This document shows positions 1 through 64,000 of a stretch of 64,000 nucleotides of DNA, in pieces (the first letter of the stretch is position 1; the number at the start of each line of letters is the position of its first letter). The position numbers and the translations under genes are program-made. The notes under the pieces are model-generated. The model searched no databases. It was not told where the DNA came from and saw only the letters and a program-made list of their open reading frames with translations. This DNA comes from Oceaniglobus trochenteri (GTDB lineage: Bacteria; Pseudomonadota; Alphaproteobacteria; Rhodobacterales; Rhodobacteraceae): the NCBI RefSeq assembly GCF_020529025.1, contig NZ_JACNMM010000009.1, positions 1-64,000 on the forward strand, read 5' to 3'.

Positions 1-275
1 CGATCGTCATCCCGTCGGGATCAGGATCGCGCGACTTCTGCGTACAGTTCGACATCCGGTCAGGCAGCGCAGACGCGGCCGCCGGCAGCTTCTCGGCGCT
101 GGCCTTCGGCGATGGCAGCGTGGTGGCAAGCAACGCCGGCCTGACCGAGACATTGGCCTCGGCATCGGCGCGCGGTGCGTCGATGGATCTGATCGACTGG
201 AAGGTGCAGGCAACCCAATCGGCAGCCGCCGGCACCCTGCAGGTGCGCGCCTTCGACTGCGACGTGAAGTTCTGA
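1..275 (+). CDS. C-terminal end of a phage virion (probably tail) protein, 5' truncated by the window
   Basis: An open frame enters from the left edge (codons begin at position 3) and stops at TGA 273-275. About 90 residues are visible. They are rich in Ser, Ala and Gly, with segments such as FSALAFGDGSVVASNAG and the terminus VRAFDCDVKF, a composition common at the ends of phage tail or fibre proteins. No named family is recognised. The stop overlaps the start of the next gene as ATGA, so the two are probably translationally coupled. The product assignment rests on neighbours more than on sequence. Confidence 0.6.
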   Translation, partial: IVIPSGSGSRDFCVQFDIRSGSADAAAGSFSALAFGDGSVVASNAGLTETLASASARGASMDLIDWKVQATQSAAAGTLQVRAFDCDVKF

Positions 276-490
276 TGGACTGGTCGGCCATCATTTCGGA
301 AATCGGCGGCGGCCTGCCCGCCGTCGTGATCGTCGCCTTAGCCTGGATGAACTGGCAGGAGCGCAAGCGCAACGATGAGCTGACCCGCGCGCGGTTCGAC
401 GATTTCCGCACCCACAACGATCAAATGCACGCGAACACCCAGACTTTGGGGCGGGCACTGGATGCGCTGGAGGGTCGCGTTCGTGGATAG
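275..490 (+). CDS. Small phage membrane protein with one N-terminal TM segment and a coiled coil
   Basis: This 71-residue protein has a hydrophobic segment near residues 10-26 (GGGLPAVVIVALAWMNW) followed by a charged helical tail with many Arg, Asp and His residues. The layout resembles small phage proteins found between tail genes and the lysis genes, sometimes called holin-like or DUF2730-like. It starts at the ATG that overlaps the preceding stop, and its own stop overlaps the GTG of the next gene. Its function is not known. A holin or accessory lysis role is only a guess from position. Confidence 0.6.
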   Translation: MDWSAIISEIGGGLPAVVIVALAWMNWQERKRNDELTRARFDDFRTHNDQMHANTQTLGRALDALEGRVRG

Positions 491-671
491 TCTCTGGGCC
501 CTGTTCCGGCGCCATCCCCGGCGCCCGTCGCATGAAGAGGTGCAGGCCGTGCTGGCGCGCGAAGTGGCCGAAGCCAAGCGCCAGGAGGTCGAACGCGCCA
601 TCGAGCGCCACCGCCATGAAATCGAAAGCCTCGTCGATGGGGTGCTGCCAAACAGGAACCACCCGCGATGA
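483..671 (+). CDS. Small charged phage protein, unknown function
   Basis: The GTG at 483 overlaps the TAG of the upstream gene (488-490) in another frame and gives a 62-residue protein. The ATG at 462 in the same frame would overlap the upstream gene by 29 bases and is less likely. The product is hydrophilic and rich in Glu, Arg and His, with a predicted amphipathic helix (EEVQAVLAREVAEAKRQEVE). There is no recognisable domain. Its stop overlaps the next ATG as ATGA at 668-671. Confidence 0.55.
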   Translation: MDSLWALFRRHPRRPSHEEVQAVLAREVAEAKRQEVERAIERHRHEIESLVDGVLPNRNHPR

Positions 672-1069
672 GCTACCTACTTTACCTGAACGACATCACG
701 GCCCTGATCGCCTTCCTGCTTATGTGCCTGGTCACCCGCGGATACGCGCCCTACCTGCGCCCCTTTGGCCGTGACGCCAGTTCGATGATCCACCTGTTTG
801 TCATCCTGACCAGCAGCCTGGTCTGGTGCCGCTTGCTCTGGTGGGATCTGACGCGCCCCTTTCTGGGCCTGATCGGTGTGATGGACCCGGCCCGATCGAC
901 CGTGTTGGGAAGCCTGATCAACGGCGGCTTCAACATCTGGGCCATCCTTGCTGGCTGGGCTGCGCTGACCGCCCTGCATCGCAGCCTGCCGACCGATGAG
1001 CGGCGCGACTATTCCTTCCTGACCGTGGCCTTCTATCCACGGCGGATCGTGCTGCGGTGGAACAAGTGA
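668..1069 (+). CDS. Phage membrane protein, about three TM segments
   Basis: This 133-residue protein has hydrophobic stretches near residues 10-23, 40-60 and 89-105, with a short basic C-terminus. It sits between small lysis-region proteins and the endolysin and overlaps both neighbours (ATGA upstream, GTGA downstream). A hydrophobic protein just before an endolysin is a reasonable holin candidate, but no holin family signature is recognised. The alternative is a superinfection-exclusion or other membrane protein. Confidence 0.6.
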   Translation: MSYLLYLNDITALIAFLLMCLVTRGYAPYLRPFGRDASSMIHLFVILTSSLVWCRLLWWDLTRPFLGLIGVMDPARSTVLGSLINGGFNIWAILAGWAALTALHRSLPTDERRDYSFLTVAFYPRRIVLRWNK

Positions 1070-1143
1070 CCGACCTTTTCATCATCGCCGGCCTGGTCGC
1101 GCTGACCCTGCTGGCATTCGCTTTCTTCGGAGGACTGACATGA
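1066..1143 (+). CDS. Putative 25-residue single-TM peptide gene directly before the endolysin
   Basis: A GTG at 1066 overlaps the TGA of the upstream gene (1067-1069), and its frame runs to TGA 1141-1143, which overlaps the ATG of the endolysin gene at 1140. The peptide is almost entirely hydrophobic (LFIIAGLVALTLLAFAFFGG), which fits one membrane span. Perfect 4-base overlaps on both sides, matching the other junctions of this operon, argue that it is translated. A GTG at 1057 in the same frame would add three residues. A holin, antiholin or pinholin-like role is possible but not shown. Confidence 0.5.
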   Translation: MTDLFIIAGLVALTLLAFAFFGGLT

Positions 1144-1805
1144 CCTATAGCATTCGCGACACGCAGGCTCGCTGTGCGGCGCTGGGGCATAGCCCGGGCG
1201 CCATCGACGGGATGATGGGGCCGAAGACCCGAGCGGCGATCAGCGCCGCGTTGCAGGCGCGGGGCGGGCACGGCATTGCCGACCTGTTCCACCCTTCTGG
1301 GCTGCATCGTATCCACTGGCACTGGACAGCAGGGGCCTACGGAGTGATCGACATGGAGCGCCGGGCCTACAACGAACTGATCGACCAGGACGGCAACGTC
1401 TGGGATGGCCTGTTCCGCCCCGAGGCGCAGGCGAACTATCGCGTCGGCCGTGCGGCAAGCCACACCCTCGACGCCAATACCGGCGCCATCGGGCTGTCGG
1501 TCGATGCGATGGCCGGCGCGCAGGAGCGCCCCTTCTTCGCCGGTCGCGCGCCGGTCACCTGGCCGCAGGTCCACGCCCTGTGCGAACGGACGGCCCAGCA
1601 CTGCGCGATGTATGACATCCCGGTCAGCCGCTGGTCGGTTCTTTCGCACGCCGAGATCCAGCCCACTCTCGGTATCCGCCAGCGCAACAAGTGGGACATC
1701 ACCTGGTTGCCCGACATGAGCGCCCCCGGCGATCCGGTGCAGATTGGCGACCGACTGCGCGATATGGTGATCGAGCGGATGCAGGACGCGAGGGTGGCGG
1801 CGTGA
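1140..1805 (+). CDS. Phage endolysin: peptidoglycan-binding domain plus N-acetylmuramoyl-L-alanine amidase
   Basis: The 221-residue product begins with a peptidoglycan-binding-like repeat (about residues 3-42, with the typical GAIDGMMGPKTRAAI pattern). A type 2 amidase domain follows. It has HWHWTAG near residue 60, then a His in the SHAEIQP segment and an Asp in KWDI as likely zinc ligands, spaced as in the Amidase_2 family. It would cut the bond between muramic acid and the stem peptide at lysis. No signal peptide is seen, so export would need a holin. It lies between two small membrane-protein genes with 4-base overlaps. Confidence 0.85.
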   Translation: MTYSIRDTQARCAALGHSPGAIDGMMGPKTRAAISAALQARGGHGIADLFHPSGLHRIHWHWTAGAYGVIDMERRAYNELIDQDGNVWDGLFRPEAQANYRVGRAASHTLDANTGAIGLSVDAMAGAQERPFFAGRAPVTWPQVHALCERTAQHCAMYDIPVSRWSVLSHAEIQPTLGIRQRNKWDITWLPDMSAPGDPVQIGDRLRDMVIERMQDARVAA

Positions 1806-1969
1806 TTGTTCTGGTTGCAACGGCGTATCTCATCACAGCGCTGGCGGTAGGACTGGCCATCTCTGGCGTGATCTGGGTCATCTTCGGTGCGTGGTTTTGG
1901 CTTCCTGTCGTGGTTTCGGCGACCGTAGCTGTAACGATCTCTGTTCTGATTGCTGGTTTCCAGCGGTGA
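1802..1969 (+). CDS. Small phage protein with two TM segments, holin candidate
   Basis: The GTG at 1802 overlaps the endolysin TGA (1803-1805) and encodes 55 residues. Two hydrophobic stretches fill almost the whole protein (about residues 2-28 and 30-50), with a short GFQR tail. Two membrane spans and a position between endolysin and spanins fit a class II or III holin. The family is not recognised, so this is an inference from size, topology and context. Its TGA overlaps the GTG of the Rz-like gene at 1966. Confidence 0.55.
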   Translation: MIVLVATAYLITALAVGLAISGVIWVIFGAWFWLPVVVSATVAVTISVLIAGFQR

Positions 1970-2241
1970 TCGGCACCATCAAAGACACCCTGCTGGCCGC
2001 GGCCGTCGCTGCCGCTGTGGCTGCCGCAGGCTGGGGCTGGTGGCAATCGATCCGGGCGGATCGAGCCGAAGCCCGCGCCGCCAGCCTGTCGCTTCAGCTG
2101 GGCGCGGCACATGCGCGCCTGGCCAACATCGAAGAGGATCGGAAGAGCGATGCTGAAATCGACAAGCTATCTGACGATGATCTGCGGGTTGTTCCTGACG
2201 GCTGGTTGCTCCCCGGACCCGGATCTGGTGGTCTCTACTGA
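1966..2241 (+). CDS. Rz-like inner-membrane spanin (i-spanin)
   Basis: From GTG 1966 the frame encodes 91 residues. There is a short N-terminus, one TM span (about residues 8-26, Ala-rich ending in GWGWW), then a helical charged region rich in Arg, Glu and Ala that can form a periplasmic coiled coil. This is the standard i-spanin layout. The strongest support is that a lipoprotein gene of o-spanin type begins inside it in another frame at 2150. In known phages, Rz and Rz1 bridge the two membranes and fuse them at lysis. Confidence 0.65.
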   Translation: MIGTIKDTLLAAAVAAAVAAAGWGWWQSIRADRAEARAASLSLQLGAAHARLANIEEDRKSDAEIDKLSDDDLRVVPDGWLLPGPGSGGLY

Positions 2242-2389
2242 GCCCCTGTTCTGCGATGTTGAAGAGCCTCGGCGATTTACCCAAGCGGAGATCGACTGGC
2301 GCGCGGCCAATGCGCCTTGGAACCTGCGCCGCGATTTCAAGACGAACACCGCCTGGGATCGCGAATGCGCGGATCGCAACCCTTTGTAA
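2150..2389 (+). CDS. Rz1-like outer-membrane lipoprotein spanin (o-spanin), overlapping Rz
   Basis: The ATG at 2150 has a purine-rich GGAAG site just upstream and lies 92 bases inside the Rz-like gene in the +1 frame. The 79-residue product starts with a lipoprotein signal ending in the lipobox LTAGC (Cys near residue 20). A motif region VEEPRRFTQAEIDWRAANAP follows, which I recall from many small phage lipoproteins of this class. Lipidated Cys, small size and out-of-frame overlap with Rz are the criteria used for Rz1. It is the last gene of the module. Confidence 0.7.
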   Translation: MLKSTSYLTMICGLFLTAGCSPDPDLVVSTEPLFCDVEEPRRFTQAEIDWRAANAPWNLRRDFKTNTAWDRECADRNPL

Positions 2390-2452
2390 TCGTTGGTGCG
2401 GGAAAGTGGCCCGGAATAACCTAAGTGATTGTTTTACTTGGTGCCGTGTGCG

Positions 2453-2498
2453 TCTTTTAATCAGTAGGTCTCGGGTTCGAACCCCGACGGGCTCACCA
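2453..2498 (+). other. Prophage attachment site: duplicated 3' half of tRNA-Lys(TTT)
   Basis: The sequence contains the anticodon loop CTTTTAA with the 3' side of its stem, an intact T-arm (TCGGG, loop TTCGAAC, CCCGA), the 3' acceptor strand CGGGCTC, discriminator A and CCA. The 5' half is missing. Bases before 2453 do not pair to make the anticodon stem, D-arm or acceptor stem. This is what an att core looks like when a phage has integrated into the 3' end of tRNA-Lys and the intact gene lies at the other prophage end. It is therefore not a functional tRNA gene. The surrounding gap 2390-2685 shows nothing else apart from the presumed gdhA promoter region. Confidence 0.8.
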
Positions 2499-2601
2499 CT
2501 TTCACGATATGTGGTTTTTGCGACGTGCGCCGGCGCAGGGCGATTTGCGAGCGCGTTATGCGACATTCGAGCGTCTTGCGCGGATTGATGGGATCAAATA
2601 A

Positions 2602-4041
<1,440 letters not shown>

Positions 4042-4051
4042 ACCCCATGCC

Positions 4052-5047
4052 TCAGGCCGTTCCGCGCAGGGTCAGCGTCGCTGCGCGGGGCGGCATCGGC
4101 CTTGCGGGTTCGCCCGCAAGGATGCTGTCGGCCAGCGCGACGGCATCCGCCGTCAGGTCGGCGACGGGCAGGGCGATGGTTGTCACGCCGCCGCTGATAT
4201 ATCGATAGAATGACGGATCGCCGTAGCCGACAAAGGCGAGTTCGGTCGGCATGGCGATGCCGCGGGTCAGCACCACGTCAAGCGCGCCATCGGAAATCTC
4301 GAAACCGCCGCAGACCAGGGCGTCGGGCCCCGCGTCCTCCAGCAAGGAGGCCACCGAAGCGGCACCCATCCTGAACGAGGGCCGCGCCGTGCGGATTAAG
4401 GCGTCCGAGGGCGCAAGCCCGGCCTGCTGCATCCCCGCGACATAGGCGCCAAGACGCGATCTGCCCGAGGAAAACCCGTGTGGCGCCCCGATATAGGCGA
4501 TTCGCCGGCAGCCGCGCCGCGCCAGATGCGCCACCGCCTGACGGATCGCGGCTGCATCGTCCAGATCAAGGCTTGCGGTCTCGACCGGTTCGTCCCGGTG
4601 CCGGATCATCTGGATCACCTGCATGCCGTCCAGCGGCACGCGGTCGTTCAGGGTGTCGTCGCGCGGGCTGGGCACCGTTACCACCGCCCTGACCTGAAGC
4701 GCGCGCAGCCGTCGCAGGGCGGCCTGTTCCTTGACCTCGGAATCGTCGGTCAGGTGGATGACCGGGTCGATCCCCCTTTCGCTGCACAGGGCGGCAAAAT
4801 CATTGGCAAATCGGGCATAGAAGGCGTTCGAGAGGTTCGGGAGCAGCAGCCCGATGATCCGCGAACCTTCGCCCCGCATGGCCGTGGCGGCGGCGCTTTT
4901 GACATAGCCCAGGGCGCGGGCGTGGTCGCTGACAAGGCGGCGGGTTTCGGCGCTGACGTTGGGGTGCCCCGACAGCGCCCGCGACACCGTCATATGCGAG
5001 ATGCCAAGATCCCCGGCAATGGTCTTGATCGTCACCTTCGCCGCCAA
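4052..5047 (-). CDS. LacI-family transcriptional regulator of the divergent kinase-enolase-SDR operon
   Basis: The N-terminus has a LacI helix-turn-helix (VTIKTIAGDLGISHMTVSRAL) and hinge, and the remainder is a periplasmic-binding-protein-like sensor domain with segments such as IIGLLLPNLSNAFYA and IAYIGAPHGFSSG. I prefer the TTG at 5047, which has an AAGGA site upstream and gives the usual short LacI leader (331 residues). A GTG at 5077 would add ten residues. It is divergent from the operon beginning at 5149, with a perfect 14-bp palindrome between them, so local repression relieved by a sugar-like ligand is likely. The ligand is unknown. Confidence 0.9.
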   Translation of the reverse strand: MAAKVTIKTIAGDLGISHMTVSRALSGHPNVSAETRRLVSDHARALGYVKSAAATAMRGEGSRIIGLLLPNLSNAFYARFANDFAALCSERGIDPVIHLTDDSEVKEQAALRRLRALQVRAVVTVPSPRDDTLNDRVPLDGMQVIQMIRHRDEPVETASLDLDDAAAIRQAVAHLARRGCRRIAYIGAPHGFSSGRSRLGAYVAGMQQAGLAPSDALIRTARPSFRMGAASVASLLEDAGPDALVCGGFEISDGALDVVLTRGIAMPTELAFVGYGDPSFYRYISGGVTTIALPVADLTADAVALADSILAGEPARPMPPRAATLTLRGTA

Positions 5048-5112
5048 ATGCGTTTTCCTTTCCCAGGCCAAAAACACTGCGCTGTTGACAGGCTTTGCTG
5101 TTCAACCCTATT

Positions 5113-5126
5113 TGTTCACGTGAACA
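5113..5126. promoter_or_regulatory. Probable LacI-type operator, perfect 14-bp palindrome
   Basis: TGTTCACGTGAACA reads the same on both strands with a central CG. That is the form of LacI/PurR-class operators. It lies 22 bases before the GTG of the kinase gene and 65 bases before the start of the divergent LacI-family gene. Binding there would block transcription of the operon and could autoregulate the repressor. No other copy was noticed in the window. Confidence 0.7.
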
Positions 5127-5148
5127 TAGGCAACATGGAACCGAATTC

Positions 5149-6153
5149 GTGGCGAAGGAACTGGAAGAACGCTGTCGCCGGCTGGTGGGCGAACTTGGCC
5201 TTGGCGCGCCCGAAGCCGTGTCGGCGGTGGTGCCGCTGACGGGCGGGGTGGCTTCGGATATTGCGCGGGTCGATCTGGATGGGCGGCGCTATTGCGTCAA
5301 GTTCGCGTTGGCCAAGCTGAAGGTGGCCGAAGACTGGCGCGCGCCGGTGCATCGCAACAAGGCCGAATATGACTGGCTTTGTGTTGCGGACAAGGTTGCG
5401 CCCGGATCGGTGCCCGCTCTGCACGGCCGTTCCGAAAGCGAGAACGGCTTCGCCATGGAGTTTCTGGACGGGGCGGGGGTTCGGCTGTGGAAGGCCGACC
5501 TTCTGACCGAAACGCCGCGCCCCGAGGATGCCATGGCGGTCGGTGACGTGCTGGGACGTATCCACGCGGCCAGCACCACGAAGGGTTTTGATCGCACCCC
5601 CTTCCACAACCGCGACGATTTCAGGGCGCTGCGCATCGACCCCTACCTGGGGTTCACCGCCACGCGCCACCCCGAACTGGCCGCCCGGCTGGGGACGCTG
5701 TCGGACATGCTCTATGCTGCCGATCAGGTTCTTATTCATGGCGACATCAGCCCCAAGAACATCCTTTTCCGCGTCTCCGTGCCGATCCTGCTGGATGCCG
5801 AATGTGCGACCATGGGCGATCCCTGTTTCGACGTGGCCTTTTGCCTCAATCACCTGGTGCTGAAATCGCTCCATCGCCCCGAATGGCGCGACCGGCTGAT
5901 CGACATGGCGCGCCGGTTCTGGGCCGCCTATGCCGCCCATGTCACATGGGAAACCCGGGGCGATCTGGACCAACGGGTCGCGGCCCTGCTGCCGGCGCTG
6001 ATGCTGGCGCGGGTCGATGGCAAGTCGCCGGTCGAATACCTTGATGCGGGCGCTCAGGACAGGGTGCGCGCCCTGGCCATCCCCGCGATCCGCACGCCGC
6101 CGGAAACCCTTTCGGCCCTTTTGGATACCTTGCAGAAAACAGAGGCGACATGA
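5149..6153 (+). CDS. APH/choline-kinase-fold phosphotransferase in a putative catabolic operon
   Basis: The 334-residue protein is of the aminoglycoside/choline kinase fold. The catalytic loop HGDISPKN is at about residues 197-204, and the metal-binding segment LLDAECATMGDPCFDVAF follows. The N-lobe has GGVASDIARVDLDGRRYCVKF with the ATP-site Lys. I chose GTG 5149 because the longer frame from 5095 would read through the operator palindrome. The stop overlaps the enolase-like ATG by 4 bases. Chromosomal members of this fold phosphorylate small alcohols, amino alcohols or sugars. Here the operon partners suggest a hydroxy-acid or sugar-derived substrate rather than an antibiotic. The substrate is unknown. 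Confidence 0.8.
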   Translation: MAKELEERCRRLVGELGLGAPEAVSAVVPLTGGVASDIARVDLDGRRYCVKFALAKLKVAEDWRAPVHRNKAEYDWLCVADKVAPGSVPALHGRSESENGFAMEFLDGAGVRLWKADLLTETPRPEDAMAVGDVLGRIHAASTTKGFDRTPFHNRDDFRALRIDPYLGFTATRHPELAARLGTLSDMLYAADQVLIHGDISPKNILFRVSVPILLDAECATMGDPCFDVAFCLNHLVLKSLHRPEWRDRLIDMARRFWAAYAAHVTWETRGDLDQRVAALLPALMLARVDGKSPVEYLDAGAQDRVRALAIPAIRTPPETLSALLDTLQKTEAT

Positions 6154-7451
6154 GCACAGCCACGATCACCGACATCACCGCCCGGCGCGTCTGGGATTCC
6201 CGCGGCCATCCCACGGTCGAGGCCGAGGTTCACCTCTCCGATGGCGCCGTGGGCCGCGCGCTGGCCCCGGCCGGTGCCTCGCGGGGCACGCGCGAAGCGG
6301 TCGATCTGCGCGATCCGGACAACGGTATCCGTGGTGGCGATGTGGCGGGGGCCGTGGCCAATGTGACCGGCCCGATTGCCGAGGCGCTGAAAGGCCATGA
6401 CGTGACGGCGCAGGAAGAGATCGACGACAGGCTGATCGCCCTTGACGGCACGCCGTTGAAATCCTCGCTTGGGGGCAACGCCATGGTGGCGACCTCGCTG
6501 GCGGTGCTGCATGCGGCGGCGGCTTCGGCGGGTGTGCCGCTGTGGCGCCATGTCGCTGACCACTATGGCACGACGCCCACCATGCCCCTGCCCGAGATCC
6601 AGATCTTCGGGGGCGGCGCCCATGCCGGGCGTCGGGTGGATATCCAGGACTTCATGGTCATGGTCCCCGGCGCCGAAAGCTTCGACGAGGCGCTTGAGAT
6701 CACCTCGCGCGTCTATTTCGCTGCGGGCGACATCATGGCCAAGCGGGGCCACCTGGCCGGCGTGGCCGACGAAGGCGGCTGGTGGCCGGTCTTCGACAGC
6801 AACGAACAGGCGCTGGAAACGCTGGTCCGCGCCATCGAGGCGGCGGGCGAGGTGCCGGGCGAACGTGTGGTCATCTCACTCGACATCGCGGCGTCCGAGT
6901 TCGGCAGCAAGGGGCGCTATCGCCTGGCGCTGGAAGATCGCGACATGGACACCGACGCCATGATCGCCATGCTGGACAGCTGGATCGCGCGCTTCCCCAT
7001 CGCCTCGATCGAAGACCCCCTGGCCGAGGATGACCCCGCAGGCATGGCCGCCTTTACCCGCGCCTATGGTGAAAAGGTGCAGATCATCGGCGACGATTAC
7101 CTTGTCACCAACGCCGGGCTGGTCAGGGCGGCGGCGGGCGGTAATGCCTGCAACGCTGTGCTGCTCAAAGCGAACCAGGCGGGCACGGTGACCGAAACGA
7201 TCCGCACCCAGCAGGCGGCGCGCCAGCACGGGTTCGGGACGGTGGTTTCCGCCCGCTCGGGCGAAACCGAGGATGTGTCGATCAGCCATCTGGCTGCGGG
7301 CCTCGGGGCCGGGCAGCTGAAGGTCGGATCGTTCAGCCGGTCCGAGAGGATGGCAAAGTGGAACGAGTGCCTGCGCATGGAAGGTCAGCCCGGCATGGGC
7401 GATTTCGTGGGCGGCGCGCCCCTTGCGAACACATGGTGGAGCGGCAAATGA
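6150..7451 (+). CDS. Enolase paralogue with altered active site, probably not the glycolytic enzyme
   Basis: The 433-residue protein aligns with enolase end to end. The three Mg ligands (D245, E288, D315), the acid/base pair (E208 in DEGG, K340 in LLKANQ), K391 and H158 are all present. Several contacts differ. Loop 1 is AGASRG (41-46) instead of SGASTG, the usual INGG is IFGG, the usual QEFM is QDFM (D167), and the usual SHRSGETED is SARSGETED (A368). Known enolases convert 2-phosphoglycerate to PEP. These changes, with a LacI regulator, a kinase and an SDR, suggest dehydration of another 2-phospho-acid. A weak or second glycolytic enolase cannot be excluded. It overlaps both neighbours by 4 bases. 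Confidence 0.8.
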   Translation: MSTATITDITARRVWDSRGHPTVEAEVHLSDGAVGRALAPAGASRGTREAVDLRDPDNGIRGGDVAGAVANVTGPIAEALKGHDVTAQEEIDDRLIALDGTPLKSSLGGNAMVATSLAVLHAAAASAGVPLWRHVADHYGTTPTMPLPEIQIFGGGAHAGRRVDIQDFMVMVPGAESFDEALEITSRVYFAAGDIMAKRGHLAGVADEGGWWPVFDSNEQALETLVRAIEAAGEVPGERVVISLDIAASEFGSKGRYRLALEDRDMDTDAMIAMLDSWIARFPIASIEDPLAEDDPAGMAAFTRAYGEKVQIIGDDYLVTNAGLVRAAAGGNACNAVLLKANQAGTVTETIRTQQAARQHGFGTVVSARSGETEDVSISHLAAGLGAGQLKVGSFSRSERMAKWNECLRMEGQPGMGDFVGGAPLANTWWSGK

Positions 7452-8206
7452 GCATGAGCGGAGAGTTCGAGGGGCGGGTGGCCATCGTCACCGGTGCCGC
7501 CCGTGGCATGGGGCTGGCGGTGGCGCGTCACCTTCTGGACCAGGGCGCGCGGCTGTGCCTCTGGGATCTTGAGGAAGAGGCGCTGAACCGCGCGGCCGCC
7601 ACCCTTGGCGTGCCGTCGGACCGCCTGCGCGTCAGCGCGGTGGACGTGTCGCAGTCCGGGGCGGTGGAACAGGCCGCCGCCGACGATGCAAAGGCCATGG
7701 GGCGGATCGACATCCTGATCAACTGTGCCGGGATCGCCGGGCCCAATGCCCTGGTCGAAGCCTTCCCGCCCGATGCATGGGACAGGGTGATGCGGGTCAA
7801 CCTGGGCGGCGTGTTTCACTGCTGCCGCGCGGTGGTGCCCTTCATGCGCGAGAATGACTATGGCCGGATCGTCAACGTCGCCTCGGTGGCGGGCAAGGAG
7901 GGCAACCCCAACGCCAGCGCCTATTCGGCATCAAAGGCGGGCGTCATCAGCCTGACCAAAAGCCTGGGCAAGGAGCTGGCGACGACGGGCATCCGCGTGA
8001 ACGCGATCACCCCTGCCGTCATCAAGACCGAGATGCTGGACGATGTGACCGACGAACAGGTGGCCTACATGCTGGCGAAAATTCCCATGGGGCGCATGGG
8101 CACGGTGGACGAGGTGGCCGAAATGGCGATGTTCCTTGCGTCCGAGCGGTGTTCCTATTCAACCGCTGCCGTCTTCGACATGACGGGCGGGCGCGCCACC
8201 TACTAG
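7448..8206 (+). CDS. SDR-family NAD(P)-dependent oxidoreductase of the enolase-like operon
   Basis: This classical 252-residue short-chain dehydrogenase has the cofactor motif TGAARGMG near the N-terminus, the CAGIAG segment (NNAG position), the catalytic Ser in VNVASVAG, and YSASK with the Tyr-Lys pair. It most resembles the 3-oxoacyl-ACP reductase/sugar dehydrogenase branch, whose names often hide sugar or polyol dehydrogenases. The ATG at 7448 overlaps the enolase-like stop as ATGA. In this operon it probably oxidises or reduces the hydroxyl compound handled by the kinase and enolase homologue. The substrate is unknown. Confidence 0.85.
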   Translation: MSMSGEFEGRVAIVTGAARGMGLAVARHLLDQGARLCLWDLEEEALNRAAATLGVPSDRLRVSAVDVSQSGAVEQAAADDAKAMGRIDILINCAGIAGPNALVEAFPPDAWDRVMRVNLGGVFHCCRAVVPFMRENDYGRIVNVASVAGKEGNPNASAYSASKAGVISLTKSLGKELATTGIRVNAITPAVIKTEMLDDVTDEQVAYMLAKIPMGRMGTVDEVAEMAMFLASERCSYSTAAVFDMTGGRATY

Positions 8207-8225
8207 GCGGCGCACCTGGGGGCGG

Positions 8226-9107
8226 TCAGGCGGGCTGGATGAACATCCGCTCGCTCTTGCCGTTTTTCGGGCCATCGCCCCGGATGGCGCGATAGGCGTG
8301 CCAGGTGGCATGGCCCAGCACCGGAAAGGCCAGGATCAGCCCAAGGCCCAGCGTCACCACCGATGCCAGGAACAGCGCCAGGACAATGGCCCCCCAGGCC
8401 AGCATCACCGGCAGGTTGTTCCACACCATGGCCATGCTGATGCCCAGGGCCGACAGCGCGTCGGTGCGTTCGGTCAGCAGCATCGGCACCGCAAAGACGC
8501 TGATGGCAAAGGCGAAGGCGGCAAAAAGCGCGCCGACGATCCCGCCCGCCAGAAGAAGCGCCCAGCCGGTGGGCGTGAAGAACAGCATCGGCACGATTTC
8601 CGATGTGCCGGGAAAGGCGACCATGCCGAAGAACAGCGCATAGATCAGGACAGCCGCCCGCATCCACAGCAGGAACAGCCCCAGCAGAAGCACCCCCATG
8701 AACAGCCCGGCCCGCCCCGAGCGGGGCCGCACGAAGACCATCTGCAGGTATCGCGTGCTTTCACCTTTTTCCAGGCGGCGGCTTTTCTCATAAAGGCCAT
8801 TGGCGATCAGCGGCCCCAGCACCATGAAGCCGGCCAGCGCCGGAAACAGCGCATAGTCGAATTCAAGCCGGAACAGGAACCAGACCACGAAGGCCGAAAC
8901 GATGAAGACCCCGATCCCGTAAAGCAGGCTGGGCAGCGGATTTGTCCAGGTGTCCGACCATCCGGCGCGCAGCCAGTCAAAGGCGGTGCGCCAGGGCAGG
9001 TTGCGGGCGTGGCTTTTTTCGCGCGGCAGCGGCGGCACCACCTTGGGGATCACGCCATCGGCATGGGGGTTGTCGGGGGGCGGGGGGGCGGAATGATCAC
9101 TCAGCAT
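8226..9107 (-). CDS. DUF2189 multi-pass membrane protein, last gene of the cco operon
   Basis: This 293-residue protein has a cytoplasmic proline-rich N-terminus and about six TM segments, including VFIVSAFVVWFLF and the C-terminal VVTLGLGLILAFPVLGHATWHAYRA, the pattern of DUF2189. Its start overlaps the stop of the 59-residue gene upstream, which overlaps ccoP, so it is probably co-transcribed with the cbb3 oxidase genes. DUF2189 proteins have no proven function. A role in oxidase assembly or in a linked membrane process is only suggested by the operon. Confidence 0.75.
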   Translation of the reverse strand: MLSDHSAPPPPDNPHADGVIPKVVPPLPREKSHARNLPWRTAFDWLRAGWSDTWTNPLPSLLYGIGVFIVSAFVVWFLFRLEFDYALFPALAGFMVLGPLIANGLYEKSRRLEKGESTRYLQMVFVRPRSGRAGLFMGVLLLGLFLLWMRAAVLIYALFFGMVAFPGTSEIVPMLFFTPTGWALLLAGGIVGALFAAFAFAISVFAVPMLLTERTDALSALGISMAMVWNNLPVMLAWGAIVLALFLASVVTLGLGLILAFPVLGHATWHAYRAIRGDGPKNGKSERMFIQPA

Positions 9108-9280
9108 GAGGGCTTCGCCGGGCGGTGAAACACGGCGCCTTCTTTTGAGGGCTGCACAAGCGCGCAGCCCGGTTGCGAGGACAGGGAAACGGTGACCAGA
9201 TGCGCATTCGCGGCCACGAAGACCGCGACGATCAGCAGGCCGATTCCGTAGGCAATCAGGCGCGGGCGCTCAATCTGCAT
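9101..9280 (-). CDS. 59-residue single-TM protein downstream of ccoP
   Basis: The frame starts at ATG 9280 inside the end of ccoP (11-base overlap) and stops at 9101 inside the start of the DUF2189 gene (7-base overlap). The product begins MQIERPRLIAYG, has one TM span (GIGLLIVAVFVAANAHLV), then a short tail with two Cys residues. Tight overlaps on both sides support it as a real gene although it is under 60 residues. No family is recognised. A small accessory protein of the oxidase is a plausible inference. Confidence 0.6.
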   Translation of the reverse strand: MQIERPRLIAYGIGLLIVAVFVAANAHLVTVSLSSQPGCALVQPSKEGAVFHRPAKPSC

Positions 9281-10154
9281 CTTTCGCCTCGTGCGCCATG
9301 TCCTGGATGTAGAGCGTCAGCATCATCCGGTCGGCCACGGTCAGCCGGTCTTCCCAGGCGGGCATCCAGCCCTGGCGCCCGGCATTGATCGTGGTGAACA
9401 TCGTCTGGTCGTCGCTGCCGTAGATCCAGCTTGCATCGGTCAGGTTGGGGGCGCCCAGATCCTGCAGGCCCTTCGCATCCTCGCCGTGACAGCTGGCGCA
9501 GTTCTCCTCGAAGATCACCGCGCCCTCGTCCAGCCGCTCTTGGCTGGCCTCGGTCTCCAGCCCCGACAGGGACTGGACGTAATCCACGACCACGCGAATC
9601 TGATCGCGGCTCAGGATGCCGCTTTCGCCGAAGGCCAGCATCTGGGCAAAGCGCGAATCGGGGTGGGGCGAATTGATGCCGACGCGCAGGGTCTCCATGA
9701 TGGTGTCGGCGTCGCCGCCCCACAGCCAGGCTTCGTCGACCAGGCTGGGAAAGCCCGGCCCCCCATCGGCCTTCTGGCCATGACACCCGGCGCAGTTGTC
9801 GCCGAACAGCGTGGGCGCGGTGCGCGTGACATGGGCCATCAGTGCCGGATCGGCGCGGATCTCCTCGGCCGGTAGGGTCGCGATCTGGTCGGTCCAGACG
9901 GCGCGCGCGGCATTGGCCGCCATGACCCGCTGTTCCACCTTGTCCTGCTGGTCATAGCCCAGCAGGCCCTTGGTATAGGTCGTCACCACGGGCCAGGCGG
10001 GCATCAGCACCCAATAGACCACGGCCCAGATATGGGTGACGATGATGAAGAACCAGACGGCCCGCGGCACGCGTGTGTTCAGCTCGGTGATGCCGTTCCA
10101 TTCATGGCCGGTCGTCAGGTGACCGGTGAGGGGATCGCGTTCTTTTACCGACAT
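9270..10154 (-). CDS. ccoP: cbb3-type cytochrome c oxidase subunit III (diheme cytochrome c)
   Basis: The 294-residue protein has one N-terminal TM span (about residues 34-52) and two periplasmic class I cytochrome c domains with heme motifs CAGCH (121-125) and CASCH (219-223). Met ligand candidates lie downstream in each domain. CcoP receives electrons from soluble or membrane cytochromes and passes them to CcoO and CcoN in the high-affinity terminal oxidase used at low oxygen. It overlaps ccoQ by 10 bases upstream and the 59-residue gene downstream. Confidence 0.95.
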   Translation of the reverse strand: MSVKERDPLTGHLTTGHEWNGITELNTRVPRAVWFFIIVTHIWAVVYWVLMPAWPVVTTYTKGLLGYDQQDKVEQRVMAANAARAVWTDQIATLPAEEIRADPALMAHVTRTAPTLFGDNCAGCHGQKADGGPGFPSLVDEAWLWGGDADTIMETLRVGINSPHPDSRFAQMLAFGESGILSRDQIRVVVDYVQSLSGLETEASQERLDEGAVIFEENCASCHGEDAKGLQDLGAPNLTDASWIYGSDDQTMFTTINAGRQGWMPAWEDRLTVADRMMLTLYIQDMAHEAKDAD

Positions 10155-10315
10155 GGTCCGTCCTCATCATCCAGGATGCTCTTGGCGGCCGTGTCGAACC
10201 GGTTTCCCAGCGATGGCCAGAAGGCATAGGCGGTGATCCCGATGGACAGGGCGATCAGGTAGAACAGGCCGAACGACTTGGCGAGGACCAGCGTGAATTC
10301 GTGACTCATCTCCAT
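10145..10315 (-). CDS. ccoQ: cbb3-type oxidase subunit CcoQ
   Basis: This 56-residue protein has a single TM span (FGLFYLIALSIGITAYAFWP) followed by NRFDTAAKSILDDEDGP, the usual CcoQ/FixQ pattern. The start is the ATG at 10315, preceded by AGGAG at a workable distance. A second ATG two codons later is also possible. CcoQ stabilises the interaction of CcoP with the CcoNO core. It sits in the standard position between ccoO and ccoP. Confidence 0.9.
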   Translation of the reverse strand: MEMSHEFTLVLAKSFGLFYLIALSIGITAYAFWPSLGNRFDTAAKSILDDEDGPCR

Positions 10316-10319
10316 CGGT

Positions 10320-11096
10320 TCATTCTCCTCTTGCCGGTTGGGTTTCGGCGGCAACATCGGTGAGACCGCCGAGAATCTGGAGATAGGCGACAAGGGCGTC
10401 CATCTCGGTCAGCAGGTCGGTCCGCCCGTCGAAGGTGCGGATGTTGGTGGCGTCGCCATAGCGTTCGGCGACGCCATCGGCGCGGTCGGTTTCCGGGCGC
10501 GACTGACCCAGGGCATCGCTGGCGGCGTTCTCGATCTGCTCGTCGGTGTAGGGCACGCCCACCGTGCGCAGGGCGGCAAGCCGGTCGGGCAGGCTGGCGG
10601 TTTCCAGCTGTGTCTCAAGCAGGAAGGCATATTGCGGCATCACCGATTCCGGCACCAGGTCGCGCGGATCGACAAGGTGGCGCACCTGCCAGTCGTCCGA
10701 GTATTTCTCGCCCACGCGGGCCAGATCGGGGCCCGTCCGCTTCGACCCCCAGAGCATGGGGTGATCGTACTGCGATTCGACGGCCAGCGAATAGGGGCCG
10801 TAACGATCGACCTCGTCCTGAAGGCTGCGGATCATCTGGCTATGGCAGGCATAGCAACCTTCGCGGATGTAGATGTCGCGCCCGGCCTGTTCCAGCGGGG
10901 TATAGACCCGCATGTCGGGCGCTGCCTCGACCGTGTCGTCGATGGTGAACAGCGGTGCGATCTCGACGATGCCACCGACACTGGCGGCGGCGATGATGCC
11001 GATGGTCAGGGCCATGGAATGCCGCTCGGCGCGGTAATGGGTCTTGGCCTGGAATTCGAACAGGCGGGCGAAGGGAGACAAGAGTTTGCGCCACAT
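10320..11096 (-). CDS. ccoO: cbb3-type cytochrome c oxidase subunit II (monoheme cytochrome c)
   Basis: This 258-residue protein has an N-terminal TM anchor (about residues 30-50) and the heme c motif CYACH (81-85), with family segments YGPYSLAVESQYDHPMLWGS and GPDLARVGEKYSDDW. The start at 11096 (MWRKLL) is the conserved CcoO-type beginning, and longer frames upstream run into ccoN. CcoO carries electrons from CcoP to the catalytic subunit. It lies 4 bases after ccoN. Confidence 0.95.
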   Translation of the reverse strand: MWRKLLSPFARLFEFQAKTHYRAERHSMALTIGIIAAASVGGIVEIAPLFTIDDTVEAAPDMRVYTPLEQAGRDIYIREGCYACHSQMIRSLQDEVDRYGPYSLAVESQYDHPMLWGSKRTGPDLARVGEKYSDDWQVRHLVDPRDLVPESVMPQYAFLLETQLETASLPDRLAALRTVGVPYTDEQIENAASDALGQSRPETDRADGVAERYGDATNIRTFDGRTDLLTEMDALVAYLQILGGLTDVAAETQPARGE

Positions 11097-11100
11097 GATC

Positions 11101-12753
11101 CTATTCTCCTGCGGGTACGGCGGGCTCGGCCGCTTCGGAGTTGGTGGGATAGTCGAGATGGGGCGCATGGTCGGGCACCCTGCGGATGGTCATCACGACG
11201 TTGTAAAGCGCCAGGACGGCCCCCGCGAGGAACAGCGCCCCGCCGGCCGCACGCGCGATGTAATAGGGGTGCATGGCCACCAGCGTGTCGGTGAAGGAAT
11301 AGGCCAGGGTGCCGCTTTCGGTATAGGTACGCCACATCAACCCCTGGGTGATGCCACTGTTCCACATGGCGAAAACGTAGATCACCGTCCCCGACAGGGC
11401 GAGCCAGAAGTGCCATTCGACCAGCTTCCAGGAATACATCGTCTTCTTGCGCCACAGCACCGGCGTCAGCGCATAGATCGACCCGAAAGTGATCAGCGCG
11501 ACCCAGCCCATGGCCCCGGCGTGAACATGGCCCACGGTCCAGTCGGTGTAATGCGACAGCGAGTTCACGGCGCGCACGGCCATGAACGACCCCTCGAAGG
11601 TGGACAGGCCATAGAAGACCGCCGCCACCATCATGAAGCGCAGCGTGGCATCGTCACGCACCTTTCCCCAGGCGCCGTTCAGCGTCATCAGGGCGTTGCC
11701 CGCACTGGCCCAGCTGGGAATCAGCAGCATCACCGAAAAGGTCATGCCAAGGGTCTGCACCCACTGGGGCAGGGCGGTGTAGTGCAGGTGGTGCGACCCC
11801 ACCCAGATGTAGAAGAACACGATGCCCCAGAACGACAGGATCGACAGCCGGTAGGAATAGATCGGCCGCTCGGCCCGCTTGGGCAGGAAGTAATACAGCA
11901 TCCCCAGAAAGCCGGTGGTCAGGAAGAAGGCCACGGCGTTGTGCCCGTACCACCACTGCGTCATGGCGTCCTGCACCCCCGAGAATAGGGAATAGCTTTT
12001 CGCGCCCCCCCACGACGCCGGCACCGCCAGGTTGTTGACGATATGCAGGATGGCAACCACCAGGATGAACGACATGTAGTACCAATTGGCCACATAGATG
12101 TGGGGTTCGTTCCGGCGGGCCAGGGTGCGCATGTAAAGGATGAAATAGACGACCCAGACAATCACCAGCCAGATGTCGGCATACCATTCCGGTTCGGCGT
12201 ATTCCTTGGACTGGGTGACCCCCATGATATAGCCGCTGGCGGCCACGATGCAGAACAGGTTGAAGCCCAGCAGGACGAACCAGGGTGAAACCTGACCGGC
12301 CAGACGTGCGCGGCTGGTGCGCTGCATGACATGGAAAGACGTGGCAATCAGGGCATTGCCCCCGAAGCCGAAGATCACCCCCGAGGTATGCACCGGGCGG
12401 ATGCGCCCAAAGCTGGACCAGGCGGCATCGAACCGCAGGTCGGGCCAGGCCAGCTGTGCCGCCACCCAGACGCCCATGCCCATGCCGACCACCGCCCAGA
12501 GAAGCGCGATGACGATGCCCACTTTCGTGGGGTCGTCATAATAGCTCATGGTGCGGTCTTCGGTCGGTTCCGGGTCGTCAAGCGCCCGCATGGCGACCAC
12601 CAGGATCACCGCGGCAAAAAGCACGACGATCCAGCCGTGAACGCCCATCGGGTCGCCGTGCCCCGCTGCGGCCAGAAGGAAGCCGGCCAGCAGGACAAGA
12701 CCGGAGAGGATCATGGCAAGCTGCCGCTCGCCGCTTTTCAGTTGCGTCATCAA
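11101..12753 (-). CDS. ccoN: cbb3-type cytochrome c oxidase catalytic subunit I
   Basis: The 550-residue multi-span heme-copper oxidase subunit has the CcoN landmarks IRPVHTSGVIFGFGGN and SFHVMQR near the start, a His-rich metal site region (WWYGHNAVAFFLTTGF) and the HLHYTALP and HVHAGAMGWV segments. These supply ligands for heme b, heme b3 and CuB. It reduces oxygen to water with proton pumping and a high oxygen affinity. The N-terminus has extra TM segments before the core. Its ATG overlaps the ccoS stop by 4 bases. Confidence 0.95.
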   Translation of the reverse strand: MMTQLKSGERQLAMILSGLVLLAGFLLAAAGHGDPMGVHGWIVVLFAAVILVVAMRALDDPEPTEDRTMSYYDDPTKVGIVIALLWAVVGMGMGVWVAAQLAWPDLRFDAAWSSFGRIRPVHTSGVIFGFGGNALIATSFHVMQRTSRARLAGQVSPWFVLLGFNLFCIVAASGYIMGVTQSKEYAEPEWYADIWLVIVWVVYFILYMRTLARRNEPHIYVANWYYMSFILVVAILHIVNNLAVPASWGGAKSYSLFSGVQDAMTQWWYGHNAVAFFLTTGFLGMLYYFLPKRAERPIYSYRLSILSFWGIVFFYIWVGSHHLHYTALPQWVQTLGMTFSVMLLIPSWASAGNALMTLNGAWGKVRDDATLRFMMVAAVFYGLSTFEGSFMAVRAVNSLSHYTDWTVGHVHAGAMGWVALITFGSIYALTPVLWRKKTMYSWKLVEWHFWLALSGTVIYVFAMWNSGITQGLMWRTYTESGTLAYSFTDTLVAMHPYYIARAAGGALFLAGAVLALYNVVMTIRRVPDHAPHLDYPTNSEAAEPAVPAGE

Positions 12754-12947
12754 CGGTCGGTTTCCTTGTGTTTGCGGTTCGTCGCCCGCCCCTTGGGGGC
12801 AAGTGGCCGGTCGTCGGCATAAAGGATGCGTTCGGCATCGCCGGACATGTCATCGTATTGGTCGGCGCGCAGGCTCCACAGAAAGGCGGCGACGCCGACG
12901 GCGCCCATGGCCAGCGAAACGGGGATCAGGACGATCAGGATGCTCAT
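12750..12947 (-). CDS. ccoS: cbb3 oxidase assembly protein CcoS
   Basis: The 65-residue protein starts MSILIVLIPVSLAMGAVGVAAFLWSLRADQYDD, the characteristic CcoS/FixS pattern of one TM span followed by QYDD and a short tail. CcoS is needed for insertion of the redox cofactors into cbb3 oxidase. It overlaps ccoI upstream (start at 12947 against the ccoI stop at 12944) and ccoN downstream, so the assembly and structural genes form one transcription unit here. Confidence 0.9.
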   Translation of the reverse strand: MSILIVLIPVSLAMGAVGVAAFLWSLRADQYDDMSGDAERILYADDRPLAPKGRATNRKHKETDR

Positions 12948-15118
12948 GCCGGCGCCTCCTTCACGGACTTGGACGGTGCCTCGGGCGTGCCGGTTCCGGC
13001 AGCCCGGTTCAGCCGCAGTGAATTGGCGACAACCAGGATCGAACTCGACGACATGGCGATCGCGGCAATCAGTGGGGTCACATAGCCTGCTACGGCCAGC
13101 GGAATGGCGATGCAGTTGTAGACCACGGCAAGGCCGAAGTTCTGGCGCACGATCCGCGCCGTTTGCCGGGCCACCTCCAGCGCGGTGGGCACCGCCGCCA
13201 GGCCCGGGCGCAGGAACACGAAGTCGGCGGCGGCGCGCCCGGCATCGGTGGCGCTGGCCGGGGACATGGACACATGGGCGGCGGCAAGGGCCGGGGTGTC
13301 GTTCAACCCGTCCCCCACCATCAGAACCCGGTGCCCGGCGTCGTCCAGCGCCTGGAGATGTGCGACCTTTCCGGCAGGCGTCAGCCCGTGATGGCAGGCC
13401 AGATCGCCCAGTTGCCGGGCCATGGCCGCGACGGGGCGCTCTCCGTCGCCCGAGATGATCTCGCAGATCAGGCCCTTGTCGCGCAGGCTGTCCATGGCCT
13501 GCTCGGCACCCTGGCGCAGTGTCTCGCTCAGCGGAATGCGCAGCATGTCGCCACCCTCGAACGCGAAGGCCGGCCCGTCGCCATCGCGCGGGGCCAGGGC
13601 GATCTCGGCCACCCAGGCGGCGCGCCCCAGGCGAACCAGGCGACCGTCCTCCAGCCGTCCTTCGACGCCAAAGCCCGGCCTTTCGGCGGTGTCCGTCACC
13701 AGGGTGCCGGACCAGGGCAGGCCCGCCGCGATGGCACGGGCGGCGGGGTGGGTCGATCCGGCGGCAAGGGCCGCAAGGGCGCCGGGCAGGTTCGCGCCGC
13801 CACCTGCCATCTCGGTCCCTTCGCTGAGCGTGCCGGTCTTGTCGAAGGCGATGTGATCGACCTGGGCCAGCCGCTCCAGCGCCGAACCGTCCTTCATCAG
13901 GATGCCGTCGCGCATCAGCCGCCCTGCGGCCACCACATGGGCCACGGGAACGGCAAGGGCCAGGGCGCAGGGGCAGGTGACGATCAGCACGCTGATGGCC
14001 ACGAAGGCCGACGTCTGCCAATCGCCGCTTGCAAAGACCCAGCCAAGGAACGTGGCCGCGGCCAGGATGTGGATGACCGGCGCATAGAACCGCGCGACGC
14101 GGTCGGCAATGCGCACATAGCGCCCGCGCCCCTCTTCGGCGGTGGCCAGCATCCTTGTCATGTCGGCCACGAAGGATTCGCTGACCGGGCGCAGCGCCAG
14201 CACGTCGACCGGGCCGGTGATGTTCAGCGCGCCTGCCTCGATCTCGTCATCCGGCCCGGCGCTGACGGGCAGCGATTCGCCCGTGACAAGGGCGCGGTCC
14301 AGGTCGGTGCTGCCGCGCAGGATGCGCGCGTCGACAGGCATCCGTTCGCCCGGCGGAATGCGCAGAACCATGTCGGGCCGGATATCGGCCGAGGCCACCT
14401 TGTGCGTCGTTCCGTCGGGGCGCAGTTCAAGGGCGTCCTTCACCGTCAGCTTGGCAAGGCCCGCCATGGCATTGCGCGCCTTGCAGCGCATCCGGTGATC
14501 CAGATAGCGGCCGATCAGAAGGAAGAAGGTCAGGGTGAGGGCGGCGTCGAAGAACACCTCGGCCCCGCCACGCAGGGTTTCAAAGACGCTCAGCACCAGC
14601 GCCAGCAGAAGCGCCAGCGCGATGGGAACATCCATGTTCATCCGCCCTTGGCGCAGCGCACCCCAGGCCGAGACAAAGAAGAAGCGCCCGGAATAAAGGA
14701 TGATCGGCACCGCGATCATGCCCGAAAGCACATGCAGGATGTCGCGCATCGCGCCATCCGCCCCGGCCCAGACCGACACCGACATCAGCATGACGTTCAT
14801 CGCGCCGAATCCGGCAATCGCCACCCCCCGCAAAAGCGCCTGGCCGACAAGATCCTTGCCCGCGTCCTGCATGTCGGTCGCGTCGATGACGGTGGCCGGA
14901 TGGCCGATCTTCGCCAGCAGCGCCAGCAGGCTGTCGAGATCGAAGCTGGAATCCGCCGGTTGCACCTCGATCCGGCGCAACGTCAGGTTGACCCGGCTGC
15001 TGGCGACCTGGGGCACCTTGTCCAGCGCACCCTCGATCGTGGCCATGCAGCCGCCGCATCGGATGGAGGGCGCGGAAAGCGCGATCGGTCTCGCTGGGGC
15101 CTGTTCGAAAATGGACAC
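12944..15118 (-). CDS. ccoI: Copper-translocating P1B-type ATPase for cbb3 oxidase assembly
   Basis: This 724-residue heavy-metal ATPase has an N-terminal metal-binding domain (CGGC near residue 22), membrane helices with CPC (VTCPCALALAVP), the phosphorylation site DKTGT, an HP pair in STHPAAR and the hinge GDGLNDTPAL. CcoI/FixI proteins export copper to the periplasm for the CuB centre of CcoN, and the adjacent ccoS and ccoN confirm this role over general copper detoxification. It is the first gene of the operon. Normally ccoGHIS lies downstream of ccoNOQP, so its position here is unusual. Confidence 0.93.
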   Translation of the reverse strand: MSIFEQAPARPIALSAPSIRCGGCMATIEGALDKVPQVASSRVNLTLRRIEVQPADSSFDLDSLLALLAKIGHPATVIDATDMQDAGKDLVGQALLRGVAIAGFGAMNVMLMSVSVWAGADGAMRDILHVLSGMIAVPIILYSGRFFFVSAWGALRQGRMNMDVPIALALLLALVLSVFETLRGGAEVFFDAALTLTFFLLIGRYLDHRMRCKARNAMAGLAKLTVKDALELRPDGTTHKVASADIRPDMVLRIPPGERMPVDARILRGSTDLDRALVTGESLPVSAGPDDEIEAGALNITGPVDVLALRPVSESFVADMTRMLATAEEGRGRYVRIADRVARFYAPVIHILAAATFLGWVFASGDWQTSAFVAISVLIVTCPCALALAVPVAHVVAAGRLMRDGILMKDGSALERLAQVDHIAFDKTGTLSEGTEMAGGGANLPGALAALAAGSTHPAARAIAAGLPWSGTLVTDTAERPGFGVEGRLEDGRLVRLGRAAWVAEIALAPRDGDGPAFAFEGGDMLRIPLSETLRQGAEQAMDSLRDKGLICEIISGDGERPVAAMARQLGDLACHHGLTPAGKVAHLQALDDAGHRVLMVGDGLNDTPALAAAHVSMSPASATDAGRAAADFVFLRPGLAAVPTALEVARQTARIVRQNFGLAVVYNCIAIPLAVAGYVTPLIAAIAMSSSSILVVANSLRLNRAAGTGTPEAPSKSVKEAPA

Positions 15119-15142
15119 GGCACGATACCTTTCAGCACGTCT

Positions 15143-15158
15143 TCACAAGGGATTGTGA
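15143..15158. promoter_or_regulatory. Inverted repeat upstream of the cco operon, possible regulator site
   Basis: TCACAA-N4-TTGTGA is a perfect 6-4-6 inverted repeat 25 bases upstream of the ccoI start. Its position suits control of the oxidase operon. It is not a canonical FNR/FixK box (TTGAT-N4-ATCAA), and its half sites face the opposite way to a CRP site. The rest of 15119-15409 shows no gene and no box that I could identify. Function is a guess. Confidence 0.3.
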
Positions 15159-15409
15159 TTATTCCTTTTACCGCGATCCTGTCACAGTTTCAAATGATGT
15201 GCCTTGAAGATCGCCGGCCTGCGTCGTTATGCGCTGACGCTGGCGCGCAGGTGGGGGGCGCAAGCAGGGGTTGAAAGCGCCACGATTCCTGCCCGGACTG
15301 GGCCGGCTCCACCCGAGGGTCTGATGACCGGCACGGCCGCATAACCCGCCCCTTGCGAAAGGCGGGCGCCGGGCGTCGGCGTAAAACTGCCGGTGATATT
15401 TCTGGAAAT

Positions 15410-15486
15410 TGGTCGGGCTGAGAGGATTCGAACCTCCGACCCCCTGCTCCCGAAGCAGGTGCGCTACCAGGCTGCGCTACAGCCCG
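15410..15486 (-). tRNA. tRNA-Pro(CGG)
   Basis: On the minus strand the 77-nt sequence folds as a complete cloverleaf. The acceptor starts CGGGCTG and ends CAGCCCG-A-CCA (CCA encoded), the anticodon stem CCTGC/GCAGG encloses the loop TTCGGGA with anticodon CGG, and the T-arm has GGTTCGAATCC. It lies alone between the cco operon and an exporter gene. Confidence 0.95.
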
Positions 15487-15501
15487 ACCTTGGGGTGGGG
15501 G

Positions 15502-16509
15502 TTACTTCGTTGTGCGCCGTTTGGCAAGGGCCTCATACCCCGGAGGGATGCGATTTGCGCGCTCTCGCAACATCGCGCTGATCCGCGCGGGCGAACCGGT
15601 TTCGCGGGGCGATTTGTTCTCAAGCACGGGGGTGTTGCGCGACACGCCGCCGATGGTTTCGCGCAGCACGATGTAAAGCCCGCTGCCAATGATGATGGCC
15701 GCCCCCACGAAGGTAAGAAGATCGGGCGTCTCGTCGAAGAACAGAAGTCCGTAACCGGCGGCCCAGAGGATCTGGGAATACTGCATCGGGGCCACCACGG
15801 CGGCATCTCCCGCCCGGTAGGCGGCAATCATGATCAGGCCGGCAACGAAACCGAAGGCCGACAGCAGGCCCACAAGCCCGATATCCTCGATCGGCATGGG
15901 GCGATAGATAAAGGGCAGGATGCAGGCCATGACGACGAAGTTGCTGACCATCGGATACAGCATCAGGACCGCGCTGCGTTCGTCTCGCCCGATCTTGCGC
16001 ATGATGACCGAAGCGGTGGCGCTGCCGATGGCGGCGGAAAGGGCCGCCAGGTGGCCCAGCGAAAGCGCCGCCGCACCGGGGCGCAGCACCACCATCACGC
16101 CGATCAGGCCCACGACGATGGCCGCCCAGCGATGCGCGCCCACCTTTTCGTGCAGGATCGGGATTGCCAGGATCGTGATCAGCATGGGCGAGGCGAAAAG
16201 GATGGCATAGGTCTGGGCCAGGGGCAGGATCGAAAAGGCATAGAACCCGCAGAACCCGGTCAGAACCGACGCAAGGGTGCGCGCCGCCGTCCACCAGGGA
16301 TGCACCGGGCGTAGGTTGCCGCTGGTCGAATCGCGCATCAGCATGATCGTGGCCAGCGGGAAGCTGAACAGCACCGAAAAGAAGATAATCTGGAAAGGGG
16401 CATAGTTGCCGCCCAGCACCTTAACGATCACATCGTGGGTCGCAAAGATGCCGAAGGCCGCCAGGGCAAGAAGCGCACCGCTGATGTTGGATTTCGACGA
16501 GTCTGCCAT
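15502..16509 (-). CDS. EamA/DMT-superfamily transporter
   Basis: The 335-residue protein has ten predicted TM segments arranged as two EamA repeats. The first starts at LLALAAFGIFATHDVIVKVLGG and the second at AALSAAIGSATASVIMRKIGR. The Rhodobacterales have many such paralogues exporting metabolites or amino acids. The substrate cannot be told from sequence. The C-terminal 45 or so residues are hydrophilic and extend past the last span. It stands alone, about 170 bases from leuB, with no visible terminator of note between. Confidence 0.85.
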   Translation of the reverse strand: MADSSKSNISGALLALAAFGIFATHDVIVKVLGGNYAPFQIIFFSVLFSFPLATIMLMRDSTSGNLRPVHPWWTAARTLASVLTGFCGFYAFSILPLAQTYAILFASPMLITILAIPILHEKVGAHRWAAIVVGLIGVMVVLRPGAAALSLGHLAALSAAIGSATASVIMRKIGRDERSAVLMLYPMVSNFVVMACILPFIYRPMPIEDIGLVGLLSAFGFVAGLIMIAAYRAGDAAVVAPMQYSQILWAAGYGLLFFDETPDLLTFVGAAIIIGSGLYIVLRETIGGVSRNTPVLENKSPRETGSPARISAMLRERANRIPPGYEALAKRRTTK

Positions 16510-16677
16510 GTTGCCGCCTCCGGGTTTCCACCCTGTTCGGACAGATGGGCGGGGGGGTCAAGCCCGTGTTCGGCCGTGACGCGATATTGCGCCGGTGGGC
16601 ATCGGGGGGCGGGGCTGTCGCGCCGCGGTGCCGGGTGCCGGTCGCATCCCCGGGGGGCGTGACCGGCGCCCGCATGG

Positions 16678-17784
16678 TTACAGGCTGGCGTCCAGGGCGG
16701 CGATCACGGCCTGGCCCATTTCGGTGGTGGTGGCCGGTGTGCCGCCGCCCGATTGCATCAGGTCGGCCGTGCGCACGCCATCGGCCAGCACCTTTTCCAC
16801 GGCCTGCTCAAGGCGCGTCGCCTCGTCGCCCTGGTCGAAGGAATAGCGCAGCGCCATGGCAAACGACAGGATGCAGGCGCAGGGGTTGGCCTTGCCCGTG
16901 CCGGCGATGTCGGGGGCCGAACCGTGCACGGGTTCATAAAGGGCCTTGGGTCGTCCGTTGGCCATGGGCAGGCCGAGGCTGGCCGAGGGCAGCATCCCCA
17001 GCGATCCGGTCAGCATTGCCGCCAGGTCCGACAGCATGTCGCCGAAGAGGTTGTCGGTGACGATCACGTCGAACTGCTTGGGCCAGCGGGTCAGCTGCAT
17101 GGCGCCTGCGTCGGCGTACATGTGCGACAGTTCCACGTCGGGATATTCGGCGGCGTGAATTTCGGTCACCACATCGCGCCACAGCACGCCGGATTCCATC
17201 ACGTTGGCCTTTTCCATCGAACAGACCTTGTTGTCGCGCTTGCGGGCCAGTTCGAAGGCCGAACGCGCCACCCGGGCGATTTCGCTTTCGGTGTAGCGCT
17301 GGGTGTTGATGCCCACCCGTTCGTTGCCTTCCTTGACGATGCCGCGCGGCTCGCCGAAGTAGATGCCGCTGGTCAGTTCGCGGATGATCATGATGTCCAG
17401 ACCGGCGACGATATCCTTCTTCATCGAAGAAAAATCGGCCAGGGCGTCAAAGCACTGGGCCGGGCGCAGGTTGGCGAAAAGGTCCATTTCCTTGCGCAGC
17501 CGCAGCAACCCGCGTTCGGGCTTCACGCTGAAATCGAGGGTGTCGTACTTGGGGCCGCCGACTGCGCCCAGAAGCACGGCATCCACCTCTTGCGCCTTTG
17601 CCATGGTTTCGTCGGTCAGGGGGGTGCCATGGGCATCATAGGCCGCGCCGCCCACCAGATCCTCGCTCACGTCGAACTTGAGATCGCGCTTGGCGCCGAA
17701 CCAGTCGATCACCTTGCGCACTTCGGCCATGACCTCGGGGCCGATTCCGTCGCCGGGCAGGATGAGGAGGGAGGGGTTGGACAT
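16678..17784 (-). CDS. leuB: 3-isopropylmalate dehydrogenase
   Basis: The 368-residue protein starts [14 protein letters not shown], the standard N-terminus of the family. It carries [11 protein letters not shown], the Arg-rich substrate loop near [14 protein letters not shown], and the metal and NAD signature [19 protein letters not shown] (about residues 243-261). It oxidatively decarboxylates 3-isopropylmalate in leucine biosynthesis. It is on the same strand as leuC and leuD but is separated from them by four genes, so it is probably transcribed on its own. Confidence 0.95.
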
Positions 17785-17864
17785 TGCGGTGCTCCTTGCA
17801 AAACGTTGGCAGCGGCCTAGCCCGGTCTTGGCGACAAATCAAGCTGTGGCGCCGCCCGGGGCCT

Positions 17865-18839
17865 TCATGGCCGGGGTTTTGGCGCGGCCTGACCTGCCTT
17901 CGCGCCCGCCGCGCCGCCCAGGGTAAAGACCGGCCCGCCCGGCGGATCGAGAACGGGTTTCAGCCCCTCCACCAGCATGTCCCACACGGCGGCCACGCGG
18001 GGTGTGCGGCGCAGGGCCTCGTGGGCGGTCAGCCAGAGGGGCAGGCCGGGCAGGGGCAGGCCCGGCAGAATGCGTTCGACCTTCGGATCGTGGCGGGCCA
18101 CGCTGGTCTGGGCAAAGCCGATGCCGCAGCCGGCGCGAATAAGCTCCCAATAGACGGTGTGATGATCGCAGCGGATCGGGAAATCGTCACGGCTGACCAT
18201 CCATCCGTAAGATTGCATCCCGCGGATGATAAGCTCGCTCCGGTCGTAGCCGATCAGGTCGTGCTGCTGCATATCCTCCAGCGTGGCGGGCCGCCCGCGC
18301 CGGTCAAGATAGCCGGGCGTCGCATAAAGCCCCAGCGCCAGGTCGCCCAGGTGATGGGCCACCATCTCCAACTGGTCGGGGCGGTACATGCGCAGGGCGA
18401 TGTCGGCCTCGCGGAACAGCAGGTTCTGGGAACTGTCGTTGGCCACGATCTCGACCGTGATTTCGGGGTGGCGCAGGCGGATCTGCGCCACGATGGGCGG
18501 CAGGTGGTGGTGGGCGGTGAATTCGCTGGCGGTGATGCGCACGGTGCCGGCCATGGTTTCGGCGCTTCCGGCGGCCACCAGGGCCATGCGCCCGGCGGCG
18601 TCCTGCATGGCGCGGGCCGGTTCGATCAGGGCCAGCCCCGCCGCGCTCAGCGCCATGCCGCGAGGCTGACGGTTGAACAGGCTGGTGCCCAGCCGGGTTT
18701 CCAGCATGCGGACCTGACGGCCCACCGTCGGCTGGCTGCTGGAAAGCGCCCGCGCCGCCGCCGAAAGCGATCCGGTGTCGGCCACGGCCACGAAGGCCTG
18801 GATCAGCGACCAGTCAAGTGAGGTGAGAGGATTTGCCAT
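17865..18839 (-). CDS. LysR-family transcriptional regulator
   Basis: The 324-residue protein has an N-terminal winged helix-turn-helix (LIQAFVAVADTGSLSAAARALSSSQPTVGRQVRMLE) and a LysR substrate-binding domain. It is divergent from the Rossmann-fold gene at 18934, the usual arrangement for LysR control of the neighbour. The 95-base gap holds TTCGGAA (18839-18845) and its complement TTCCGAA (18875-18881), which could belong to a regulator site. The effector is unknown. Confidence 0.9.
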   Translation of the reverse strand: MANPLTSLDWSLIQAFVAVADTGSLSAAARALSSSQPTVGRQVRMLETRLGTSLFNRQPRGMALSAAGLALIEPARAMQDAAGRMALVAAGSAETMAGTVRITASEFTAHHHLPPIVAQIRLRHPEITVEIVANDSSQNLLFREADIALRMYRPDQLEMVAHHLGDLALGLYATPGYLDRRGRPATLEDMQQHDLIGYDRSELIIRGMQSYGWMVSRDDFPIRCDHHTVYWELIRAGCGIGFAQTSVARHDPKVERILPGLPLPGLPLWLTAHEALRRTPRVAAVWDMLVEGLKPVLDPPGGPVFTLGGAAGAKAGQAAPKPRP

Positions 18840-18933
18840 TCGGAAATGAATACATGACCCCCGGATTTTGACAATTCCGAAACGTGAGGGAATGACAAAT
18901 GATCGCCCTCATTCGCAAGACACGGAGGACGCG

Positions 18934-19845
18934 ATGACGGGACGGGTATTGATCTTGGGTGCGACGGGCCGCTTCGGGCGCCATGCCGCCGAAGCCTTCT
19001 GGAACGCGGGATGGCGGGTGGGGCTGTTCGACCGGGCCGGTGGCGATCTGGAGGCCCAGGCCCGGGGGCAGGACGTGATCGTCAATGGCTGGAACCCGCC
19101 CTATCAGCACTGGGCGCGCGATCTGCCGGGTCTGACCGAACGCGTGATCGCGGCGGCGCGCGTCAGCGGTGCGCGGGTCGTCATCCCCGGCAACGTCTAT
19201 GTCTACGGGCCGAAGGCGCCGCCGGTTCTGGGCGCCGATACCCCCCACCGCGCCGAGAACCCGCTTGGGCGTCAGCGCATCGCGATGGAGCGCGCCTATC
19301 GCGCGGCCGGGGTGCGCACGCTGATCCTTCGGGCGGGCGATTTCCTTGATACCGAGGCCAGCGGCAACTGGTTCGACAAGATCATGATCGCGCGGCTGTC
19401 GCGCGGGCGGTTCAGCTATCCGGGCGGGTTGGAGGCGCCCCATGCCTTTGCCTTCCTGCCCGACATGGCGCGGGCCACCGTGGCGCTTTGCGCGCTTGAA
19501 CATCGCCTGAAGCCTTTCGAAGACCTGGGCTTTGCGGGCTATACGCTGACTGGCAATGCCATTGGCGCGGCGGTGTCCCGGGCGTTGGGGCGCGAACTTC
19601 GGGTCACGCCGATGCCATGGGCGCCCCTGCGGGCCCTGTCGCCGCTTTGGCCCATGGCGCGGCATCTGTGCGAAATGCGCTACCTTTGGGATATGCCCCA
19701 CCGCATCGACGGCGCGCGGTTCGATGCCCTGCTGCCCGGATTCCGGCCAACGCCGCTGGACGATGCCCTTTCACAGGCCATCGCGCACAAGGTCGGCCCA
19801 GACCAGCCGGTGACGCGACGCGCCATTCCCGCCTTCGCCAAGTAG
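18934..19845 (+). CDS. NAD(P)-binding epimerase/dehydratase-like protein
   Basis: The 303-residue protein begins with the Rossmann motif ILGATGRFGRHAAEAF and follows the extended-SDR pattern with NVYVYGP and a GDFLDTEA segment. The YxxxK pair of active extended SDRs is not obvious, so it may be an atypical, NmrA-like or epimerase-like member. I chose ATG 18934 because GGAGG precedes it. ATG 18892 would add 14 residues. It is divergent from a LysR gene. Its last 75 bases overlap the end of the convergent nuclease-family gene. Confidence 0.75.
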   Translation: MTGRVLILGATGRFGRHAAEAFWNAGWRVGLFDRAGGDLEAQARGQDVIVNGWNPPYQHWARDLPGLTERVIAAARVSGARVVIPGNVYVYGPKAPPVLGADTPHRAENPLGRQRIAMERAYRAAGVRTLILRAGDFLDTEASGNWFDKIMIARLSRGRFSYPGGLEAPHAFAFLPDMARATVALCALEHRLKPFEDLGFAGYTLTGNAIGAAVSRALGRELRVTPMPWAPLRALSPLWPMARHLCEMRYLWDMPHRIDGARFDALLPGFRPTPLDDALSQAIAHKVGPDQPVTRRAIPAFAK

Positions 19846-21009
19846 CGGGCGCAGGGGATCGTCGGGCGCGGGCCAGAACACCCCCGCGTCTGTCACCCGC
19901 CAATGGGTCGAGGGCAGGATGTAATCCACCCGCATGTTGCCCGGATCTTTGGCCCCGGCGTCGTTCCAATCGGCGGTATCAAGGGCCGGGTCGCCCCGGT
20001 GGCGGGCGTTCACGCCGCCATCGTCCTGCGCCGCCGCGATGCCGCCGTGCGACCGGGGCTGTGGGTCTTGCAGGCGCGGATCAGCCAGCAGCGCGGCCAG
20101 CGCGCCGGGCCGGCCATTCCCATCGGCGGGGTCGAGGTTGGCATCGCCGATCACCACGAATGGCCCCGCAGGCGGAGGGACATCAAGGGCGCCGTCAAGA
20201 AGGCGCAGCCAAAGCGCGGTTTCATCGTGGTTGCGTCGGCCGTTGCGGTCTTCGGGGCCGTCGAAGACCGGCGGGGTGGCGTGCCATGTCAGAAGGTCCA
20301 GCGTGCCGCCATCGGGCAGGTTGATAGCCACCTGCCAATGGGCCACCGACGACAACCGCTGCACCCCGAAGGCCTGCGCCGAGGGGAAGGGCAGGCCATC
20401 GACCACCGGCGGAATGCCCTGCGGAAGATCGGCCCAGAGAAGCGGGGTGAAGCTGACGCTGCGCGCGGCGTCGATGGGCAGGCGCGACACCACGGCCATG
20501 CCGCCTTCGCCGGAAAAGCGGCCATGACCCTGGGCATCGCGCGGCTCTCCGGTGCGCCCGTTCCCGTCCATGTCCTGGCCGGTGGGCACCCCGCTGTTGG
20601 GGGACAGGGCAAACCGGTGCGGCATGGCATGGCCTGCCTTGGCCAGAAGCTGCGTCAGCGCGGCAAGGGCCAGGCCGTCATGATCATGGTCGACACCCTG
20701 AAGCACCAGCACATCGGGGGCCACATGGGCGACGATCCCGGCAATCAGCGCGCCCTGCTTGTCGGTGCCGCTGGCCAGGTCGCGCAGCAAAAGGCCCGGC
20801 CCGGCGCGCGCGAGTTCGACGTTGAAGGTGGCAATGCGCAGCGGGTCGCCCGCAAGGGGCCCGGCGCAGAGCAGCGCCGCCAGCAGGATCAGGCCGGCAA
20901 GAGGCCCGCGTCGCTGATCGGGGCCTGGGTGCGCTTGAATTCGATCATCGACGCGATCCGCCCCATGGCGATGCCGCGCATCAGCAACGAAGCAGGAAGA
21001 AAGGCCCAT
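19771..21009 (-). CDS. Endonuclease/exonuclease/phosphatase-family protein, probably exported
   Basis: The EEP fold is shown by LRIATFNVELARAG at the start of the domain, the central GDANLDPADGNGRPG segment and the C-terminal SRHRLVWADLV with the His ligand. A hydrophobic stretch (LAGLILLAALLCAGPLAG) just before the domain looks like a signal peptide, so it probably acts outside the cytoplasm. The start is uncertain. The only ATG (21009) gives a long leader and overlaps the upstream gene by 121 bases, and no GTG or TTG lies nearer the signal segment. The 3' end overlaps the convergent gene. Confidence 0.75.
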   Translation of the reverse strand: MGLSSCFVADARHRHGADRVDDRIQAHPGPDQRRGPLAGLILLAALLCAGPLAGDPLRIATFNVELARAGPGLLLRDLASGTDKQGALIAGIVAHVAPDVLVLQGVDHDHDGLALAALTQLLAKAGHAMPHRFALSPNSGVPTGQDMDGNGRTGEPRDAQGHGRFSGEGGMAVVSRLPIDAARSVSFTPLLWADLPQGIPPVVDGLPFPSAQAFGVQRLSSVAHWQVAINLPDGGTLDLLTWHATPPVFDGPEDRNGRRNHDETALWLRLLDGALDVPPPAGPFVVIGDANLDPADGNGRPGALAALLADPRLQDPQPRSHGGIAAAQDDGGVNARHRGDPALDTADWNDAGAKDPGNMRVDYILPSTHWRVTDAGVFWPAPDDPLRPLLGEGGNGASRHRLVWADLVRDGL

Positions 21010-21728
21010 GCGGTCACCGTCCAGATCAGGGTTTGCGGGTTGGTTGCGGATACCGAACCGAAAAGATCCGAGGCCGAGGATACCATGGATGGCAGCAGAA
21101 AGGGCAAGAGGATTCCCAGTACCACGTTCACCCGGGAATCGCGGCGAAGGCGGCCCACGACCTCGCCGCCCGAGGTGGGGTCGAAGGTGGGCAGGTTGAC
21201 CCAGACGTTGAAGCTGCCGCTGCGCAGGGGCCAGCGTTGCAGCCGCATGACGACGACGAAGGCCGCCAGCGAGATCAGCGAGATCAGGTAGGACAGGCCC
21301 GCCATGGCCCGCAGCATGTCAAGCCGCTGAAGCGGGGCGTCTTCGGGCAGCAGCAGAACCACCAGCCGAACCGGGCTGTAGGGAAAATCGATGGCCCGCG
21401 CGATCAGAAGGCCCACGGCATGGACGAATTCGGCCAGAAGCCCCGGATGGGTCGCGCCCTTCACCACCACGGCCAAGAGGAAGACCGTCACGAAAAGGCA
21501 GCTGAACCTGATCCGGTTGAAGGGGGGCGCGTCGCGGAATTCGTAGAGGCAGGGATAGACCGAGTTGTATTCAAAGACCGTCAGGATGGCGGCGAAGACG
21601 GCAACCAGCATGACGACCTGGATCGTGTCGGGCGACATCCCCGGCAGCAGAAGCGCCGGAGTTGCAATCAGCAGCGCCACCAGGAATCCCCTGAGACAGG
21701 CGCCAAAGAGCCGCGAAATCACTGCCAT
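20889..21728 (-). CDS. Conserved multi-pass membrane protein, unknown function
   Basis: The 279-residue protein has about six TM segments (for example VALLIATPALLLPG, IQVVMLVAVFAAILTVFEY and YLISLISLAAFVVVMRL) and a hydrophilic loop with NVWVNLPTFDPTSGGEV. No domain is recognised. It lies upstream of, and overlaps, the EEP-family gene on the same strand, so the two are probably co-expressed. About 270 bases separate it from the leuD terminator and contain no gene that I can see. Confidence 0.7.
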   Translation of the reverse strand: MAVISRLFGACLRGFLVALLIATPALLLPGMSPDTIQVVMLVAVFAAILTVFEYNSVYPCLYEFRDAPPFNRIRFSCLFVTVFLLAVVVKGATHPGLLAEFVHAVGLLIARAIDFPYSPVRLVVLLLPEDAPLQRLDMLRAMAGLSYLISLISLAAFVVVMRLQRWPLRSGSFNVWVNLPTFDPTSGGEVVGRLRRDSRVNVVLGILLPFLLPSMVSSASDLFGSVSATNPQTLIWTVTAWAFLPASLLMRGIAMGRIASMIEFKRTQAPISDAGLLPA

Positions 21729-21924
21729 GTACCCTCAACCTGGACGGATGCGATACGATGCCGCGCCCTTGTTCCAAACTGTGCCCGGCCAATGTGGCGG
21801 GGTGCCTCAATCTTGCCCAAGTTTTGCCTACTTTCACTTCGGTTCTCAACGTCTTGTTAACCTTGACGAAAGTTTCGGGTCTTTTCAGGGTGCAACTGGT
21901 GCGCCTTTGCATCAATCTTTCGGT

Positions 21925-21953
21925 GAAAAAAAGGCAGCCCCACGGGGCTGCCT
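21925..21953 (-). terminator. Intrinsic terminator of the leuC-DUF308-leuD operon
   Basis: Read on the minus strand, a 9-bp GC-rich stem (AGGCAGCCC pairing with GGGCTGCCT) with a 4-base loop is followed directly by a run of seven T. It lies about 45 bases after the leuD stop, the expected place for Rho-independent termination. Confidence 0.9.
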
Positions 21954-21997
21954 CAAAATCTTGTGGCTGTGCCTGTTGGCGGCACAAGGGGCGCGGA

Positions 21998-22603
21998 TCA
22001 GACCCAGGGGCGTTCCTGCGCGGCCTTCGACTCGAAGCTGTCGATGGCGCCGACCTTCTCCATGGTCAGGCCGATATCGTCCAGCCCGTTCATCAGGCAG
22101 TGCTTGCGGAAGGAATCGACCTCGAAGGTGATCTCTTCGCCGTCCGAGGTGGTGATGACCTGGTTTTCAAGGTCGATGGTCATCCGGGCGTTTTCGCCCT
22201 TCTCGGCATCCTTCATCAGAAGGTCCACCTGCTCTTGCGGGAGGGGAATGGGCAGGATGCCGTTCTTGAAGCAGTTGTTGAAGAAGATGTCGGCAAAGCT
22301 GGGCGCGATGACGCAGCGGATGCCGAAATCCTTGATGGCCCAGGGCGCATGTTCGCGCGACGATCCGCAGCCGAAGTTGTCGCCCGCCACCAGGATCTCG
22401 GCGTTGCGGTAGGCGGGCTTGTTCAGCACGAAATCGGGGATCTCGTTGCGGTCGTCGTCATAGCGCATCTCGTCAAACAGGTTCACCCCAAGGCCCGACC
22501 GCTTGATCGTCTTGAGGAAGTTCTTGGGGATGATCATGTCGGTATCGACGTTGATCATGTCCAATGGCGCCGCGACGCCGGTGAGTTTTTCGAATTTTTC
22601 CAT
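21998..22603 (-). CDS. leuD: 3-isopropylmalate dehydratase small subunit
   Basis: The 201-residue protein starts [22 protein letters not shown] and contains [19 protein letters not shown], the swivelling-domain signature of LeuD. With LeuC it isomerises 2- to 3-isopropylmalate. The start at 22603 matches the family N-terminus. Frames reaching further upstream enter the DUF308 gene. The 37-base gap from that gene and a terminator downstream indicate that it ends the leuC operon. Confidence 0.95.
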
Positions 22604-22640
22604 TTCGATCTCCATTCGGGCGGAAGGTCCGGCCCCGGAA

Positions 22641-23162
22641 TTACTTGCGTGCGGCGCGCACAAAGAACGACAGGGCGATCAGGCCCAGCCCGTTGAGCAA
22701 CAATTCGATCCCCAGGAGGATGCCCAGAAGCTGCGGTCCGACGGCGGCGAAGTTGGCCCAGATATAGCCACCCAGAAGCACAGAAAGCGCACCGGAAATC
22801 AGCATCGGCCAGAAGAACCGCGTGTTGCGCATCCGCCAGGACAGGACAATCCGAAGAACGCCTGTTGCCAGCAGAAGCAGCAGAACCAGCATCGCGAGCG
22901 AGATGATGCCTTCCAGCGGGTTGATGAGGAAGGACAGGCCCAGAAAGGCCATCAGCGCGCCGATGGCGATGTTCACGATCTTCGATCCGGTCCCCTCGTG
23001 GCCCATGATGCTGCCGACGATCTGGAAACCGCCGCTCAGCAGGAACAGCGCGCCGGTCAGCGTGGTCACGGCAAGCGAGGCCACGACGGTATTGCCCAGG
23101 GCAAACACCCCGAAGCCTACCGAAACCACCCCCAGCAACAGCCACTTGTTTGCAGGCTTCAT
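22641..23162 (-). CDS. DUF308/HdeD-like membrane protein inserted between leuC and leuD
   Basis: The 173-residue protein has six closely spaced TM segments in three pairs, the layout of HdeD/DUF308 proteins (e.g. [22 protein letters not shown]). In enteric bacteria HdeD is linked to acid resistance. The biochemical role is not known. Its ATG overlaps the leuC stop by 4 bases, so it is translated with the leucine operon. Why a membrane protein sits between the two subunits of one enzyme is unclear. Confidence 0.85.
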
Positions 23163-24565
23163 GTCATCAGTTCCCGCACGTCAGTCAGCCGTCCGGTGAT
23201 GGCGGCTGCGGCGGCCATGGCCGGGCTCATCAGGTGGGTGCGTCCGCCCCGGCCCTGGCGGCCTTCGAAGTTGCGGTTCGAGGTGGCGGCACAGCGTTCA
23301 CCGGGGCTCAGCTGATCGGGGTTCATGGCCAGGCACATGGAACAGCCCGCAAGGCGCCATTCGAACCCGGCCTCGGTGAAGATCTCGGCCAGGCCCTCTT
23401 CCTCGGCCTGGGCGCGCACGAGGCCCGAGCCGGGAACGATCATCGCGCGGATGCCGTCCTTTACCTTCTTGCCCTTCAGGATCGCGGCGGCGGCGCGCAG
23501 ATCCTCGATCCGTCCGTTGGTGCAGGACCCGATGAACACCGTGTCGATCTCGACCTGGGTCAGCGGCGTGCCGGCGGTCAGGCCCATGTATTCCAGCGAC
23601 CGGCGCGCGGCATCCACCTTGCCGCCCTTGAAATCCTCGGCGGCAGGGACATTGGCGGTGATCGGCAGAACGTCCTCGGGCGAGGTGCCCCAGGTGACCA
23701 CCGGCGCGATGTCTTCGCCACGGATGGTGATGACCTTGTCCCAATGGGCGTCGTCATCGGATTTCAGCGTCTTCCACCAGTTCAGCGCGGCTTCCCATTG
23801 CGCACCTTTCGGGGCGTGGGGGCGGCCCTTGCAGTATTCGAACGTCTTTTCGTCGGGCGCGATCAGGCCGGCGCGTGCACCGCCTTCGATGGCCATGTTG
23901 CAGACGGTCATCCGCCCTTCCATGGAAAGATCGCGGATCGCCTCGCCGCAGTATTCGATCACATAGCCGGTGCCCCCGGCGGTCCCGGTCTTGCCGATCA
24001 CCGACAGGGTGATGTCCTTGGCGGTGACACCCGGCGCCAGCTTGCCGGTGATTTCCACCTTCATGTTCTTGCTTTTCTTCTGGATCAGCGTCTGGGTGGC
24101 AAGCACATGCTCAACCTCGGAGGTGCCGATGCCATGGGCCAGCGCGCCGAAGGCGCCGTGGGTGGCGGTGTGGCTGTCACCGCAGACCACGGTCATGCCC
24201 GGCAGGGTCCAGCCCTGTTCGGGGCCGACGATATGCACGATGCCCTGGCGCACGTCGGACACGGGGTAATAGTGGATGCCGGTATCCTTGGCGTTCCTGT
24301 CCAGTGCCTCGACCTGGATGCGCGACTCTTCGTTTTCGATGCCCTTGGCGCGGTCCAGCGTGGTGGGCACGTTGTGATCGGGAACTGCAATCGTCTTGTC
24401 CGGGGCGCGGACACTGCGGCCGGTCATGCGCAGCCCTTCAAAGGCCTGCGGGCTGGTCACCTCGTGAACCAGGTGGCGGTCGATATACAGCAGGGTGGTG
24501 CCGTCTTCGTCCTCGTGGGCGACGTGGGCATCCCAGATCTTGTCATAAAGCGTTTTGGGGGACAT
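23159..24565 (-). CDS. leuC: 3-isopropylmalate dehydratase large subunit (4Fe-4S)
   Basis: The 468-residue aconitase-family protein has [20 protein letters not shown], the first cluster cysteine in [10 protein letters not shown] and the CxxC pair in [13 protein letters not shown]. The start at 24565 ([11 protein letters not shown]) is the family N-terminus and has a purine-rich site upstream. It forms the LeuCD isomerase of leucine synthesis. The 223-base gap upstream (24566-24788) should contain its promoter. A 28-codon frame there is discussed under rejected items. Confidence 0.95.
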
Positions 24566-24788
24566 GGTTTGGTCTCTTTCGCAAGGGGTGGGCGATGGAT
24601 AATGAACCGTCGGGCGCGCGGCGCGCGTCAAAGCCGTGCGAGAACGGTCAGCGTCGCGCCGAAAAAGCGCCAGGGCAGGCGCGCGCGGTCATCCATGTCG
24701 AAAACCTGAGTCATGGCAGGCTGGATACAATGGCGCGGGGTGCGGGGCAAGATGATTAGCGCCGCACCCGGGGTCTGACAGGATGCGC

Positions 24789-25133
24789 TCAGGCGTGGCG
24801 CGGCTGGGCCAGCACCACAAGGTTGGAATCGGGGTCGCGCAGGCGGACGATGGTCACGCTGTCGCCCCGTTCGATGCCCGGCGGGTTGAGCCCGAGATCA
24901 CAGAGCTGGTTGTGCACCTCGGCCAGGTCCCGGACGAACAGCGTCAATGTGCCGTGGCCGGCGTCGTCGGGGTTCTGGAACAGCTGGAAGCCGGCATGGT
25001 CTTCGTGGTGCCATTCGGCCAGGCCCTCCATCGGGCGGGCATCGGGGCCGCGCCCGAAGATGTTGGCGAACCATGCCGTGCCCTGCGCAAGGCTGCGGCA
25101 TGAAAGCTGTGCGTAGATCTTCGCGATGGTCAT
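24789..25133 (-). CDS. VOC-family (glyoxalase-fold) protein
   Basis: The 114-residue protein fits a single glyoxalase/bleomycin-resistance domain, with paired beta-alpha-beta modules (AQGTAWFANIFGRGPDARP and VRDLAEVHNQLCDLGLNPPG) and a closing strand LRDPDSNLVVLAQ. Metal-ligand residues are not fully conserved, so the reaction is open. It precedes the Sua5 gene on the complementary strand map with about 50 bases between them, and the two may share a transcript. Confidence 0.8.
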   Translation of the reverse strand: MTIAKIYAQLSCRSLAQGTAWFANIFGRGPDARPMEGLAEWHHEDHAGFQLFQNPDDAGHGTLTLFVRDLAEVHNQLCDLGLNPPGIERGDSVTIVRLRDPDSNLVVLAQPRHA

Positions 25134-25185
25134 GATGCCTCCTTGGTCGCGGGTTCAACGCGCCAGGGGGCCCGATGTTCCGCGC

Positions 25186-26121
25186 TCAGCGGGGCGCGGC
25201 GGCGCGGCGCAGCCGGTCGTTGATGGCCAGGCCCAGACCGGTTTCGGGAACGGGCGAAACGGCAATGCGGCTGACACCCATGTCGTCCAGCCGCCTGAGG
25301 TGGCGGAAAAGGTTCGCGGCCGCCTCGGCCAGGTCTCCGGTGGGCGAAAGGTTGAGACTGGCCCCCACCGGCCCGAAGCCCAGAAGGGTTTCGCCGGGTT
25401 CGGGGGCGGTGACGTTCAGCCGCACGGTTCCGTTGGGCGCGTAATGCGAGGCAAGCTGGCCGGGCGCCGTGATCTGCGTATTGACGCCGGGGCGGGCCAG
25501 CGGCGCGCCGATGTGTTCGGCCAGGGTTTCGGCGGCGATGCCACCGGGGCGCAGCAGGGTGGGCGCCGGGTCAAACCCGACGATGGTCGATTCCAGCCCC
25601 ACGCCGCAGGCGCCCCCGTCCAGCACCGCGTCGATCCGCCCGCCCAGCCCGTCGATCACATGCTGCGCCGTCGTCGGGCTGACCCGCCCCGAGGGGTTGG
25701 CCGACGGCCCGGCGACGGGCCGGCCCACCGCCGCCAGCAGGCGCCGCGCCAGCCCCAGGTCGGGCAGGCGCACGGCGACCGAATCCAGCCCCGCCGTCAC
25801 CAGCGGCGACAGCCCCGCATCCCGGCGCAGCGGCAGAACCAGCGTCATCGCCCCGGGCCAGACGGCGCGGGCCAGAGCCAGCGCGGGGCCGTCAAGAACG
25901 GCATAACGATGAACGGAATCGATGTCGGGCAGGTGGATGATCAGCGGGTTGAACCGCGGGCGGCCCTTCGCCTCGTAGATCGCGGCGACGGCGGTATCGT
26001 TGGTGGCATCGGCCCCCAGCCCATAGACGGTTTCGGTGGGAAAGGCGACAAGCCGACCCTGCCGCAGAAGGCGGGCGGCTTCGGCCACATCATCGGGTGT
26101 CTCTGTCAGGGTTCTGGTCAT
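25186..26121 (-). CDS. L-threonylcarbamoyladenylate synthase (Sua5 type)
   Basis: This 311-residue protein has the YrdC domain at the N-terminus (LVAFPTETVYGLGADA, KGRPRFNPLIIH, SANPSGRVSPT) and a Sua5-specific C-terminal domain joined by PGQLASHYAPNG. It makes threonylcarbamoyl-AMP from Thr, bicarbonate and ATP for the t6A37 modification of tRNAs that read ANN codons. The long C-terminal domain distinguishes Sua5 from the shorter TsaC. It is divergent from the acyl-CoA dehydrogenase gene. Confidence 0.93.
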   Translation of the reverse strand: MTRTLTETPDDVAEAARLLRQGRLVAFPTETVYGLGADATNDTAVAAIYEAKGRPRFNPLIIHLPDIDSVHRYAVLDGPALALARAVWPGAMTLVLPLRRDAGLSPLVTAGLDSVAVRLPDLGLARRLLAAVGRPVAGPSANPSGRVSPTTAQHVIDGLGGRIDAVLDGGACGVGLESTIVGFDPAPTLLRPGGIAAETLAEHIGAPLARPGVNTQITAPGQLASHYAPNGTVRLNVTAPEPGETLLGFGPVGASLNLSPTGDLAEAAANLFRHLRRLDDMGVSRIAVSPVPETGLGLAINDRLRRAAAPR

Positions 26122-26246
26122 GTCGGCTCGTGACGCTGCGTTTCGGGTTGCCGGGTGGCGCGGTGCGCTTCAGATTGCTGGCATTGCCTTAGTCCCCCGT
26201 GCGCGCGATGCCAAGCGTGGCGGACCATTCGTGCCAGGAGGATTTC

Positions 26247-27947
26247 ATGCCCTATCGCGCCATTGCCGACGAATTCACCTTTCTTTTCGACAATGTGGTC
26301 GACCTGAAACAGGTCGCCGCCACCGAGATGTTCGCCGAGGCGACGCCGGACATGACCAGCGCGATCCTGACCGAGGCGGGCAAGCTGTGCGAGGATGTGC
26401 TGGCGCCGCTGCAACGGCCCGGTGACACCCATCCGGCGGTTCTCGAGAATGGCGTGGTGCGGACGTCGCCCGGTTTTGCCGAAGGCTATCGCGCCATCGC
26501 CGAGGGCGGCTGGATCGGCATGTCGGCCCCGCAGGACCACGGCGGCCTGGGCCTGCCCATGGCGGTGACGACCGCCGTAAACGAGATGATGTCCTCGGCC
26601 TGCCTGTCGCTGCAACTGAACCCGCTGATGAGCCAGGGCCAGATCGAGGCGCTGGAACATCACGCCAGCGACGAGATCAAGGCGCTGTACCTGCCCAAGC
26701 TGATTTCGGGGGAATGGTGCGGCACGATGAACCTGACCGAACCCCAGGCCGGCAGCGACGTTGGCGCCCTGCGCACCAAGGCGGTGCCCGGCGGCGACGG
26801 CACCTATGCGATCACCGGGCAGAAGATCTATATCTCCTGGGCCGACAACGATTTCACCGAGAACGTCTGTCATCTTGTTCTGGCGCGTCTGCCCGATGCG
26901 GTGCCCGGCACCAAGGGGATTTCCCTGTTCATGGTGCCCAAGTTCATCCCCGACGCGGATGGCACCCCCGGCAAGCGCAACGCGCTGAACGTCGTCAGCC
27001 TGGAACACAAGATGGGCCTGCACGGCAGCCCGACGGCGGTGATGCAGTACGATGGCGCCACCGGCTGGCTGGTGGGGCCGGAACATGGCGGCATGGCGGC
27101 GATGTTCACCATGATGAACAACGCCCGCCTTGGCGTGGGGGTTCAGGGCATCGGCGTGGCCGAAGGCGCCTATCAGCACGCGCTGGCCTATGCGCAGGAC
27201 CGCAAGCAGGGCCGCGCGGGCGGCAGCGGCACCATCATCGAACACGCCGATGTGCGCCGGATGCTGGCAACCATGAAGGCCGACACCCGCGCCGCGCGGG
27301 GCATTGCCCTGATGTGCGCGGTGGCCATCGACATGGCAAAGGCGCTGGATGACGATGCCTGGAAGGCCCGCGCTGCCCTTCTGACGCCGATCGCCAAGGC
27401 CTTTGGCACCGATGTCGGCATCGACGTGGCCCAGACCGGCGTGCAGGTGCATGGCGGCATGGGCTTCATCGAGGAAACCGGCGCGGCGCAATATGCCCGC
27501 GATGTCCGCGTGACGGCGATCTACGAAGGAACCAACGGCATTCAGGCGATGGATCTTGTGGCGCGCAAGATGATGGATGGCGGCGACGCTGCCTTCGCCC
27601 TGCTGGACGAGGTGCAGTCCGCCGCCGAAGCCGCCCGCGCCGGCCACGAAACCCTGGCCCAGGCGGTGTGGAACGCCGCCGAATCCCTGCGCGAAACCAC
27701 CGAATGGCTGGTCGAGCAGGAGGTGCAGGACAGGTTCGCCGGCGCGGTGCCCTATCTGCGGGCCTTCGCGCGGGTGCTTGGGGCGCATGTGCATCTGAAA
27801 TCGGCGGTGGCGGGTGATGACGCGCGCAGGGCCCTGGCAGATTTCTACATCCGCCGGATGTTGCCTGAACATGCCGGCCTTCTGGCCCATGTCCGCGCTG
27901 GGGCCGAGGGCCTGATGGCGATCTCCCCCGACGATCTGGCGGTCTAG
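26247..27947 (+). CDS. Acyl-CoA dehydrogenase of the long DmdC-like type
   Basis: The 566-residue flavoprotein has MNLTEPQAGSDVGALRT in the FAD/substrate region and a C-terminal signature QVHGGMGFIEETGAAQYARDV and RVTAIYEGTNGIQAMDL. Length and the N-terminal YRAIADEFTFLFDNV pattern place it near DmdC-like enzymes, which oxidise 3-methylmercaptopropionyl-CoA in DMSP breakdown or related short acyl-CoAs. No other dmd gene is here, so the substrate is open. The start at 26247 has AGGAGG upstream. The MBL gene follows after 2 bases. Confidence 0.88.
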   Translation: MPYRAIADEFTFLFDNVVDLKQVAATEMFAEATPDMTSAILTEAGKLCEDVLAPLQRPGDTHPAVLENGVVRTSPGFAEGYRAIAEGGWIGMSAPQDHGGLGLPMAVTTAVNEMMSSACLSLQLNPLMSQGQIEALEHHASDEIKALYLPKLISGEWCGTMNLTEPQAGSDVGALRTKAVPGGDGTYAITGQKIYISWADNDFTENVCHLVLARLPDAVPGTKGISLFMVPKFIPDADGTPGKRNALNVVSLEHKMGLHGSPTAVMQYDGATGWLVGPEHGGMAAMFTMMNNARLGVGVQGIGVAEGAYQHALAYAQDRKQGRAGGSGTIIEHADVRRMLATMKADTRAARGIALMCAVAIDMAKALDDDAWKARAALLTPIAKAFGTDVGIDVAQTGVQVHGGMGFIEETGAAQYARDVRVTAIYEGTNGIQAMDLVARKMMDGGDAAFALLDEVQSAAEAARAGHETLAQAVWNAAESLRETTEWLVEQEVQDRFAGAVPYLRAFARVLGAHVHLKSAVAGDDARRALADFYIRRMLPEHAGLLAHVRAGAEGLMAISPDDLAV

Positions 27948-27949
27948 GG

Positions 27950-28981
27950 GTGGCCCCGGCGGGCCTGCGATACCCCTTCGCGCCGCCCGAACTGGGCGCC
28001 GCCACCGAGGTGGCCGAGGGCGTGCTGTGGATGCGCCTGCCGCTTCCCATGGCGCTGGACCACGTCAACGTCTACGCGCTGGAGGACGGCGCGGGCTGGT
28101 GCATCGTCGATACCGGTTTCGACAGCCGCAAGTCGCGCGCCCTGTGGGAGGCGCTGTTGGCAGGGCCGCTGGCCGGGCGCCCGGTGACGCGCGTTCTTGT
28201 CACCCATCACCACCCCGATCACATCGGGCTGGCCGGCTGGTTCCAGGGGCGGGGGGCGGAGCTGATCACCACCCGCACCGCCTGGCTGATGGCGCGGATG
28301 CTGGTGCTGGACGACCAACCCTTGCCGACCCCCGAAACCCTGGCCTTCTGGCGCGGCGCGGGGATGGACCCGGCGTTGCTGGAGCAACGGGCGCAGGAAC
28401 GGCCCTTCAACTTTACCGATGCTGTGGCGCCACTGCCCCTGGGGTTCACGCGCATCGCCGAAGGCGGCGTGGTGCGGATCGGCGGGCGCACCTTCGATGT
28501 GCGCATCGGCAACGGCCATGCGCCCGAACATGCCACGCTCTGGTCGCGCGAGGATGGCCTGGTGATCGGCGGCGATCAACTGATCCCGTCGATTTCGCCC
28601 AACCTCGGGGTCTATGCCACCGAACCCCTGGCCGATCCGGTGGCCGACTGGCTTGAATCCTGCGCGCGCCTGGCCCGGTTCGCCGATGAAGGGCAACTAA
28701 TTCTGCCCGGTCACAAGCTGCCGTTCCATGGCCTGCCCACCCGCTTGCGCCAGTTGATCGACAATCACCACGGCGCGCTGGCCCGGCTGGAAGTTCACCT
28801 TGCCACGCCGAGAACCGCGACCGAATGTTTCCCGGCCCTCTTCAAGCGCGAGATCGGGCCGGGCGACTACGGCCTCGCCCTGGTCGAGGCTTTCGCCCAT
28901 TGCCAGCATCTGTGGCACGCCGGGCGGGCCACCCGAACCCGGCGCGATGACGGCGCATGGCTCTGGCAGATGAAGGCTTAG
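27950..28981 (+). CDS. MBL-fold metallohydrolase co-transcribed with the acyl-CoA dehydrogenase
   Basis: The 343-residue protein has the metallo-beta-lactamase metal motif THHHPDHIG near residue 84, a later His in NGHAPEHATLW and a metal Asp in GGDQL, so the dinuclear site looks complete. A GTG at 27950 follows the previous stop by 2 bases. Members next to acyl-CoA dehydrogenases are often thioesterase- or lactonase-like, but the substrate cannot be inferred. Its TAG shares bases 28978-28981 with the TAA of the convergent amidotransferase gene. Confidence 0.85.
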   Translation: MAPAGLRYPFAPPELGAATEVAEGVLWMRLPLPMALDHVNVYALEDGAGWCIVDTGFDSRKSRALWEALLAGPLAGRPVTRVLVTHHHPDHIGLAGWFQGRGAELITTRTAWLMARMLVLDDQPLPTPETLAFWRGAGMDPALLEQRAQERPFNFTDAVAPLPLGFTRIAEGGVVRIGGRTFDVRIGNGHAPEHATLWSREDGLVIGGDQLIPSISPNLGVYATEPLADPVADWLESCARLARFADEGQLILPGHKLPFHGLPTRLRQLIDNHHGALARLEVHLATPRTATECFPALFKREIGPGDYGLALVEAFAHCQHLWHAGRATRTRRDDGAWLWQMKA

Positions 28982-29754
28982 GCCGCCAGCGATGCGCCCA
29001 GTTGCCGATATTCGGCCTGGCCGTCTCGCAGCATCAACAGCCGCCCCGGCTCCACGCAGCGCCAGCGCAGCCCGTCATCCTCCAGCGGCTCCGAGGCAAT
29101 CGCCCGCCCGCCATTGTCCAGCCTGTCCGAGATATAGAGCGAGGGGCACTTCCCGTCCGAGGCATGGCGGAAGGCATAAAGCGCGGCGCCGTCGCTGAAG
29201 ACGCAGGTCATGCGCACCGGGCCATCGGGCGTATCCTCGCCCAGGTCGGCCAGCATCGCGTCGATAGCCGCGACCGGATCACGGTCCAGCCCATGGGCCA
29301 GCAGCATCAGGAACAGAAGCTCGGAATCCGTGGTCCCCTTGCGGTGGTGATACAGCGCGTCCGGCAGCGCCGATTCGACCCGGCGGCGGATGCGGTTGAT
29401 ATGGGGCACCTGCCCGTTGTGGCAGAAGGCCCAGTTCTCATAGGCGAAGGGATGGCAGTTCGCGCGCGAGGTTTCCCCAACGGTCGAGGCGCGGATATGC
29501 GACAGGAACAGCGGGCTGCGCACCATGCGGCACAGGCTGACAAGGTTGCCATCGGCCCAGGCGGGCAGGACATCGCGGTAAAGCCCCGGCCGGACGACAT
29601 CGGCCAGGTACCAGGCGATGCCGAAGCCATCGCCGTTGACGGCCAGCTTCGCCTCGGTGGCGCGCTGGCTCTGGGTCAGCAGCGAATGGGTGGGGCGCAC
29701 GATGATGTTTTCCAGCGGGATCGTGGGGCCCAGGTAGGCGGCAATGCGGCACAT
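28978..29754 (-). CDS. Class II (Ntn) glutamine amidotransferase-like protein
   Basis: Translation from ATG 29754 places Cys at residue 2 (MCRIAAYLGP), the N-terminal nucleophile of the family. NGDGFGIAWY, the substrate-binding SHIRASTVGETSRANCHPF region and FCHNGQV follow. The 258-residue size matches stand-alone amidotransferases of the EgtC/YafJ type. Egt genes are not visible nearby, so ergothioneine synthesis is not supported here. A longer upstream frame is rejected because the Cys would not be N-terminal. Confidence 0.85.
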   Translation of the reverse strand: MCRIAAYLGPTIPLENIIVRPTHSLLTQSQRATEAKLAVNGDGFGIAWYLADVVRPGLYRDVLPAWADGNLVSLCRMVRSPLFLSHIRASTVGETSRANCHPFAYENWAFCHNGQVPHINRIRRRVESALPDALYHHRKGTTDSELLFLMLLAHGLDRDPVAAIDAMLADLGEDTPDGPVRMTCVFSDGAALYAFRHASDGKCPSLYISDRLDNGGRAIASEPLEDDGLRWRCVEPGRLLMLRDGQAEYRQLGASLAA

Positions 29755-29947
29755 GGCGTCAGCGCACCGCCATCGGGGCAGGGCGGGGTCGCCTTGATGC
29801 GGAAGGGTTTCGGTCAACGGGGGGGCGGGCGTTGTACGGCATGGGGCTGCTCCGGCGGCTTTCACCGGCACAGTCTAGCAGGATCGGGGCGGCGACAAAT
29901 CCCATTCGATGTGTCGCCGTCGGATTTTCGCCCCCTCGCCGCCCCCG

Positions 29948-30577
29948 TCAGGGCGTCGCGTTTGCCGGGCCCTGCGGGCGGGTCACGCGGAACAGCACGC
30001 CGTGGTTGTCGTCGGCATCGTCATCGGTGATCGTGCGCCGCTGCACGCCGGTGCGTTCGGCGAAATTCTCCATGGTCTTCACCGGGAAATAGCTGACGGG
30101 GAAGCCTTCGAACCCCGGCAGTTTCGCCAGGATCCCGGTGGTGGTGATCGAACAGGTGGCGCTGCCCGCCGCGCCCTGTTCCTGCACCAGCTTCAGCGCC
30201 AGTTCGGCCACCTCGGGCGCGACCTCGACCGTCTGTTCGACGATGCGGAAGGTCTCGCGCGCGTGGTAATCGACATAGACGGCCTGGATCGTCGGGGTAA
30301 AGCCGAACAGAACGTCGTTCCGCTCGGGCGCCGCGGGGTGATAGAACGATCCCGAAGGATCCCACAGCACGCGCTGGCTGGCATTCACCATCAGCGCCGT
30401 ATGCGCGCCTGACCCCGACCTGTTGTTGATCACCGTATAAAGCGTGAGCGATTTCGGCCCCGGGTGGACATAGGCCCGCCGCTGCACCTCTTCCATCGGG
30501 GCAACGACCGAAACGGCACCCGCGCCACAGCCCGCAAGGGCCAGCAGCGCAAGGGCAAGCAGCGCGCGCAGCGTCAC
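29948..30577 (-). CDS. Conserved lipoprotein, unknown function
   Basis: This 209-residue protein has a signal peptide and lipobox LALAGC (Cys17). The mature part is soluble and contains NNRSGSGAHTALMVNASQRVLWDPSGSF and a C-terminal acidic DDDADDN segment. No catalytic motif is recognised. It is ten bases upstream of nothing larger than the aa3 subunit IV gene on the same strand, from which it is separated by only ten bases, so the two may share a transcript. It is probably outer-membrane anchored by analogy with other lipoproteins. Confidence 0.75.
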   Translation of the reverse strand: MTLRALLALALLALAGCGAGAVSVVAPMEEVQRRAYVHPGPKSLTLYTVINNRSGSGAHTALMVNASQRVLWDPSGSFYHPAAPERNDVLFGFTPTIQAVYVDYHARETFRIVEQTVEVAPEVAELALKLVQEQGAAGSATCSITTTGILAKLPGFEGFPVSYFPVKTMENFAERTGVQRRTITDDDADDNHGVLFRVTRPQGPANATP

Positions 30578-30587
30578 CGGCGCCGCC

Positions 30588-30722
30588 TCAGCCGTTCAGC
30601 ATCGCAAGCAGGATCAGCACCACGATGATCGCGATCGATGCGCGGGTGACGAAGGTGATGAAGCCGGCAAAGGTCTTTTCCTGGGCTTCGATGTTCATTG
30701 ATCCGGGCTTGTGTTCGGCCAT
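30588..30722 (-). CDS. aa3-type cytochrome c oxidase subunit IV
   Basis: The 44-residue frame encodes a short hydrophilic start and the pattern NIEAQEKTFAGFITFVTRAS followed by one TM span (IAIIVVLILLAML). This is the signature of the small bacterial aa3 oxidase subunit IV (Pfam CoxIV-like) found in Rhodobacter and Paracoccus. The gene is often remote from the other cox genes, as here. It has no known catalytic role in the oxidase. Confidence 0.85.
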   Translation of the reverse strand: MAEHKPGSMNIEAQEKTFAGFITFVTRASIAIIVVLILLAMLNG

Positions 30723-30805
30723 GTCATGGGTTCCTGAAAGGCTGCGTTTGGGCCGGGATAGACGATTCCGCCGGGCCTGTCACGACCCTGTTGGCGGACA
30801 AGGCG

Positions 30806-31276
30806 TCACGCCTCTTCCGCCGGTTCGTCCAGGTCGGCGGCCAGGCGGAACCCGATCCGGTTGGGTTCGGCCTGGTCGGCCTGCTTGGGCAGGGCGCGCA
30901 GCAGGACGTTCAGTTGGCTGACATGCTGGATCAGCTGGGTGCGCGCACCTGCCGGGTCCGAGCCATAGAAGGTCACGATGTCGGGGTCGTAAAACCCCAT
31001 GCCCTCGATCCGCATCACCCCCGGCGCGCCGCCGACAAACCCCATGGCCACCTCGTGTTCGTTGTCCAGTTGCTTCTCGAAATGCTGGATATAGAGGATC
31101 AGCCGCTGATAGGCCCATTCCGCCGCGCTCTTCTCGGCAAGGGGGCGCTTGGCGGCGCCCTGGGGCAGCGGCGCCTTTTCCGCGCAGTCGCGGTCGGGGT
31201 CGGTGTGCACCGCATGGGCGCGGGGCATGGCGGCGGCTTCCGCGGCTTCGGCTGTGGTCTGGATCGGATCGTTCAT
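30806..31276 (-). CDS. Conserved Rhodobacterales protein, DUF6173-like
   Basis: The 156-residue soluble protein has a variable acidic N-terminus and a conserved core with EWAYQRLILYIQHFEKQLDN, HEVAMGFVGG, MGFYDPDIVTFYGSDP and a C-terminal RIGFRLAADL. I recall this core from proteins annotated as DUF6173, without proven function. No metal or catalytic motif stands out. It is isolated on the minus strand, with the dispersed repeat upstream of it. Confidence 0.65.
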   Translation of the reverse strand: MNDPIQTTAEAAEAAAMPRAHAVHTDPDRDCAEKAPLPQGAAKRPLAEKSAAEWAYQRLILYIQHFEKQLDNEHEVAMGFVGGAPGVMRIEGMGFYDPDIVTFYGSDPAGARTQLIQHVSQLNVLLRALPKQADQAEPNRIGFRLAADLDEPAEEA

Positions 31277-31347
31277 CTGGCGGCTCCCTTTGCCCCCATC
31301 CTAGCGCCCGCGCGGGCGGGGAAAACCCCGGATCACGGCCCCGCCCC

Positions 31348-31409
31348 CATCTTTGGTCCTCAAATATCCCGGGGGAGACGCCGCAGGCGTCGGGGGCAGC
31401 GCCCCCATC
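31348..31409. repeat. Dispersed Rhodobacterales intergenic repeat, copy 1, after the moeA fusion gene
   Basis: The unit begins CATCTTTGGTC, continues AAATATCCCGGGGGAG, then a GACGCC-GCA-GGCGTC hairpin and a second GGGGGC-AGC-GCCCCC hairpin. A copy with the same order occurs at 61426-61489. It lies within 10 bases of the 3' end of the MoeA-type gene, on the downstream side, so it may work as a terminator or 3' mRNA element. Confidence 0.7.
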
Positions 31410-31416
31410 CCACCCC

Positions 31417-33513
31417 TCAGAAGCCGAAACCGCCGTAGGGCAGGAAACGCACCATGTCACCCGGCGCGATTTCGGCCGCGCCATCGGGCAGTTCGATCAA
31501 TCCCTCGGCCCAGCTCAGCCCCGAAATCCGCCCCGACCCTTCCGAGGCAAAGGGTTCGGCCCGCCCGTCGCGCAGGCGGGCGCGCAGGTATTCGCGCCGT
31601 CCGGCCTTCTTGCGCTTGGCAAAACCGGCGGGCACGTCGAAAGCCACCGGCGCCACCCAATCGCCCCCCGCCAGCCGCGACAGCGCCGGGCGCGCGAAGA
31701 TCAGCGCACAGACAAGGGCCGCCACCGGGTTGCCCGGCAGGCCGAAGACCGGCATGCCGTCCCACATGCCCAGCGCCAGGGGGCGGCCCGGCTTCAGGGC
31801 AATCCGCCAGGCCTGCATCGCCCCCGCCTCGGCCAGAAGGGCCGAAACGTGGTCCTCCTCTCCGGCCGAGGCGCCGCCCGAGGTCAGCACCACGTCGGTG
31901 GTTTCGCGCGCCGCGTTCAGCCGGTCGCGCAGGGCGGCGCGGTCATCGCCCACATGGCCCAGATCCACCGGCGCATGGCCCCAGCGGGCGGCCAGCGCCA
32001 GAAGCATCGGGCGGTTGGCGTCATAGGTGCGGGCCGGATCGGCAGAGGTGCCGGGAGCCACCAGTTCATCGCCCGTCGACAACACCCCGACCCGCAGTTG
32101 CGCAAAGACATCGACCTGCGCCAGCCCCACCGCCGACAGAAGCGCCAGGTCGGGCGGGCGCAGCCGGTGCATGGCGGGCAGGGCGGGGGCGCCCATTGTC
32201 ACGTCTTCACCGGCCTTGCGGGTATTGGCGCCAACCTTCGGCAGGGCGGGCAGGCTGACATGCCCGTCGGCGACCGTGCAATCCTCCTGCAACACCACGG
32301 TATCCACGCCTTCGGGGATCAGCGCGCCGGTCAGGATGCGCAGGGCATGGCCGGGGGGCACCGTTGCCTTCAGCGGCGCGCCGGCGGCGGATCGTCCGGC
32401 CACAAGGGGCAGGCGCTGTGCGCCCGGCGACAGGGTGGCGTGGGCAAAGCCATAGCCATCGACGGCGGCATTGGCCCCCGGCGGGTTCGACCGCGCCGCC
32501 GCATGATCGCGGGCCAGGATGCGGCCATCGGCCCTTTCCGTGGCCAGGGTTTCGCGCCGCACCACCGGGCGCAGCCGGTCGCGCAGCAGGGCCAGGGCAT
32601 CGTCAACCGGGGTCCAGGTGACGCCGGGGGGCAGGGCAAAGCAATCGTTGCGCAGGGTCGGGGCGGCCAGCGCGGTTTCATGACCAAGGCCCAAGATCCA
32701 GCCTTCGCTGGCGCGGGCGGCAGGGGGCACATCGTTCAGCATGGGTTCAAGCGTGCCGTCCTGCTGGGCCTGCCAGAGCGATTCGGCCAGCACGCGCACC
32801 TGGGCGGCATCGCGGATCTCGTCGCTATGCTGGCGGTCGCGCACGACCCGGGCAATCAGCGAGGGCCAGACCTCGACCAGGGCAACGGGGGCGGTCAGGG
32901 GCTGGAACGGCCAGACGGCCACCCTGTCGCCCAGCGTGGCGCGCAGGCGCGACAGGGCGGCCATGCCGGTCATCGCCTGCCCGCCAACGGCCCCCGCGCC
33001 ACCCATTTGCCAGCAGGTGAAGGCACCGGTGGCGGCGCTGTCGGCGGCGCGGCGTTCCGTCATCCCGTGGCCCTCGCGGCTGTCCTTGCGGGGCAGGCCG
33101 GGAATGTCGGTCTTGGTGCCGTTGAACCAGAAGGGCCCCGTGCCCGAAAACATCGCGTTGATCCGCCCGGCCAGCGCGAACCGGTCATTGCCCTGTGGCC
33201 GGTCGTGCAGCGCCTCGGCGAACCAGTCCCACAGAGCCAGCGGATCGTCGGTGCCGCAGAGACGGTGGCCAAAGCCGTCGGGATAGCCGAAGGGAAAATC
33301 GAACCCCAGCAGCAGTCGCCGGCCCGCCGCGATTTCGCCCTGGGCCAGGGCGGTCAGCCAGGAGTGCGCCAGGTCGCGGTTGCGCAGATAGACCGGCGGC
33401 GCCGCGATCCCGCCGCGCACGACGCCCGCCCAGATCGCATCCTTGCGCGGTGTCGCGCCGGTGTCGTTTCCGGCCGACCAATCGACGATGGCGATGGTGT
33501 CATATCCGGTCAC
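31417..33513 (-). CDS. moeA: MoeA molybdotransferase fused to an uncharacterised N-terminal domain
   Basis: The C-terminal ~400 residues are MoeA, which inserts molybdate into molybdopterin. They contain AVDGYGFA, GALIPEGVDTVVLQED, LSTGDELVAPG, TSGGASAGEEDHV and GLPGNPVAALV. The first ~290 residues are a separate domain with IAIVDWSAGND, LLLGFDFPFGYP and DPLALWDWFAEAL, which resembles a DUF429/RNase H-like fold (tentative). The GTG at 33513 overlaps the mobB stop as GTGA, giving 698 residues against about 400 for ordinary MoeA. The operon is fdhD-mobA-mobB-moeA. The domain boundary is approximate. Confidence 0.85.
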   Translation of the reverse strand: MTGYDTIAIVDWSAGNDTGATPRKDAIWAGVVRGGIAAPPVYLRNRDLAHSWLTALAQGEIAAGRRLLLGFDFPFGYPDGFGHRLCGTDDPLALWDWFAEALHDRPQGNDRFALAGRINAMFSGTGPFWFNGTKTDIPGLPRKDSREGHGMTERRAADSAATGAFTCWQMGGAGAVGGQAMTGMAALSRLRATLGDRVAVWPFQPLTAPVALVEVWPSLIARVVRDRQHSDEIRDAAQVRVLAESLWQAQQDGTLEPMLNDVPPAARASEGWILGLGHETALAAPTLRNDCFALPPGVTWTPVDDALALLRDRLRPVVRRETLATERADGRILARDHAAARSNPPGANAAVDGYGFAHATLSPGAQRLPLVAGRSAAGAPLKATVPPGHALRILTGALIPEGVDTVVLQEDCTVADGHVSLPALPKVGANTRKAGEDVTMGAPALPAMHRLRPPDLALLSAVGLAQVDVFAQLRVGVLSTGDELVAPGTSADPARTYDANRPMLLALAARWGHAPVDLGHVGDDRAALRDRLNAARETTDVVLTSGGASAGEEDHVSALLAEAGAMQAWRIALKPGRPLALGMWDGMPVFGLPGNPVAALVCALIFARPALSRLAGGDWVAPVAFDVPAGFAKRKKAGRREYLRARLRDGRAEPFASEGSGRISGLSWAEGLIELPDGAAEIAPGDMVRFLPYGGFGF

Positions 33514-34004
33514 AGCGCCAGCTCCTGCGCAATGAAATCGGCGATGGCGGCGGTGTCGTCCAGGTGAAACTGCGCCCGGCCCGGCAGTTCGACCGGGGTG
33601 TCGCTGGCGATGGCGCGGATTGTCGGATCGCCCGGCGCGATCAGGGGGTGGCCGGTTTCGGCGCGCCATGCCTCGACCTTGGGGTGGGCGTCGCGCTTCC
33701 AGCCTTCGACCAGCACCAGATCGACAGGATCCAGCCGTTGCAGAAGATCTTCCAGCGTCGGTTCGGTCGCGCCGCGCAGCTCGCTCATCAGGGCCCAGCG
33801 GGTGGCCGACGAAAGCAGCACCTGCTGCGCGCCCGCCTCGCGGTGGCGGCGGCTGTCCTTGCCCGGGTGATCCACGTCAAAGCTGTGGTGGGCGTGTTTC
33901 AGGGTGGAAACCCTCAGGCCGCGGGCGGTGAATTCGGCCACCAGCCGCTCCATCAACCCGGTCTTGCCCGCGTTCTTCCATCCGGTCACACCGTAAAGCT
34001 TCAT
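33510..34004 (-). CDS. mobB: Molybdopterin-guanine dinucleotide biosynthesis adaptor MobB
   Basis: The 164-residue P-loop GTP-binding protein has GWKNAGKTGLMERL, then HAHHSFDVDHPGKDSRRHREAGA and LVLVEGWKRDAHPK. MobB assists MobA in adding GMP to molybdopterin and is not essential in E. coli. The start at 34004 overlaps the mobA stop by 4 bases, and its stop overlaps the fusion gene by 4 bases. Confidence 0.92.
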   Translation of the reverse strand: MKLYGVTGWKNAGKTGLMERLVAEFTARGLRVSTLKHAHHSFDVDHPGKDSRRHREAGAQQVLLSSATRWALMSELRGATEPTLEDLLQRLDPVDLVLVEGWKRDAHPKVEAWRAETGHPLIAPGDPTIRAIASDTPVELPGRAQFHLDDTAAIADFIAQELAL

Positions 34005-34579
34005 GCCATCGCCTCGGCGCGGGCCAGGTCTTCGGGGGTGTTCACGTTGAAGAAGGGGGTGCCGCCCTCGTCGAAGAGGGCCTGGCGCGCGCCGTGCCGG
34101 TCGGTCCACTGCACCACCTTGCGCAACCCGTCCTGCAGTGCTGCGCGCAGATCGTCGCGCAGGGCCACGGGCCAGAGGCCGAAGGTGGGGTGTGCGCCGT
34201 CGGGCGTGGCGGCCAGCACGATGCCCGGCCCCTCGGCCAGAAGGCGCGGCACCAGATCGCAGGGAAAGAAGGGCGTGTCGGCGGCGGCGGTGACGATGTA
34301 TTCGCCCCCCTGCGCGGCGGCCCAGTCAAGCCCCGCCAGGACCCCCGCCAATGGCCCGGCAAAGCCGTCGATGCTGTCGGGCACCACGGGCAGGCCCAGG
34401 CCGGCAAGGCGGGCCGGATCGCCATTGGCGTTCAGGGCCAGGCCCGCCACCTGCGGTTCCAGCCGGTCGATCACATGGGACAGGATCGTGCCACGCCCAA
34501 GGGGCAAAAGGCCCTTGTCGCCCCCGCCCATGCGTCGGGCCAGCCCGCCTGCAAGGATCACGCCGTAGGGTTGGTTCAT
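34001..34579 (-). CDS. mobA: Molybdenum cofactor guanylyltransferase MobA
   Basis: The 192-residue nucleotidyltransferase has the N-terminal loop ILAGGLARRMGGGDKGLLPLG, ALNANGDP and AAADTPFFP with the metal Asp. It links GTP to Mo-molybdopterin to form MGD. It is translationally coupled to fdhD (4-base overlap) and mobB. The grouping with fdhD suggests that the main client is a formate-dehydrogenase-type enzyme. Confidence 0.93.
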   Translation of the reverse strand: MNQPYGVILAGGLARRMGGGDKGLLPLGRGTILSHVIDRLEPQVAGLALNANGDPARLAGLGLPVVPDSIDGFAGPLAGVLAGLDWAAAQGGEYIVTAAADTPFFPCDLVPRLLAEGPGIVLAATPDGAHPTFGLWPVALRDDLRAALQDGLRKVVQWTDRHGARQALFDEGGTPFFNVNTPEDLARAEAMA

Positions 34580-35460
34580 CGCGTTGCCCCCTTTCGCCCG
34601 GCGCCGCGCGGTTCATCCGCCACGGCCGAAAGATCGGCATCGCGGATCAATCTCTCGGCCCCGGAGAGGCAGGTGAACCGCCGCCCCCGCATTCGTCCGA
34701 TCAGCGTCAGCCCCACCTGCTGGGCGATCTCCACCCCCCAGGCCGTGAAGCCCGAGCGTGAGGCCAAAACCGGAATACCCATGAGCGCCGTCTTGATCAC
34801 CATTTCCGAGGTCAGCCGCCCGGTGGTGTAGAGGATCTTGTCCGCCGCGGCGGTGTTTTCCGACAGCATCCAGCCCGCGATCTTGTCGACCGCGTTGTGA
34901 CGGCCCACGTCCTCCATATAGACCAGCGGGCGGGCGCCCTGGCACAGGACGGTGCCATGAATCGCCCCGGATTCAAGGTAAAGCGACGGCGTGCGGTTGA
35001 TCCTGTCGGCCAGGGCATAAAGCCAGGATGTGCGCACCTCGGCCGAAGGCAGGGTCAGCCCCTCAAGCCCTTCCATCATGTCGCCGAAGACGGTGCCCAC
35101 GGCGCAACCGCTGGTGCGGGTCTTCTTCTTCAGCTTCTCTTCAAAGGTGGTTGTGGCGTCGGTGCGCACCACGACGACCTGAAGATCGTCGTCATATTCG
35201 ACGCCCCGGATCGCCTCGCCCGCCCGCAGCATCCCCTGGTTTCGCAGGAATCCCAGCGCCAGGTATTCGGGATAGTCGCCGATGGTCATGGCCGTCACGA
35301 TCTCGGCGCCGTTCAGGTAGATGGTCAGCGGGCGTTCCTCGATCACGGTAACCTCGCCCGTCTCGCCCGTGTGATCGACCCCGCGCACACGGCGCGTCAG
35401 CCCCGCACGCTGGGGATCGGGGGCGATAAGATAGGGCGCGTCGGCGTCGGAAATCGGCAT
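34576..35460 (-). CDS. fdhD: FdhD/FdsC-type formate dehydrogenase accessory protein
   Basis: The 294-residue protein has EERPLTIYLNGAEIVTAMT, PEYLALGFLRNQG, EDVGRHNAVDKIAG and the SRSGFTAWGVEIAQQVG segment of the FdhD family, which binds bis-MGD and passes sulfur to it for formate dehydrogenase. The loop that carries two cysteines in E. coli FdhD reads TSGCAVGTVFGD here, with only one Cys, closer to the FdsC type. No formate dehydrogenase is in this window. The start is at ATG 35460. It is the first gene of the operon. Confidence 0.9.
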   Translation of the reverse strand: MPISDADAPYLIAPDPQRAGLTRRVRGVDHTGETGEVTVIEERPLTIYLNGAEIVTAMTIGDYPEYLALGFLRNQGMLRAGEAIRGVEYDDDLQVVVVRTDATTTFEEKLKKKTRTSGCAVGTVFGDMMEGLEGLTLPSAEVRTSWLYALADRINRTPSLYLESGAIHGTVLCQGARPLVYMEDVGRHNAVDKIAGWMLSENTAAADKILYTTGRLTSEMVIKTALMGIPVLASRSGFTAWGVEIAQQVGLTLIGRMRGRRFTCLSGAERLIRDADLSAVADEPRGAGRKGATR

Positions 35461-35514
35461 TTGAACCTCGGGCGCGGGCTGCGTAATAGGGCAGGGGCAA
35501 TCTAGGACGTTCCC

Positions 35515-36222
35515 ATGGCAGTCTCCACCACGAAATCCGATTACTGGCGCGGCGTGCGCGATGGCACGCCCTTCATCCTGGTGCTTGCACCCTTCGCGCT
35601 GCTGTTCGGCGTCGTCGCGACCGAGGCGGGCCTGACCCTGGCCGAGACCATGGGCTTCAACGTTCTGGTCATCGCCGGGGCGTCGCAATTCGCCGCCGTG
35701 TCGTTGATGCAGGAAAATGCCCCGATCCTGATCGTGCTGGCCACGGCGCTGGCGGTCAACCTGCGCATGGCGATGTATTCGGCATCGCTGGTCCCGCATC
35801 TTGGCGCGGCGCCCCTCTGGAAACGCGCCGTGGTGGCCTATCTGAACGTCGATCAGACCTTTGCCAGCAGCATGGTGGAATACGAACGCCGCCCCGCCAT
35901 GACCTGGCAGGCCAAGATCGCCTATTTCTTCGGCGTCTCGACGCCGGTCTTTCCGGTCTGGTACGCGCTTGGCTTCGTGGGCGTGGCGGTGGGCGCGTCG
36001 ATTCCGCCTGCCCTGGCGCTGGATTTTGCCCTGCCGATCGCCTTCATCGCGATGACGGCGCCGCTTCTCAAGACGCTGGCGCACCTGGCGGCGGCGCTGA
36101 CCTCGGTCGTCGTGGCGCTGGCGCTGGCCTGGATGCCCTCGGGGTTGGGTCTGCTGGTGGCGGCGGGTTGCGCGATGCTGGTCGGGGCCCTGGTGGAAAC
36201 GATGCAGGAGCGGCGGGCATGA
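35515..36222 (+). CDS. azlC: AzlC-family branched-chain amino acid exporter, large subunit
   Basis: The 235-residue protein has about six TM segments, starting WRGVRDGTPFILVLAPFALLFG. The AzlC hallmark VIAGASQFAAVSLMQENAPI and NLRMAMYSASLVPHL follow. With AzlD it forms an exporter of the LIV-E type. Exported substrates are branched-chain amino acids or analogues in the known cases. It is divergent from fdhD with a 54-base gap and overlaps azlD by 4 bases. Confidence 0.88.
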   Translation: MAVSTTKSDYWRGVRDGTPFILVLAPFALLFGVVATEAGLTLAETMGFNVLVIAGASQFAAVSLMQENAPILIVLATALAVNLRMAMYSASLVPHLGAAPLWKRAVVAYLNVDQTFASSMVEYERRPAMTWQAKIAYFFGVSTPVFPVWYALGFVGVAVGASIPPALALDFALPIAFIAMTAPLLKTLAHLAAALTSVVVALALAWMPSGLGLLVAAGCAMLVGALVETMQERRA

Positions 36223-36548
36223 CATATACGACCCTGGAAATCTGGACCATCATCCTGCTGCTGGGGGTGGGCACCTACCTGATCCGGTTCTCGTTCCTGG
36301 GCCTGATCGGCAACCGGCCGATGCCGCCCATCGTCCTGAAACTTCTGCGCTACACGCCGGTGGCGGTGCTGCCCGGCATGGTGGCGCCTCTGGTTCTGTG
36401 GCCCGCGGCCACGGGGGGGGAACCTGACCTGGCGCGCGGTGTCGCCGCCCTGGTGGCCTTTGGTGTGGGGCTGGCCACGCGCAACACCATCTGGGCCATG
36501 CTGGGGGGCGCCGTCGCGCTTTACACCCTGTTGTTCACCCTGGGTTAG
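36219..36548 (+). CDS. azlD: AzlD-family small subunit of the exporter
   Basis: The 109-residue protein has three to four TM segments with ILLLGVGTYLIRFSFLGLIGNRPMP and LKLLRYTPVAVLPGMVAP, typical of AzlD. ATG 36219 overlaps the azlC stop. It ends 15 bases from the convergent hypothetical gene, so there is no room for a long terminator. Confidence 0.88.
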   Translation: MTYTTLEIWTIILLLGVGTYLIRFSFLGLIGNRPMPPIVLKLLRYTPVAVLPGMVAPLVLWPAATGGEPDLARGVAALVAFGVGLATRNTIWAMLGGAVALYTLLFTLG

Positions 36549-36562
36549 GGTCAGGCGCGCGC

Positions 36563-37576
36563 CTAATCGAAGGTGCCGGTGACGCGGCCCAGCAGCATGA
36601 AGGCGCGGGCGGTGCGGGTGTCGGTCAGGGCGGCGATCTCGGCGTCGGTGGCCGTCTTTTCGAATTCCGCGAAGATGTGATCGAACTTGCGCAGGAAATG
36701 ATGGCAGGCGTCGCGGAAGATCGTATCGCTGCGCATCCGTGCCGCCGAAAGCGCCAGCGACGACCGGTCGCGGATACCACCAAGACTGGCCACCGCGCGG
36801 CCGCGTTCTCCGTTGGCGAACTTGCGCCAGGTGTCGGGGCGGGCGCGGTCGGGGCGCAGGTCGTCCATGTAGATGCCATCCTGGGACAGCAGGGTCAGCA
36901 CATCCTGCGCCGCCTGGATCAACTGCGCGGCGCGGCGATCCTGAAGGGCGCGCCGCAGGGCGCGAAAGCCTTCCTTGTCTTCCGGGCTTTCGGGGAATTG
37001 CAGCGCCGAGATGAAATCGCCGGTGTCCAGCGGCGGCGCGATCGCCTCGGCCGGGGTGCCAAGCGCGAGGCTGGCCTGTTCCTCGCCACTGGCGGGCGGG
37101 GTGGCGGCGGGCGGGGTGTGCGGCGTATGCGGGCGGATCGAAATGAAGGTGGCCAGCGCCGTTTCGGTCTTCTTCTGCGCCTCGGCAATCTCGCTGAGCT
37201 TGCGCGTCACCTCGGGCGAGGCGCCGGAAGCCGCGGTCTTCTGCGATGAGATATAGGCCTGGCGGATGCCGTCGATGGCCAGGTGCAGGCGCGCGGATTC
37301 GTAGCGCATGATCCGGGCGCTGCGCGCCGCCGCCGCCCCGACCCAGATCAGGGCGACAGGCAGGAAGATCGCCAGCAGGGTAATCACCATGCGCAGCGGA
37401 TCGAAGCCCACCGCATCATCGCCCCGCCCGAACATCAGGAAGAACAGCCCCGAGCCGATAAGCCACAGCAGCGCCAGCGCCAGCGCCAGCTTGTCACCGT
37501 CGGTCATGGCGGGCGCGGGCGCCGGTCGGGCATAGATACCCAGATCGACGGAGGTGTCTTTTTTGGCCTCGGCCAT
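36563..37576 (-). CDS. Conserved protein with two TM segments and a long soluble C-terminus
   Basis: The 337-residue protein has two adjacent TM spans (about residues 30-48 and 62-82), then a helical region with GIRQAYISSQKTAASGASPEVTRKLSEIAEAQKKTETALATF, which could be a coiled coil, a Pro-rich linker and a C-terminal domain with RKFANGERGRAVASLGGIRD and FLRKFDHIFAEFEK. I recognise no family. It is probably an inner-membrane protein with a cytoplasmic domain, of a kind common in Rhodobacterales. It is followed, on the same strand, after about 40 bases of gap, by no gene, and greA lies upstream of it. Confidence 0.7.
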   Translation of the reverse strand: MAEAKKDTSVDLGIYARPAPAPAMTDGDKLALALALLWLIGSGLFFLMFGRGDDAVGFDPLRMVITLLAIFLPVALIWVGAAAARSARIMRYESARLHLAIDGIRQAYISSQKTAASGASPEVTRKLSEIAEAQKKTETALATFISIRPHTPHTPPAATPPASGEEQASLALGTPAEAIAPPLDTGDFISALQFPESPEDKEGFRALRRALQDRRAAQLIQAAQDVLTLLSQDGIYMDDLRPDRARPDTWRKFANGERGRAVASLGGIRDRSSLALSAARMRSDTIFRDACHHFLRKFDHIFAEFEKTATDAEIAALTDTRTARAFMLLGRVTGTFD

Positions 37577-37614
37577 TGTCGTCCCTTTCCGGCCGGATGC
37601 TGGCCCCGGTCCGG

Positions 37615-38085
37615 TCAGCTGTATACGATTTTCAGAACTTCATAGCTTTTCTCGCCGCCCGGTGTGCGGACCTCGACGCTGTCGCCTTCGTCCTTGCCGA
37701 TCAGGGCGCGGGCAAGGGGCGACTTGATGTTCAGCTTGCCGGCCTCGAGGTTGGCCTCGGGCTCTCCGACGATCTGATAGGTCTTTTCCTCGTCGGTGTC
37801 CTCGTCCACCAGGGTCACGCGGGCGCCGAACTTGATCGTGCCCGACATCTTGGCGGTGTCGATGACATCGGCCAGGCTCAGGATGCCCTCGATCTCCTTG
37901 ATGCGGCCCTCGATGAAGCTCTGCTTTTCCTTGGCCGAGTGGTATTCGGCATTCTCGGACAGGTCGCCATGTTCGCGGGCCTCGGCGATGGCGCGGATGA
38001 TCGCCGGACGCTCGACGCTTTTCAGCGTCTTCAGCTCGGCGTTCAGTGCGGTCTGGCCGTCTTTGGTCAGCGGAATCTTTTCCAT
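37615..38085 (-). CDS. greA: Transcription elongation factor GreA
   Basis: The 156-residue protein has an N-terminal coiled coil ([47 protein letters not shown] region with the acidic tip in [11 protein letters not shown]) and a C-terminal FKBP-like domain ending [10 protein letters not shown]. It stimulates RNA cleavage by backtracked RNA polymerase. ATG 38085 gives the usual family N-terminus. Confidence 0.95.
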
Positions 38086-38254
38086 GGGCGCGTCAGTCTC
38101 GATCATAAGGGAAACGGCAATACCCCGCTGTTAATCCAAGCCGGGGGTGCAAAGTCAATAGGCGGGTGCCCGCGCGGTGGCTTAGTTTTGCCAAGATCGG
38201 GCGCTATGACGTGGCACCGCCACCATCGCGGCGACACTGGACAGGACCCCGGCC

Positions 38255-39226
38255 ATGCAGTTTTTCCTGCGTTTCACAGTTTTCTACGCGCTGTTCGGCC
38301 TTGGATTCGTCGCGCTGTTCCGCGCAGAGCCGATGGCGGTTCTGAGCGACATGGCCGCGACAGTGCCATCTGCAATGACGTTCTTTTTTCAGCAGGCCTG
38401 GTGGGCGCTGATCGCTTTTGCGGCCCTGTTCCTGGTTCTGCCGCGGGCGCGGCTGATGGCCAGGATCCCCCGGGCCATCGGTGCGCTGGTGGGATGCAGC
38501 TTCTTTTTCCTGACCTTCACCATGGTGAAAGCCTCTTTGCCCTTTGCGGTGCCCTTCTGGGCCGATCCGCTGCTGGCCGACATCGACCGCGCCCTGCACC
38601 TGGGGGTGGACCCCTGGCGCCTGACCCATGCAGTCATGCTACAGTGGTCGGGTGAGACCTTTCAGGCGTTTTACATGGGCCTTTGGATGATTCCGTCGAT
38701 GTACTTCCCGGTCTTGCTGGCGCTGTTCGATGGCGATGACAGGCGGGTGTCACTCTACCTTCGGCTCTATGCCTGGGCCTGGGCCGGGATCGGCACGCTT
38801 TTTGCGCTGACCTTCATGTCGGGCGGGCCGATCTATTTCGGGCGGATGACCGGCAGCAGCGATTTTGCGCCCTTGCAGGAGGCATTGGCGCAATCGGGCA
38901 TCACCGACAGCGTGGTGGGCGCGACCCAATCGCACCTTTGGCAGGTTTATGCCGACGGGGTTCAGACCCTTGGGTCGGGTATTTCGGCCTTTCCCAGTGT
39001 CCATGTCGCGGTGGCATCGGTGATCGCGCTCTACCTGGCGGAGCGGTTCAGGTTTGCGCTTTTGCCCATGATCGGCGTGATTGCCGGCTATCAGATCCTG
39101 TCGGTGCACCTTGGGTGGCACTATGCGATCGACGGTTATTTCTCGATCGCGACCGTGCTGGCGCTGCGGGCCTGGATGCGGCGCCCGCACCATGCGGCAC
39201 GGGCGATGAAGCCCGTCGCGCCGTAA
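38255..39226 (+). CDS. PAP2-superfamily membrane protein (Aur1/Ipt1-like)
   Basis: The 323-residue protein has about seven TM segments. The C-terminal part has the two conserved PAP2 motifs, SAFPSVHVAVA and HLGWHYAIDGY, with the catalytic His pair. The first basic motif of classical PAP2 phosphatases is not clear, and the arrangement resembles the PAP2_3/inositol phosphotransferase branch. It could be a lipid phosphatase or a head-group transferase in the envelope. The substrate is unknown. Confidence 0.8.
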   Translation: MQFFLRFTVFYALFGLGFVALFRAEPMAVLSDMAATVPSAMTFFFQQAWWALIAFAALFLVLPRARLMARIPRAIGALVGCSFFFLTFTMVKASLPFAVPFWADPLLADIDRALHLGVDPWRLTHAVMLQWSGETFQAFYMGLWMIPSMYFPVLLALFDGDDRRVSLYLRLYAWAWAGIGTLFALTFMSGGPIYFGRMTGSSDFAPLQEALAQSGITDSVVGATQSHLWQVYADGVQTLGSGISAFPSVHVAVASVIALYLAERFRFALLPMIGVIAGYQILSVHLGWHYAIDGYFSIATVLALRAWMRRPHHAARAMKPVAP

Positions 39227-39333
39227 CCTGCCGAAACCACCCGACGCCGGGTTCCGATTGACCCCAGTGCGCGCCATTGTCTATCCCTGCCCCAAGGGCC
39301 CGGCGGGCCACAGGATCAGGGAGAGGGCAAGGC

Positions 39334-40983
39334 ATGGCGCAGGACCGCGAGTCGATGGAATACGATGTTGTCATCGTGGGGGCGGGTCCGGCGGGCCTGT
39401 CGGCGGCGATCCGGCTGAAGCAGCTTGATGGCGACCTGAATGTCGTCGTGCTTGAGAAAGGCTCGGAGGTGGGGGCGCATATCCTCTCGGGCGCCGTTCT
39501 CGATCCTTCGGGGCTGGATGCGCTGTTGCCTGACTGGCGCGACATGGGGGCGCCGATCACGGTGCCGGTCAGGGAAGACAATTTCTACATGCTGGGCGAG
39601 GCCGGGCGCATCCGCGTGCCCAACTTCGTCATGCCCCCCCTGATGAGCAATCATGGCAATTACATCGTGTCGATGGGCAATGTCTGCCGCTGGATGGCCG
39701 AGGTGGCCGAGGGGCTGGGCGTCGAGATCTTCCCGGGCATGTCCTGTTCCGAGCTCGTGTTCGGCGACAAGGGCGAGGTGAAGGGCGTTGTTGCCGGCGA
39801 ATTCGGCCGCAACGCCGATGGCAGCGAAGGGCCGGGCTATGAACCGGGGATGGAGCTGCACGGCAAGTATGTCTTCCTGAGCGAGGGCGTGCGCGGATCG
39901 CTGAGTCAGCAGGTGATCGCGAAATACGACCTGGCCCGCGATGCCGACGTGCAGAAATACGGCCTTGGCATGAAGGAGATCTGGGAGATCGACCCCGCCA
40001 AGCACCGCGAAGGGACCGTGACGCACACCATGGGTTGGCCGCTCAACGGCAACGCCGGGGGCGGGTCATTCATCTATCACCTTGATAACAATCAGGTTTA
40101 TGTCGGCTTCGTGGTTCACCTGAATTACGAGAATCCCTATCTTTTCCCCTACATGGAATTCCAGCGGTTCAAGCATCACCCGATGGTGGCCGACCTGTTG
40201 AAGGGCGGCAAACGGGTGGCTTACGGCGCGCGGGCGATCAACGAAGGCGGCTATCAGTCGATCCCGAAATCGGCCTTTCCGGGGGGTGCCCTGCTGGGCT
40301 GCTCTGCCGGGCTGGTGAACGTGCCGCGCATCAAGGGCAATCACAACGCCATGCTGTCGGGCAAGCTGGCCGCGGAACAGGCCTTTGAGGCCATCGGCGC
40401 GGGGCGGTCGGGCGATGTTCTTGACGGCTACGACGCCGAACTGAAATCCGGCCCGGTGGGGCAGGACCTGAAAAAGGTGCGCAATGTCAAACCGCTGTGG
40501 TCGAAATTCGGGCTCATGGCTTCGCTTGCCGTGGGCGGTTTCGACATGTGGACCAACAACCTGTTCGGCCTGTCCCTTCTGGGCACCCTGAAGCACGGCA
40601 AGTCCGACGCCGAGGCGACGCGCAAGAAGTTCGCTTATGAACCGATCGACTATCCCAAGCCCGACGGCAAGCTGTCCTTTGACCGGCTGACCAACGTTAG
40701 CTTCTCGATGACCAATCACGAGGAAAGCCAGCCCGCCCACCTGACCCTGCGCGATCCGGATATCCCTGTGGAACGCAACCTGCCCGATTACGCCGGGCCC
40801 TCGGCAAGATATTGCCCGGCGGGTGTCTACGAATTCGTGCAGGAAGAGGGCAAGCCGACGCGCTTCGTGATCAATTTTCAGAACTGCGTGCATTGCAAGA
40901 CCTGCGATATCAAGGACCCGGCGCAGAACATCGTCTGGACGGTGCCCCAGGGCGGCGACGGTCCGAATTACCCGAACATGTAA
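39334..40983 (+). CDS. Electron transfer flavoprotein-ubiquinone oxidoreductase
   Basis: The 549-residue protein has an N-terminal FAD motif VVIVGAGPAGLSAAIRLK, the ETF-QO segment GWPLNGNAGGGSFIYHLDNN, a ubiquinone-site region (QSIPKSAFPGGALLGCSAGLVN) and a C-terminal 4Fe-4S domain with CxxCxxC-type cysteines in NCVHCKTCDIKDP. It passes electrons from the ETF, reduced by acyl-CoA dehydrogenases, into the quinone pool at the membrane. It stands alone. The acyl-CoA dehydrogenase at 26247 is one possible electron source. Confidence 0.95.
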   Translation: MAQDRESMEYDVVIVGAGPAGLSAAIRLKQLDGDLNVVVLEKGSEVGAHILSGAVLDPSGLDALLPDWRDMGAPITVPVREDNFYMLGEAGRIRVPNFVMPPLMSNHGNYIVSMGNVCRWMAEVAEGLGVEIFPGMSCSELVFGDKGEVKGVVAGEFGRNADGSEGPGYEPGMELHGKYVFLSEGVRGSLSQQVIAKYDLARDADVQKYGLGMKEIWEIDPAKHREGTVTHTMGWPLNGNAGGGSFIYHLDNNQVYVGFVVHLNYENPYLFPYMEFQRFKHHPMVADLLKGGKRVAYGARAINEGGYQSIPKSAFPGGALLGCSAGLVNVPRIKGNHNAMLSGKLAAEQAFEAIGAGRSGDVLDGYDAELKSGPVGQDLKKVRNVKPLWSKFGLMASLAVGGFDMWTNNLFGLSLLGTLKHGKSDAEATRKKFAYEPIDYPKPDGKLSFDRLTNVSFSMTNHEESQPAHLTLRDPDIPVERNLPDYAGPSARYCPAGVYEFVQEEGKPTRFVINFQNCVHCKTCDIKDPAQNIVWTVPQGGDGPNYPNM

Positions 40984-41085
40984 CACTTTCGTCATGGGGC
41001 CGCGGTCCATGGACAGGCGCCGGACGAGGCACTAGATTCACCGGAACCGGGCCGATCCTGCCCGGCCAGTCAAGAAGGTGGCCCC

Positions 41086-42801
41086 ATGCCCGCTAAGAAA
41101 TCGTTGCGTCCCCTTGTCCTTGCCGCATCGCTGGCCCTCGGGGCGGCACCGGCCCTGGCCGGGGTGAACGCCGGTGCCTACCTTGCCGGGCGCCATGCGG
41201 CGACGGCCTTCGATTTCGAGTCGTCGGCGCAGTATTTCAGCCGCGCCATGATGCGCGATCCCTCCAACCTGGAACTGATGGAATTTGCCAACAGCGCCTA
41301 CGTGGGCCTTGGGGCCGTCGACCGCGCCGTGGCGGTGGCCCGGCAGATGATCGGCAAGGGCAGCGACAGCCAGGTGGCGGCCATGGTGATGCTGGGCGAT
41401 TCCGCCAAGCAGGGCGAATGGGACGATATTCTGGCCGACCTCGACGCCGGCCAAAGCGTCGGGCCGCTGTTTGACGGGTTGCTCAAGGGGTGGGCGCGCT
41501 TCGGTTCGGGCGATCTGGACGGCGCGCTGACGCAGTTCGACGAGGTCAGCAAGACCAAGGGCGTGCGCGCCTTCGGGCAGTACCACAAGGCGCTGGCGCT
41601 GGCCGCTGCGGGGGAATTTTCCCGCGCCGAAGAGGTATTGGCCGACCCGTCGGATGGCGGGCTGCGGCTGACCCGCCGTGGGCTTGTCGGGCGGGCGCAG
41701 ATCCTGTCGCAACTGGGCCGCTTTGACGATGCGCTCAAGGTCATTGCCGAGGTTTTCGGCGAAGACCTGGACGAGGCCCTGCAAGGCCTGGTGGATGCGC
41801 TGAAGGCCGGTGAGGCCGTACCCTTCGACATCGCCCCCGATGCGGTGGCCGGGATCGGAGAGGTCTATTTTTCCATCGCCAACGCCCTGAGCGGCGAGGC
41901 GAACGCCGGTTACACCCTGCTTTATGCCAGGATGGCCGAATACCTGCGCCCCACCCATACCGAGGCGACCCTGCTTGTCGCCGGGCTTCTCGAGGGGTTG
42001 GAGCGGTATGACCTGGCGATCGAAAGCTATGCCAAGATTCCGCGCGACGATCCGGCCTCGGACGCGGCGCAACTGGGCCGGGCCGAGGTCCTGCGCAAAT
42101 CCGGCCGCACCGACGCCGCCATCGAGGCGTTGGAGCAACTGGCCAAGGCCCGCCCCGAACTGCCGCTGATCCATGTGACCCTTGCCGATACCCTGCGCGA
42201 ACTTGACCGCTTCGAGGAAGCCTCGCGCGCCTATGACCGTGCCGTCGCACTGTTCAAGGGGCCTGTCCCGGGCCAGTGGCCCATCTATTTCGCCCGCGGC
42301 ATCACCTATGAGAAGACCGACCGCTGGGAAGAGGCCGAGGCCGATTTCCGCACCGCGCTGGAGCTTCAGCCGGACCAGCCGCAGGTTCTGAATTACCTAG
42401 GGTATTCCTATGTGGAAAAGCGCGAAAACCTTGACGAAGCCCTGACCATGATCGAACGCGCCGTCGCCGCCCGGCCCGAAAGCGGCTATATCGCCGACAG
42501 CCTGGGCTGGGTATTCTACCGCCTGGGCCGCTATGAAGAGGCGGTGGCGCCCATGGAAAAGGCGGTGGAACTGACGCCCGTCGATCCGGTCATCAACGAC
42601 CACCTGGGCGATGTTTACTGGGCCGTGGGCCGCACGCTTGAGGCGCGGTTCCAGTGGAAGCGCGCGCTGTCCTTTGTCGACCCCGACGAGGTGGACGGCG
42701 AGGCCGACCCCGACCGGATGCGCCGCAAGCTTGAGGTGGGGCTCGATGAGGTTCTCAAGGAAGAGGGCGCGCCGCCCCTGACGGTGGCCAATGACGGCTG
42801 A
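41086..42801 (+). CDS. Periplasmic tetratricopeptide-repeat protein
   Basis: This 571-residue protein has an N-terminal signal peptide (LVLAASLALGAAPALA) and many TPR helices across the rest, e.g. FDDALKVIAEVFGEDLDEAL, RWEEAEADFRTALELQPDQP, DEALTMIERAVAARPESGYI and RYEEAVAPMEKAVELTPVDP. Such proteins are scaffolds for protein contacts. No catalytic domain is seen. Its end overlaps the ispE start by 11 bases, an arrangement common in Rhodobacterales. The binding partners are unknown. Confidence 0.85.
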   Translation: MPAKKSLRPLVLAASLALGAAPALAGVNAGAYLAGRHAATAFDFESSAQYFSRAMMRDPSNLELMEFANSAYVGLGAVDRAVAVARQMIGKGSDSQVAAMVMLGDSAKQGEWDDILADLDAGQSVGPLFDGLLKGWARFGSGDLDGALTQFDEVSKTKGVRAFGQYHKALALAAAGEFSRAEEVLADPSDGGLRLTRRGLVGRAQILSQLGRFDDALKVIAEVFGEDLDEALQGLVDALKAGEAVPFDIAPDAVAGIGEVYFSIANALSGEANAGYTLLYARMAEYLRPTHTEATLLVAGLLEGLERYDLAIESYAKIPRDDPASDAAQLGRAEVLRKSGRTDAAIEALEQLAKARPELPLIHVTLADTLRELDRFEEASRAYDRAVALFKGPVPGQWPIYFARGITYEKTDRWEEAEADFRTALELQPDQPQVLNYLGYSYVEKRENLDEALTMIERAVAARPESGYIADSLGWVFYRLGRYEEAVAPMEKAVELTPVDPVINDHLGDVYWAVGRTLEARFQWKRALSFVDPDEVDGEADPDRMRRKLEVGLDEVLKEEGAPPLTVANDG

Positions 42802-43630
42802 GGCATTCGCTCCGGCCAAGATCAACCTGACGCTTCATGTCACCGGACAACGCGAAGACGGGTTGCACCTGCTGGATTCACTGGTGGTTTTCGCCGATGT
42901 GGGCGACAGCGTTCGGGTCACGCCCGCCGACGACTGGTCGTTCACGGTAACGGGGCCAAGGGCGGGCTATGTGCCGCAGGACGAGTCCAACCTGGTGATG
43001 CGGGCGGCCCGGATGACGGGCGGCATGCCCTGCGCGATCACGCTGGACAAGCATCTGCCGATCGCGTCGGGCATCGGTGGCGGCTCAAGCGACGCTGCGG
43101 CCTGTCTGCGCGCGTTGAAACGGCTGGACGGGCGGGCGATTCCCCGCCGGCTGGAACGTCTGGGGGCCGATGTGCCGGTTTGCCTGCGGGCGCGGCCCTG
43201 CCGCATGACGGGTATCGGCGAAACCCTGAAGGATGTGCCGGTATTTCCGCCGCTGTCGGCGATTCTGGTCAACCCCGGCCTTGGCGTGGCGACGGTAAGT
43301 GTCTTCAAGGCCCTGCGCAGCCGCGAACACCCCCCCATGGCGGCCGAGCTTCCGTCGTGGACGGATGCCGCCGATCTGGTCGGGTGGCTGGCGACGCAAC
43401 GCAATGACCTGGAGCCGCCCGCCTGCCGCATCGTCCCCGAGATCGAGCAGACCCTGACCGCCCTGCGCGCAACCGAGGGGTGCCTTCTGGCGCGGATGTC
43501 GGGGTCGGGTGCGACCTGCTTTGCGCTTTATGACCGTCACGAGGTTGCGGAAAGCGCCGCAATGGCCCTGCGCGATAGCCTCTCGCCCCGCTGGATCACG
43601 GTTACCCGTCTGGGCAGACCCAAGGTGTGA
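42791..43630 (+). CDS. ispE: 4-diphosphocytidyl-2-C-methyl-D-erythritol kinase
   Basis: The 279-residue GHMP kinase has PAKINLTLHVTGQREDGLHLLDSL at the N-terminus and the ATP loop LPIASGIGGGSSDAAACLRAL (about residues 89-109), with a C-terminal MSGSGATCFALYD. It phosphorylates CDP-methylerythritol in the MEP isoprenoid pathway. The polyprenyl synthase gene immediately downstream, on the opposite strand, uses the same pathway's product. Confidence 0.95.
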   Translation: MTAEAFAPAKINLTLHVTGQREDGLHLLDSLVVFADVGDSVRVTPADDWSFTVTGPRAGYVPQDESNLVMRAARMTGGMPCAITLDKHLPIASGIGGGSSDAAACLRALKRLDGRAIPRRLERLGADVPVCLRARPCRMTGIGETLKDVPVFPPLSAILVNPGLGVATVSVFKALRSREHPPMAAELPSWTDAADLVGWLATQRNDLEPPACRIVPEIEQTLTALRATEGCLLARMSGSGATCFALYDRHEVAESAAMALRDSLSPRWITVTRLGRPKV

Positions 43631-43636
43631 AGCAGA

Positions 43637-44635
43637 TCAAGTGATCCGGGCCACAACGTAATCGGCCAGGTCGCGCAGCATGTCACGCAGATCGCAATCG
43701 GGCAGGGGGGCCAGCGCCGCCTTGGCGGTTTCGGCCCAGTCTAGCGCCGTCTGGCGGGTGCTGGCCAGCGATCCGTGGTGTTCCAGAAGCTTCAGCGCGC
43801 GCTCAAGGTCGCCGTCCTGCTGGCGCCCCTTGCCGATGGTGCGCACCCAGAAGGCCCATTCACCGCTATCCGCCGCCGCAACCGCGCGGATCACCGGCAG
43901 GGTCAGCTTGCGTTCGCGGAAATCGTCGCCGATGTTCTTGCCGATGCCCGCGCCGCCGGTCCAATCCAGCAGGTCATCGACCATCTGAAACGACACGCCA
44001 AGGGCATCGCCGTAGGTGTAAAGCGCCTGCACGATGTCTTCCTCGGCGCCCGCGATCACGCCGCCCACCTGGGTCGCCGCCGAAAACAGCGCCGCCGTCT
44101 TGCCGCGCACGATCTTCAGATAGGTATCTTCCAGCGTCGCCAGATCCTGTGCCGCGGTCAGTTGCAGAACCTCGCCCTCGGCGATGGTGGCGCTGGCATT
44201 GGCAAGGATGTCGAGCACGCGCAGCGACCCGGTTTCGACCATCAACTGGAACGAGCGGGCAAAGAGGTAATCGCCCACCAGAACCGACGACTTGTTGTCC
44301 CACAACAGGTTGGCCGTGGGGCGCCCGCGGCGCTGACCGGATTCATCGACCACGTCATCGTGCAGCAGGGTGGCGGTGTGGATGAATTCGACCGTGGCGG
44401 CCAGGTGGATGTGATGCGGCCCGCCATAGCCACACAACCGCGCCGCTGCCAGCGTCAGCATCGGGCGGATGCGCTTGCCGCCCGCCTCGATCAGGTGGGC
44501 GGTCACCTCGGGGATGCGGGGGGCGTTTTCGCTGGCCATGCGGGCCCGGATCAGGGCGTTCACCTCGATCAACTCGGGGGCCAGCAAATCGGCCAGGCGT
44601 TCGTGGGGCTTGATTTGGGCGTGGTCCAGGCTCAT
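43637..44635 (-). CDS. All-trans polyprenyl (octaprenyl-/decaprenyl-type) diphosphate synthase
   Basis: The 332-residue trans-isoprenyl synthase has the first aspartate-rich motif in LLHDDVVDESGQRRGRPTAN and the second in FQMVDDLLDWTGG. EAGGKRIRPML and the QLTAAQDLATLE segment also fit. It elongates FPP with IPP to make the side chain of ubiquinone. The chain length, commonly decaprenyl in Rhodobacterales, cannot be fixed from sequence. Its stop lies 6 bases from the convergent ispE stop. Confidence 0.9.
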   Translation of the reverse strand: MSLDHAQIKPHERLADLLAPELIEVNALIRARMASENAPRIPEVTAHLIEAGGKRIRPMLTLAAARLCGYGGPHHIHLAATVEFIHTATLLHDDVVDESGQRRGRPTANLLWDNKSSVLVGDYLFARSFQLMVETGSLRVLDILANASATIAEGEVLQLTAAQDLATLEDTYLKIVRGKTAALFSAATQVGGVIAGAEEDIVQALYTYGDALGVSFQMVDDLLDWTGGAGIGKNIGDDFRERKLTLPVIRAVAAADSGEWAFWVRTIGKGRQQDGDLERALKLLEHHGSLASTRQTALDWAETAKAALAPLPDCDLRDMLRDLADYVVARIT

Positions 44636-44706
44636 TCAGGTCGGTTCCATCACATCAGATCCAGGGTGTCTCGACAAACCGGGCGGTCTGCCATTAAGTC
44701 ACGCAT

Positions 44707-44922
44707 ATGAAGGAACTGATCCGCACCAGCGACCCGACCATCGTTGCCTTTGCAACTGCGCTTCTCTCTGGCGAGGATATAGATTGCTTTGAGTTGGACG
44801 TCCATATGAGCGTTCTGGAAGGATCGCTTGGGGTGCTGCCCCGCCGCCTGATGGTGCATGAACGCGATCTGTTCCGGGCACGCGCGATTCTGAAAGACAA
44901 TGACATCGACATCGGGGGCTGA
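44707..44922 (+). CDS. DUF2007-domain protein
   Basis: The 71-residue protein KELIRTSDPTIVAFATALLSG plus the C-terminal DLFRARAILKDNDIDI fits the small DUF2007 (putative signal-transducing/PII-like) family, with no proven function. It overlaps the start of the methyltransferase gene by 23 bases, suggesting coupled translation. No membrane segment is present. Confidence 0.8.
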   Translation: MKELIRTSDPTIVAFATALLSGEDIDCFELDVHMSVLEGSLGVLPRRLMVHERDLFRARAILKDNDIDIGG

Positions 44923-45676
44923 GGCCCCGCCATTCGACGATATCACGCAGGATGCCTTTCTGGGCGGTCGCCTGACCGTGGCGCAACCCGCGCGCGGGTA
45001 TCGCGCGGGCATCGACGCGGTTCTGCTCGCGGCCTCGGTGCCGGCAAAGCCGGGCCAGTCGGTGCTGGAGCTGGGCTGCGGTGTCGGGGTGGCCAGCCTG
45101 TGCCTGGGCGCGCGGGTGTCCGGGCTGGAGTTGAGCGGGTTGGAGGTGCAACCCGACTATGCCGAACTGGCCCGGCGCAACGGCCTGGCCAATGGCATGG
45201 ACCTGGCCGTTCACACGGGCGACCTGATGGCGATGCCCGCCGCCCTGCGCCAGCAGAGCTTTGACCATGTGATCGCCAACCCGCCCTATTACCACGCGCC
45301 GTCGCGCACCGCCTCGCGCGATGCGGGGCGCGAGACGGCCCATGCCGAAGGCGCATCTCTGGCTGCCTGGATCGATGCGGCCACCCGGCGCCTGCGCCCC
45401 AACGGCATGCTGAGCGTGATCCAGAGGGCCGACCGGTTGCGCGATCTTCTGGCCGCCTGCGACGACAGGTTGGGGCGCCTGATTCTGCGCCCGATCCAGG
45501 CCCGGCAGGGCCGACCGGCGCAATTGATCCTGCTGACCGCCACCAAGGGCGGGCGCACCCCGCTGACCCTGCGCAACCCCTTGTTTCTGCACGAGGGCGA
45601 CAGGCACGAATCGGATTCGGAAAGCTATACGCCCCTGATTCGCGACGTTTTGCGCGGCGGTTTACCGCTGATCTGA
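44900..45676 (+). CDS. tRNA1(Val)-type adenine N6-methyltransferase
   Basis: The 258-residue class I methyltransferase has the SAM motif VLELGCGVGVASLCLGARV and the DNA/RNA adenine N6 signature NPPYYHAP. It starts with a short leader and FLGGRLTVAQPARGYRAGIDAVLLAA, the TrmN6 family pattern, with a probable target of A37 in tRNA1(Val). The start overlaps the DUF2007 gene. It belongs with no obvious larger operon. Confidence 0.85.
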   Translation: MTSTSGAEAPPFDDITQDAFLGGRLTVAQPARGYRAGIDAVLLAASVPAKPGQSVLELGCGVGVASLCLGARVSGLELSGLEVQPDYAELARRNGLANGMDLAVHTGDLMAMPAALRQQSFDHVIANPPYYHAPSRTASRDAGRETAHAEGASLAAWIDAATRRLRPNGMLSVIQRADRLRDLLAACDDRLGRLILRPIQARQGRPAQLILLTATKGGRTPLTLRNPLFLHEGDRHESDSESYTPLIRDVLRGGLPLI

Positions 45677-45780
45677 GGTAAATTGTCCAGCGAAAACTGC
45701 CGGTTTTTGTAACAGACAGGTGACAGGCGAAGGAAAGTGTGCTGCACTCAACCTACAGAAACCCAGAGAGGAGGACGACC

Positions 45781-45948
45781 ATGTCAATGAGTTCGCACGT
45801 TCAGGAGCTTCGCAGAAAGCACCAAGCCCTCTCGGAGATTGTCGAATCCGAGCAGCGCAGCCCTGCAACCGACGATCTCCACATCAAGGCACTGAAAAAA
45901 CAGAAACTTCAGATCAAGCAACAGATCGAGCGTCTCGGGAACGCCTAA
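45781..45948 (+). CDS. YdcH/DUF465-family small protein
   Basis: The 55-residue protein has two helices rich in Glu, Gln, Lys and Arg (HVQELRRKHQALSEIVESEQR and HIKALKKQKLQIKQQIERL), the YdcH pattern. Function is unknown. ATG 45781 follows AGGAGG. Its TAA shares four bases with the stop of the convergent exporter gene. A possible promoter with TTGTCC and TGTAAC elements lies upstream but with a non-ideal spacer. Confidence 0.85.
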   Translation: MSMSSHVQELRRKHQALSEIVESEQRSPATDDLHIKALKKQKLQIKQQIERLGNA

Positions 45949-46808
45949 CGCCCTTTCGCGCTGGCGCGTGCCGCCAGCGCCGCGCCGCCCGCGATAAGGG
46001 CGGCCGCGATCACCAAGGGCCAGGTGGCCGGTGTTACTCCGGCCGCCACAAGGGCTAGGGTGGACAAAACCGGCGCAGCATATGAGGCGACACCAAGAAG
46101 CTGGATGTCGCCTTTTTTCACGCCGATGTCCCAGACATAGAAGGCCAGCCCGACGGGCCCCAGACCCAGAAGCACCGTGGCTCCCCAGCCGGTGGCATCC
46201 TGCGGCCAGGCGGTGGTTTCAAAGGCAAGATGGGCCAGGGCCGACAAGACCGCGGTGGCAATGCAGAAAACCGCGACGCTGGCCGTCGGGACATCGCCCA
46301 ACCGTCGCGACAGCACGGAATATCCGCTCCAGAACAGCGCGCACAAGAGGGCAAGCCCGTAGCCGGGCAGGGCCTGTGCCTCGAACGTTGCGCCGCGTGC
46401 GATGATCAGCGCAGCGCCGGAAAACCCGATGATCGCGCCCAGAACATGGCCCCCGCGCAGCCGTTCACCGGGCAGCAGGCCGGAAAACAGGACGATCAGC
46501 AGCGGCCAGAGATAGGCGATCAGCCCCGCCTCGGCCGCCGGGGCCATGCGCAGGGCGGAAAAATACAGGGCGTGATAGCCGAACAGCCCGAAGGTGCCGA
46601 AAGCATAGACCTTGATCGGCACGGCGCGCAGTTGGGCAAATCCGCCGGACAGGCCGACCCATATCAGTCCCAGCGTTCCTCCCAGGGCAAAGCACAGGGC
46701 GTTCAGTTGTAAAGGCGGGACGGGGGCCGAACCGACCGTCAGCAGGGCAAGAAGCGCCCAAAGCAGGACGGCGATAAAACCGGTGGCGGTGGCGCGGTTG
46801 CGGCTCAT
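45945..46808 (-). CDS. EamA-family transporter
   Basis: The 287-residue protein has ten TM segments in two EamA repeats (FIAVLLWALLALLTVGS at the start, YGLALLCALFWSGYSVLSRR for the second). ATG 46808 (MSRNRAT) is chosen because the upstream extension is basic and unrelated to the family. The substrate is unknown. It is a paralogue in fold only of the exporter at 15502-16509, and they are not close in sequence. Confidence 0.85.
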   Translation of the reverse strand: MSRNRATATGFIAVLLWALLALLTVGSAPVPPLQLNALCFALGGTLGLIWVGLSGGFAQLRAVPIKVYAFGTFGLFGYHALYFSALRMAPAAEAGLIAYLWPLLIVLFSGLLPGERLRGGHVLGAIIGFSGAALIIARGATFEAQALPGYGLALLCALFWSGYSVLSRRLGDVPTASVAVFCIATAVLSALAHLAFETTAWPQDATGWGATVLLGLGPVGLAFYVWDIGVKKGDIQLLGVASYAAPVLSTLALVAAGVTPATWPLVIAAALIAGGAALAARASAKGR

Positions 46809-46888
46809 GCGCGGGGGAAGCCTCGGGCAGAAAGGGCGCGTGACGCCTTTTCCGGGCGGGGGCGCGGTTGTGAGATGCGGCTTGCAGG

Positions 46889-46920
46889 CAAGCGCCCGCA
46901 CGGCAAGGTGCGGGCGCTTG
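46889..46920. terminator. Strong 13-bp hairpin between the exporter and thiolase genes
   Basis: CAAGCGCCCGCAC pairs perfectly with GTGCGGGCGCTTG across the 6-base loop GGCAAG. It lies about 20 bases beyond the thiolase stop, so it probably ends thiolase transcription. The plus side is followed by TTTT and the minus side lacks a clear T run, so efficiency on the minus strand is uncertain. Confidence 0.65.
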
Positions 46921-46940
46921 TTTTGCTGCGAGACTTTCGA

Positions 46941-48113
46941 TCAGCGTTCGATGCAGAGCGCGACACCCATGCCGCCGCCGATGCAAAGGGTGGCGATACC
47001 TTTTTTGGCATCGCGGCGGCCCATTTCGAACAGCAACGTGTTCAGCACCCGGCAGCCCGAGGCGCCGATGGGGTGGCCGATGGCGATGGCGCCACCGTTC
47101 ACGTTCACGATTTCCGGGTTCCAGCCCATTTCCTTGTTCACGGCGCAGGCCTGGGCGGCGAAAGCTTCGTTCGCTTCGACAAGATCAAGGTCGTTGATCG
47201 TCCAACCGGCCTTGTCCAGCGCCTTTTTCGACGCGTGAACGGGGCCCACGCCCATGATCGCGGGGTCCAGCCCGGCGGTGGCATAGCTGGCGATGCGGCC
47301 CAGGATCTTGAGGCCACGCTTTTCGGCCTCCTTCTCGGTCATCAGAAGGACGGCGGCGGCGCCGTCGTTCAGCCCGCTGGCGTTGGCGGCGGTGACGCTG
47401 CCCTCGCGGGCAAAGGCGGGGCGCAGTTTCTGCATCGCCTCGATGGTGGCGCCGTGGCGGATGTATTCGTCCTGGTCGACCACGGTGTCGCCCTTGCGAC
47501 CCTTGACCGTGTAGGCGATGATTTCATCGGCGAACTTGCCCGCCTTTTGCGCGGCTTCGGCCTTGTTCTGCGAGGCGACGGCGAATTCGTCCTGCTGATC
47601 GCGCGAGATCTGGTATTTCTCGGCGACGTTCTCGGCGGTCTGGCCCATGTGATAGCCGTTGAAGGCATCCCACAGCCCGTCGCGGATCATCGAATCGATC
47701 AGCTGCATGTCGCCCATCTTCTGGCCCTGGCGCAGGTTCTGTACATGGGGCGACATCGACATGTTCTCCTGGCCACCGGCGGCGACGATGGCGGCATCGC
47801 CAAGCTGGATGTGCTGCGCGCCAAGGGCCACGGCCCGCAGGCCCGAACCACAGACCTGGTTGATCCCCCAGGCCGCGGATTCGATGGGCAGGCCGGCGTT
47901 GACATGGGCCTGGCGTGCGGGGTTCTGGCCCTGGCCCGCGGTCAGCACCTGGCCAAGGATCGTCTCGCTGACCTCGGCCTTGTCAATTCCGGCGCGGGCG
48001 ACGATGCCTTCCAGCACGGCGGCGCCAAGATCATGGGCGGGGACATTCGCGAATGCACCCAGAAAGCTGCCGACGGGCGTGCGCCCGGCCGATACGATTA
48101 CAACATTGGTCAT
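46941..48113 (-). CDS. phaA: Acetyl-CoA C-acetyltransferase (thiolase)
   Basis: The 390-residue biosynthetic-type thiolase has the nucleophile in NQVCGSGLRAVALGAQ (Cys near residue 88), VNVNGGAIAIGHPIGASG and the C-terminal CIGGGMGVALCIER with the second Cys. It condenses or cleaves acetoacetyl-CoA and feeds polyhydroxybutyrate synthesis or the ethylmalonyl-CoA route in Rhodobacterales. phaB is not adjacent here. atoB is an equally acceptable name. Confidence 0.9.
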   Translation of the reverse strand: MTNVVIVSAGRTPVGSFLGAFANVPAHDLGAAVLEGIVARAGIDKAEVSETILGQVLTAGQGQNPARQAHVNAGLPIESAAWGINQVCGSGLRAVALGAQHIQLGDAAIVAAGGQENMSMSPHVQNLRQGQKMGDMQLIDSMIRDGLWDAFNGYHMGQTAENVAEKYQISRDQQDEFAVASQNKAEAAQKAGKFADEIIAYTVKGRKGDTVVDQDEYIRHGATIEAMQKLRPAFAREGSVTAANASGLNDGAAAVLLMTEKEAEKRGLKILGRIASYATAGLDPAIMGVGPVHASKKALDKAGWTINDLDLVEANEAFAAQACAVNKEMGWNPEIVNVNGGAIAIGHPIGASGCRVLNTLLFEMGRRDAKKGIATLCIGGGMGVALCIER

Positions 48114-48230
48114 CAAAAGCCCCTTTTCGGTCATACGGCAGGCCATGCGTGGTTTCGGGTGGGCCTCCACCCTGGCCACGGGCCGGTACCTTTCGACGTT
48201 AGGCACTCACCGGGCAAGATACAACGGGAC

Positions 48231-49070
48231 TCAGGCGCGCTTTTCCTCTTCGCAGGGTTCCCAGCGGGCGCGGATTGTCGGCGCGCCGAAGTAATAGCCC
48301 TGAAGGCAATCGACCCCGATTTTCGCCAGATAGGTCGCGTCTTCACCGGATTCGACGAATTCGGCCACCGTGACCATGTCGAAATGCCGGCCGATCGACA
48401 GCAGCGCCTTGACCAGCGCCTGGTTGTCGGGGTTCTGGGCGATGCCGCGAATGAACTGGCCGTCGATCTTCAGGATGTCGAAGTAGAGATCCTTGAGATA
48501 GCGTAGCGAGGTATAGCCGGCGCCGAAATCGTCGATGGCAAAGCTGATGCCGCGTGCCTGCAGATCCGACATGAAGGCCTGCACCACATCGGGAATCATG
48601 ATGGCCGAACTTTCGGTGATTTCCAGGATCAGCCGTTCACCCAGGGTGGGGTCGGCGGCAAGATGGCTGTTCAGCACCGCCATCCAGCGGGCATAGGCGA
48701 TGGAGCGGGCCGACATGTTGATCGAAAGCCGCAGCCGGGGGTGTGCGGCAAGGGTTTCCAGCCCCTTCTGCAAGGCGAGGCAATCGATCTGGCGGCCCAG
48801 TTCGCGGTTTTCGACCGCGCCGATGAATTCCTGCGCCGGGATGATGCGGCCATTCTTGTCGAGAATGCGGATCAGCCCTTCGTAGAAGGCCGGTCTGTCC
48901 TGCCGACCGGCGGGCACCACGGGTTGATAGGCCAGCATCACGTCGCCCGCCGCCACCGCCCGTTCGACGGTTTTCAGGACATCGCGATCGCGTTCCGACA
49001 CCGCGAAGGACAACGGGTTTTCCGCGCCGGGCGAGGCGTCTGTGATGCTTCGTGGATAGTCAGGCTGCAT
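48231..49070 (-). CDS. EAL-domain protein, cyclic-di-GMP phosphodiesterase-like
   Basis: The 279-residue protein is a single EAL domain without a GGDEF or sensor domain. Motifs compared with active enzymes are YEGLIRIL (EGL at 64-66 for EAL), EITESS, DDFGAGYTSL, KIDGQFI and VAEFVES (Gly changed to Phe in the usual EGVE). Metal residues seem mostly kept but the EAL motif itself is altered, so c-di-GMP hydrolysis is uncertain and a binding role is possible. ATG 49070 has GGAG upstream. A longer frame running across the tag gene is rejected. Confidence 0.85.
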   Translation of the reverse strand: MQPDYPRSITDASPGAENPLSFAVSERDRDVLKTVERAVAAGDVMLAYQPVVPAGRQDRPAFYEGLIRILDKNGRIIPAQEFIGAVENRELGRQIDCLALQKGLETLAAHPRLRLSINMSARSIAYARWMAVLNSHLAADPTLGERLILEITESSAIMIPDVVQAFMSDLQARGISFAIDDFGAGYTSLRYLKDLYFDILKIDGQFIRGIAQNPDNQALVKALLSIGRHFDMVTVAEFVESGEDATYLAKIGVDCLQGYYFGAPTIRARWEPCEEEKRA

Positions 49071-49110
49071 TCCGGGAACTCCATGACGTGCAGCGCCAAC
49101 CTTGCAAAAC

Positions 49111-49157
49111 TGTTCTAACAACACATGAATATTCTCATTTTGTTCTAATTGGTCTAA
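49111..49157. repeat. Direct repeats TGTTCTAA 30 bp apart between EAL and tag genes
   Basis: TGTTCTAA occurs at 49111-49118 and again at 49141-49148, exactly 30 bases apart (about three helical turns), in an AT-rich divergent promoter region. A shorter match GGTCTAA follows at 49151. Such phased repeats can be sites for a regulator of one or both genes. No known consensus is claimed. Confidence 0.4.
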
Positions 49158-49190
49158 AAGCTCTCGGACGCCGGGAAAAAGGGGCAGGGG

Positions 49191-49766
49191 ATGGACAATC
49201 GTTGCGACTGGTGCGGGAATGACCCCATCTACACCGCCTATCACGACACCGAATGGGGCGTTCCCGAGTGGGACAGCCGCGCCCTGTGGGAAAAGCTGGT
49301 GCTTGACGGCTTTCAGGCCGGGCTGAGCTGGATCACGATTCTGAAAAAACGCGAGAATTTTCGCGCGGCATTTGAAGGATTCCACCCCGAGCGAATCGCC
49401 ACATGGGGCGAACCCGAGGTTCTGCGCCTGCTGGGCGATCCGGGAATCATCCGCCATCGCGGCAAGATCGAGGCGACCATCGGCAATGCCCGCGCCTGGA
49501 TCGACATCGAGGAAAAGCAGGGTTTCGACCGGTTCCTGTGGGATTACGTCGATGGCACGCCCACCCAGAACCGGTTCGCCACCCAGGCCGAGGTGCCGCC
49601 GCAGACCCCGCTTTCGGCGCAGATATCGAACGATCTGAAAAAGCGGGGCTTCCGGTTCTGTGGCCCCACCATCGTCTATGCCTTCATGGAGGCGGTGGGG
49701 ATGGTCAACGACCACCTCACCACCTGCCCCTGTCACGAACAGGTGGCGGCGCTGGCGCGGCGCTAG
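49191..49766 (+). CDS. tag: DNA-3-methyladenine glycosylase I
   Basis: The 191-residue protein is the Tag family throughout. It has zinc ligands in CDWCGNDP near the N-terminus and in the C-terminal [10 protein letters not shown], the substrate pocket segment HDTEWGVP, and the [18 protein letters not shown] region. It excises 3-methyladenine from alkylated DNA. Its TAG forms the palindrome CTAG with the stop of the convergent thioredoxin-like gene. Confidence 0.95.
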
Positions 49767-50311
49767 CCTTCGATCAGGGCGGTCAGGATCGCCTTGGCGC
49801 TGTCGCTGTTCCATTCGGCATCGCCGCGCAGCCGGGCGATTTCGCGCCCCTCGCGGTCAAGAATGACGGTGATCGGAAGGCCCAGAACCGCCATGTCGCG
49901 CGCCACCGCCTGTTTCGCGTCCAGCAGGATCGGCAGCGATTCCACGCCTGCCTCCTCGAAGAACCGCTTGATCCCGGGCAGGGCGTTGCGCCCGGTAGCG
50001 ACCGGAACAACCTCGAAACCGGGGCCGCCCAGATCGCGTTGCAGGGCATCGAGCGCGGGCATCTCATGGCGGCAAGGGGCGCACCATGTGGCCCAGAAGT
50101 TCAGCAGCACGATCTTGCCCTGCCAGTCGGCAAGTCTGTGTTCCGTGCCATCGGGCGAGGTGAAAACCTGCTGCGATGCCTCTTGCGGTTCGGCGTGGAA
50201 GTTCAGCTTTTTCATGTCGCCGTCGCGCAGGGCGTTCAACTTGTCGAGATCGGCAGCATTTGCACCTACCGCAAGCGCCATATACAGAACCGCAGTAACC
50301 AGGAATTTCAT
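49763..50311 (-). CDS. TlpA-family periplasmic thioredoxin-like protein
   Basis: The 182-residue protein has a signal peptide ([19 protein letters not shown]) and a thioredoxin fold with the active site [10 protein letters not shown]. The [22 protein letters not shown] and [12 protein letters not shown] segments fit the TlpA/ResA group. It probably keeps cysteines reduced in the periplasm, for example in cytochrome c or oxidase copper-site maturation. The client is not shown. It is divergent from argH with a 15-base gap between starts. Confidence 0.88.
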
Positions 50312-50326
50312 TATCGGGGCCCTTCC

Positions 50327-51730
50327 ATGACCGAAAAAACTCAGAACGCGATGTGGGGCGGGCGGTTTGCCGCCGGGCCGGACGCGATCATGGAGGCGAT
50401 CAACGCCTCGATCTCGTACGACAAGCGGATGGCGCCGCAGGATATCGCCGGGTCGCGTGCCCATGCCGCGATGTTGGCCGCGCAGGGCATCATTACCGAT
50501 AACGATGCCGCCGCGATCCGTGAAGGGCTGCTCACGGTGTTGTCAGAGATCGAAGCCGGCACCTTTGAGTATTCCGCCGCGCTGGAAGACATTCACATGA
50601 ACGTCGAGGCCCGCCTGAAACAGGTGATCGGAGAGCCGGCGGGCCGTCTGCACACGGGCCGGTCGCGCAACGACCAGGTGGCGACCGATTTCAAGCTCTG
50701 GGTGCGCGACCAGCTGGACGCCGCCATCGCGGGCTGCGAGGCGCTGCAGCGCGCGCTTCTGTCACAGGCCGAGGCGGGCGCCGATTGGGTGATGCCCGGC
50801 TTTACCCACCTGCAAACCGCCCAGCCGGTGACTTGGGGGCATCACATGATGGCCTATGTCGAAATGCTGGGCCGTGACGTGGGGCGGTTCCGCGATGCGC
50901 GGGCGCGGATGAACGAATCGCCCCTCGGGTCGGCCGCGCTGGCGGGCACCGGCTTTCCCATCGACCGGCACGCGACGGCGCAGGCGCTGGGGTTTGACCG
51001 GCCCACCGCCAATTCGCTGGATTCGGTGGCCGACCGCGATTTCGCGCTGGAGTTCCTGGGCGCCGCCACAATCTGCGCCATGCACCTGAGCCGCTTTGCC
51101 GAGGAACTGGTGATCTGGTCTTCGGCGCAGTTCCGCTTTGTCGCCCTGTCGGATCGGTTTTCGACCGGCTCGTCAATCATGCCGCAGAAGAAGAACCCGG
51201 ATGCGGCCGAACTGATCCGCGCCAAGATCGGGCGCATCCTGGGCGCGCAGGTGGCCTTGCTGACCGTGATGAAGGGGCTGCCGCTGGCCTATTCCAAGGA
51301 CATGCAGGAAGACAAGGAACAGACCTTCGACGCCGCCGATTCCCTGATGCTGGCCCTTGCGGCGATGGAAGGCATGGTCAAGGACATGACCGCCAACACC
51401 GCTTCGCTTGAGGCTGCCGCCGGTTCGGGGTTTTCCACCGCGACCGACCTGGCCGATTGGCTGGTGCGCGAGGCGGGCCTGCCGTTCCGCGATGCCCACC
51501 ATGCCACCGGCGCCCTGGTGGCCCTGGCCGAAAAGAAGGGTTGCGATCTGCCGGATCTGACGCTGGAGGACATGAAATCCGTCAACGACGCCATCACAGA
51601 GGATGTCTTTTCGGTGCTGGGCGTGCACAACTCGGTCGCGTCGCGCACCAGTTACGGCGGCACCGCCCCGGTGCGGGTGCGCGAACAGATCGCCCTGTGG
51701 CAAAAGCGTCTGAAGGAGGCGGGATCGTGA
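50327..51730 (+). CDS. argH: Argininosuccinate lyase
   Basis: The 467-residue protein starts [18 protein letters not shown] and has [14 protein letters not shown] and the fumarase-superfamily signature [12 protein letters not shown]. It splits argininosuccinate into arginine and fumarate. ATG 50327 matches the family start, and a much longer frame through the preceding gene is an artefact of high GC. It overlaps the small lipoprotein gene by 4 bases as GTGA. Confidence 0.96.
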
Positions 51731-51885
51731 AGGTAAACACCATGCGCCTTGCAGGAGCGCTTGTGATGACCGCCCTTCTGGCCGCCTGCGGGGCCGATGG
51801 CGCCCCCGAGCGGCCCAGGGACGCGCCGCAACCCGGTGTCAGCGTCAGCGGCGATGCCCGGATCGGGGTTGTCGGCACGCTTTGA
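51727..51885 (+). CDS. 52-residue lipoprotein, LptM-like by position
   Basis: The GTG at 51727 overlaps the argH stop. The product has a signal peptide with lipobox LLAAC (Cys near residue 21) and only about 30 mature residues, rich in Pro, Arg and Gly. Small lipoproteins in this position, in front of lysA, resemble the LptM/YifL class of outer-membrane assembly factors, but conservation is too weak to name it. Here lysA follows after two intervening genes. Confidence 0.65.
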
Positions 51886-51948
51886 TCGGCCAATTGCCGG
51901 GGGCGCGTGGCGGACTATCTGTCGCGCATCCCTGACGGAGCCTTGCCG

Positions 51949-52260
51949 ATGACGCCCCTTCGCCTTGCCTATCTTGCGCTTGCCCTCTGGGGGGCGGTGC
52001 ATCCGATGTACTGGTTTCTTACCCATATGCGGCAGACGGGTGGCGGCCTGTCGGGGCTGATCGACGCCTGGTATGTCAATGCCTCGACAACTGGCCTGAC
52101 CTGGGATCTGACCATCGCTGCCCTGGCGCTTGCCCTCTGGGTGCTGGCCGAAACGGTTCGGCGGCGGGCCTGGTGGGGCCTTCTGGCCATCCCGGCCACC
52201 TTCTGCATCGGCGTCAGTTGCGGATTGCCGCTGTACCTGTTCCTGCGTTCGCGCCCCTAG
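51949..52260 (+). CDS. DUF2834 membrane protein
   Basis: The 103-residue protein has three TM segments (PLRLAYLALALWGAVHPMYWFL at the start, a central TWDLTIAALALALWVLAETV and a C-terminal LLAIPATFCIGVSCGLPLYLFL). That is the DUF2834 pattern. The start at 51949 is preferred over GTG 51907 because the extra residues are not conserved. Function is unknown. Its TAG forms CTAG with the stop of the convergent beta-propeller gene. Confidence 0.8.
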   Translation: MTPLRLAYLALALWGAVHPMYWFLTHMRQTGGGLSGLIDAWYVNASTTGLTWDLTIAALALALWVLAETVRRRAWWGLLAIPATFCIGVSCGLPLYLFLRSRP

Positions 52261-53411
52261 CGGGTGATCGTTTCCACCGACAGGATCGTGGGCAGGTGGC
52301 GGGCGATTTCGGCCCAGGTCTCGCCCTCGTCGATGCTGGCGAAGACCGAGCCCGAGTTGGTGCCGAAATAGATGCCGGGCCGTTCAGCCGTGTCATTGGC
52401 CATGCCCTGCCGCAGGACGGTGAAGAAGCAGCCCGTCTGTGGCAACCCCTCGCGCATGGCCTGCCATGTCTCGCCCCCGTCGCGCGACCGCCAGACGGCG
52501 GCGGCGGCATCGGGGGGATAGCGCCCGGCGATATCGCTGTTCAGGGGCAGCACCCAAAGGGTGTCGGGGTCGTGGGGGTGGACGGTGACCGGAAAGCCGA
52601 AGGTGCTGGGCAGGCCCTCGGTGATGTCATCCCAGCTGCGCCCGCCATCGCGGCTGCGGTAGGTGCCATGGTGGTTCTGCTGATAGATCAGATCGCCGGG
52701 TTCGTTTGCCCGCACGATGTTGTGCACGCAAAGCCCCGTATCGCTGCCGCAGGGCGCGGCGGGGTGGGAATGGGTGCCGGGCGCCACGGCATTGGACAGC
52801 CGGTTGCGCCTGTCCCAGGTCTGGCCGCCGTCTTCGGTGGCAAAGACCCCGGCGGCGGAAATCGCGATCCAGAGTTTGCGGGCATCCCCCGGATCGGCCA
52901 CGATCGAATGCAGCACGAGGCCCGCCGCCCCCGGCTCCCACTTGTCGCCCGAGGGATGATCGCTCAGCCCCTGCACAATGTCCCAACTGTTGCCGCCATC
53001 CGCGCTGGAATAAAGCGCGGCGGGTTTCGCCCCGGCGTATAGGGTGCCCCCCGCACGCCCCAGCGACCACAGCGTGTTGATCTTTTCGGTGAAGGGGGCA
53101 GGGGGCGCGGGCTGCATCCCCATCTGTTCGGCCATCTCGGGGCTTTCGGCCAGCCAGGCGTCGGCCTGGCCGTTGGCCAGCTTGGACAGCTCCCAGGTTT
53201 CGCCGTCCGTTGACCGCCAGACGCCGGCGCCATGCCAGTCGCCCCCGCCCGCGGCCCAGAGGGTGCCGGTTTCAGGGTCGCCGATCACATGGTTGATGGG
53301 CCAGCCGTCGCAATGCGGCCCGCTGACCGTCCAGTGATCGCGCGCTTCGTTGCCCTGCAACACGAAGGCGCCTTTTGTCGTTCCGATGAGAACCTGAACC
53401 GATTGTGCCAT
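52257..53411 (-). CDS. BNR/Asp-box beta-propeller protein (sialidase-like fold)
   Basis: The 384-residue protein has at least six Asp-box motifs, SxDxGxTW type: STDGETWE, SADGGNSWD, TEDGGQTWD, SRDGGRSWD, SRDGGETWQ and SIDEGETWA. They space regularly along the chain as in a six- or seven-bladed propeller. There is no signal peptide, so it is probably cytoplasmic, unlike secreted sialidases, and the arginine triad of sialidases is not apparent. I would not assign sialidase activity. Its GTG or ATG start lies at 53411. Confidence 0.8.
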   Translation of the reverse strand: MAQSVQVLIGTTKGAFVLQGNEARDHWTVSGPHCDGWPINHVIGDPETGTLWAAGGGDWHGAGVWRSTDGETWELSKLANGQADAWLAESPEMAEQMGMQPAPPAPFTEKINTLWSLGRAGGTLYAGAKPAALYSSADGGNSWDIVQGLSDHPSGDKWEPGAAGLVLHSIVADPGDARKLWIAISAAGVFATEDGGQTWDRRNRLSNAVAPGTHSHPAAPCGSDTGLCVHNIVRANEPGDLIYQQNHHGTYRSRDGGRSWDDITEGLPSTFGFPVTVHPHDPDTLWVLPLNSDIAGRYPPDAAAAVWRSRDGGETWQAMREGLPQTGCFFTVLRQGMANDTAERPGIYFGTNSGSVFASIDEGETWAEIARHLPTILSVETITR

Positions 53412-53520
53412 GATCCCTCCTGGTTTTGCCCGATGTTACCACGAAATCGCGCGCCGCAATCCCCGAGAATTGCACCCCCCGCAGGGTGTGCTATGTCGCG
53501 CTCAGCAACGGGGGCATCGG

Positions 53521-54786
53521 ATGGATCACTTTCTTTACAAATCAGGGCAACTTCACGCCGAGGACGTGCCCCTGGCCGAAATCGCGGCAAGCGTCGGAAC
53601 GCCGTTCTACTGTTATTCCGCGGCCACGCTGACCCGGCATTTCCGCCTGTTCGACGAGGCGCTGGCCGGGGTCGATCATCTGGTCTGCTACGCGATGAAG
53701 GCCAATTCCAACCTCGCGGTGCTGAAACTTCTGGCCGATCTGGGCGCGGGCATGGATGTGGTGTCGGGCGGGGAATACCGCCGCGCCCGGGCGGCGGGCG
53801 TGCCGGGCGAGCGGATCGTGTTTTCCGGCGTCGGCAAGACGCGCGATGAAATGCGCCTGGCGCTGGAAGGCGGCATCCGCCAGTTCAACGTCGAATCCGA
53901 ACCCGAGATGGAGGCGCTGAACGACGTCGCGCTGGCGCTTGGCACGGTGGCCCCGATCACCGTGCGCGTGAACCCCGATGTCGATGCAAAGACCCACGAA
54001 AAGATCGCCACGGGCCGCAAGGAAGACAAGTTCGGCATCCCGATTTCCCGCGCCCGCGAGGTCTACGCCCATGCCGCGCGCCTGCCGGGGCTGAAGGTGA
54101 TCGGCATCGACGTGCATATCGGCAGCCAGCTGACCGATCTTGCCCCCTTCGAGGCGGCCTATGCCAAGGTGGCCGACCTGACCGCGCAACTGCGCGCCGA
54201 CGGGCACGAAATCTCGCGGCTCGACCTTGGGGGCGGGCTGGGCATCCCTTATGAGCGGAGCAACGCCGACCCGCCGCTGCCCTCGGATTATGGCGCCATG
54301 GTGCAGCGCGTGCTGGGCGATCTGGGCTGCGAGATCGAGATCGAACCGGGCCGCCTGATCGCGGGCAATGCCGGGGTGCTGGTGACCGAGGTGATCTATC
54401 TCAAGGAAGGCGAGGAACGCGAATTCCTGATCGTCGATGCGGCCATGAACGATCTGGTCCGCCCTGCCATGTATGGTGCCCACCACGATATCGTCCCGCT
54501 GGACGAGGCGGCACCGGGGGCCGAGACGCACCTCTACGACATCGTCGGACCGGTCTGCGAATCCGGCGACACCTTTGCCAAACGCCGCGCCCTTTCCGCC
54601 CTTGCGGCAGGCGATCTGATCGCGTTCCGCAGCGCCGGTGCCTATGGTGCGGTCATGGCGTCGGAATACAACTCGCGCCCCCTGATCCCCGAGGTTCTGG
54701 TCAGCGGGGATCAATTCGCCGTCATTCGCGCACGGCCCACCTTTGACGAAATGCTGAACCGCGATACCATACCCGAATGGCTCTGA
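53521..54786 (+). CDS. lysA: Diaminopimelate decarboxylase
   Basis: The 421-residue PLP enzyme has the Schiff-base lysine in CYAMKANSNLAVLKLLADLG, the phosphate-binding LDLGGGLGIPYE and the C-terminal signature GPVCESGDTFAK. It decarboxylates meso-DAP to lysine. ATG 53521 begins the conserved DHFLYKSGQLHAEDVPL. The gene starts a plus-strand set with the TIGR02302 gene 40 bases downstream. Confidence 0.95.
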   Translation: MDHFLYKSGQLHAEDVPLAEIAASVGTPFYCYSAATLTRHFRLFDEALAGVDHLVCYAMKANSNLAVLKLLADLGAGMDVVSGGEYRRARAAGVPGERIVFSGVGKTRDEMRLALEGGIRQFNVESEPEMEALNDVALALGTVAPITVRVNPDVDAKTHEKIATGRKEDKFGIPISRAREVYAHAARLPGLKVIGIDVHIGSQLTDLAPFEAAYAKVADLTAQLRADGHEISRLDLGGGLGIPYERSNADPPLPSDYGAMVQRVLGDLGCEIEIEPGRLIAGNAGVLVTEVIYLKEGEEREFLIVDAAMNDLVRPAMYGAHHDIVPLDEAAPGAETHLYDIVGPVCESGDTFAKRRALSALAAGDLIAFRSAGAYGAVMASEYNSRPLIPEVLVSGDQFAVIRARPTFDEMLNRDTIPEWL

Positions 54787-54826
54787 CGTGGTTCGCCCGC
54801 GTCGGGCGCACCATCCGCGAGGGCCG

Positions 54827-57412
54827 ATGCCGGACACGACACTGACCCACCCTGCCTTTGACAGCCTGCGCCGCCCGCTGGCCCTGACCCGTTTCGGCAT
54901 GACGGCCGAGCGCGCTACGCGCTGTTTCTGGCCCGTCTGGAGCGTGCTTCTGGCCGTTCTCGGCGCGCTGATGCTGGGGTTGCAGGACATTGTACCGCTT
55001 GAGGCGGTCTGGGCCGGCGCGGTGATTTCGGCGCTGGCGCTGCTGTGGTTCCTGTGGCGCGGGCTGCGGGCCTTTCGCATGCCCACCCGGGCCGAAGCGC
55101 TGGCGCGGCTTGATTCCACCCTGCCGGGCCGTCCGATCGGCGCGCTGAACGATCAGCAGGCCATCGGCGGCGGCGATCCCGGCTCGCAGGCGGTCTGGCA
55201 GGCCCACGTCGCCCGCATGGCCGAACGGGTCAAGGCCGCCCGCGCCGTGCAGCCAAACCTGCGGATCGCGGCGCGCGATCCCTTCGCGTTGCGCTATGCC
55301 GCGGTGCTGCTTTTTGCCGTGGCGCTGCTGTTCGGATCGTTCTGGCGCGTGGCGTCAGTGGGCGACATGGCACCGGGGGGCGGGGGAGCCGCGCTGGCTG
55401 CCGGGCCGTCCTGGGAAGGCTGGGTCGAACCGCCCGCCTATACCGGCAAGCCCAGCCTTTACCTGGCCGACATCACCGGCGAAACGCTGCGTGTCCCCGA
55501 GGGCAGCCGCCTGACCCTGCGCCTTTACGGCGAGGTGGGCGCGCTTTCGGTCGTCGAAGACGTATCGGGCCGTGAACCGGCTACCCCCGCCGAGGGCGGG
55601 GAAGACCCCGCCGCCCGTCTGTCGCAGAGTTTCGAGATCACCCGCAGCGGGCGTCTGGAAATCGACGGCCCCGGCGGGCGCGACTGGCAGGTGGTGATGG
55701 AGCCCGACATGGCCCCCACCGTCGCCATCTCCGCCCAGGCCGAGCGCAAGGCCGATGGCGAATTGCGCCAGCCCTTCCTGGCCCGCGACGATTATGGCGT
55801 GGTGTCGGGCACCGCGAAAATCACGCTCGACATCGAGGCGCTTGACCGCCGCTATGGCCTGGCCCCCGAACCCGACCCGCGCGAGGCGATCACGCTGGAC
55901 CTGCCGCTGCCCTTCAACGGCGACCGGGCGGATTTCGAAGAGGTGCTGATCGACAACTTCAGCAAGCACCCCTGGGCCAACATGCCGGTGCAGATCACCT
56001 TCACGGTCAGGGATGCCCGGGGCCAGACCGGAACCAGTGCGCGGATTCGCGAAAACCTGGGCGGGCTGCGGTTTTTCGATCCGCTGGCCAAGGCGATCAT
56101 CGAACAGCGGCGCGATCTTCTGTGGTCGCGCGACAACGCGAAACGGGTGGCGCAAGTGCTGCGCGCGGTGTCCTGGTCGCCTCAGGATATCTTCCGCTCG
56201 GAAACGCTGTACCTGAAATTGCGCTATGCGATCCGCCGGCTTGAGGCGGGGTTCATGGCAGCCCCCCTAGCCCCCGCCATCCAGGACGAGGTGGCCGAGG
56301 CGCTGTGGAGCATTGCCGAGGAACTGGAATACGGCGACATGGCCGATGCGCTGGAACGGCTGCGCCGCGCCCAGGACCGGCTGAGCGAGGCGATGAAGAA
56401 CGGCGCCAGCGACGATGAAATCGCCGGTCTGATGAAGGAACTGCAAGAGGCCATGCAGGACTATATGCGCCAGCTTGCCGAAAACGCGGACGAGCGTGAC
56501 CAGCAGCAGGCCCAGGGCGAGATGCAGGAGATCACCGGCGACCAGCTTCAGGAGATGCTGGACCGGATCCAGGACCTGATGGAACAGGGCCGCATGGCCG
56601 AGGCGCAGCAGCTTCTGGACCAGCTTCAGCAGATGATGGAGAACATGCAGGTCACCCAGGGCCAGCAGGGCGAGGGGCAGCAGGGCGAAGGCCAGCAGGC
56701 CATGGAAGACCTGGGCGAAACCCTGCGCGAACAGCAAGGCCTGTCAGACCAGGCGTTCCGCGATCTTCAAGAACAGTACAACCCCGGCGCCCGGGCCGGC
56801 GAAAGCGATGGCAACGAGGGCAAGGGCGGCAACCGTGGCCGCGGTGAAGGCCACGAGGGGCAGGATGGCCAGGGCCAAGGCGACAACCCCGAAGGCGGCC
56901 AGGGCCAGGGCGGCGAGCAGAGCCTTGCCGACCGCCAGCATGCCCTGCGCGACGAGTTGAACCGCCAGCAGGGCAACCTGCCCGGGGCGGGCACCCCCGA
57001 AGGTGACGCGGCCCGCGAGGCGCTGAAGCGCGCCGAAGAGGCGATGGAGGGCGCCGAAGAGGCCCTGCGCCAAGACGATTATGCCGGGGCGCTGGATCAA
57101 CAGTCAGACGCCATGGACGCCCTGCGCGAAGGCATCCGCAACCTGGGCGAGGCGATGGCGCAGGAACAGCGTCAGCAGAACGGCCAGGGCCAAGCCAGCA
57201 CCAGCGGCGACCCGCAGGGCCGCCAGCGCGATCCGCTGGGCCGCGAGGCCGGATCGCAGGGGCAGTTGGGAACCGACGAGAAGCTGCTTCAGGGCGAAGA
57301 CGTGTACCGCCGGGCCGAGGAACTGCTTGACGAAATTCGCCGCCGCTCGGGCGAACAGGATCGCCCGGAACAGGAACTGGACTATCTGAAACGTCTGCTT
57401 GACCGGTTCTGA
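54827..57412 (+). CDS. TIGR02302/DUF4175-family large membrane protein
   Basis: The 861-residue protein has two or three TM segments near the N-terminus (WSVLLAVLGALMLGLQDIV, AGAVISALALLWFLWRGLRAF and a third near residue 160), a Ig-like region (WVEPPAYTGKPSLYLAD) and a long C-terminal stretch rich in Gln, Glu and Gly (repeats such as QQGEGQQGEGQQAME) that should be a flexible coiled coil. I recall the architecture from the family TIGR02302 in Alphaproteobacteria. Function is not established. The start at 54827 (MPDTTLTHP) is preferred to a frame 13 codons longer. Confidence 0.8.
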   Translation: MPDTTLTHPAFDSLRRPLALTRFGMTAERATRCFWPVWSVLLAVLGALMLGLQDIVPLEAVWAGAVISALALLWFLWRGLRAFRMPTRAEALARLDSTLPGRPIGALNDQQAIGGGDPGSQAVWQAHVARMAERVKAARAVQPNLRIAARDPFALRYAAVLLFAVALLFGSFWRVASVGDMAPGGGGAALAAGPSWEGWVEPPAYTGKPSLYLADITGETLRVPEGSRLTLRLYGEVGALSVVEDVSGREPATPAEGGEDPAARLSQSFEITRSGRLEIDGPGGRDWQVVMEPDMAPTVAISAQAERKADGELRQPFLARDDYGVVSGTAKITLDIEALDRRYGLAPEPDPREAITLDLPLPFNGDRADFEEVLIDNFSKHPWANMPVQITFTVRDARGQTGTSARIRENLGGLRFFDPLAKAIIEQRRDLLWSRDNAKRVAQVLRAVSWSPQDIFRSETLYLKLRYAIRRLEAGFMAAPLAPAIQDEVAEALWSIAEELEYGDMADALERLRRAQDRLSEAMKNGASDDEIAGLMKELQEAMQDYMRQLAENADERDQQQAQGEMQEITGDQLQEMLDRIQDLMEQGRMAEAQQLLDQLQQMMENMQVTQGQQGEGQQGEGQQAMEDLGETLREQQGLSDQAFRDLQEQYNPGARAGESDGNEGKGGNRGRGEGHEGQDGQGQGDNPEGGQGQGGEQSLADRQHALRDELNRQQGNLPGAGTPEGDAAREALKRAEEAMEGAEEALRQDDYAGALDQQSDAMDALREGIRNLGEAMAQEQRQQNGQGQASTSGDPQGRQRDPLGREAGSQGQLGTDEKLLQGEDVYRRAEELLDEIRRRSGEQDRPEQELDYLKRLLDRF

Positions 57413-57434
57413 ACGCGCCGTCGGGCGGTGCCGC

Positions 57435-58250
57435 TCAGCCGTCGGTGCCGATCAGCCCCTGCATGACGCCCACCGCCTGTTGCAGGCCGGCGCGGATCAC
57501 GTCGAGAACGCCGTCGGCCCAGCCCACATAGCCGGTCAAGGCCGGTGAGAGCGCCGGGACGGCGGCGGCGATCTGCGGTGCGAAAAGATAGATCGCCATG
57601 AGCACCGCCATGGTCAGGAACACGGTGAAAAAGCCGAACCGGAACCCCCGGCGGCTTTCTGCGGCCTGTTCCTCTTCCTCAACGGTTTCCGGGCCATGCC
57701 GGTCACCCGTGGCGGTGAGGGTCGAGTTGATCTCTTCGATGTCGGGCAGAAGTTCGCGCCGCGACGATCCGGGCGCGGCGGCATCGACGGCGGCTTCCTC
57801 GGCCTCCTGCTCGGTCGCCTCTTCCGGGGTGTCGCGCAGGCGGGCCAGCCGGGCCTTTGCCGCGGCGGCGCGCGATTGCGCGCCCTCGGGGTCGGTCAGG
57901 CCCAGGTCGGGCTGGGATTCAAGGCCGCCGCGGCCCCCCCGTTCGCGCCGCCGGGCCTCGGCCTCGCGGCGGGCCTCTTCGCGCAGGATGTCGCGCGTGG
58001 CCTCGTCCATCTGGCGGGCCTTGGGGGCGGGGGCAGCGGCAGGCGCGCGCGGTTCATCCGGTTCAGGCTCTTCGAAGGCCGGATCGGGAAGGGTGACGCC
58101 CATCTCTTCGGCCAGGTCATCCTCGGCCGTGTCGGGGCGCTGAAACCAGGTATGTCCGCAGGACGAACATTGCACATCGCGCCCCTCGTCCGGGATCATC
58201 GAGGCGTCCACCTCGTATTCAGCTGCGCAATTCGGACAAATCAGCCGCAT
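57435..58250 (-). CDS. Zinc-ribbon (MJ0042-type) membrane protein
   Basis: This 271-residue protein begins with a four-cysteine zinc ribbon (CPNCAAEYEV and CSSCGHTW), followed by a long acidic and Arg-rich linker and one C-terminal TM span (FTVFLTMAVLMAIYLFAP). The TM segment is followed by a hydrophobic tail. This MJ0042 zinc-ribbon layout is common just upstream of ftsE in Rhodobacterales. The role is unknown. The start at 58250 makes the ribbon N-terminal. Confidence 0.85.
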   Translation of the reverse strand: MRLICPNCAAEYEVDASMIPDEGRDVQCSSCGHTWFQRPDTAEDDLAEEMGVTLPDPAFEEPEPDEPRAPAAAPAPKARQMDEATRDILREEARREAEARRRERGGRGGLESQPDLGLTDPEGAQSRAAAAKARLARLRDTPEEATEQEAEEAAVDAAAPGSSRRELLPDIEEINSTLTATGDRHGPETVEEEEQAAESRRGFRFGFFTVFLTMAVLMAIYLFAPQIAAAVPALSPALTGYVGWADGVLDVIRAGLQQAVGVMQGLIGTDG

Positions 58251-58418
58251 TGCGGACCCCTCGATCGTTGAACATGACTTTGTTAACACTTTCATGCGGA
58301 TGGCGCGAAGATCAAGAGGTGGCGTTGCAATATTGCCCGTGGCGCGTGATATGATTGAAACACCCGACGGTCTGGGGCAGAACATGCCGCAAGGCGCGCT
58401 TGGGGCCGGGGATTTGTC

Positions 58419-59096
58419 GTGATCGAGTTGAATGAGGTCAGCTATAGTTACGGTGGCGATGCGTTGCTGTCGGACATATCGCTGCGCCTGGCGCCGGGGT
58501 CGTTCCACTTCCTGACCGGGCCGTCGGGCGCGGGCAAATCCACCCTACTCAAGCTGTGTTACATGGAGCTGATGGCGACCCAGGGCACTGTAACCCTGTT
58601 CGGGCGTCCCGCCCACGAGATCGGGCGCGATGGCGTGGCCTCGGTGCGCCGCCGCGTCGGGATCGTGCATCAGGATTGCCAGTTCCTCGACCATCTGCCG
58701 CTGCTTGAAAACGTCGCCCTGCCGCTGACCGTATCGGGCCAGAGCACCGAGGCGAACATGGCCGAGATGCAGGAACTTCTGGCCTGGGTCGGGCTGTCGT
58801 CGAAGCTGCGCGCCCTGCCGCCGGAACTTTCGGGCGGAGAGCGGCAGCGCGCCGCCTTGGCGCGGGCCGTCGTCATGTCGCCCGATGTCATCCTTGCCGA
58901 CGAACCCACCGGCAACCTGGATTGGGAGATGTCGCTGCGCCTGCTGACGCTGCTGGTGGAACTGAACCGCATGGGCAAGGCGATCCTGGTGGCCACCCAC
59001 GATCTGAACCTGATCCGCCAGGCCAAGGCGCAGGTGGCCGCCCGGGTGCTGCGGATCAAGGACCGGCGGTTGCAACTGGCGGGGGCCGACCTGTGA
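58419..59096 (+). CDS. ftsE: Cell division ATP-binding protein FtsE
   Basis: The 225-residue ABC ATPase has Walker A GPSGAGKSTLL, the signature LSGGERQRAALARA and Walker B VILADEPTGNLD. With FtsX it forms a non-transport complex that activates peptidoglycan hydrolases at the septum. GTG 58419 gives the standard start. A possible promoter (TTGCAA at 58325 and TATGAT at 58350) has a 19-bp spacer, which is longer than ideal. The ftsX start overlaps by one base. Confidence 0.93.
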   Translation: MIELNEVSYSYGGDALLSDISLRLAPGSFHFLTGPSGAGKSTLLKLCYMELMATQGTVTLFGRPAHEIGRDGVASVRRRVGIVHQDCQFLDHLPLLENVALPLTVSGQSTEANMAEMQELLAWVGLSSKLRALPPELSGGERQRAALARAVVMSPDVILADEPTGNLDWEMSLRLLTLLVELNRMGKAILVATHDLNLIRQAKAQVAARVLRIKDRRLQLAGADL

Positions 59097-59995
59097 TGCG
59101 CCTGTCCGAGATCGTGACGATCCTCAAGGGCGATCCGCGCGCCGATCGTGCCGTGCCGCCCACCGGCTATACCGCCCGGCTGACCCTGCTGACGGCGGCG
59201 GCCATGGCCTTTCTCGGGGTCTTCGCCCTGGCCCTGTCGCTGGCCACGGGGCGGCTGGCCGATCGCTGGTCCAGCGAACTGGCGCAAAGCTCGACCGTGC
59301 GCATCTCGGCCCCCGCCGACCAGATGGCGGCCCAGACCGAGGCCGCGCTGCGGGTGCTGCGCTCGACCAGCGGTGTCGCCTCGGCCCGCCCGCTGGACGC
59401 GGCCGAACAGCTTGCCCTGCTGGCGCCCTGGTTCGGGCCGGACCTGCCGGTCGAAACCCTGCCCATTCCGCAGCTGATCGAGGTGATCGAAACCCGCGAC
59501 GGGTACGACGCCGAGGGCCTGCGCCTGCGCCTGAAGGCGGAAACGCCGGGCGCGGTTCTCGATGACCACACCCGCTGGCGCCGCCCTCTGATCGAGGCGG
59601 CGGGCCGGCTGAACGCGCTGGGGCTGTTCAGCCTGCTGCTGATCGGGGCGGTGGTGGTGGCGATGATCACGCTGGCGGCCAACGCGGCGCTTTCGGCCAA
59701 TGCCCAGGTGATCCGCGTGCTGCGCCTTGTGGGCGCGCGCGATGCCTATATCGCCCGGGCCTTCGTGCGCCGCTTCACCCTGCGCGCGCTGAGCGGGGCG
59801 GCCTTTGGCACCGTCCTGGGCATGATCGCCATGGCGCTGCTGCCCCGCGCCGATCCGGCGGGCGGGTTCCTGACCGGGCTGGGGTTTCAGGGGGCAGGGT
59901 GGCTGCTGCCGCTGTTCATCCCGCCCCTGGCGGCGGTCATCGCGTTCTGGTCCACCCGGCTGGCCGCCCTGCGTGCATTGAAGGAGATTACCTGA
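59096..59995 (+). CDS. ftsX: Cell division protein FtsX
   Basis: The 299-residue protein has four TM segments. One follows the N-terminal cytoplasmic part (LLTAAAMAFLGVFALALSLA), a periplasmic domain runs through residues 55-175, and the last three spans include LGLFSLLLIGAVVVAMITL and LSGAAFGTVLGMIAMALL, the FtsX permease layout. Its ATG shares the A of the ftsE stop, and its stop overlaps the plsC start in the same way. Confidence 0.93.
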   Translation: MRLSEIVTILKGDPRADRAVPPTGYTARLTLLTAAAMAFLGVFALALSLATGRLADRWSSELAQSSTVRISAPADQMAAQTEAALRVLRSTSGVASARPLDAAEQLALLAPWFGPDLPVETLPIPQLIEVIETRDGYDAEGLRLRLKAETPGAVLDDHTRWRRPLIEAAGRLNALGLFSLLLIGAVVVAMITLAANAALSANAQVIRVLRLVGARDAYIARAFVRRFTLRALSGAAFGTVLGMIAMALLPRADPAGGFLTGLGFQGAGWLLPLFIPPLAAVIAFWSTRLAALRALKEIT

Positions 59996-60741
59996 TGGCC
60001 TACGGCATCCAGTGGCTGCGCTCGCTCGTGTTCAATTTTGCGATGTATCTTGCGATGGCGGTGATCGCGGTGGTCTTCCTGCCCTGGGCGCTGTTCTCGG
60101 CGCGGGGCGCCTATGCGGCCTGCCACACCTATTGCCGCTGGGTCCGATGGTCGGCGGCCTGGATGATCGGGCTGAAGACCGAGGTGCGGGGCACGCCCCC
60201 CACCGGGCCGGTCCTGGTGGCGGCCAAGCACCAGTCGTTCCTCGATATCCTGATGATCTTCGGGGCGATGCCGCGGGGCCGGTTCATCATGAAGAAGGAA
60301 CTCGCCTGGGCACCGATCCTGGGCCAATACGCCTGGCGCATCGGCTGCATCTTCGTCGACAGAGGCAAGCGCGGTCAGGCGATCATCAAGATGATGCGCG
60401 ACGTCGATGCGGGAAATACCACGCCGGGGCAGGTGACGATCTATTCCCAGGGCACGCGCGTGGCTCCGGGGGTGCGGATGCCCTACAAGGCGGGCACGGG
60501 CGTCCTGTATCAGCAGTTGGGCCAACCCTGCGTGCCGGTGGCCTGCAACGTGGGCGTCTTCTGGCCCCGCCACGGCGTCTATCGCAAGCCGGGAACGGCA
60601 GTGGTCGAATTCCTCGATCCGATCCCGCCGGGACTTCCCAAGGCGCAGTTCATGGCGCAACTGGAAACCGCGGTCGAAACCCGCTCCGACGCCCTGATGG
60701 CCGAGGCGGGGTTCACCATGCCGCGTATCGACAAGGCTTAG
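59995..60741 (+). CDS. plsC: 1-acyl-sn-glycerol-3-phosphate acyltransferase
   Basis: The 248-residue membrane acyltransferase has the catalytic HX4D box in AAKHQSFLDIL and the second motif YSQGTRVAPG, where the family usually has the FPEGTRS form. An N-terminal TM span anchors it. It acylates lysophosphatidic acid to phosphatidic acid. Strict coupling with ftsX (one-base overlap) ties phospholipid synthesis to the division complex in this operon. Confidence 0.9.
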   Translation: MAYGIQWLRSLVFNFAMYLAMAVIAVVFLPWALFSARGAYAACHTYCRWVRWSAAWMIGLKTEVRGTPPTGPVLVAAKHQSFLDILMIFGAMPRGRFIMKKELAWAPILGQYAWRIGCIFVDRGKRGQAIIKMMRDVDAGNTTPGQVTIYSQGTRVAPGVRMPYKAGTGVLYQQLGQPCVPVACNVGVFWPRHGVYRKPGTAVVEFLDPIPPGLPKAQFMAQLETAVETRSDALMAEAGFTMPRIDKA

Positions 60742-60793
60742 GGGCGTCACTTGCCGCCAGGGCCAAGGCGGCGCAAGGCAAGGGTCAGCAAAG

Positions 60794-61405
60794 ATGACAT
60801 ACGAACCGATCACCGACCTCGCGACGCTTGAGTCGCTTTACGGCGCACCGGCCGAGGCTTCGATCCGCAAGGTGGCCGGGGCGCTGAACGACGAATACCG
60901 CCGCTGGATCATGGCCTCGCGCTTCTGCATCCTGTCCACCGTCGGGCCCGAGGGCACCGATGCCTCGCCCCGGGGGGATGACGGCCCCGTGGTGCGGGAA
61001 CTGGATGCGCAGCGGCTGGCCCTGCCCGACTGGCGGGGCAACAACCGGATCGACACCCTGCGCAACATCCTGCGCGATCCGCGCGTGTCGCTGCTGTTCA
61101 TGGTGCCGGGATCGGGCAACGTGGTGCGGGTGAACGGGCGCGCCATCGTCACCGCCGATGCGGACCTGTGCCAAAGCTTCGAACGCAACGGGAAACGGCC
61201 GCGCAGCGTCGCGGTGATCACGATCTCCGAGGTTTACTTCCAATGCGCCCGCGCCATCCTGCGCTCGGGTCTCTGGCAGGGGCGCGACGACAGCGCGGAT
61301 CTGCCGACAGCGGGCCAGATGCTGGCCGCGCTTACCCAGGGCCAGGTCGGCGGCAAGGGCTACGATTCCGAATGGGCCGGGCGCGCCGCCGAAACCATGT
61401 GGTAG
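60794..61405 (+). CDS. Pyridoxamine 5'-phosphate oxidase-family flavin/F420-like protein
   Basis: The 203-residue protein has the split-barrel fold, with FCILSTVGPEGTDASPRGDDGP and SLLFMVPGSGNVVRVNGRA. The MSMEG_1061-like subgroup is the best fit. Cofactor and substrate are not known, and it is not the PLP-forming PdxH. It follows plsC by about 50 bases and may be part of its transcript. Confidence 0.82.
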   Translation: MTYEPITDLATLESLYGAPAEASIRKVAGALNDEYRRWIMASRFCILSTVGPEGTDASPRGDDGPVVRELDAQRLALPDWRGNNRIDTLRNILRDPRVSLLFMVPGSGNVVRVNGRAIVTADADLCQSFERNGKRPRSVAVITISEVYFQCARAILRSGLWQGRDDSADLPTAGQMLAALTQGQVGGKGYDSEWAGRAAETMW

Positions 61406-61425
61406 CCCGCGAAAGCACCGCCTGT

Positions 61426-61489
61426 CATCTTTGGTCGGAAAATATCCTCGGGGGGAGTCGCGCAGCGACGGGGGGCAGACAGCCCCCCT
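61426..61489. repeat. Dispersed Rhodobacterales intergenic repeat, copy 2, after accA
   Basis: Starts CATCTTTGGTC, then AAAATATCCTCGGGGGGAG, the hairpin GTCGC-GCA-GCGAC and a second GGGGGGC-AGACA-GCCCCCC. The order and spacing match the copy at 31348, with different stem sequences that still pair. It lies between the PPOX-family gene and accA, on the downstream side of accA. Confidence 0.7.
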
Positions 61490-61513
61490 TCTTTTCCGGC
61501 AATCAGGCCGGCC

Positions 61514-62476
61514 TCAGGCCGCGAGGCCCTTGGCGCCCATCCCGAGGAACTTCTTGCGCCGGTGGGCGATCACATCTGCGCGTGACATGCCGTCCATCTC
61601 CGTCAGCATCTCCTCGACCGCCTTGCCCACATTGGCCACGGCACTGGCCGAATCGCGCTGGGCGCCGCCCAGGGGTTCGGTGATGATCCGGTCGATGACG
61701 CCCAGCTTCTTGAGGTCCTGGGCGGTGAGGCGCAGGGCCTCGGCGGCTTCGCGCATCTTCTCGGCGTCCTTCCAGAGGATCGAGGCACAGCCCTCGGGCG
61801 AGATCACAGAATAGATCGAGTGTTCCAGCATCGCCAGCTTCGAGGCGGTGGCAAAGGCGACGGCGCCGCCCGATCCGCCTTCGCCGATGATGACCGAAAT
61901 CAGCGGCACGCCCAGCTCAAGGCACTTCTGGGTGCTGCGGGCGATGGCCTCGGACTGGCCGCGCTCTTCCGCGCCCTTGCCGGGATAGGCGCCGGGGGTG
62001 TCCACCAGGGTAACCACGGGCATGTTGAAGCGGTCGGCCAGGTCCATGAGGCGGATCGCCTTGCGATAGCCTTCGGGGCGGGCCATGCCGAAGTTGCGTT
62101 CGATCCGGGTTTTGGTGTCATGGCCCTTTTCATGGCCGATCACCATCACCGGGCGGTCGTTCAGCCGCCCGATGCCACCCATCACGGCGTGATCGTCGGC
62201 AAAGTTCCGGTCACCGGCAAGCGGGGTGTATTCGGTGAACAGGGCCTGGATGTAATCCTTGCAATGCGGGCGCGAGGGGTGGCGCGCCACCTGGCACTTC
62301 GCCCAGGGCGAGAGCGACTTGTAGAGATCGGCCAGCATCTCGGCGGCCTTCTTGTCCAGCGCCGCGGCTTCCTTCTCGACATCCATATCCTCGTTCGCGC
62401 GTCCCATGGCGCGCAGTTCCTCGGCCTTGCCTTCGATGGCCGAAAGCGGTTTTTCGAACTCGAGATATGTTGTCAT
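61514..62476 (-). CDS. accA: Acetyl-CoA carboxylase carboxyltransferase subunit alpha
   Basis: The 320-residue protein has the N-terminal [18 protein letters not shown] pattern and the carboxyltransferase core ([30 protein letters not shown] region and [14 protein letters not shown]). With AccD it transfers carboxyl from biotin to acetyl-CoA in fatty acid synthesis. ATG 62476 fits the family start. The 262-base gap upstream (62477-62738) shows no gene, only the third repeat copy. Confidence 0.95.
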
Positions 62477-62700
62477 CGGATGCTCCTGCTGCGGTCGCGA
62501 GAATGTGGTGTATATGACGATGCACGCCGGGCAATGCAACTCGGCAAGATCCCTGTGGTCCTGTCATGTCCACATGCACCTGATCTGCCGGGACCTGGCG
62601 GAGCGCCTTCGGCGCACACGATGTTTGCGCCCTTCGGGCGGCTGGCGCGCCCGGCAGGTTTTGCGTGCCCCTGCCAGCCTGGCACGGTCGGCGGGTTCGG

Positions 62701-62737
62701 GAGCCTCCGGCGGGAGTATTTCGGGCAAGAAAGAGGG
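62701..62737. repeat. Diverged copy of the intergenic repeat, before the malyl-CoA lyase stop
   Basis: GCCTCCGGCGGGAGTATTTCGGGCAAGAAAGAG contains a CCTCC-GG-CGGGAG hairpin followed by the ATTT and AAGA elements seen, on the other strand, in copies at 31348 and 61426. It is shorter and in the opposite orientation. It lies next to the 3' end of the malyl-CoA lyase gene. Confidence 0.5.
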
Positions 62738-62738
62738 G

Positions 62739-63695
62739 TCAGGTGGCGATCATCTCGGACTGGCGCACGATCACTTCGGCCTGGCGGACCGAGGCAAGAT
62801 CGACGAGGCGGCCCTTGTAGACCGCCGCGCCCTGGCCGTCGCGCTTGGCCTGTTCCATGGCGGCGAGGATGTCGCGCGCCTCTTGCACCGCCTCGGGCGA
62901 GGGGGTGAAGACGGCATTGGCCAGCGCCACCTGCTTTGGGTGGATCGCCCATTTGCCCACCATCCCGAGGGTGGCCGAGCGCAGGGCCTGGGCGCGAAAG
63001 CCTTCGTCGTCGGAGAAGTCGCCGAAGGGGCCATCCACCGGCAGCACGCCATGGGTGCGGCAGGCGGCGACGATGGCCGTCTGTGCCCAATGCCAGGGAT
63101 CGGACCAGTATTTCCGCCCCTCGTGGTGCATGTAGTAGTGTTCCTGCGTCCCGCCGATGCCCGTGGTCTGCATGCCCATGGAGGCGGCGAAATCGGCGGC
63201 GCCCAGGCTCATGGCCTGGAGGCGGGGCGAGCTGGCGGCGATCTCTTCGACATGGGCGATGCCGGCTGCGGTTTCGATGATGACCTCGAGCGCGAGGGGT
63301 TTGGTGCGCCCCTTCGCGGCTTCGACGGCGGTCACCAGGGCGTCGACGGCATAGACATCGGCGGCGCAACCGACCTTGGGGATCATGATCTGGTCAAGGC
63401 GCGGGCCAGCCTGTTCCAGCACCTCGATCACGTCGCGATACCACCAGGGCGTGTCCAGCCCGTTGATGCGCAGGCTGAGGTGCTTGTTTCCCCAGTCGAT
63501 ATCGTTGATCGCCTGGATGATGTTGGCGCGCGCCTTCTGCTTGTCGTCGGGGGCGACGGAATCTTCCAGGTCGAGGTTTATGATATCGGCATCGCTGGCC
63601 GCCATCTTTTCGAAGATCGCCGGACGCGAGCCGGGGCCGAACAGCTGACAGCGGTTCGGGCGGGCGGGGGCGGGGGGTTGCACGCGGAACGACAT
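62739..63695 (-). CDS. mcl1: L-malyl-CoA/beta-methylmalyl-CoA lyase
   Basis: The 318-residue HpcH/HpaI-aldolase-fold protein starts SFRVQPPAPARPNRCQLFGPGSRP and has INLDLEDSVAPDDK, MIPKVGCAADVYAVDAL and MGMQTTGIGGTQEHYYMHH. I recall nearly the same sequence for Rhodobacter sphaeroides Mcl1, which cleaves malyl-CoA and methylmalyl-CoA in the ethylmalonyl-CoA pathway. This supports acetate assimilation by that route. The start at 63695 lies 237 bases from the divergent DUF1611 gene. Confidence 0.93.
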   Translation of the reverse strand: MSFRVQPPAPARPNRCQLFGPGSRPAIFEKMAASDADIINLDLEDSVAPDDKQKARANIIQAINDIDWGNKHLSLRINGLDTPWWYRDVIEVLEQAGPRLDQIMIPKVGCAADVYAVDALVTAVEAAKGRTKPLALEVIIETAAGIAHVEEIAASSPRLQAMSLGAADFAASMGMQTTGIGGTQEHYYMHHEGRKYWSDPWHWAQTAIVAACRTHGVLPVDGPFGDFSDDEGFRAQALRSATLGMVGKWAIHPKQVALANAVFTPSPEAVQEARDILAAMEQAKRDGQGAAVYKGRLVDLASVRQAEVIVRQSEMIAT

Positions 63696-63932
63696 TGGAG
63701 CCTCGCAATAATAGTTCTTTTGGCGGTTGGTTTTTGGTATGATATTGCCATGAGCCTTGCAAGCCGTTGCGGCGGGTCGCTTTCGGGCTGCACGAAGGTT
63801 CGACGCAGGTATCTTGCGTGAAATGGCTTGGGGATCGAAGGATCTTCATGAATGGCCGCGATCAGCGCCGAGACAGGAAGCCTCTTTCACTGAAACGCGC
63901 TATGCTGTCCCGAACCTAAGAGGATGACCACC

Positions 63933-64000
63933 ATGATCCAGACCCCCTATCTTCTTTTTCTCGGTGACGCGCCCGATGCCCTTGCGGCCAAGGTGGCCCA
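63933..64000 (+). CDS. 5' end of a DUF1611 (DgcN-like) protein, truncated by the window
   Basis: About 22 codons are visible from ATG 63933, with AAGAGG upstream. The peptide IQTPYLLFLGDAPD is the typical start of DUF1611 proteins, some of which (DgcN) act on N-acetyl-D-glutamate in D-glutamate catabolism. The remainder lies beyond the right edge. The gene is divergent from mcl1, and the 237-base space between them has no other gene. Confidence 0.6.
   Translation, partial: MIQTPYLLFLGDAPDALAAKVA

Follow-up and report, generated by a model that had tools for sequence, protein, structure and literature searches.

A kinase of the APH fold and a paralogue of enolase form a conserved and widespread gene pair, which was analysed here from its occurrence in a 64,000-nucleotide stretch of the Oceaniglobus trochenteri genome (the window). 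Tentatively, the module, to which the operon in the window would belong, is proposed to form PEP from a C3 hydroxy acid, with L-glycerate the most likely substrate. The gene order and its conservation, the operator, the family memberships, the active-site changes and the genomic context were computed directly; from these we infer both glycerate as the substrate and its L form. Searches of the open-access (PMC) literature listed no description of the kinase-enolase pair.

Organization of the gene cluster

The features of the cluster are as follows:

4052-5077, minus strand: LacI-family regulator gene (Pfam LacI 36 bits, Peripla_BP_3 83 bits)
5085-5090, plus strand: TTGACA, a -35-like box read from the sequence (putative promoter)
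5113-5126, no strand assigned: perfect 14-bp palindrome TGTTCACGTGAACA, predicted LacI operator
5149-6153, plus strand: APH-fold kinase gene (334 aa, GTG start; Pfam APH 68 bits)
6150-7451, plus strand: enolase paralogue gene (433 aa; Pfam Enolase_N and Enolase_C)
7251-7253, plus strand: Ala368 codon, aligned with yeast enolase His373 (active-site alignment)
7448-8206, plus strand: SDR gene (Pfam adh_short)

The LacI gene is divergent from the kinase, enolase paralogue and SDR genes across a gap of 71 bp, and ATGA forms a 4-base overlap at both the kinase/enolase paralogue and the enolase paralogue/SDR junctions. The first-pass annotation had described this divergent arrangement, a perfect palindrome between the LacI and kinase genes, and the four folds; the coordinates and junctions, TGTTCACGTGAACA at 5113-5126, and the Pfam matches (LacI/Peripla_BP, APH, Enolase_N, Enolase_C and adh_short) bear it out. 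The LacI start is at 5077, or possibly at 5047 by comparison with homologues. An alternative longer kinase ORF, with a TTG start at 5095, would read across the palindrome.

The flanking genes, for a glutamate dehydrogenase (2686-4041, plus strand) and a DUF2189 protein (8226-9107, minus strand), look unrelated to the cluster. Neither an FAH gene nor a transporter was found directly beside the operon. A second kinase match in the same genome (G000:C14) contains an internal TGA; in the enolase remnant of G000:C14, two matched pieces abut (profile positions 30-117 and 343-419) and the middle of the profile is missing.

Predicted LacI operator

When the 71-bp gap was shuffled 20,000 times at the mononucleotide level, a perfect palindrome of at least 14 bp arose in 69 of the shuffles. 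A LacI homologue is divergent from the kinase in 24 loci, the window counted, and 23 of these 24 carry TGTTCACGTGAACA with at most one mismatch (L021 and L049 are a single contig). The LacI HTH together with the conserved palindrome in the divergent gap indicates a probable LacI regulator with its cognate operator. The sequence TATTTG (5109-5114), 18 bp after TTGACA, overlaps the palindrome and might complete the putative promoter. As the conservation suggests, LacI would bind TGTTCACGTGAACA and repress the divergent promoter.

The copy at 5113-5126 is the sole exact one in this genome, and the sole site with one mismatch lies upstream of a periplasmic-binding-protein gene adjoining urease-like genes (urease by eye). 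Sites with one mismatch also occur in G667:C11, G675:C5 and G670:C9, where the adjoining genes were not recognised as pathway members. In two relatives the operator accompanies carboxylate-type transporters (TctCBA and TRAP); for the TctCBA carboxylate transporter of G666 (L036/L249) it has one mismatch. The linked transporter envisaged earlier was thus encountered in relatives, and none directly beside the window genes.

The enolase paralogue

Enolase proper is usually regarded as a single-function enzyme. The same genome encodes a separate canonical enolase (G000:C27:221087-222343; 678 bits against 449 for the paralogue), to which the paralogue is about 41% identical. That the paralogue could be the sole enolase of the organism, which the first-pass annotation had considered, is ruled out by this gene. 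On TIGR01060 the paralogue scores 448.9 bits, above the curated cut-off of 300, and automatic annotation therefore tends toward phosphopyruvate hydratase.

In a comparison of 82 paralogues (L021 and L049 left out) with 30 canonical enolases, the paralogues group in a clade of their own, marked by near-fixed changes in the active site; another paralogue set comprised 84 sequences of more than 300 aa, with the split call L075 left out. Residues are given in yeast enolase numbering. The paralogue shares with enolase the fold family, the Mg ligands Asp246, Glu295 and Asp320, and Lys345 and Glu211, all identical in 82/82 paralogues and 30/30 canonical enzymes; His159, Ser39, Arg374, Ser375 and Lys396 are likewise identical in both sets. 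In contrast, Glu168 and His373, invariant in the 30 canonical enolases, are replaced in all 82 paralogues, the former by Asp and the latter by Ala (77) or Gly (5). Further changes are each present in 81 of the 82: Trp replaces Ala at the second position following DEGG, two Asn are replaced by Gln and Gly, and a Thr after Lys396 is replaced by Val. Loops 1 and 2 of the paralogues also contain additional Arg residues. The lost His373 and the shorter Asp168 could alternatively accommodate a larger substrate at C3.

The APH-fold kinase

The motif residues H197-G198-D199, N204 and D216-A217-E218 of the kinase are invariant in 28 sequences. The nearest solved folds to its AlphaFold2 model (pLDDT 94.3) are the 5-methylthioribose kinases of the APH superfamily, with TM-scores by query length of 0.70-0.81 among the first 16 matches (one PsiK entry left out); the identity is 15-17%. 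On the S-methyl-5-thioribose kinase profile TIGR01767 the kinase scores 49.1 bits, below the cut-off of 275.

The protein is predicted to be a 2-hydroxy-acid (glycerate) 2-kinase. It falls outside the known glycerate kinase classes I-III, and APH is the only Pfam family matched. These three classes, of which class II is MOFRL, are mutually unrelated according to the accessible part of PMC2063504; the present kinase would share with them the conversion of glycerate to 2-phosphoglycerate, but it belongs to the APH family. That source also gives activities of 13-34% with L-glycerate for other glycerate kinases, so a dedicated kinase is not strictly needed.

Conservation and genomic context of the pair

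In 77 of 92 loci the genes of the kinase and the paralogue are co-oriented and no more than 200 bases apart, 47 of these with a 4-base overlap; the neighbourhood is thus conserved in other genomes, a point on which the first-pass annotation had made its reading depend. The 15 other loci include fragments (L026, L027), loci cut by a contig end (L067, L077, L079), genes on opposite strands (L047, L053, L105), genes further apart (L074, L102, and L107 with a gap of 239), a split call (L075) and a reversed order (L082). At L084 (Streptomyces) and L104 (Acidobacteria), no paralogue call was found beside the kinase in the locus DNA examined. The kinase is also present in G334, G395, G502, G524, G537 and G620, six genomes outside the locus analysis.

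The context of 69 loci of at least 15 kb was compared with 40 control regions of 20 kb, which were taken from 4 genomes. The 69-locus and 88-locus counts leave out the fragments L026 and L027, and L021 and L049 (one contig, near L020). The FAH hydrolase was found in 21 of the 69 long loci (22 of 88 overall), the window-type SDR in 21, LacI in 22, a KDFDH-type SDR in 15, an IlvD-type dehydratase in 7, and in distant relatives a D-2-hydroxyacid dehydrogenase in 8 (12 of 88), each against 0 of 40 controls; p-values from these counts overstate their independence, since the loci are related and the controls come from four genomes, and every count includes one self-match, each probe being taken from one study locus.

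Near relatives have, in addition, a hydrolase for 2,4-diketo-3-deoxy acids, dehydratases for sugar acids and transporters linked to the operator. A dehydratase was detected by the probes in 7 of the 22 FAH loci and none by the probes in 15; L028 and L056 have an MR-type cluster member missed by the probes, and the member at L034 is MR_MLE. At the thresholds used, none of the ten probed enzyme classes accompanies the pair in 27 of the 69 long loci, one of which (L098) has an IlvD-cluster member below the probe threshold. This does not show that the pair suffices, and other enzymes might still be needed; as an argument, a central metabolite, for example PEP, would be a fitting product of a two-step pair that recurs without the probed enzymes.

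The SDR and the FAH hydrolases

The best PDB sequence match of the SDR is 6D9Y (266 bits), termed a putative L-KDRDH in the part of PMC11199699 available. Lys211 and Arg249 of the SDR align with 6D9Y chain residues 217 and 255, which were equated, assuming an 8-residue tag, with the basic pocket residues Lys209 and Arg247 reported there. By this similarity and the two basic residues, the SDR is predicted to be a 2-keto-3-deoxy-L-aldonate 4-dehydrogenase of the L-KDRDH (L-2-keto-3-deoxyrhamnonate 4-dehydrogenase) type. L-KDFDH accepts L-2-keto-3-deoxygalactonate (PMC11199699).

The FAH neighbour in relatives is closest to L-2,4-diketo-3-deoxyrhamnonate hydrolase (PDB 8gsr) and scores 361 bits on NF053535, below the cut-off of 500. 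Three FAH homologues are encoded elsewhere in the window's genome. Such homologues occur in 12/12 genomes searched, two of these without the kinase, and the presence of FAH in a genome is therefore not specific. Neither an FAH gene nor a dehydratase gene, which together in one locus would mark a Route III sugar-acid pathway, lies beside the window genes.

The module loci have the 4-dehydrogenase SDR and FAH families in common with known routes, and relatives match these further in dehydratases, a lactonase, an ABC transporter and a xylose-dehydrogenase-like SDR. The end products of the known routes are pyruvate and either lactate or glycolate. The kinase-enolase pair is not named for them in the parts of the sources available.

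Proposed pathway and alternative explanations

In the proposed route to PEP, the SDR would act ahead of the kinase and oxidise a 2-keto-3-deoxy-L-hexonate, and cleavage of the resulting 2,4-diketo acid by an FAH hydrolase whose gene lies elsewhere in the genome would yield pyruvate and L-glycerate. The kinase would then form 2-phosphoglycerate, from which the paralogue, having kept Lys345, Glu211 and the Mg ligands, would eliminate the 3-hydroxyl to give PEP. The route would be a 6-hydroxy analogue of the known lactate-yielding L-rhamnose/L-fucose route. The first-pass annotation had suggested a catabolic cluster for a sugar acid or polyol, with a 2-phospho acid formed by the kinase and dehydrated by the paralogue; a sugar-acid cluster with these two steps agrees with the context and the retained catalytic residues. 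Two parts of it have changed: the SDR is re-read as an L-KDR-type 4-dehydrogenase acting before the kinase, and in relatives with a sugar-acid dehydratase the likelier substrate of the pair is the small acid freed by FAH rather than the sugar acid.

Conversion of D-glycerate to PEP by a dedicated module, with the chemistry of a class II glycerate kinase plus enolase and co-regulation with sugar-acid pathways, is unlikely. In its favour, distant relatives have D-2-hydroxyacid dehydrogenases (phosphoglycerate dehydrogenase/glyoxylate reductase type) close to the pair, which suit D-glycerate better than the L form, and the paralogue lies above the TIGR01060 cut-off. At L023, the pair comes after a gene resembling galactarate/altronate dehydratases (34% to the probe) and a tartronate-semialdehyde-reductase homologue (176 bits, under the cut-off), a layout that supports glycerate as the substrate in the main reading too and is reminiscent of the E. 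coli gar genes, which include a glycerate kinase. A fungal tartronate semialdehyde reductase favours D-glycerate in the accessible text of PMC3031564, so this context points to D too. However, the MOFRL glycerate kinase is present in 10/10 and 30/34 kinase-bearing genomes (40/44 together), and D-glycerate therefore already has a route; MOFRL also occurs in the two searched genomes without the kinase. An enolase of at least 637 bits is likewise present in 60/60 phylum-sample genomes, and the replacement of Glu168 and His373 throughout the paralogues also speaks against this explanation.

It is improbable as well, and next in rank, that the pair replaces a sugar-acid dehydratase, so that the 2-hydroxyl of a C4-C6 aldonate is phosphorylated and dehydration of the product gives a 2-keto-3-deoxy acid as its enol phosphate, feeding the SDR and FAH. 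The changes near the C3 hydroxyl and the extra Arg of loops 1 and 2 could suit a larger substrate, and most FAH loci lack a probed dehydratase; but seven have one, with L028 and L056 adding the MR-type member, the enol phosphate requires an extra step for which nothing was recognised in the loci, and in the 27 probe-negative loci the pair occurs with neither these SDR types nor FAH.

Another small 2,3-dihydroxy acid (such as 2,3-dihydroxybutyrate or tartrate), yielding an enol phosphate other than PEP, is the least probable substrate: the near-fixed Trp after DEGG and the new Arg residues alter the pocket, and the operator accompanies the carboxylate-type transporters in two relatives, but the loci contain no recognised enzyme for such a product, and this reading leaves the association with FAH hydrolases and 4-dehydrogenases unexplained.

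Significance

Sources of purchasable 2-phospho-D- and 2-phospho-L-glycerate are named in the accessible part of PMC13228409, and "(unidentified) L-galactose metabolism" is mentioned in that of PMC6336799. A paralogue clade with near-fixed active-site changes, tied to one kinase and, in many loci, to one operator, is a candidate for a new activity. It is possible, though put forward with still more caution than the route itself, that the paralogues are a second enolase family forming PEP from 2-phospho-L-glycerate and that the kinase is a new APH-fold L-glycerate 2-kinase, the two closing non-phosphorylative pathways of 6-hydroxy L-sugars. If true, this would provide a fate for the glycerate released by sugar-acid routes.

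Operon architecture

The window (handle G000:C32:1-64000, G000 being the genome of Oceaniglobus trochenteri) carries four genes with both 4-base overlaps, as the first-pass annotation had described; the gene coordinates and the junction sequence agree. The features are:

4052-5077 (-), LacI regulator
5085-5090, TTGACA box in the LacI-kinase gap, with TATTTG 18 bp further and overlapping the palindrome
5113-5126, palindrome TGTTCACGTGAACA in the LacI-kinase gap, read from the sequence
5149-6153 (+), APH-fold kinase
6150-7451 (+), enolase paralogue
7448-8206 (+), SDR

The promoter-like boxes and the palindrome form a layout that would suit a repressor site. The four products matched the Pfam families LacI/Peripla_BP, APH, Enolase_N/C and adh_short. 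In the NCBIfam search the kinase reached the cut-off of no model; the enolase paralogue passed TIGR01060 (449 bits, cut-off 300). An adjoining, apparently unrelated cluster (10320-15046, minus strand) contains cbb3-type oxidase genes (COX1, FixO) and an E1-E2 ATPase.

Distribution of the kinase-enolase pair

Searching 292 genomes of the order turned up the kinase in 11, G000 among them (in G021 as a fragment alone); a phylum sample of 398 genomes, which has members in common with the order sample, gave 10 with the kinase. The GTDB contig scan gave at least 560 stretches encoding kinase relatives (E ≤1e-3), and 80 loci were kept; by record title, and among the matches listed, these are mainly from Alphaproteobacteria, plus Beta- and Gammaproteobacteria, three Acidobacteria and one Streptomyces, with MAGs among them. 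Together with 11 loci from the genome search and the window, 92 loci have a kinase call (L021 and L049 are the same contig). The expected conservation of the neighbourhood in other genomes was found: a same-strand enolase paralogue lies within 200 bases of the kinase in 77 of the 92 loci, 47 of them with a 4-base overlap. For two loci with a kinase, L084 (Streptomyces) and L104 (Acidobacteria), no paralogue call was obtained. The kinase-enolase pair is a real, conserved catabolic module, and no description of it was found in the open-access literature.

Two Rhodobacteraceae MAG loci (L065 and L066) have diverged pairs in a common neighbourhood with none of the probed sugar-acid enzyme classes. 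L097 lies on a MAG contig whose record title, which may be wrong, names Bordetella parapertussis; its pair is near-identical by branch length to that of the gammaproteobacterial MAG L081.

Enolase paralogue and kinase

The paralogue is not the sole enolase of the organism, a possibility raised earlier, since G000 also encodes a canonical enolase on a separate contig (678 bits). All 60 genomes searched of a phylum sample have an enolase above the cut-off, with best scores of at least 637 bits. Contig C14 of G000 holds a decayed second copy of the pair (L026/L244, about 11,600-13,300), which adjoins a mannonate dehydratase gene; FAH (hydrolase of 2,4-diketo-3-deoxy-acid type), SDR and ABC transporter genes are near. 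In genome G334, contig C1038 has an intermediate enolase-like match (503 bits) and a kinase homologue about 8 kb off (76451-77707 and 85560-86504), possibly a separated pair.

A tree built from 82 paralogues and 30 canonical enolases sets the latter apart at a branch with SH-aLRT support of 99; the long row L082 falls between the two sets. The metal and catalytic residues are the same in both; residue numbers and roles are those of yeast enolase. Several residues invariant in the 30 canonical enolases are replaced: Glu168 by Asp in 82/82 paralogues; His373 by Ala in 77 and Gly in 5; Thr40 by Arg in 60, with Thr kept in 18; and, each in 81/82, two Asn shortly before His159 by Gln and Gly, the Gly before DEGG by Ala, the second residue after DEGG from Ala to Trp, and the Thr after Lys396 by Val. 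One loop-2 position, variable among canonical enolases, is Arg in 81/82. From the alignment, we read this as a paralogue that would have an altered substrate or stereochemistry with the chemistry retained.

The closest solved folds to the predicted kinase model (pLDDT 94.3) are 5-methylthioribose kinases. The modelled fold fits a small-molecule hydroxyl kinase and names no particular substrate.

Predicted operator and linked transporters

The palindrome is present, exactly or with one mismatch, in 23 of the 24 loci with a divergent LacI gene, the exception being L101. Twenty genomes picked for a locus of this arrangement, plus G000, were scanned genome-wide; 37 sites with at most one mismatch were found (1-4 per genome), and the reversed pattern gave 5. 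A linked transporter had been sought, and predicted operator copies indeed lie 5' of transporter genes in relatives: CUT1 ABC genes in G049 (by coordinates in L020) and in a remote operon of G668 (L246), a TRAP binding-protein gene in L034, and TctCBA in L249. In L251 the pair is split and the second site precedes the enolase gene. A few one-mismatch sites adjoin genes of unrelated look.

Gene context and associated enzymes

In the 83 of 88 loci that have a paralogue call, the following gene encodes an FAH in 21, an SDR within 200 bases in 5 (window counted), a D-2-hydroxyacid dehydrogenase in 3, and other products in the rest. Context was compared between 69 loci of at least 15 kb and 40 control regions of 20 kb from four genomes (Table); every count except that for mannonate dehydratase includes one self-match because the probes were drawn from the study loci, and the p-values are too small because the loci are related.

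Table. Gene classes in long loci (of 69) and control regions (of 40)
LacI: 22, 0
FAH: 21, 0
Window-type SDR: 21, 0
KDFDH-type SDR (4-dehydrogenase type): 15, 0
CUT1 binding protein: 9, 1
D-2-hydroxyacid dehydrogenase: 8, 0
IlvD-type dehydratase: 7, 0
Not significant: galactarate/altronate dehydratase 4, 0; xylose-dehydrogenase-like SDR 4, 0; MR-type dehydratase 3, 0; tartronate semialdehyde reductase (TSR) 2, 0; lactonase 2, 1; mannonate dehydratase 0, 0

Among the 22 FAH loci, 21 have either 4-dehydrogenase-type SDR and 7 a probe-detected dehydratase. The MR-type cluster, identified from its L034 member, also has members in the FAH loci L028 and L056. At the thresholds used, 27 of the 69 long loci have none of ten probed enzyme classes; one of these, L098, does encode an IlvD-cluster protein.

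The top solved-structure match by sequence for the window SDR is 6D9Y, which, according to PMC11199699, shares 51 and 54% of its residues with two L-KDR 4-dehydrogenases. Two basic pocket residues named there align with a Lys and an Arg of the window SDR, assuming an 8-residue tag on the 6D9Y chain. L-2-keto-3-deoxygalactonate is shown in that paper to be a substrate of L-KDFDH. A title in the reference list of PMC13406643 reports that mammals turn L-galactose into lactate and glycerate. The nearest relative of the FAH neighbour is L-2,4-diketo-3-deoxyrhamnonate hydrolase. FAH homologues occur in all 12 genomes searched, two of them without the kinase. Three lie elsewhere in G000, one on C14 adjoining an ABC transporter and another clustered on C24 with IlvD and KDFDH-type SDR genes. 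This compact sugar-acid cluster (L240, about 503,000-514,000) lacks the kinase and enolase; it contains D-2-hydroxyacid-dehydrogenase-like, FAH, IlvD, KDFDH-type SDR, altronate/galactarate-dehydratase-like and two TSR-like genes.

Predicted substrate of the module

The pair recurs in loci lacking the other probed enzymes, which fits a central product, PEP, and hence glycerate as substrate; this is an argument and no proof. The SDR and FAH families stem from L-sugar routes with lactate as second product, which by analogy may count toward L-glycerate. D-glycerate as the substrate instead is rather unlikely. D-2-hydroxyacid dehydrogenases do stand beside the pair in distant relatives, a TSR prefers D-glycerate (excerpt of PMC3031564), and known glycerate kinases are partly active on L-glycerate, which counts against the L form (excerpt of PMC2063504); however, MOFRL (class II) glycerate kinases, found in 10/10 kinase-bearing genomes (12/12 searched, two without the kinase) and 30/34 further kinase-bearing ones, already provide D-glycerate with a route in most kinase-bearing genomes searched. 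Conversion of glycerate, as candidate substrate with the L form favoured, into PEP is the preferred reading; the general class of chemistry is likely for the kinase-enolase module.
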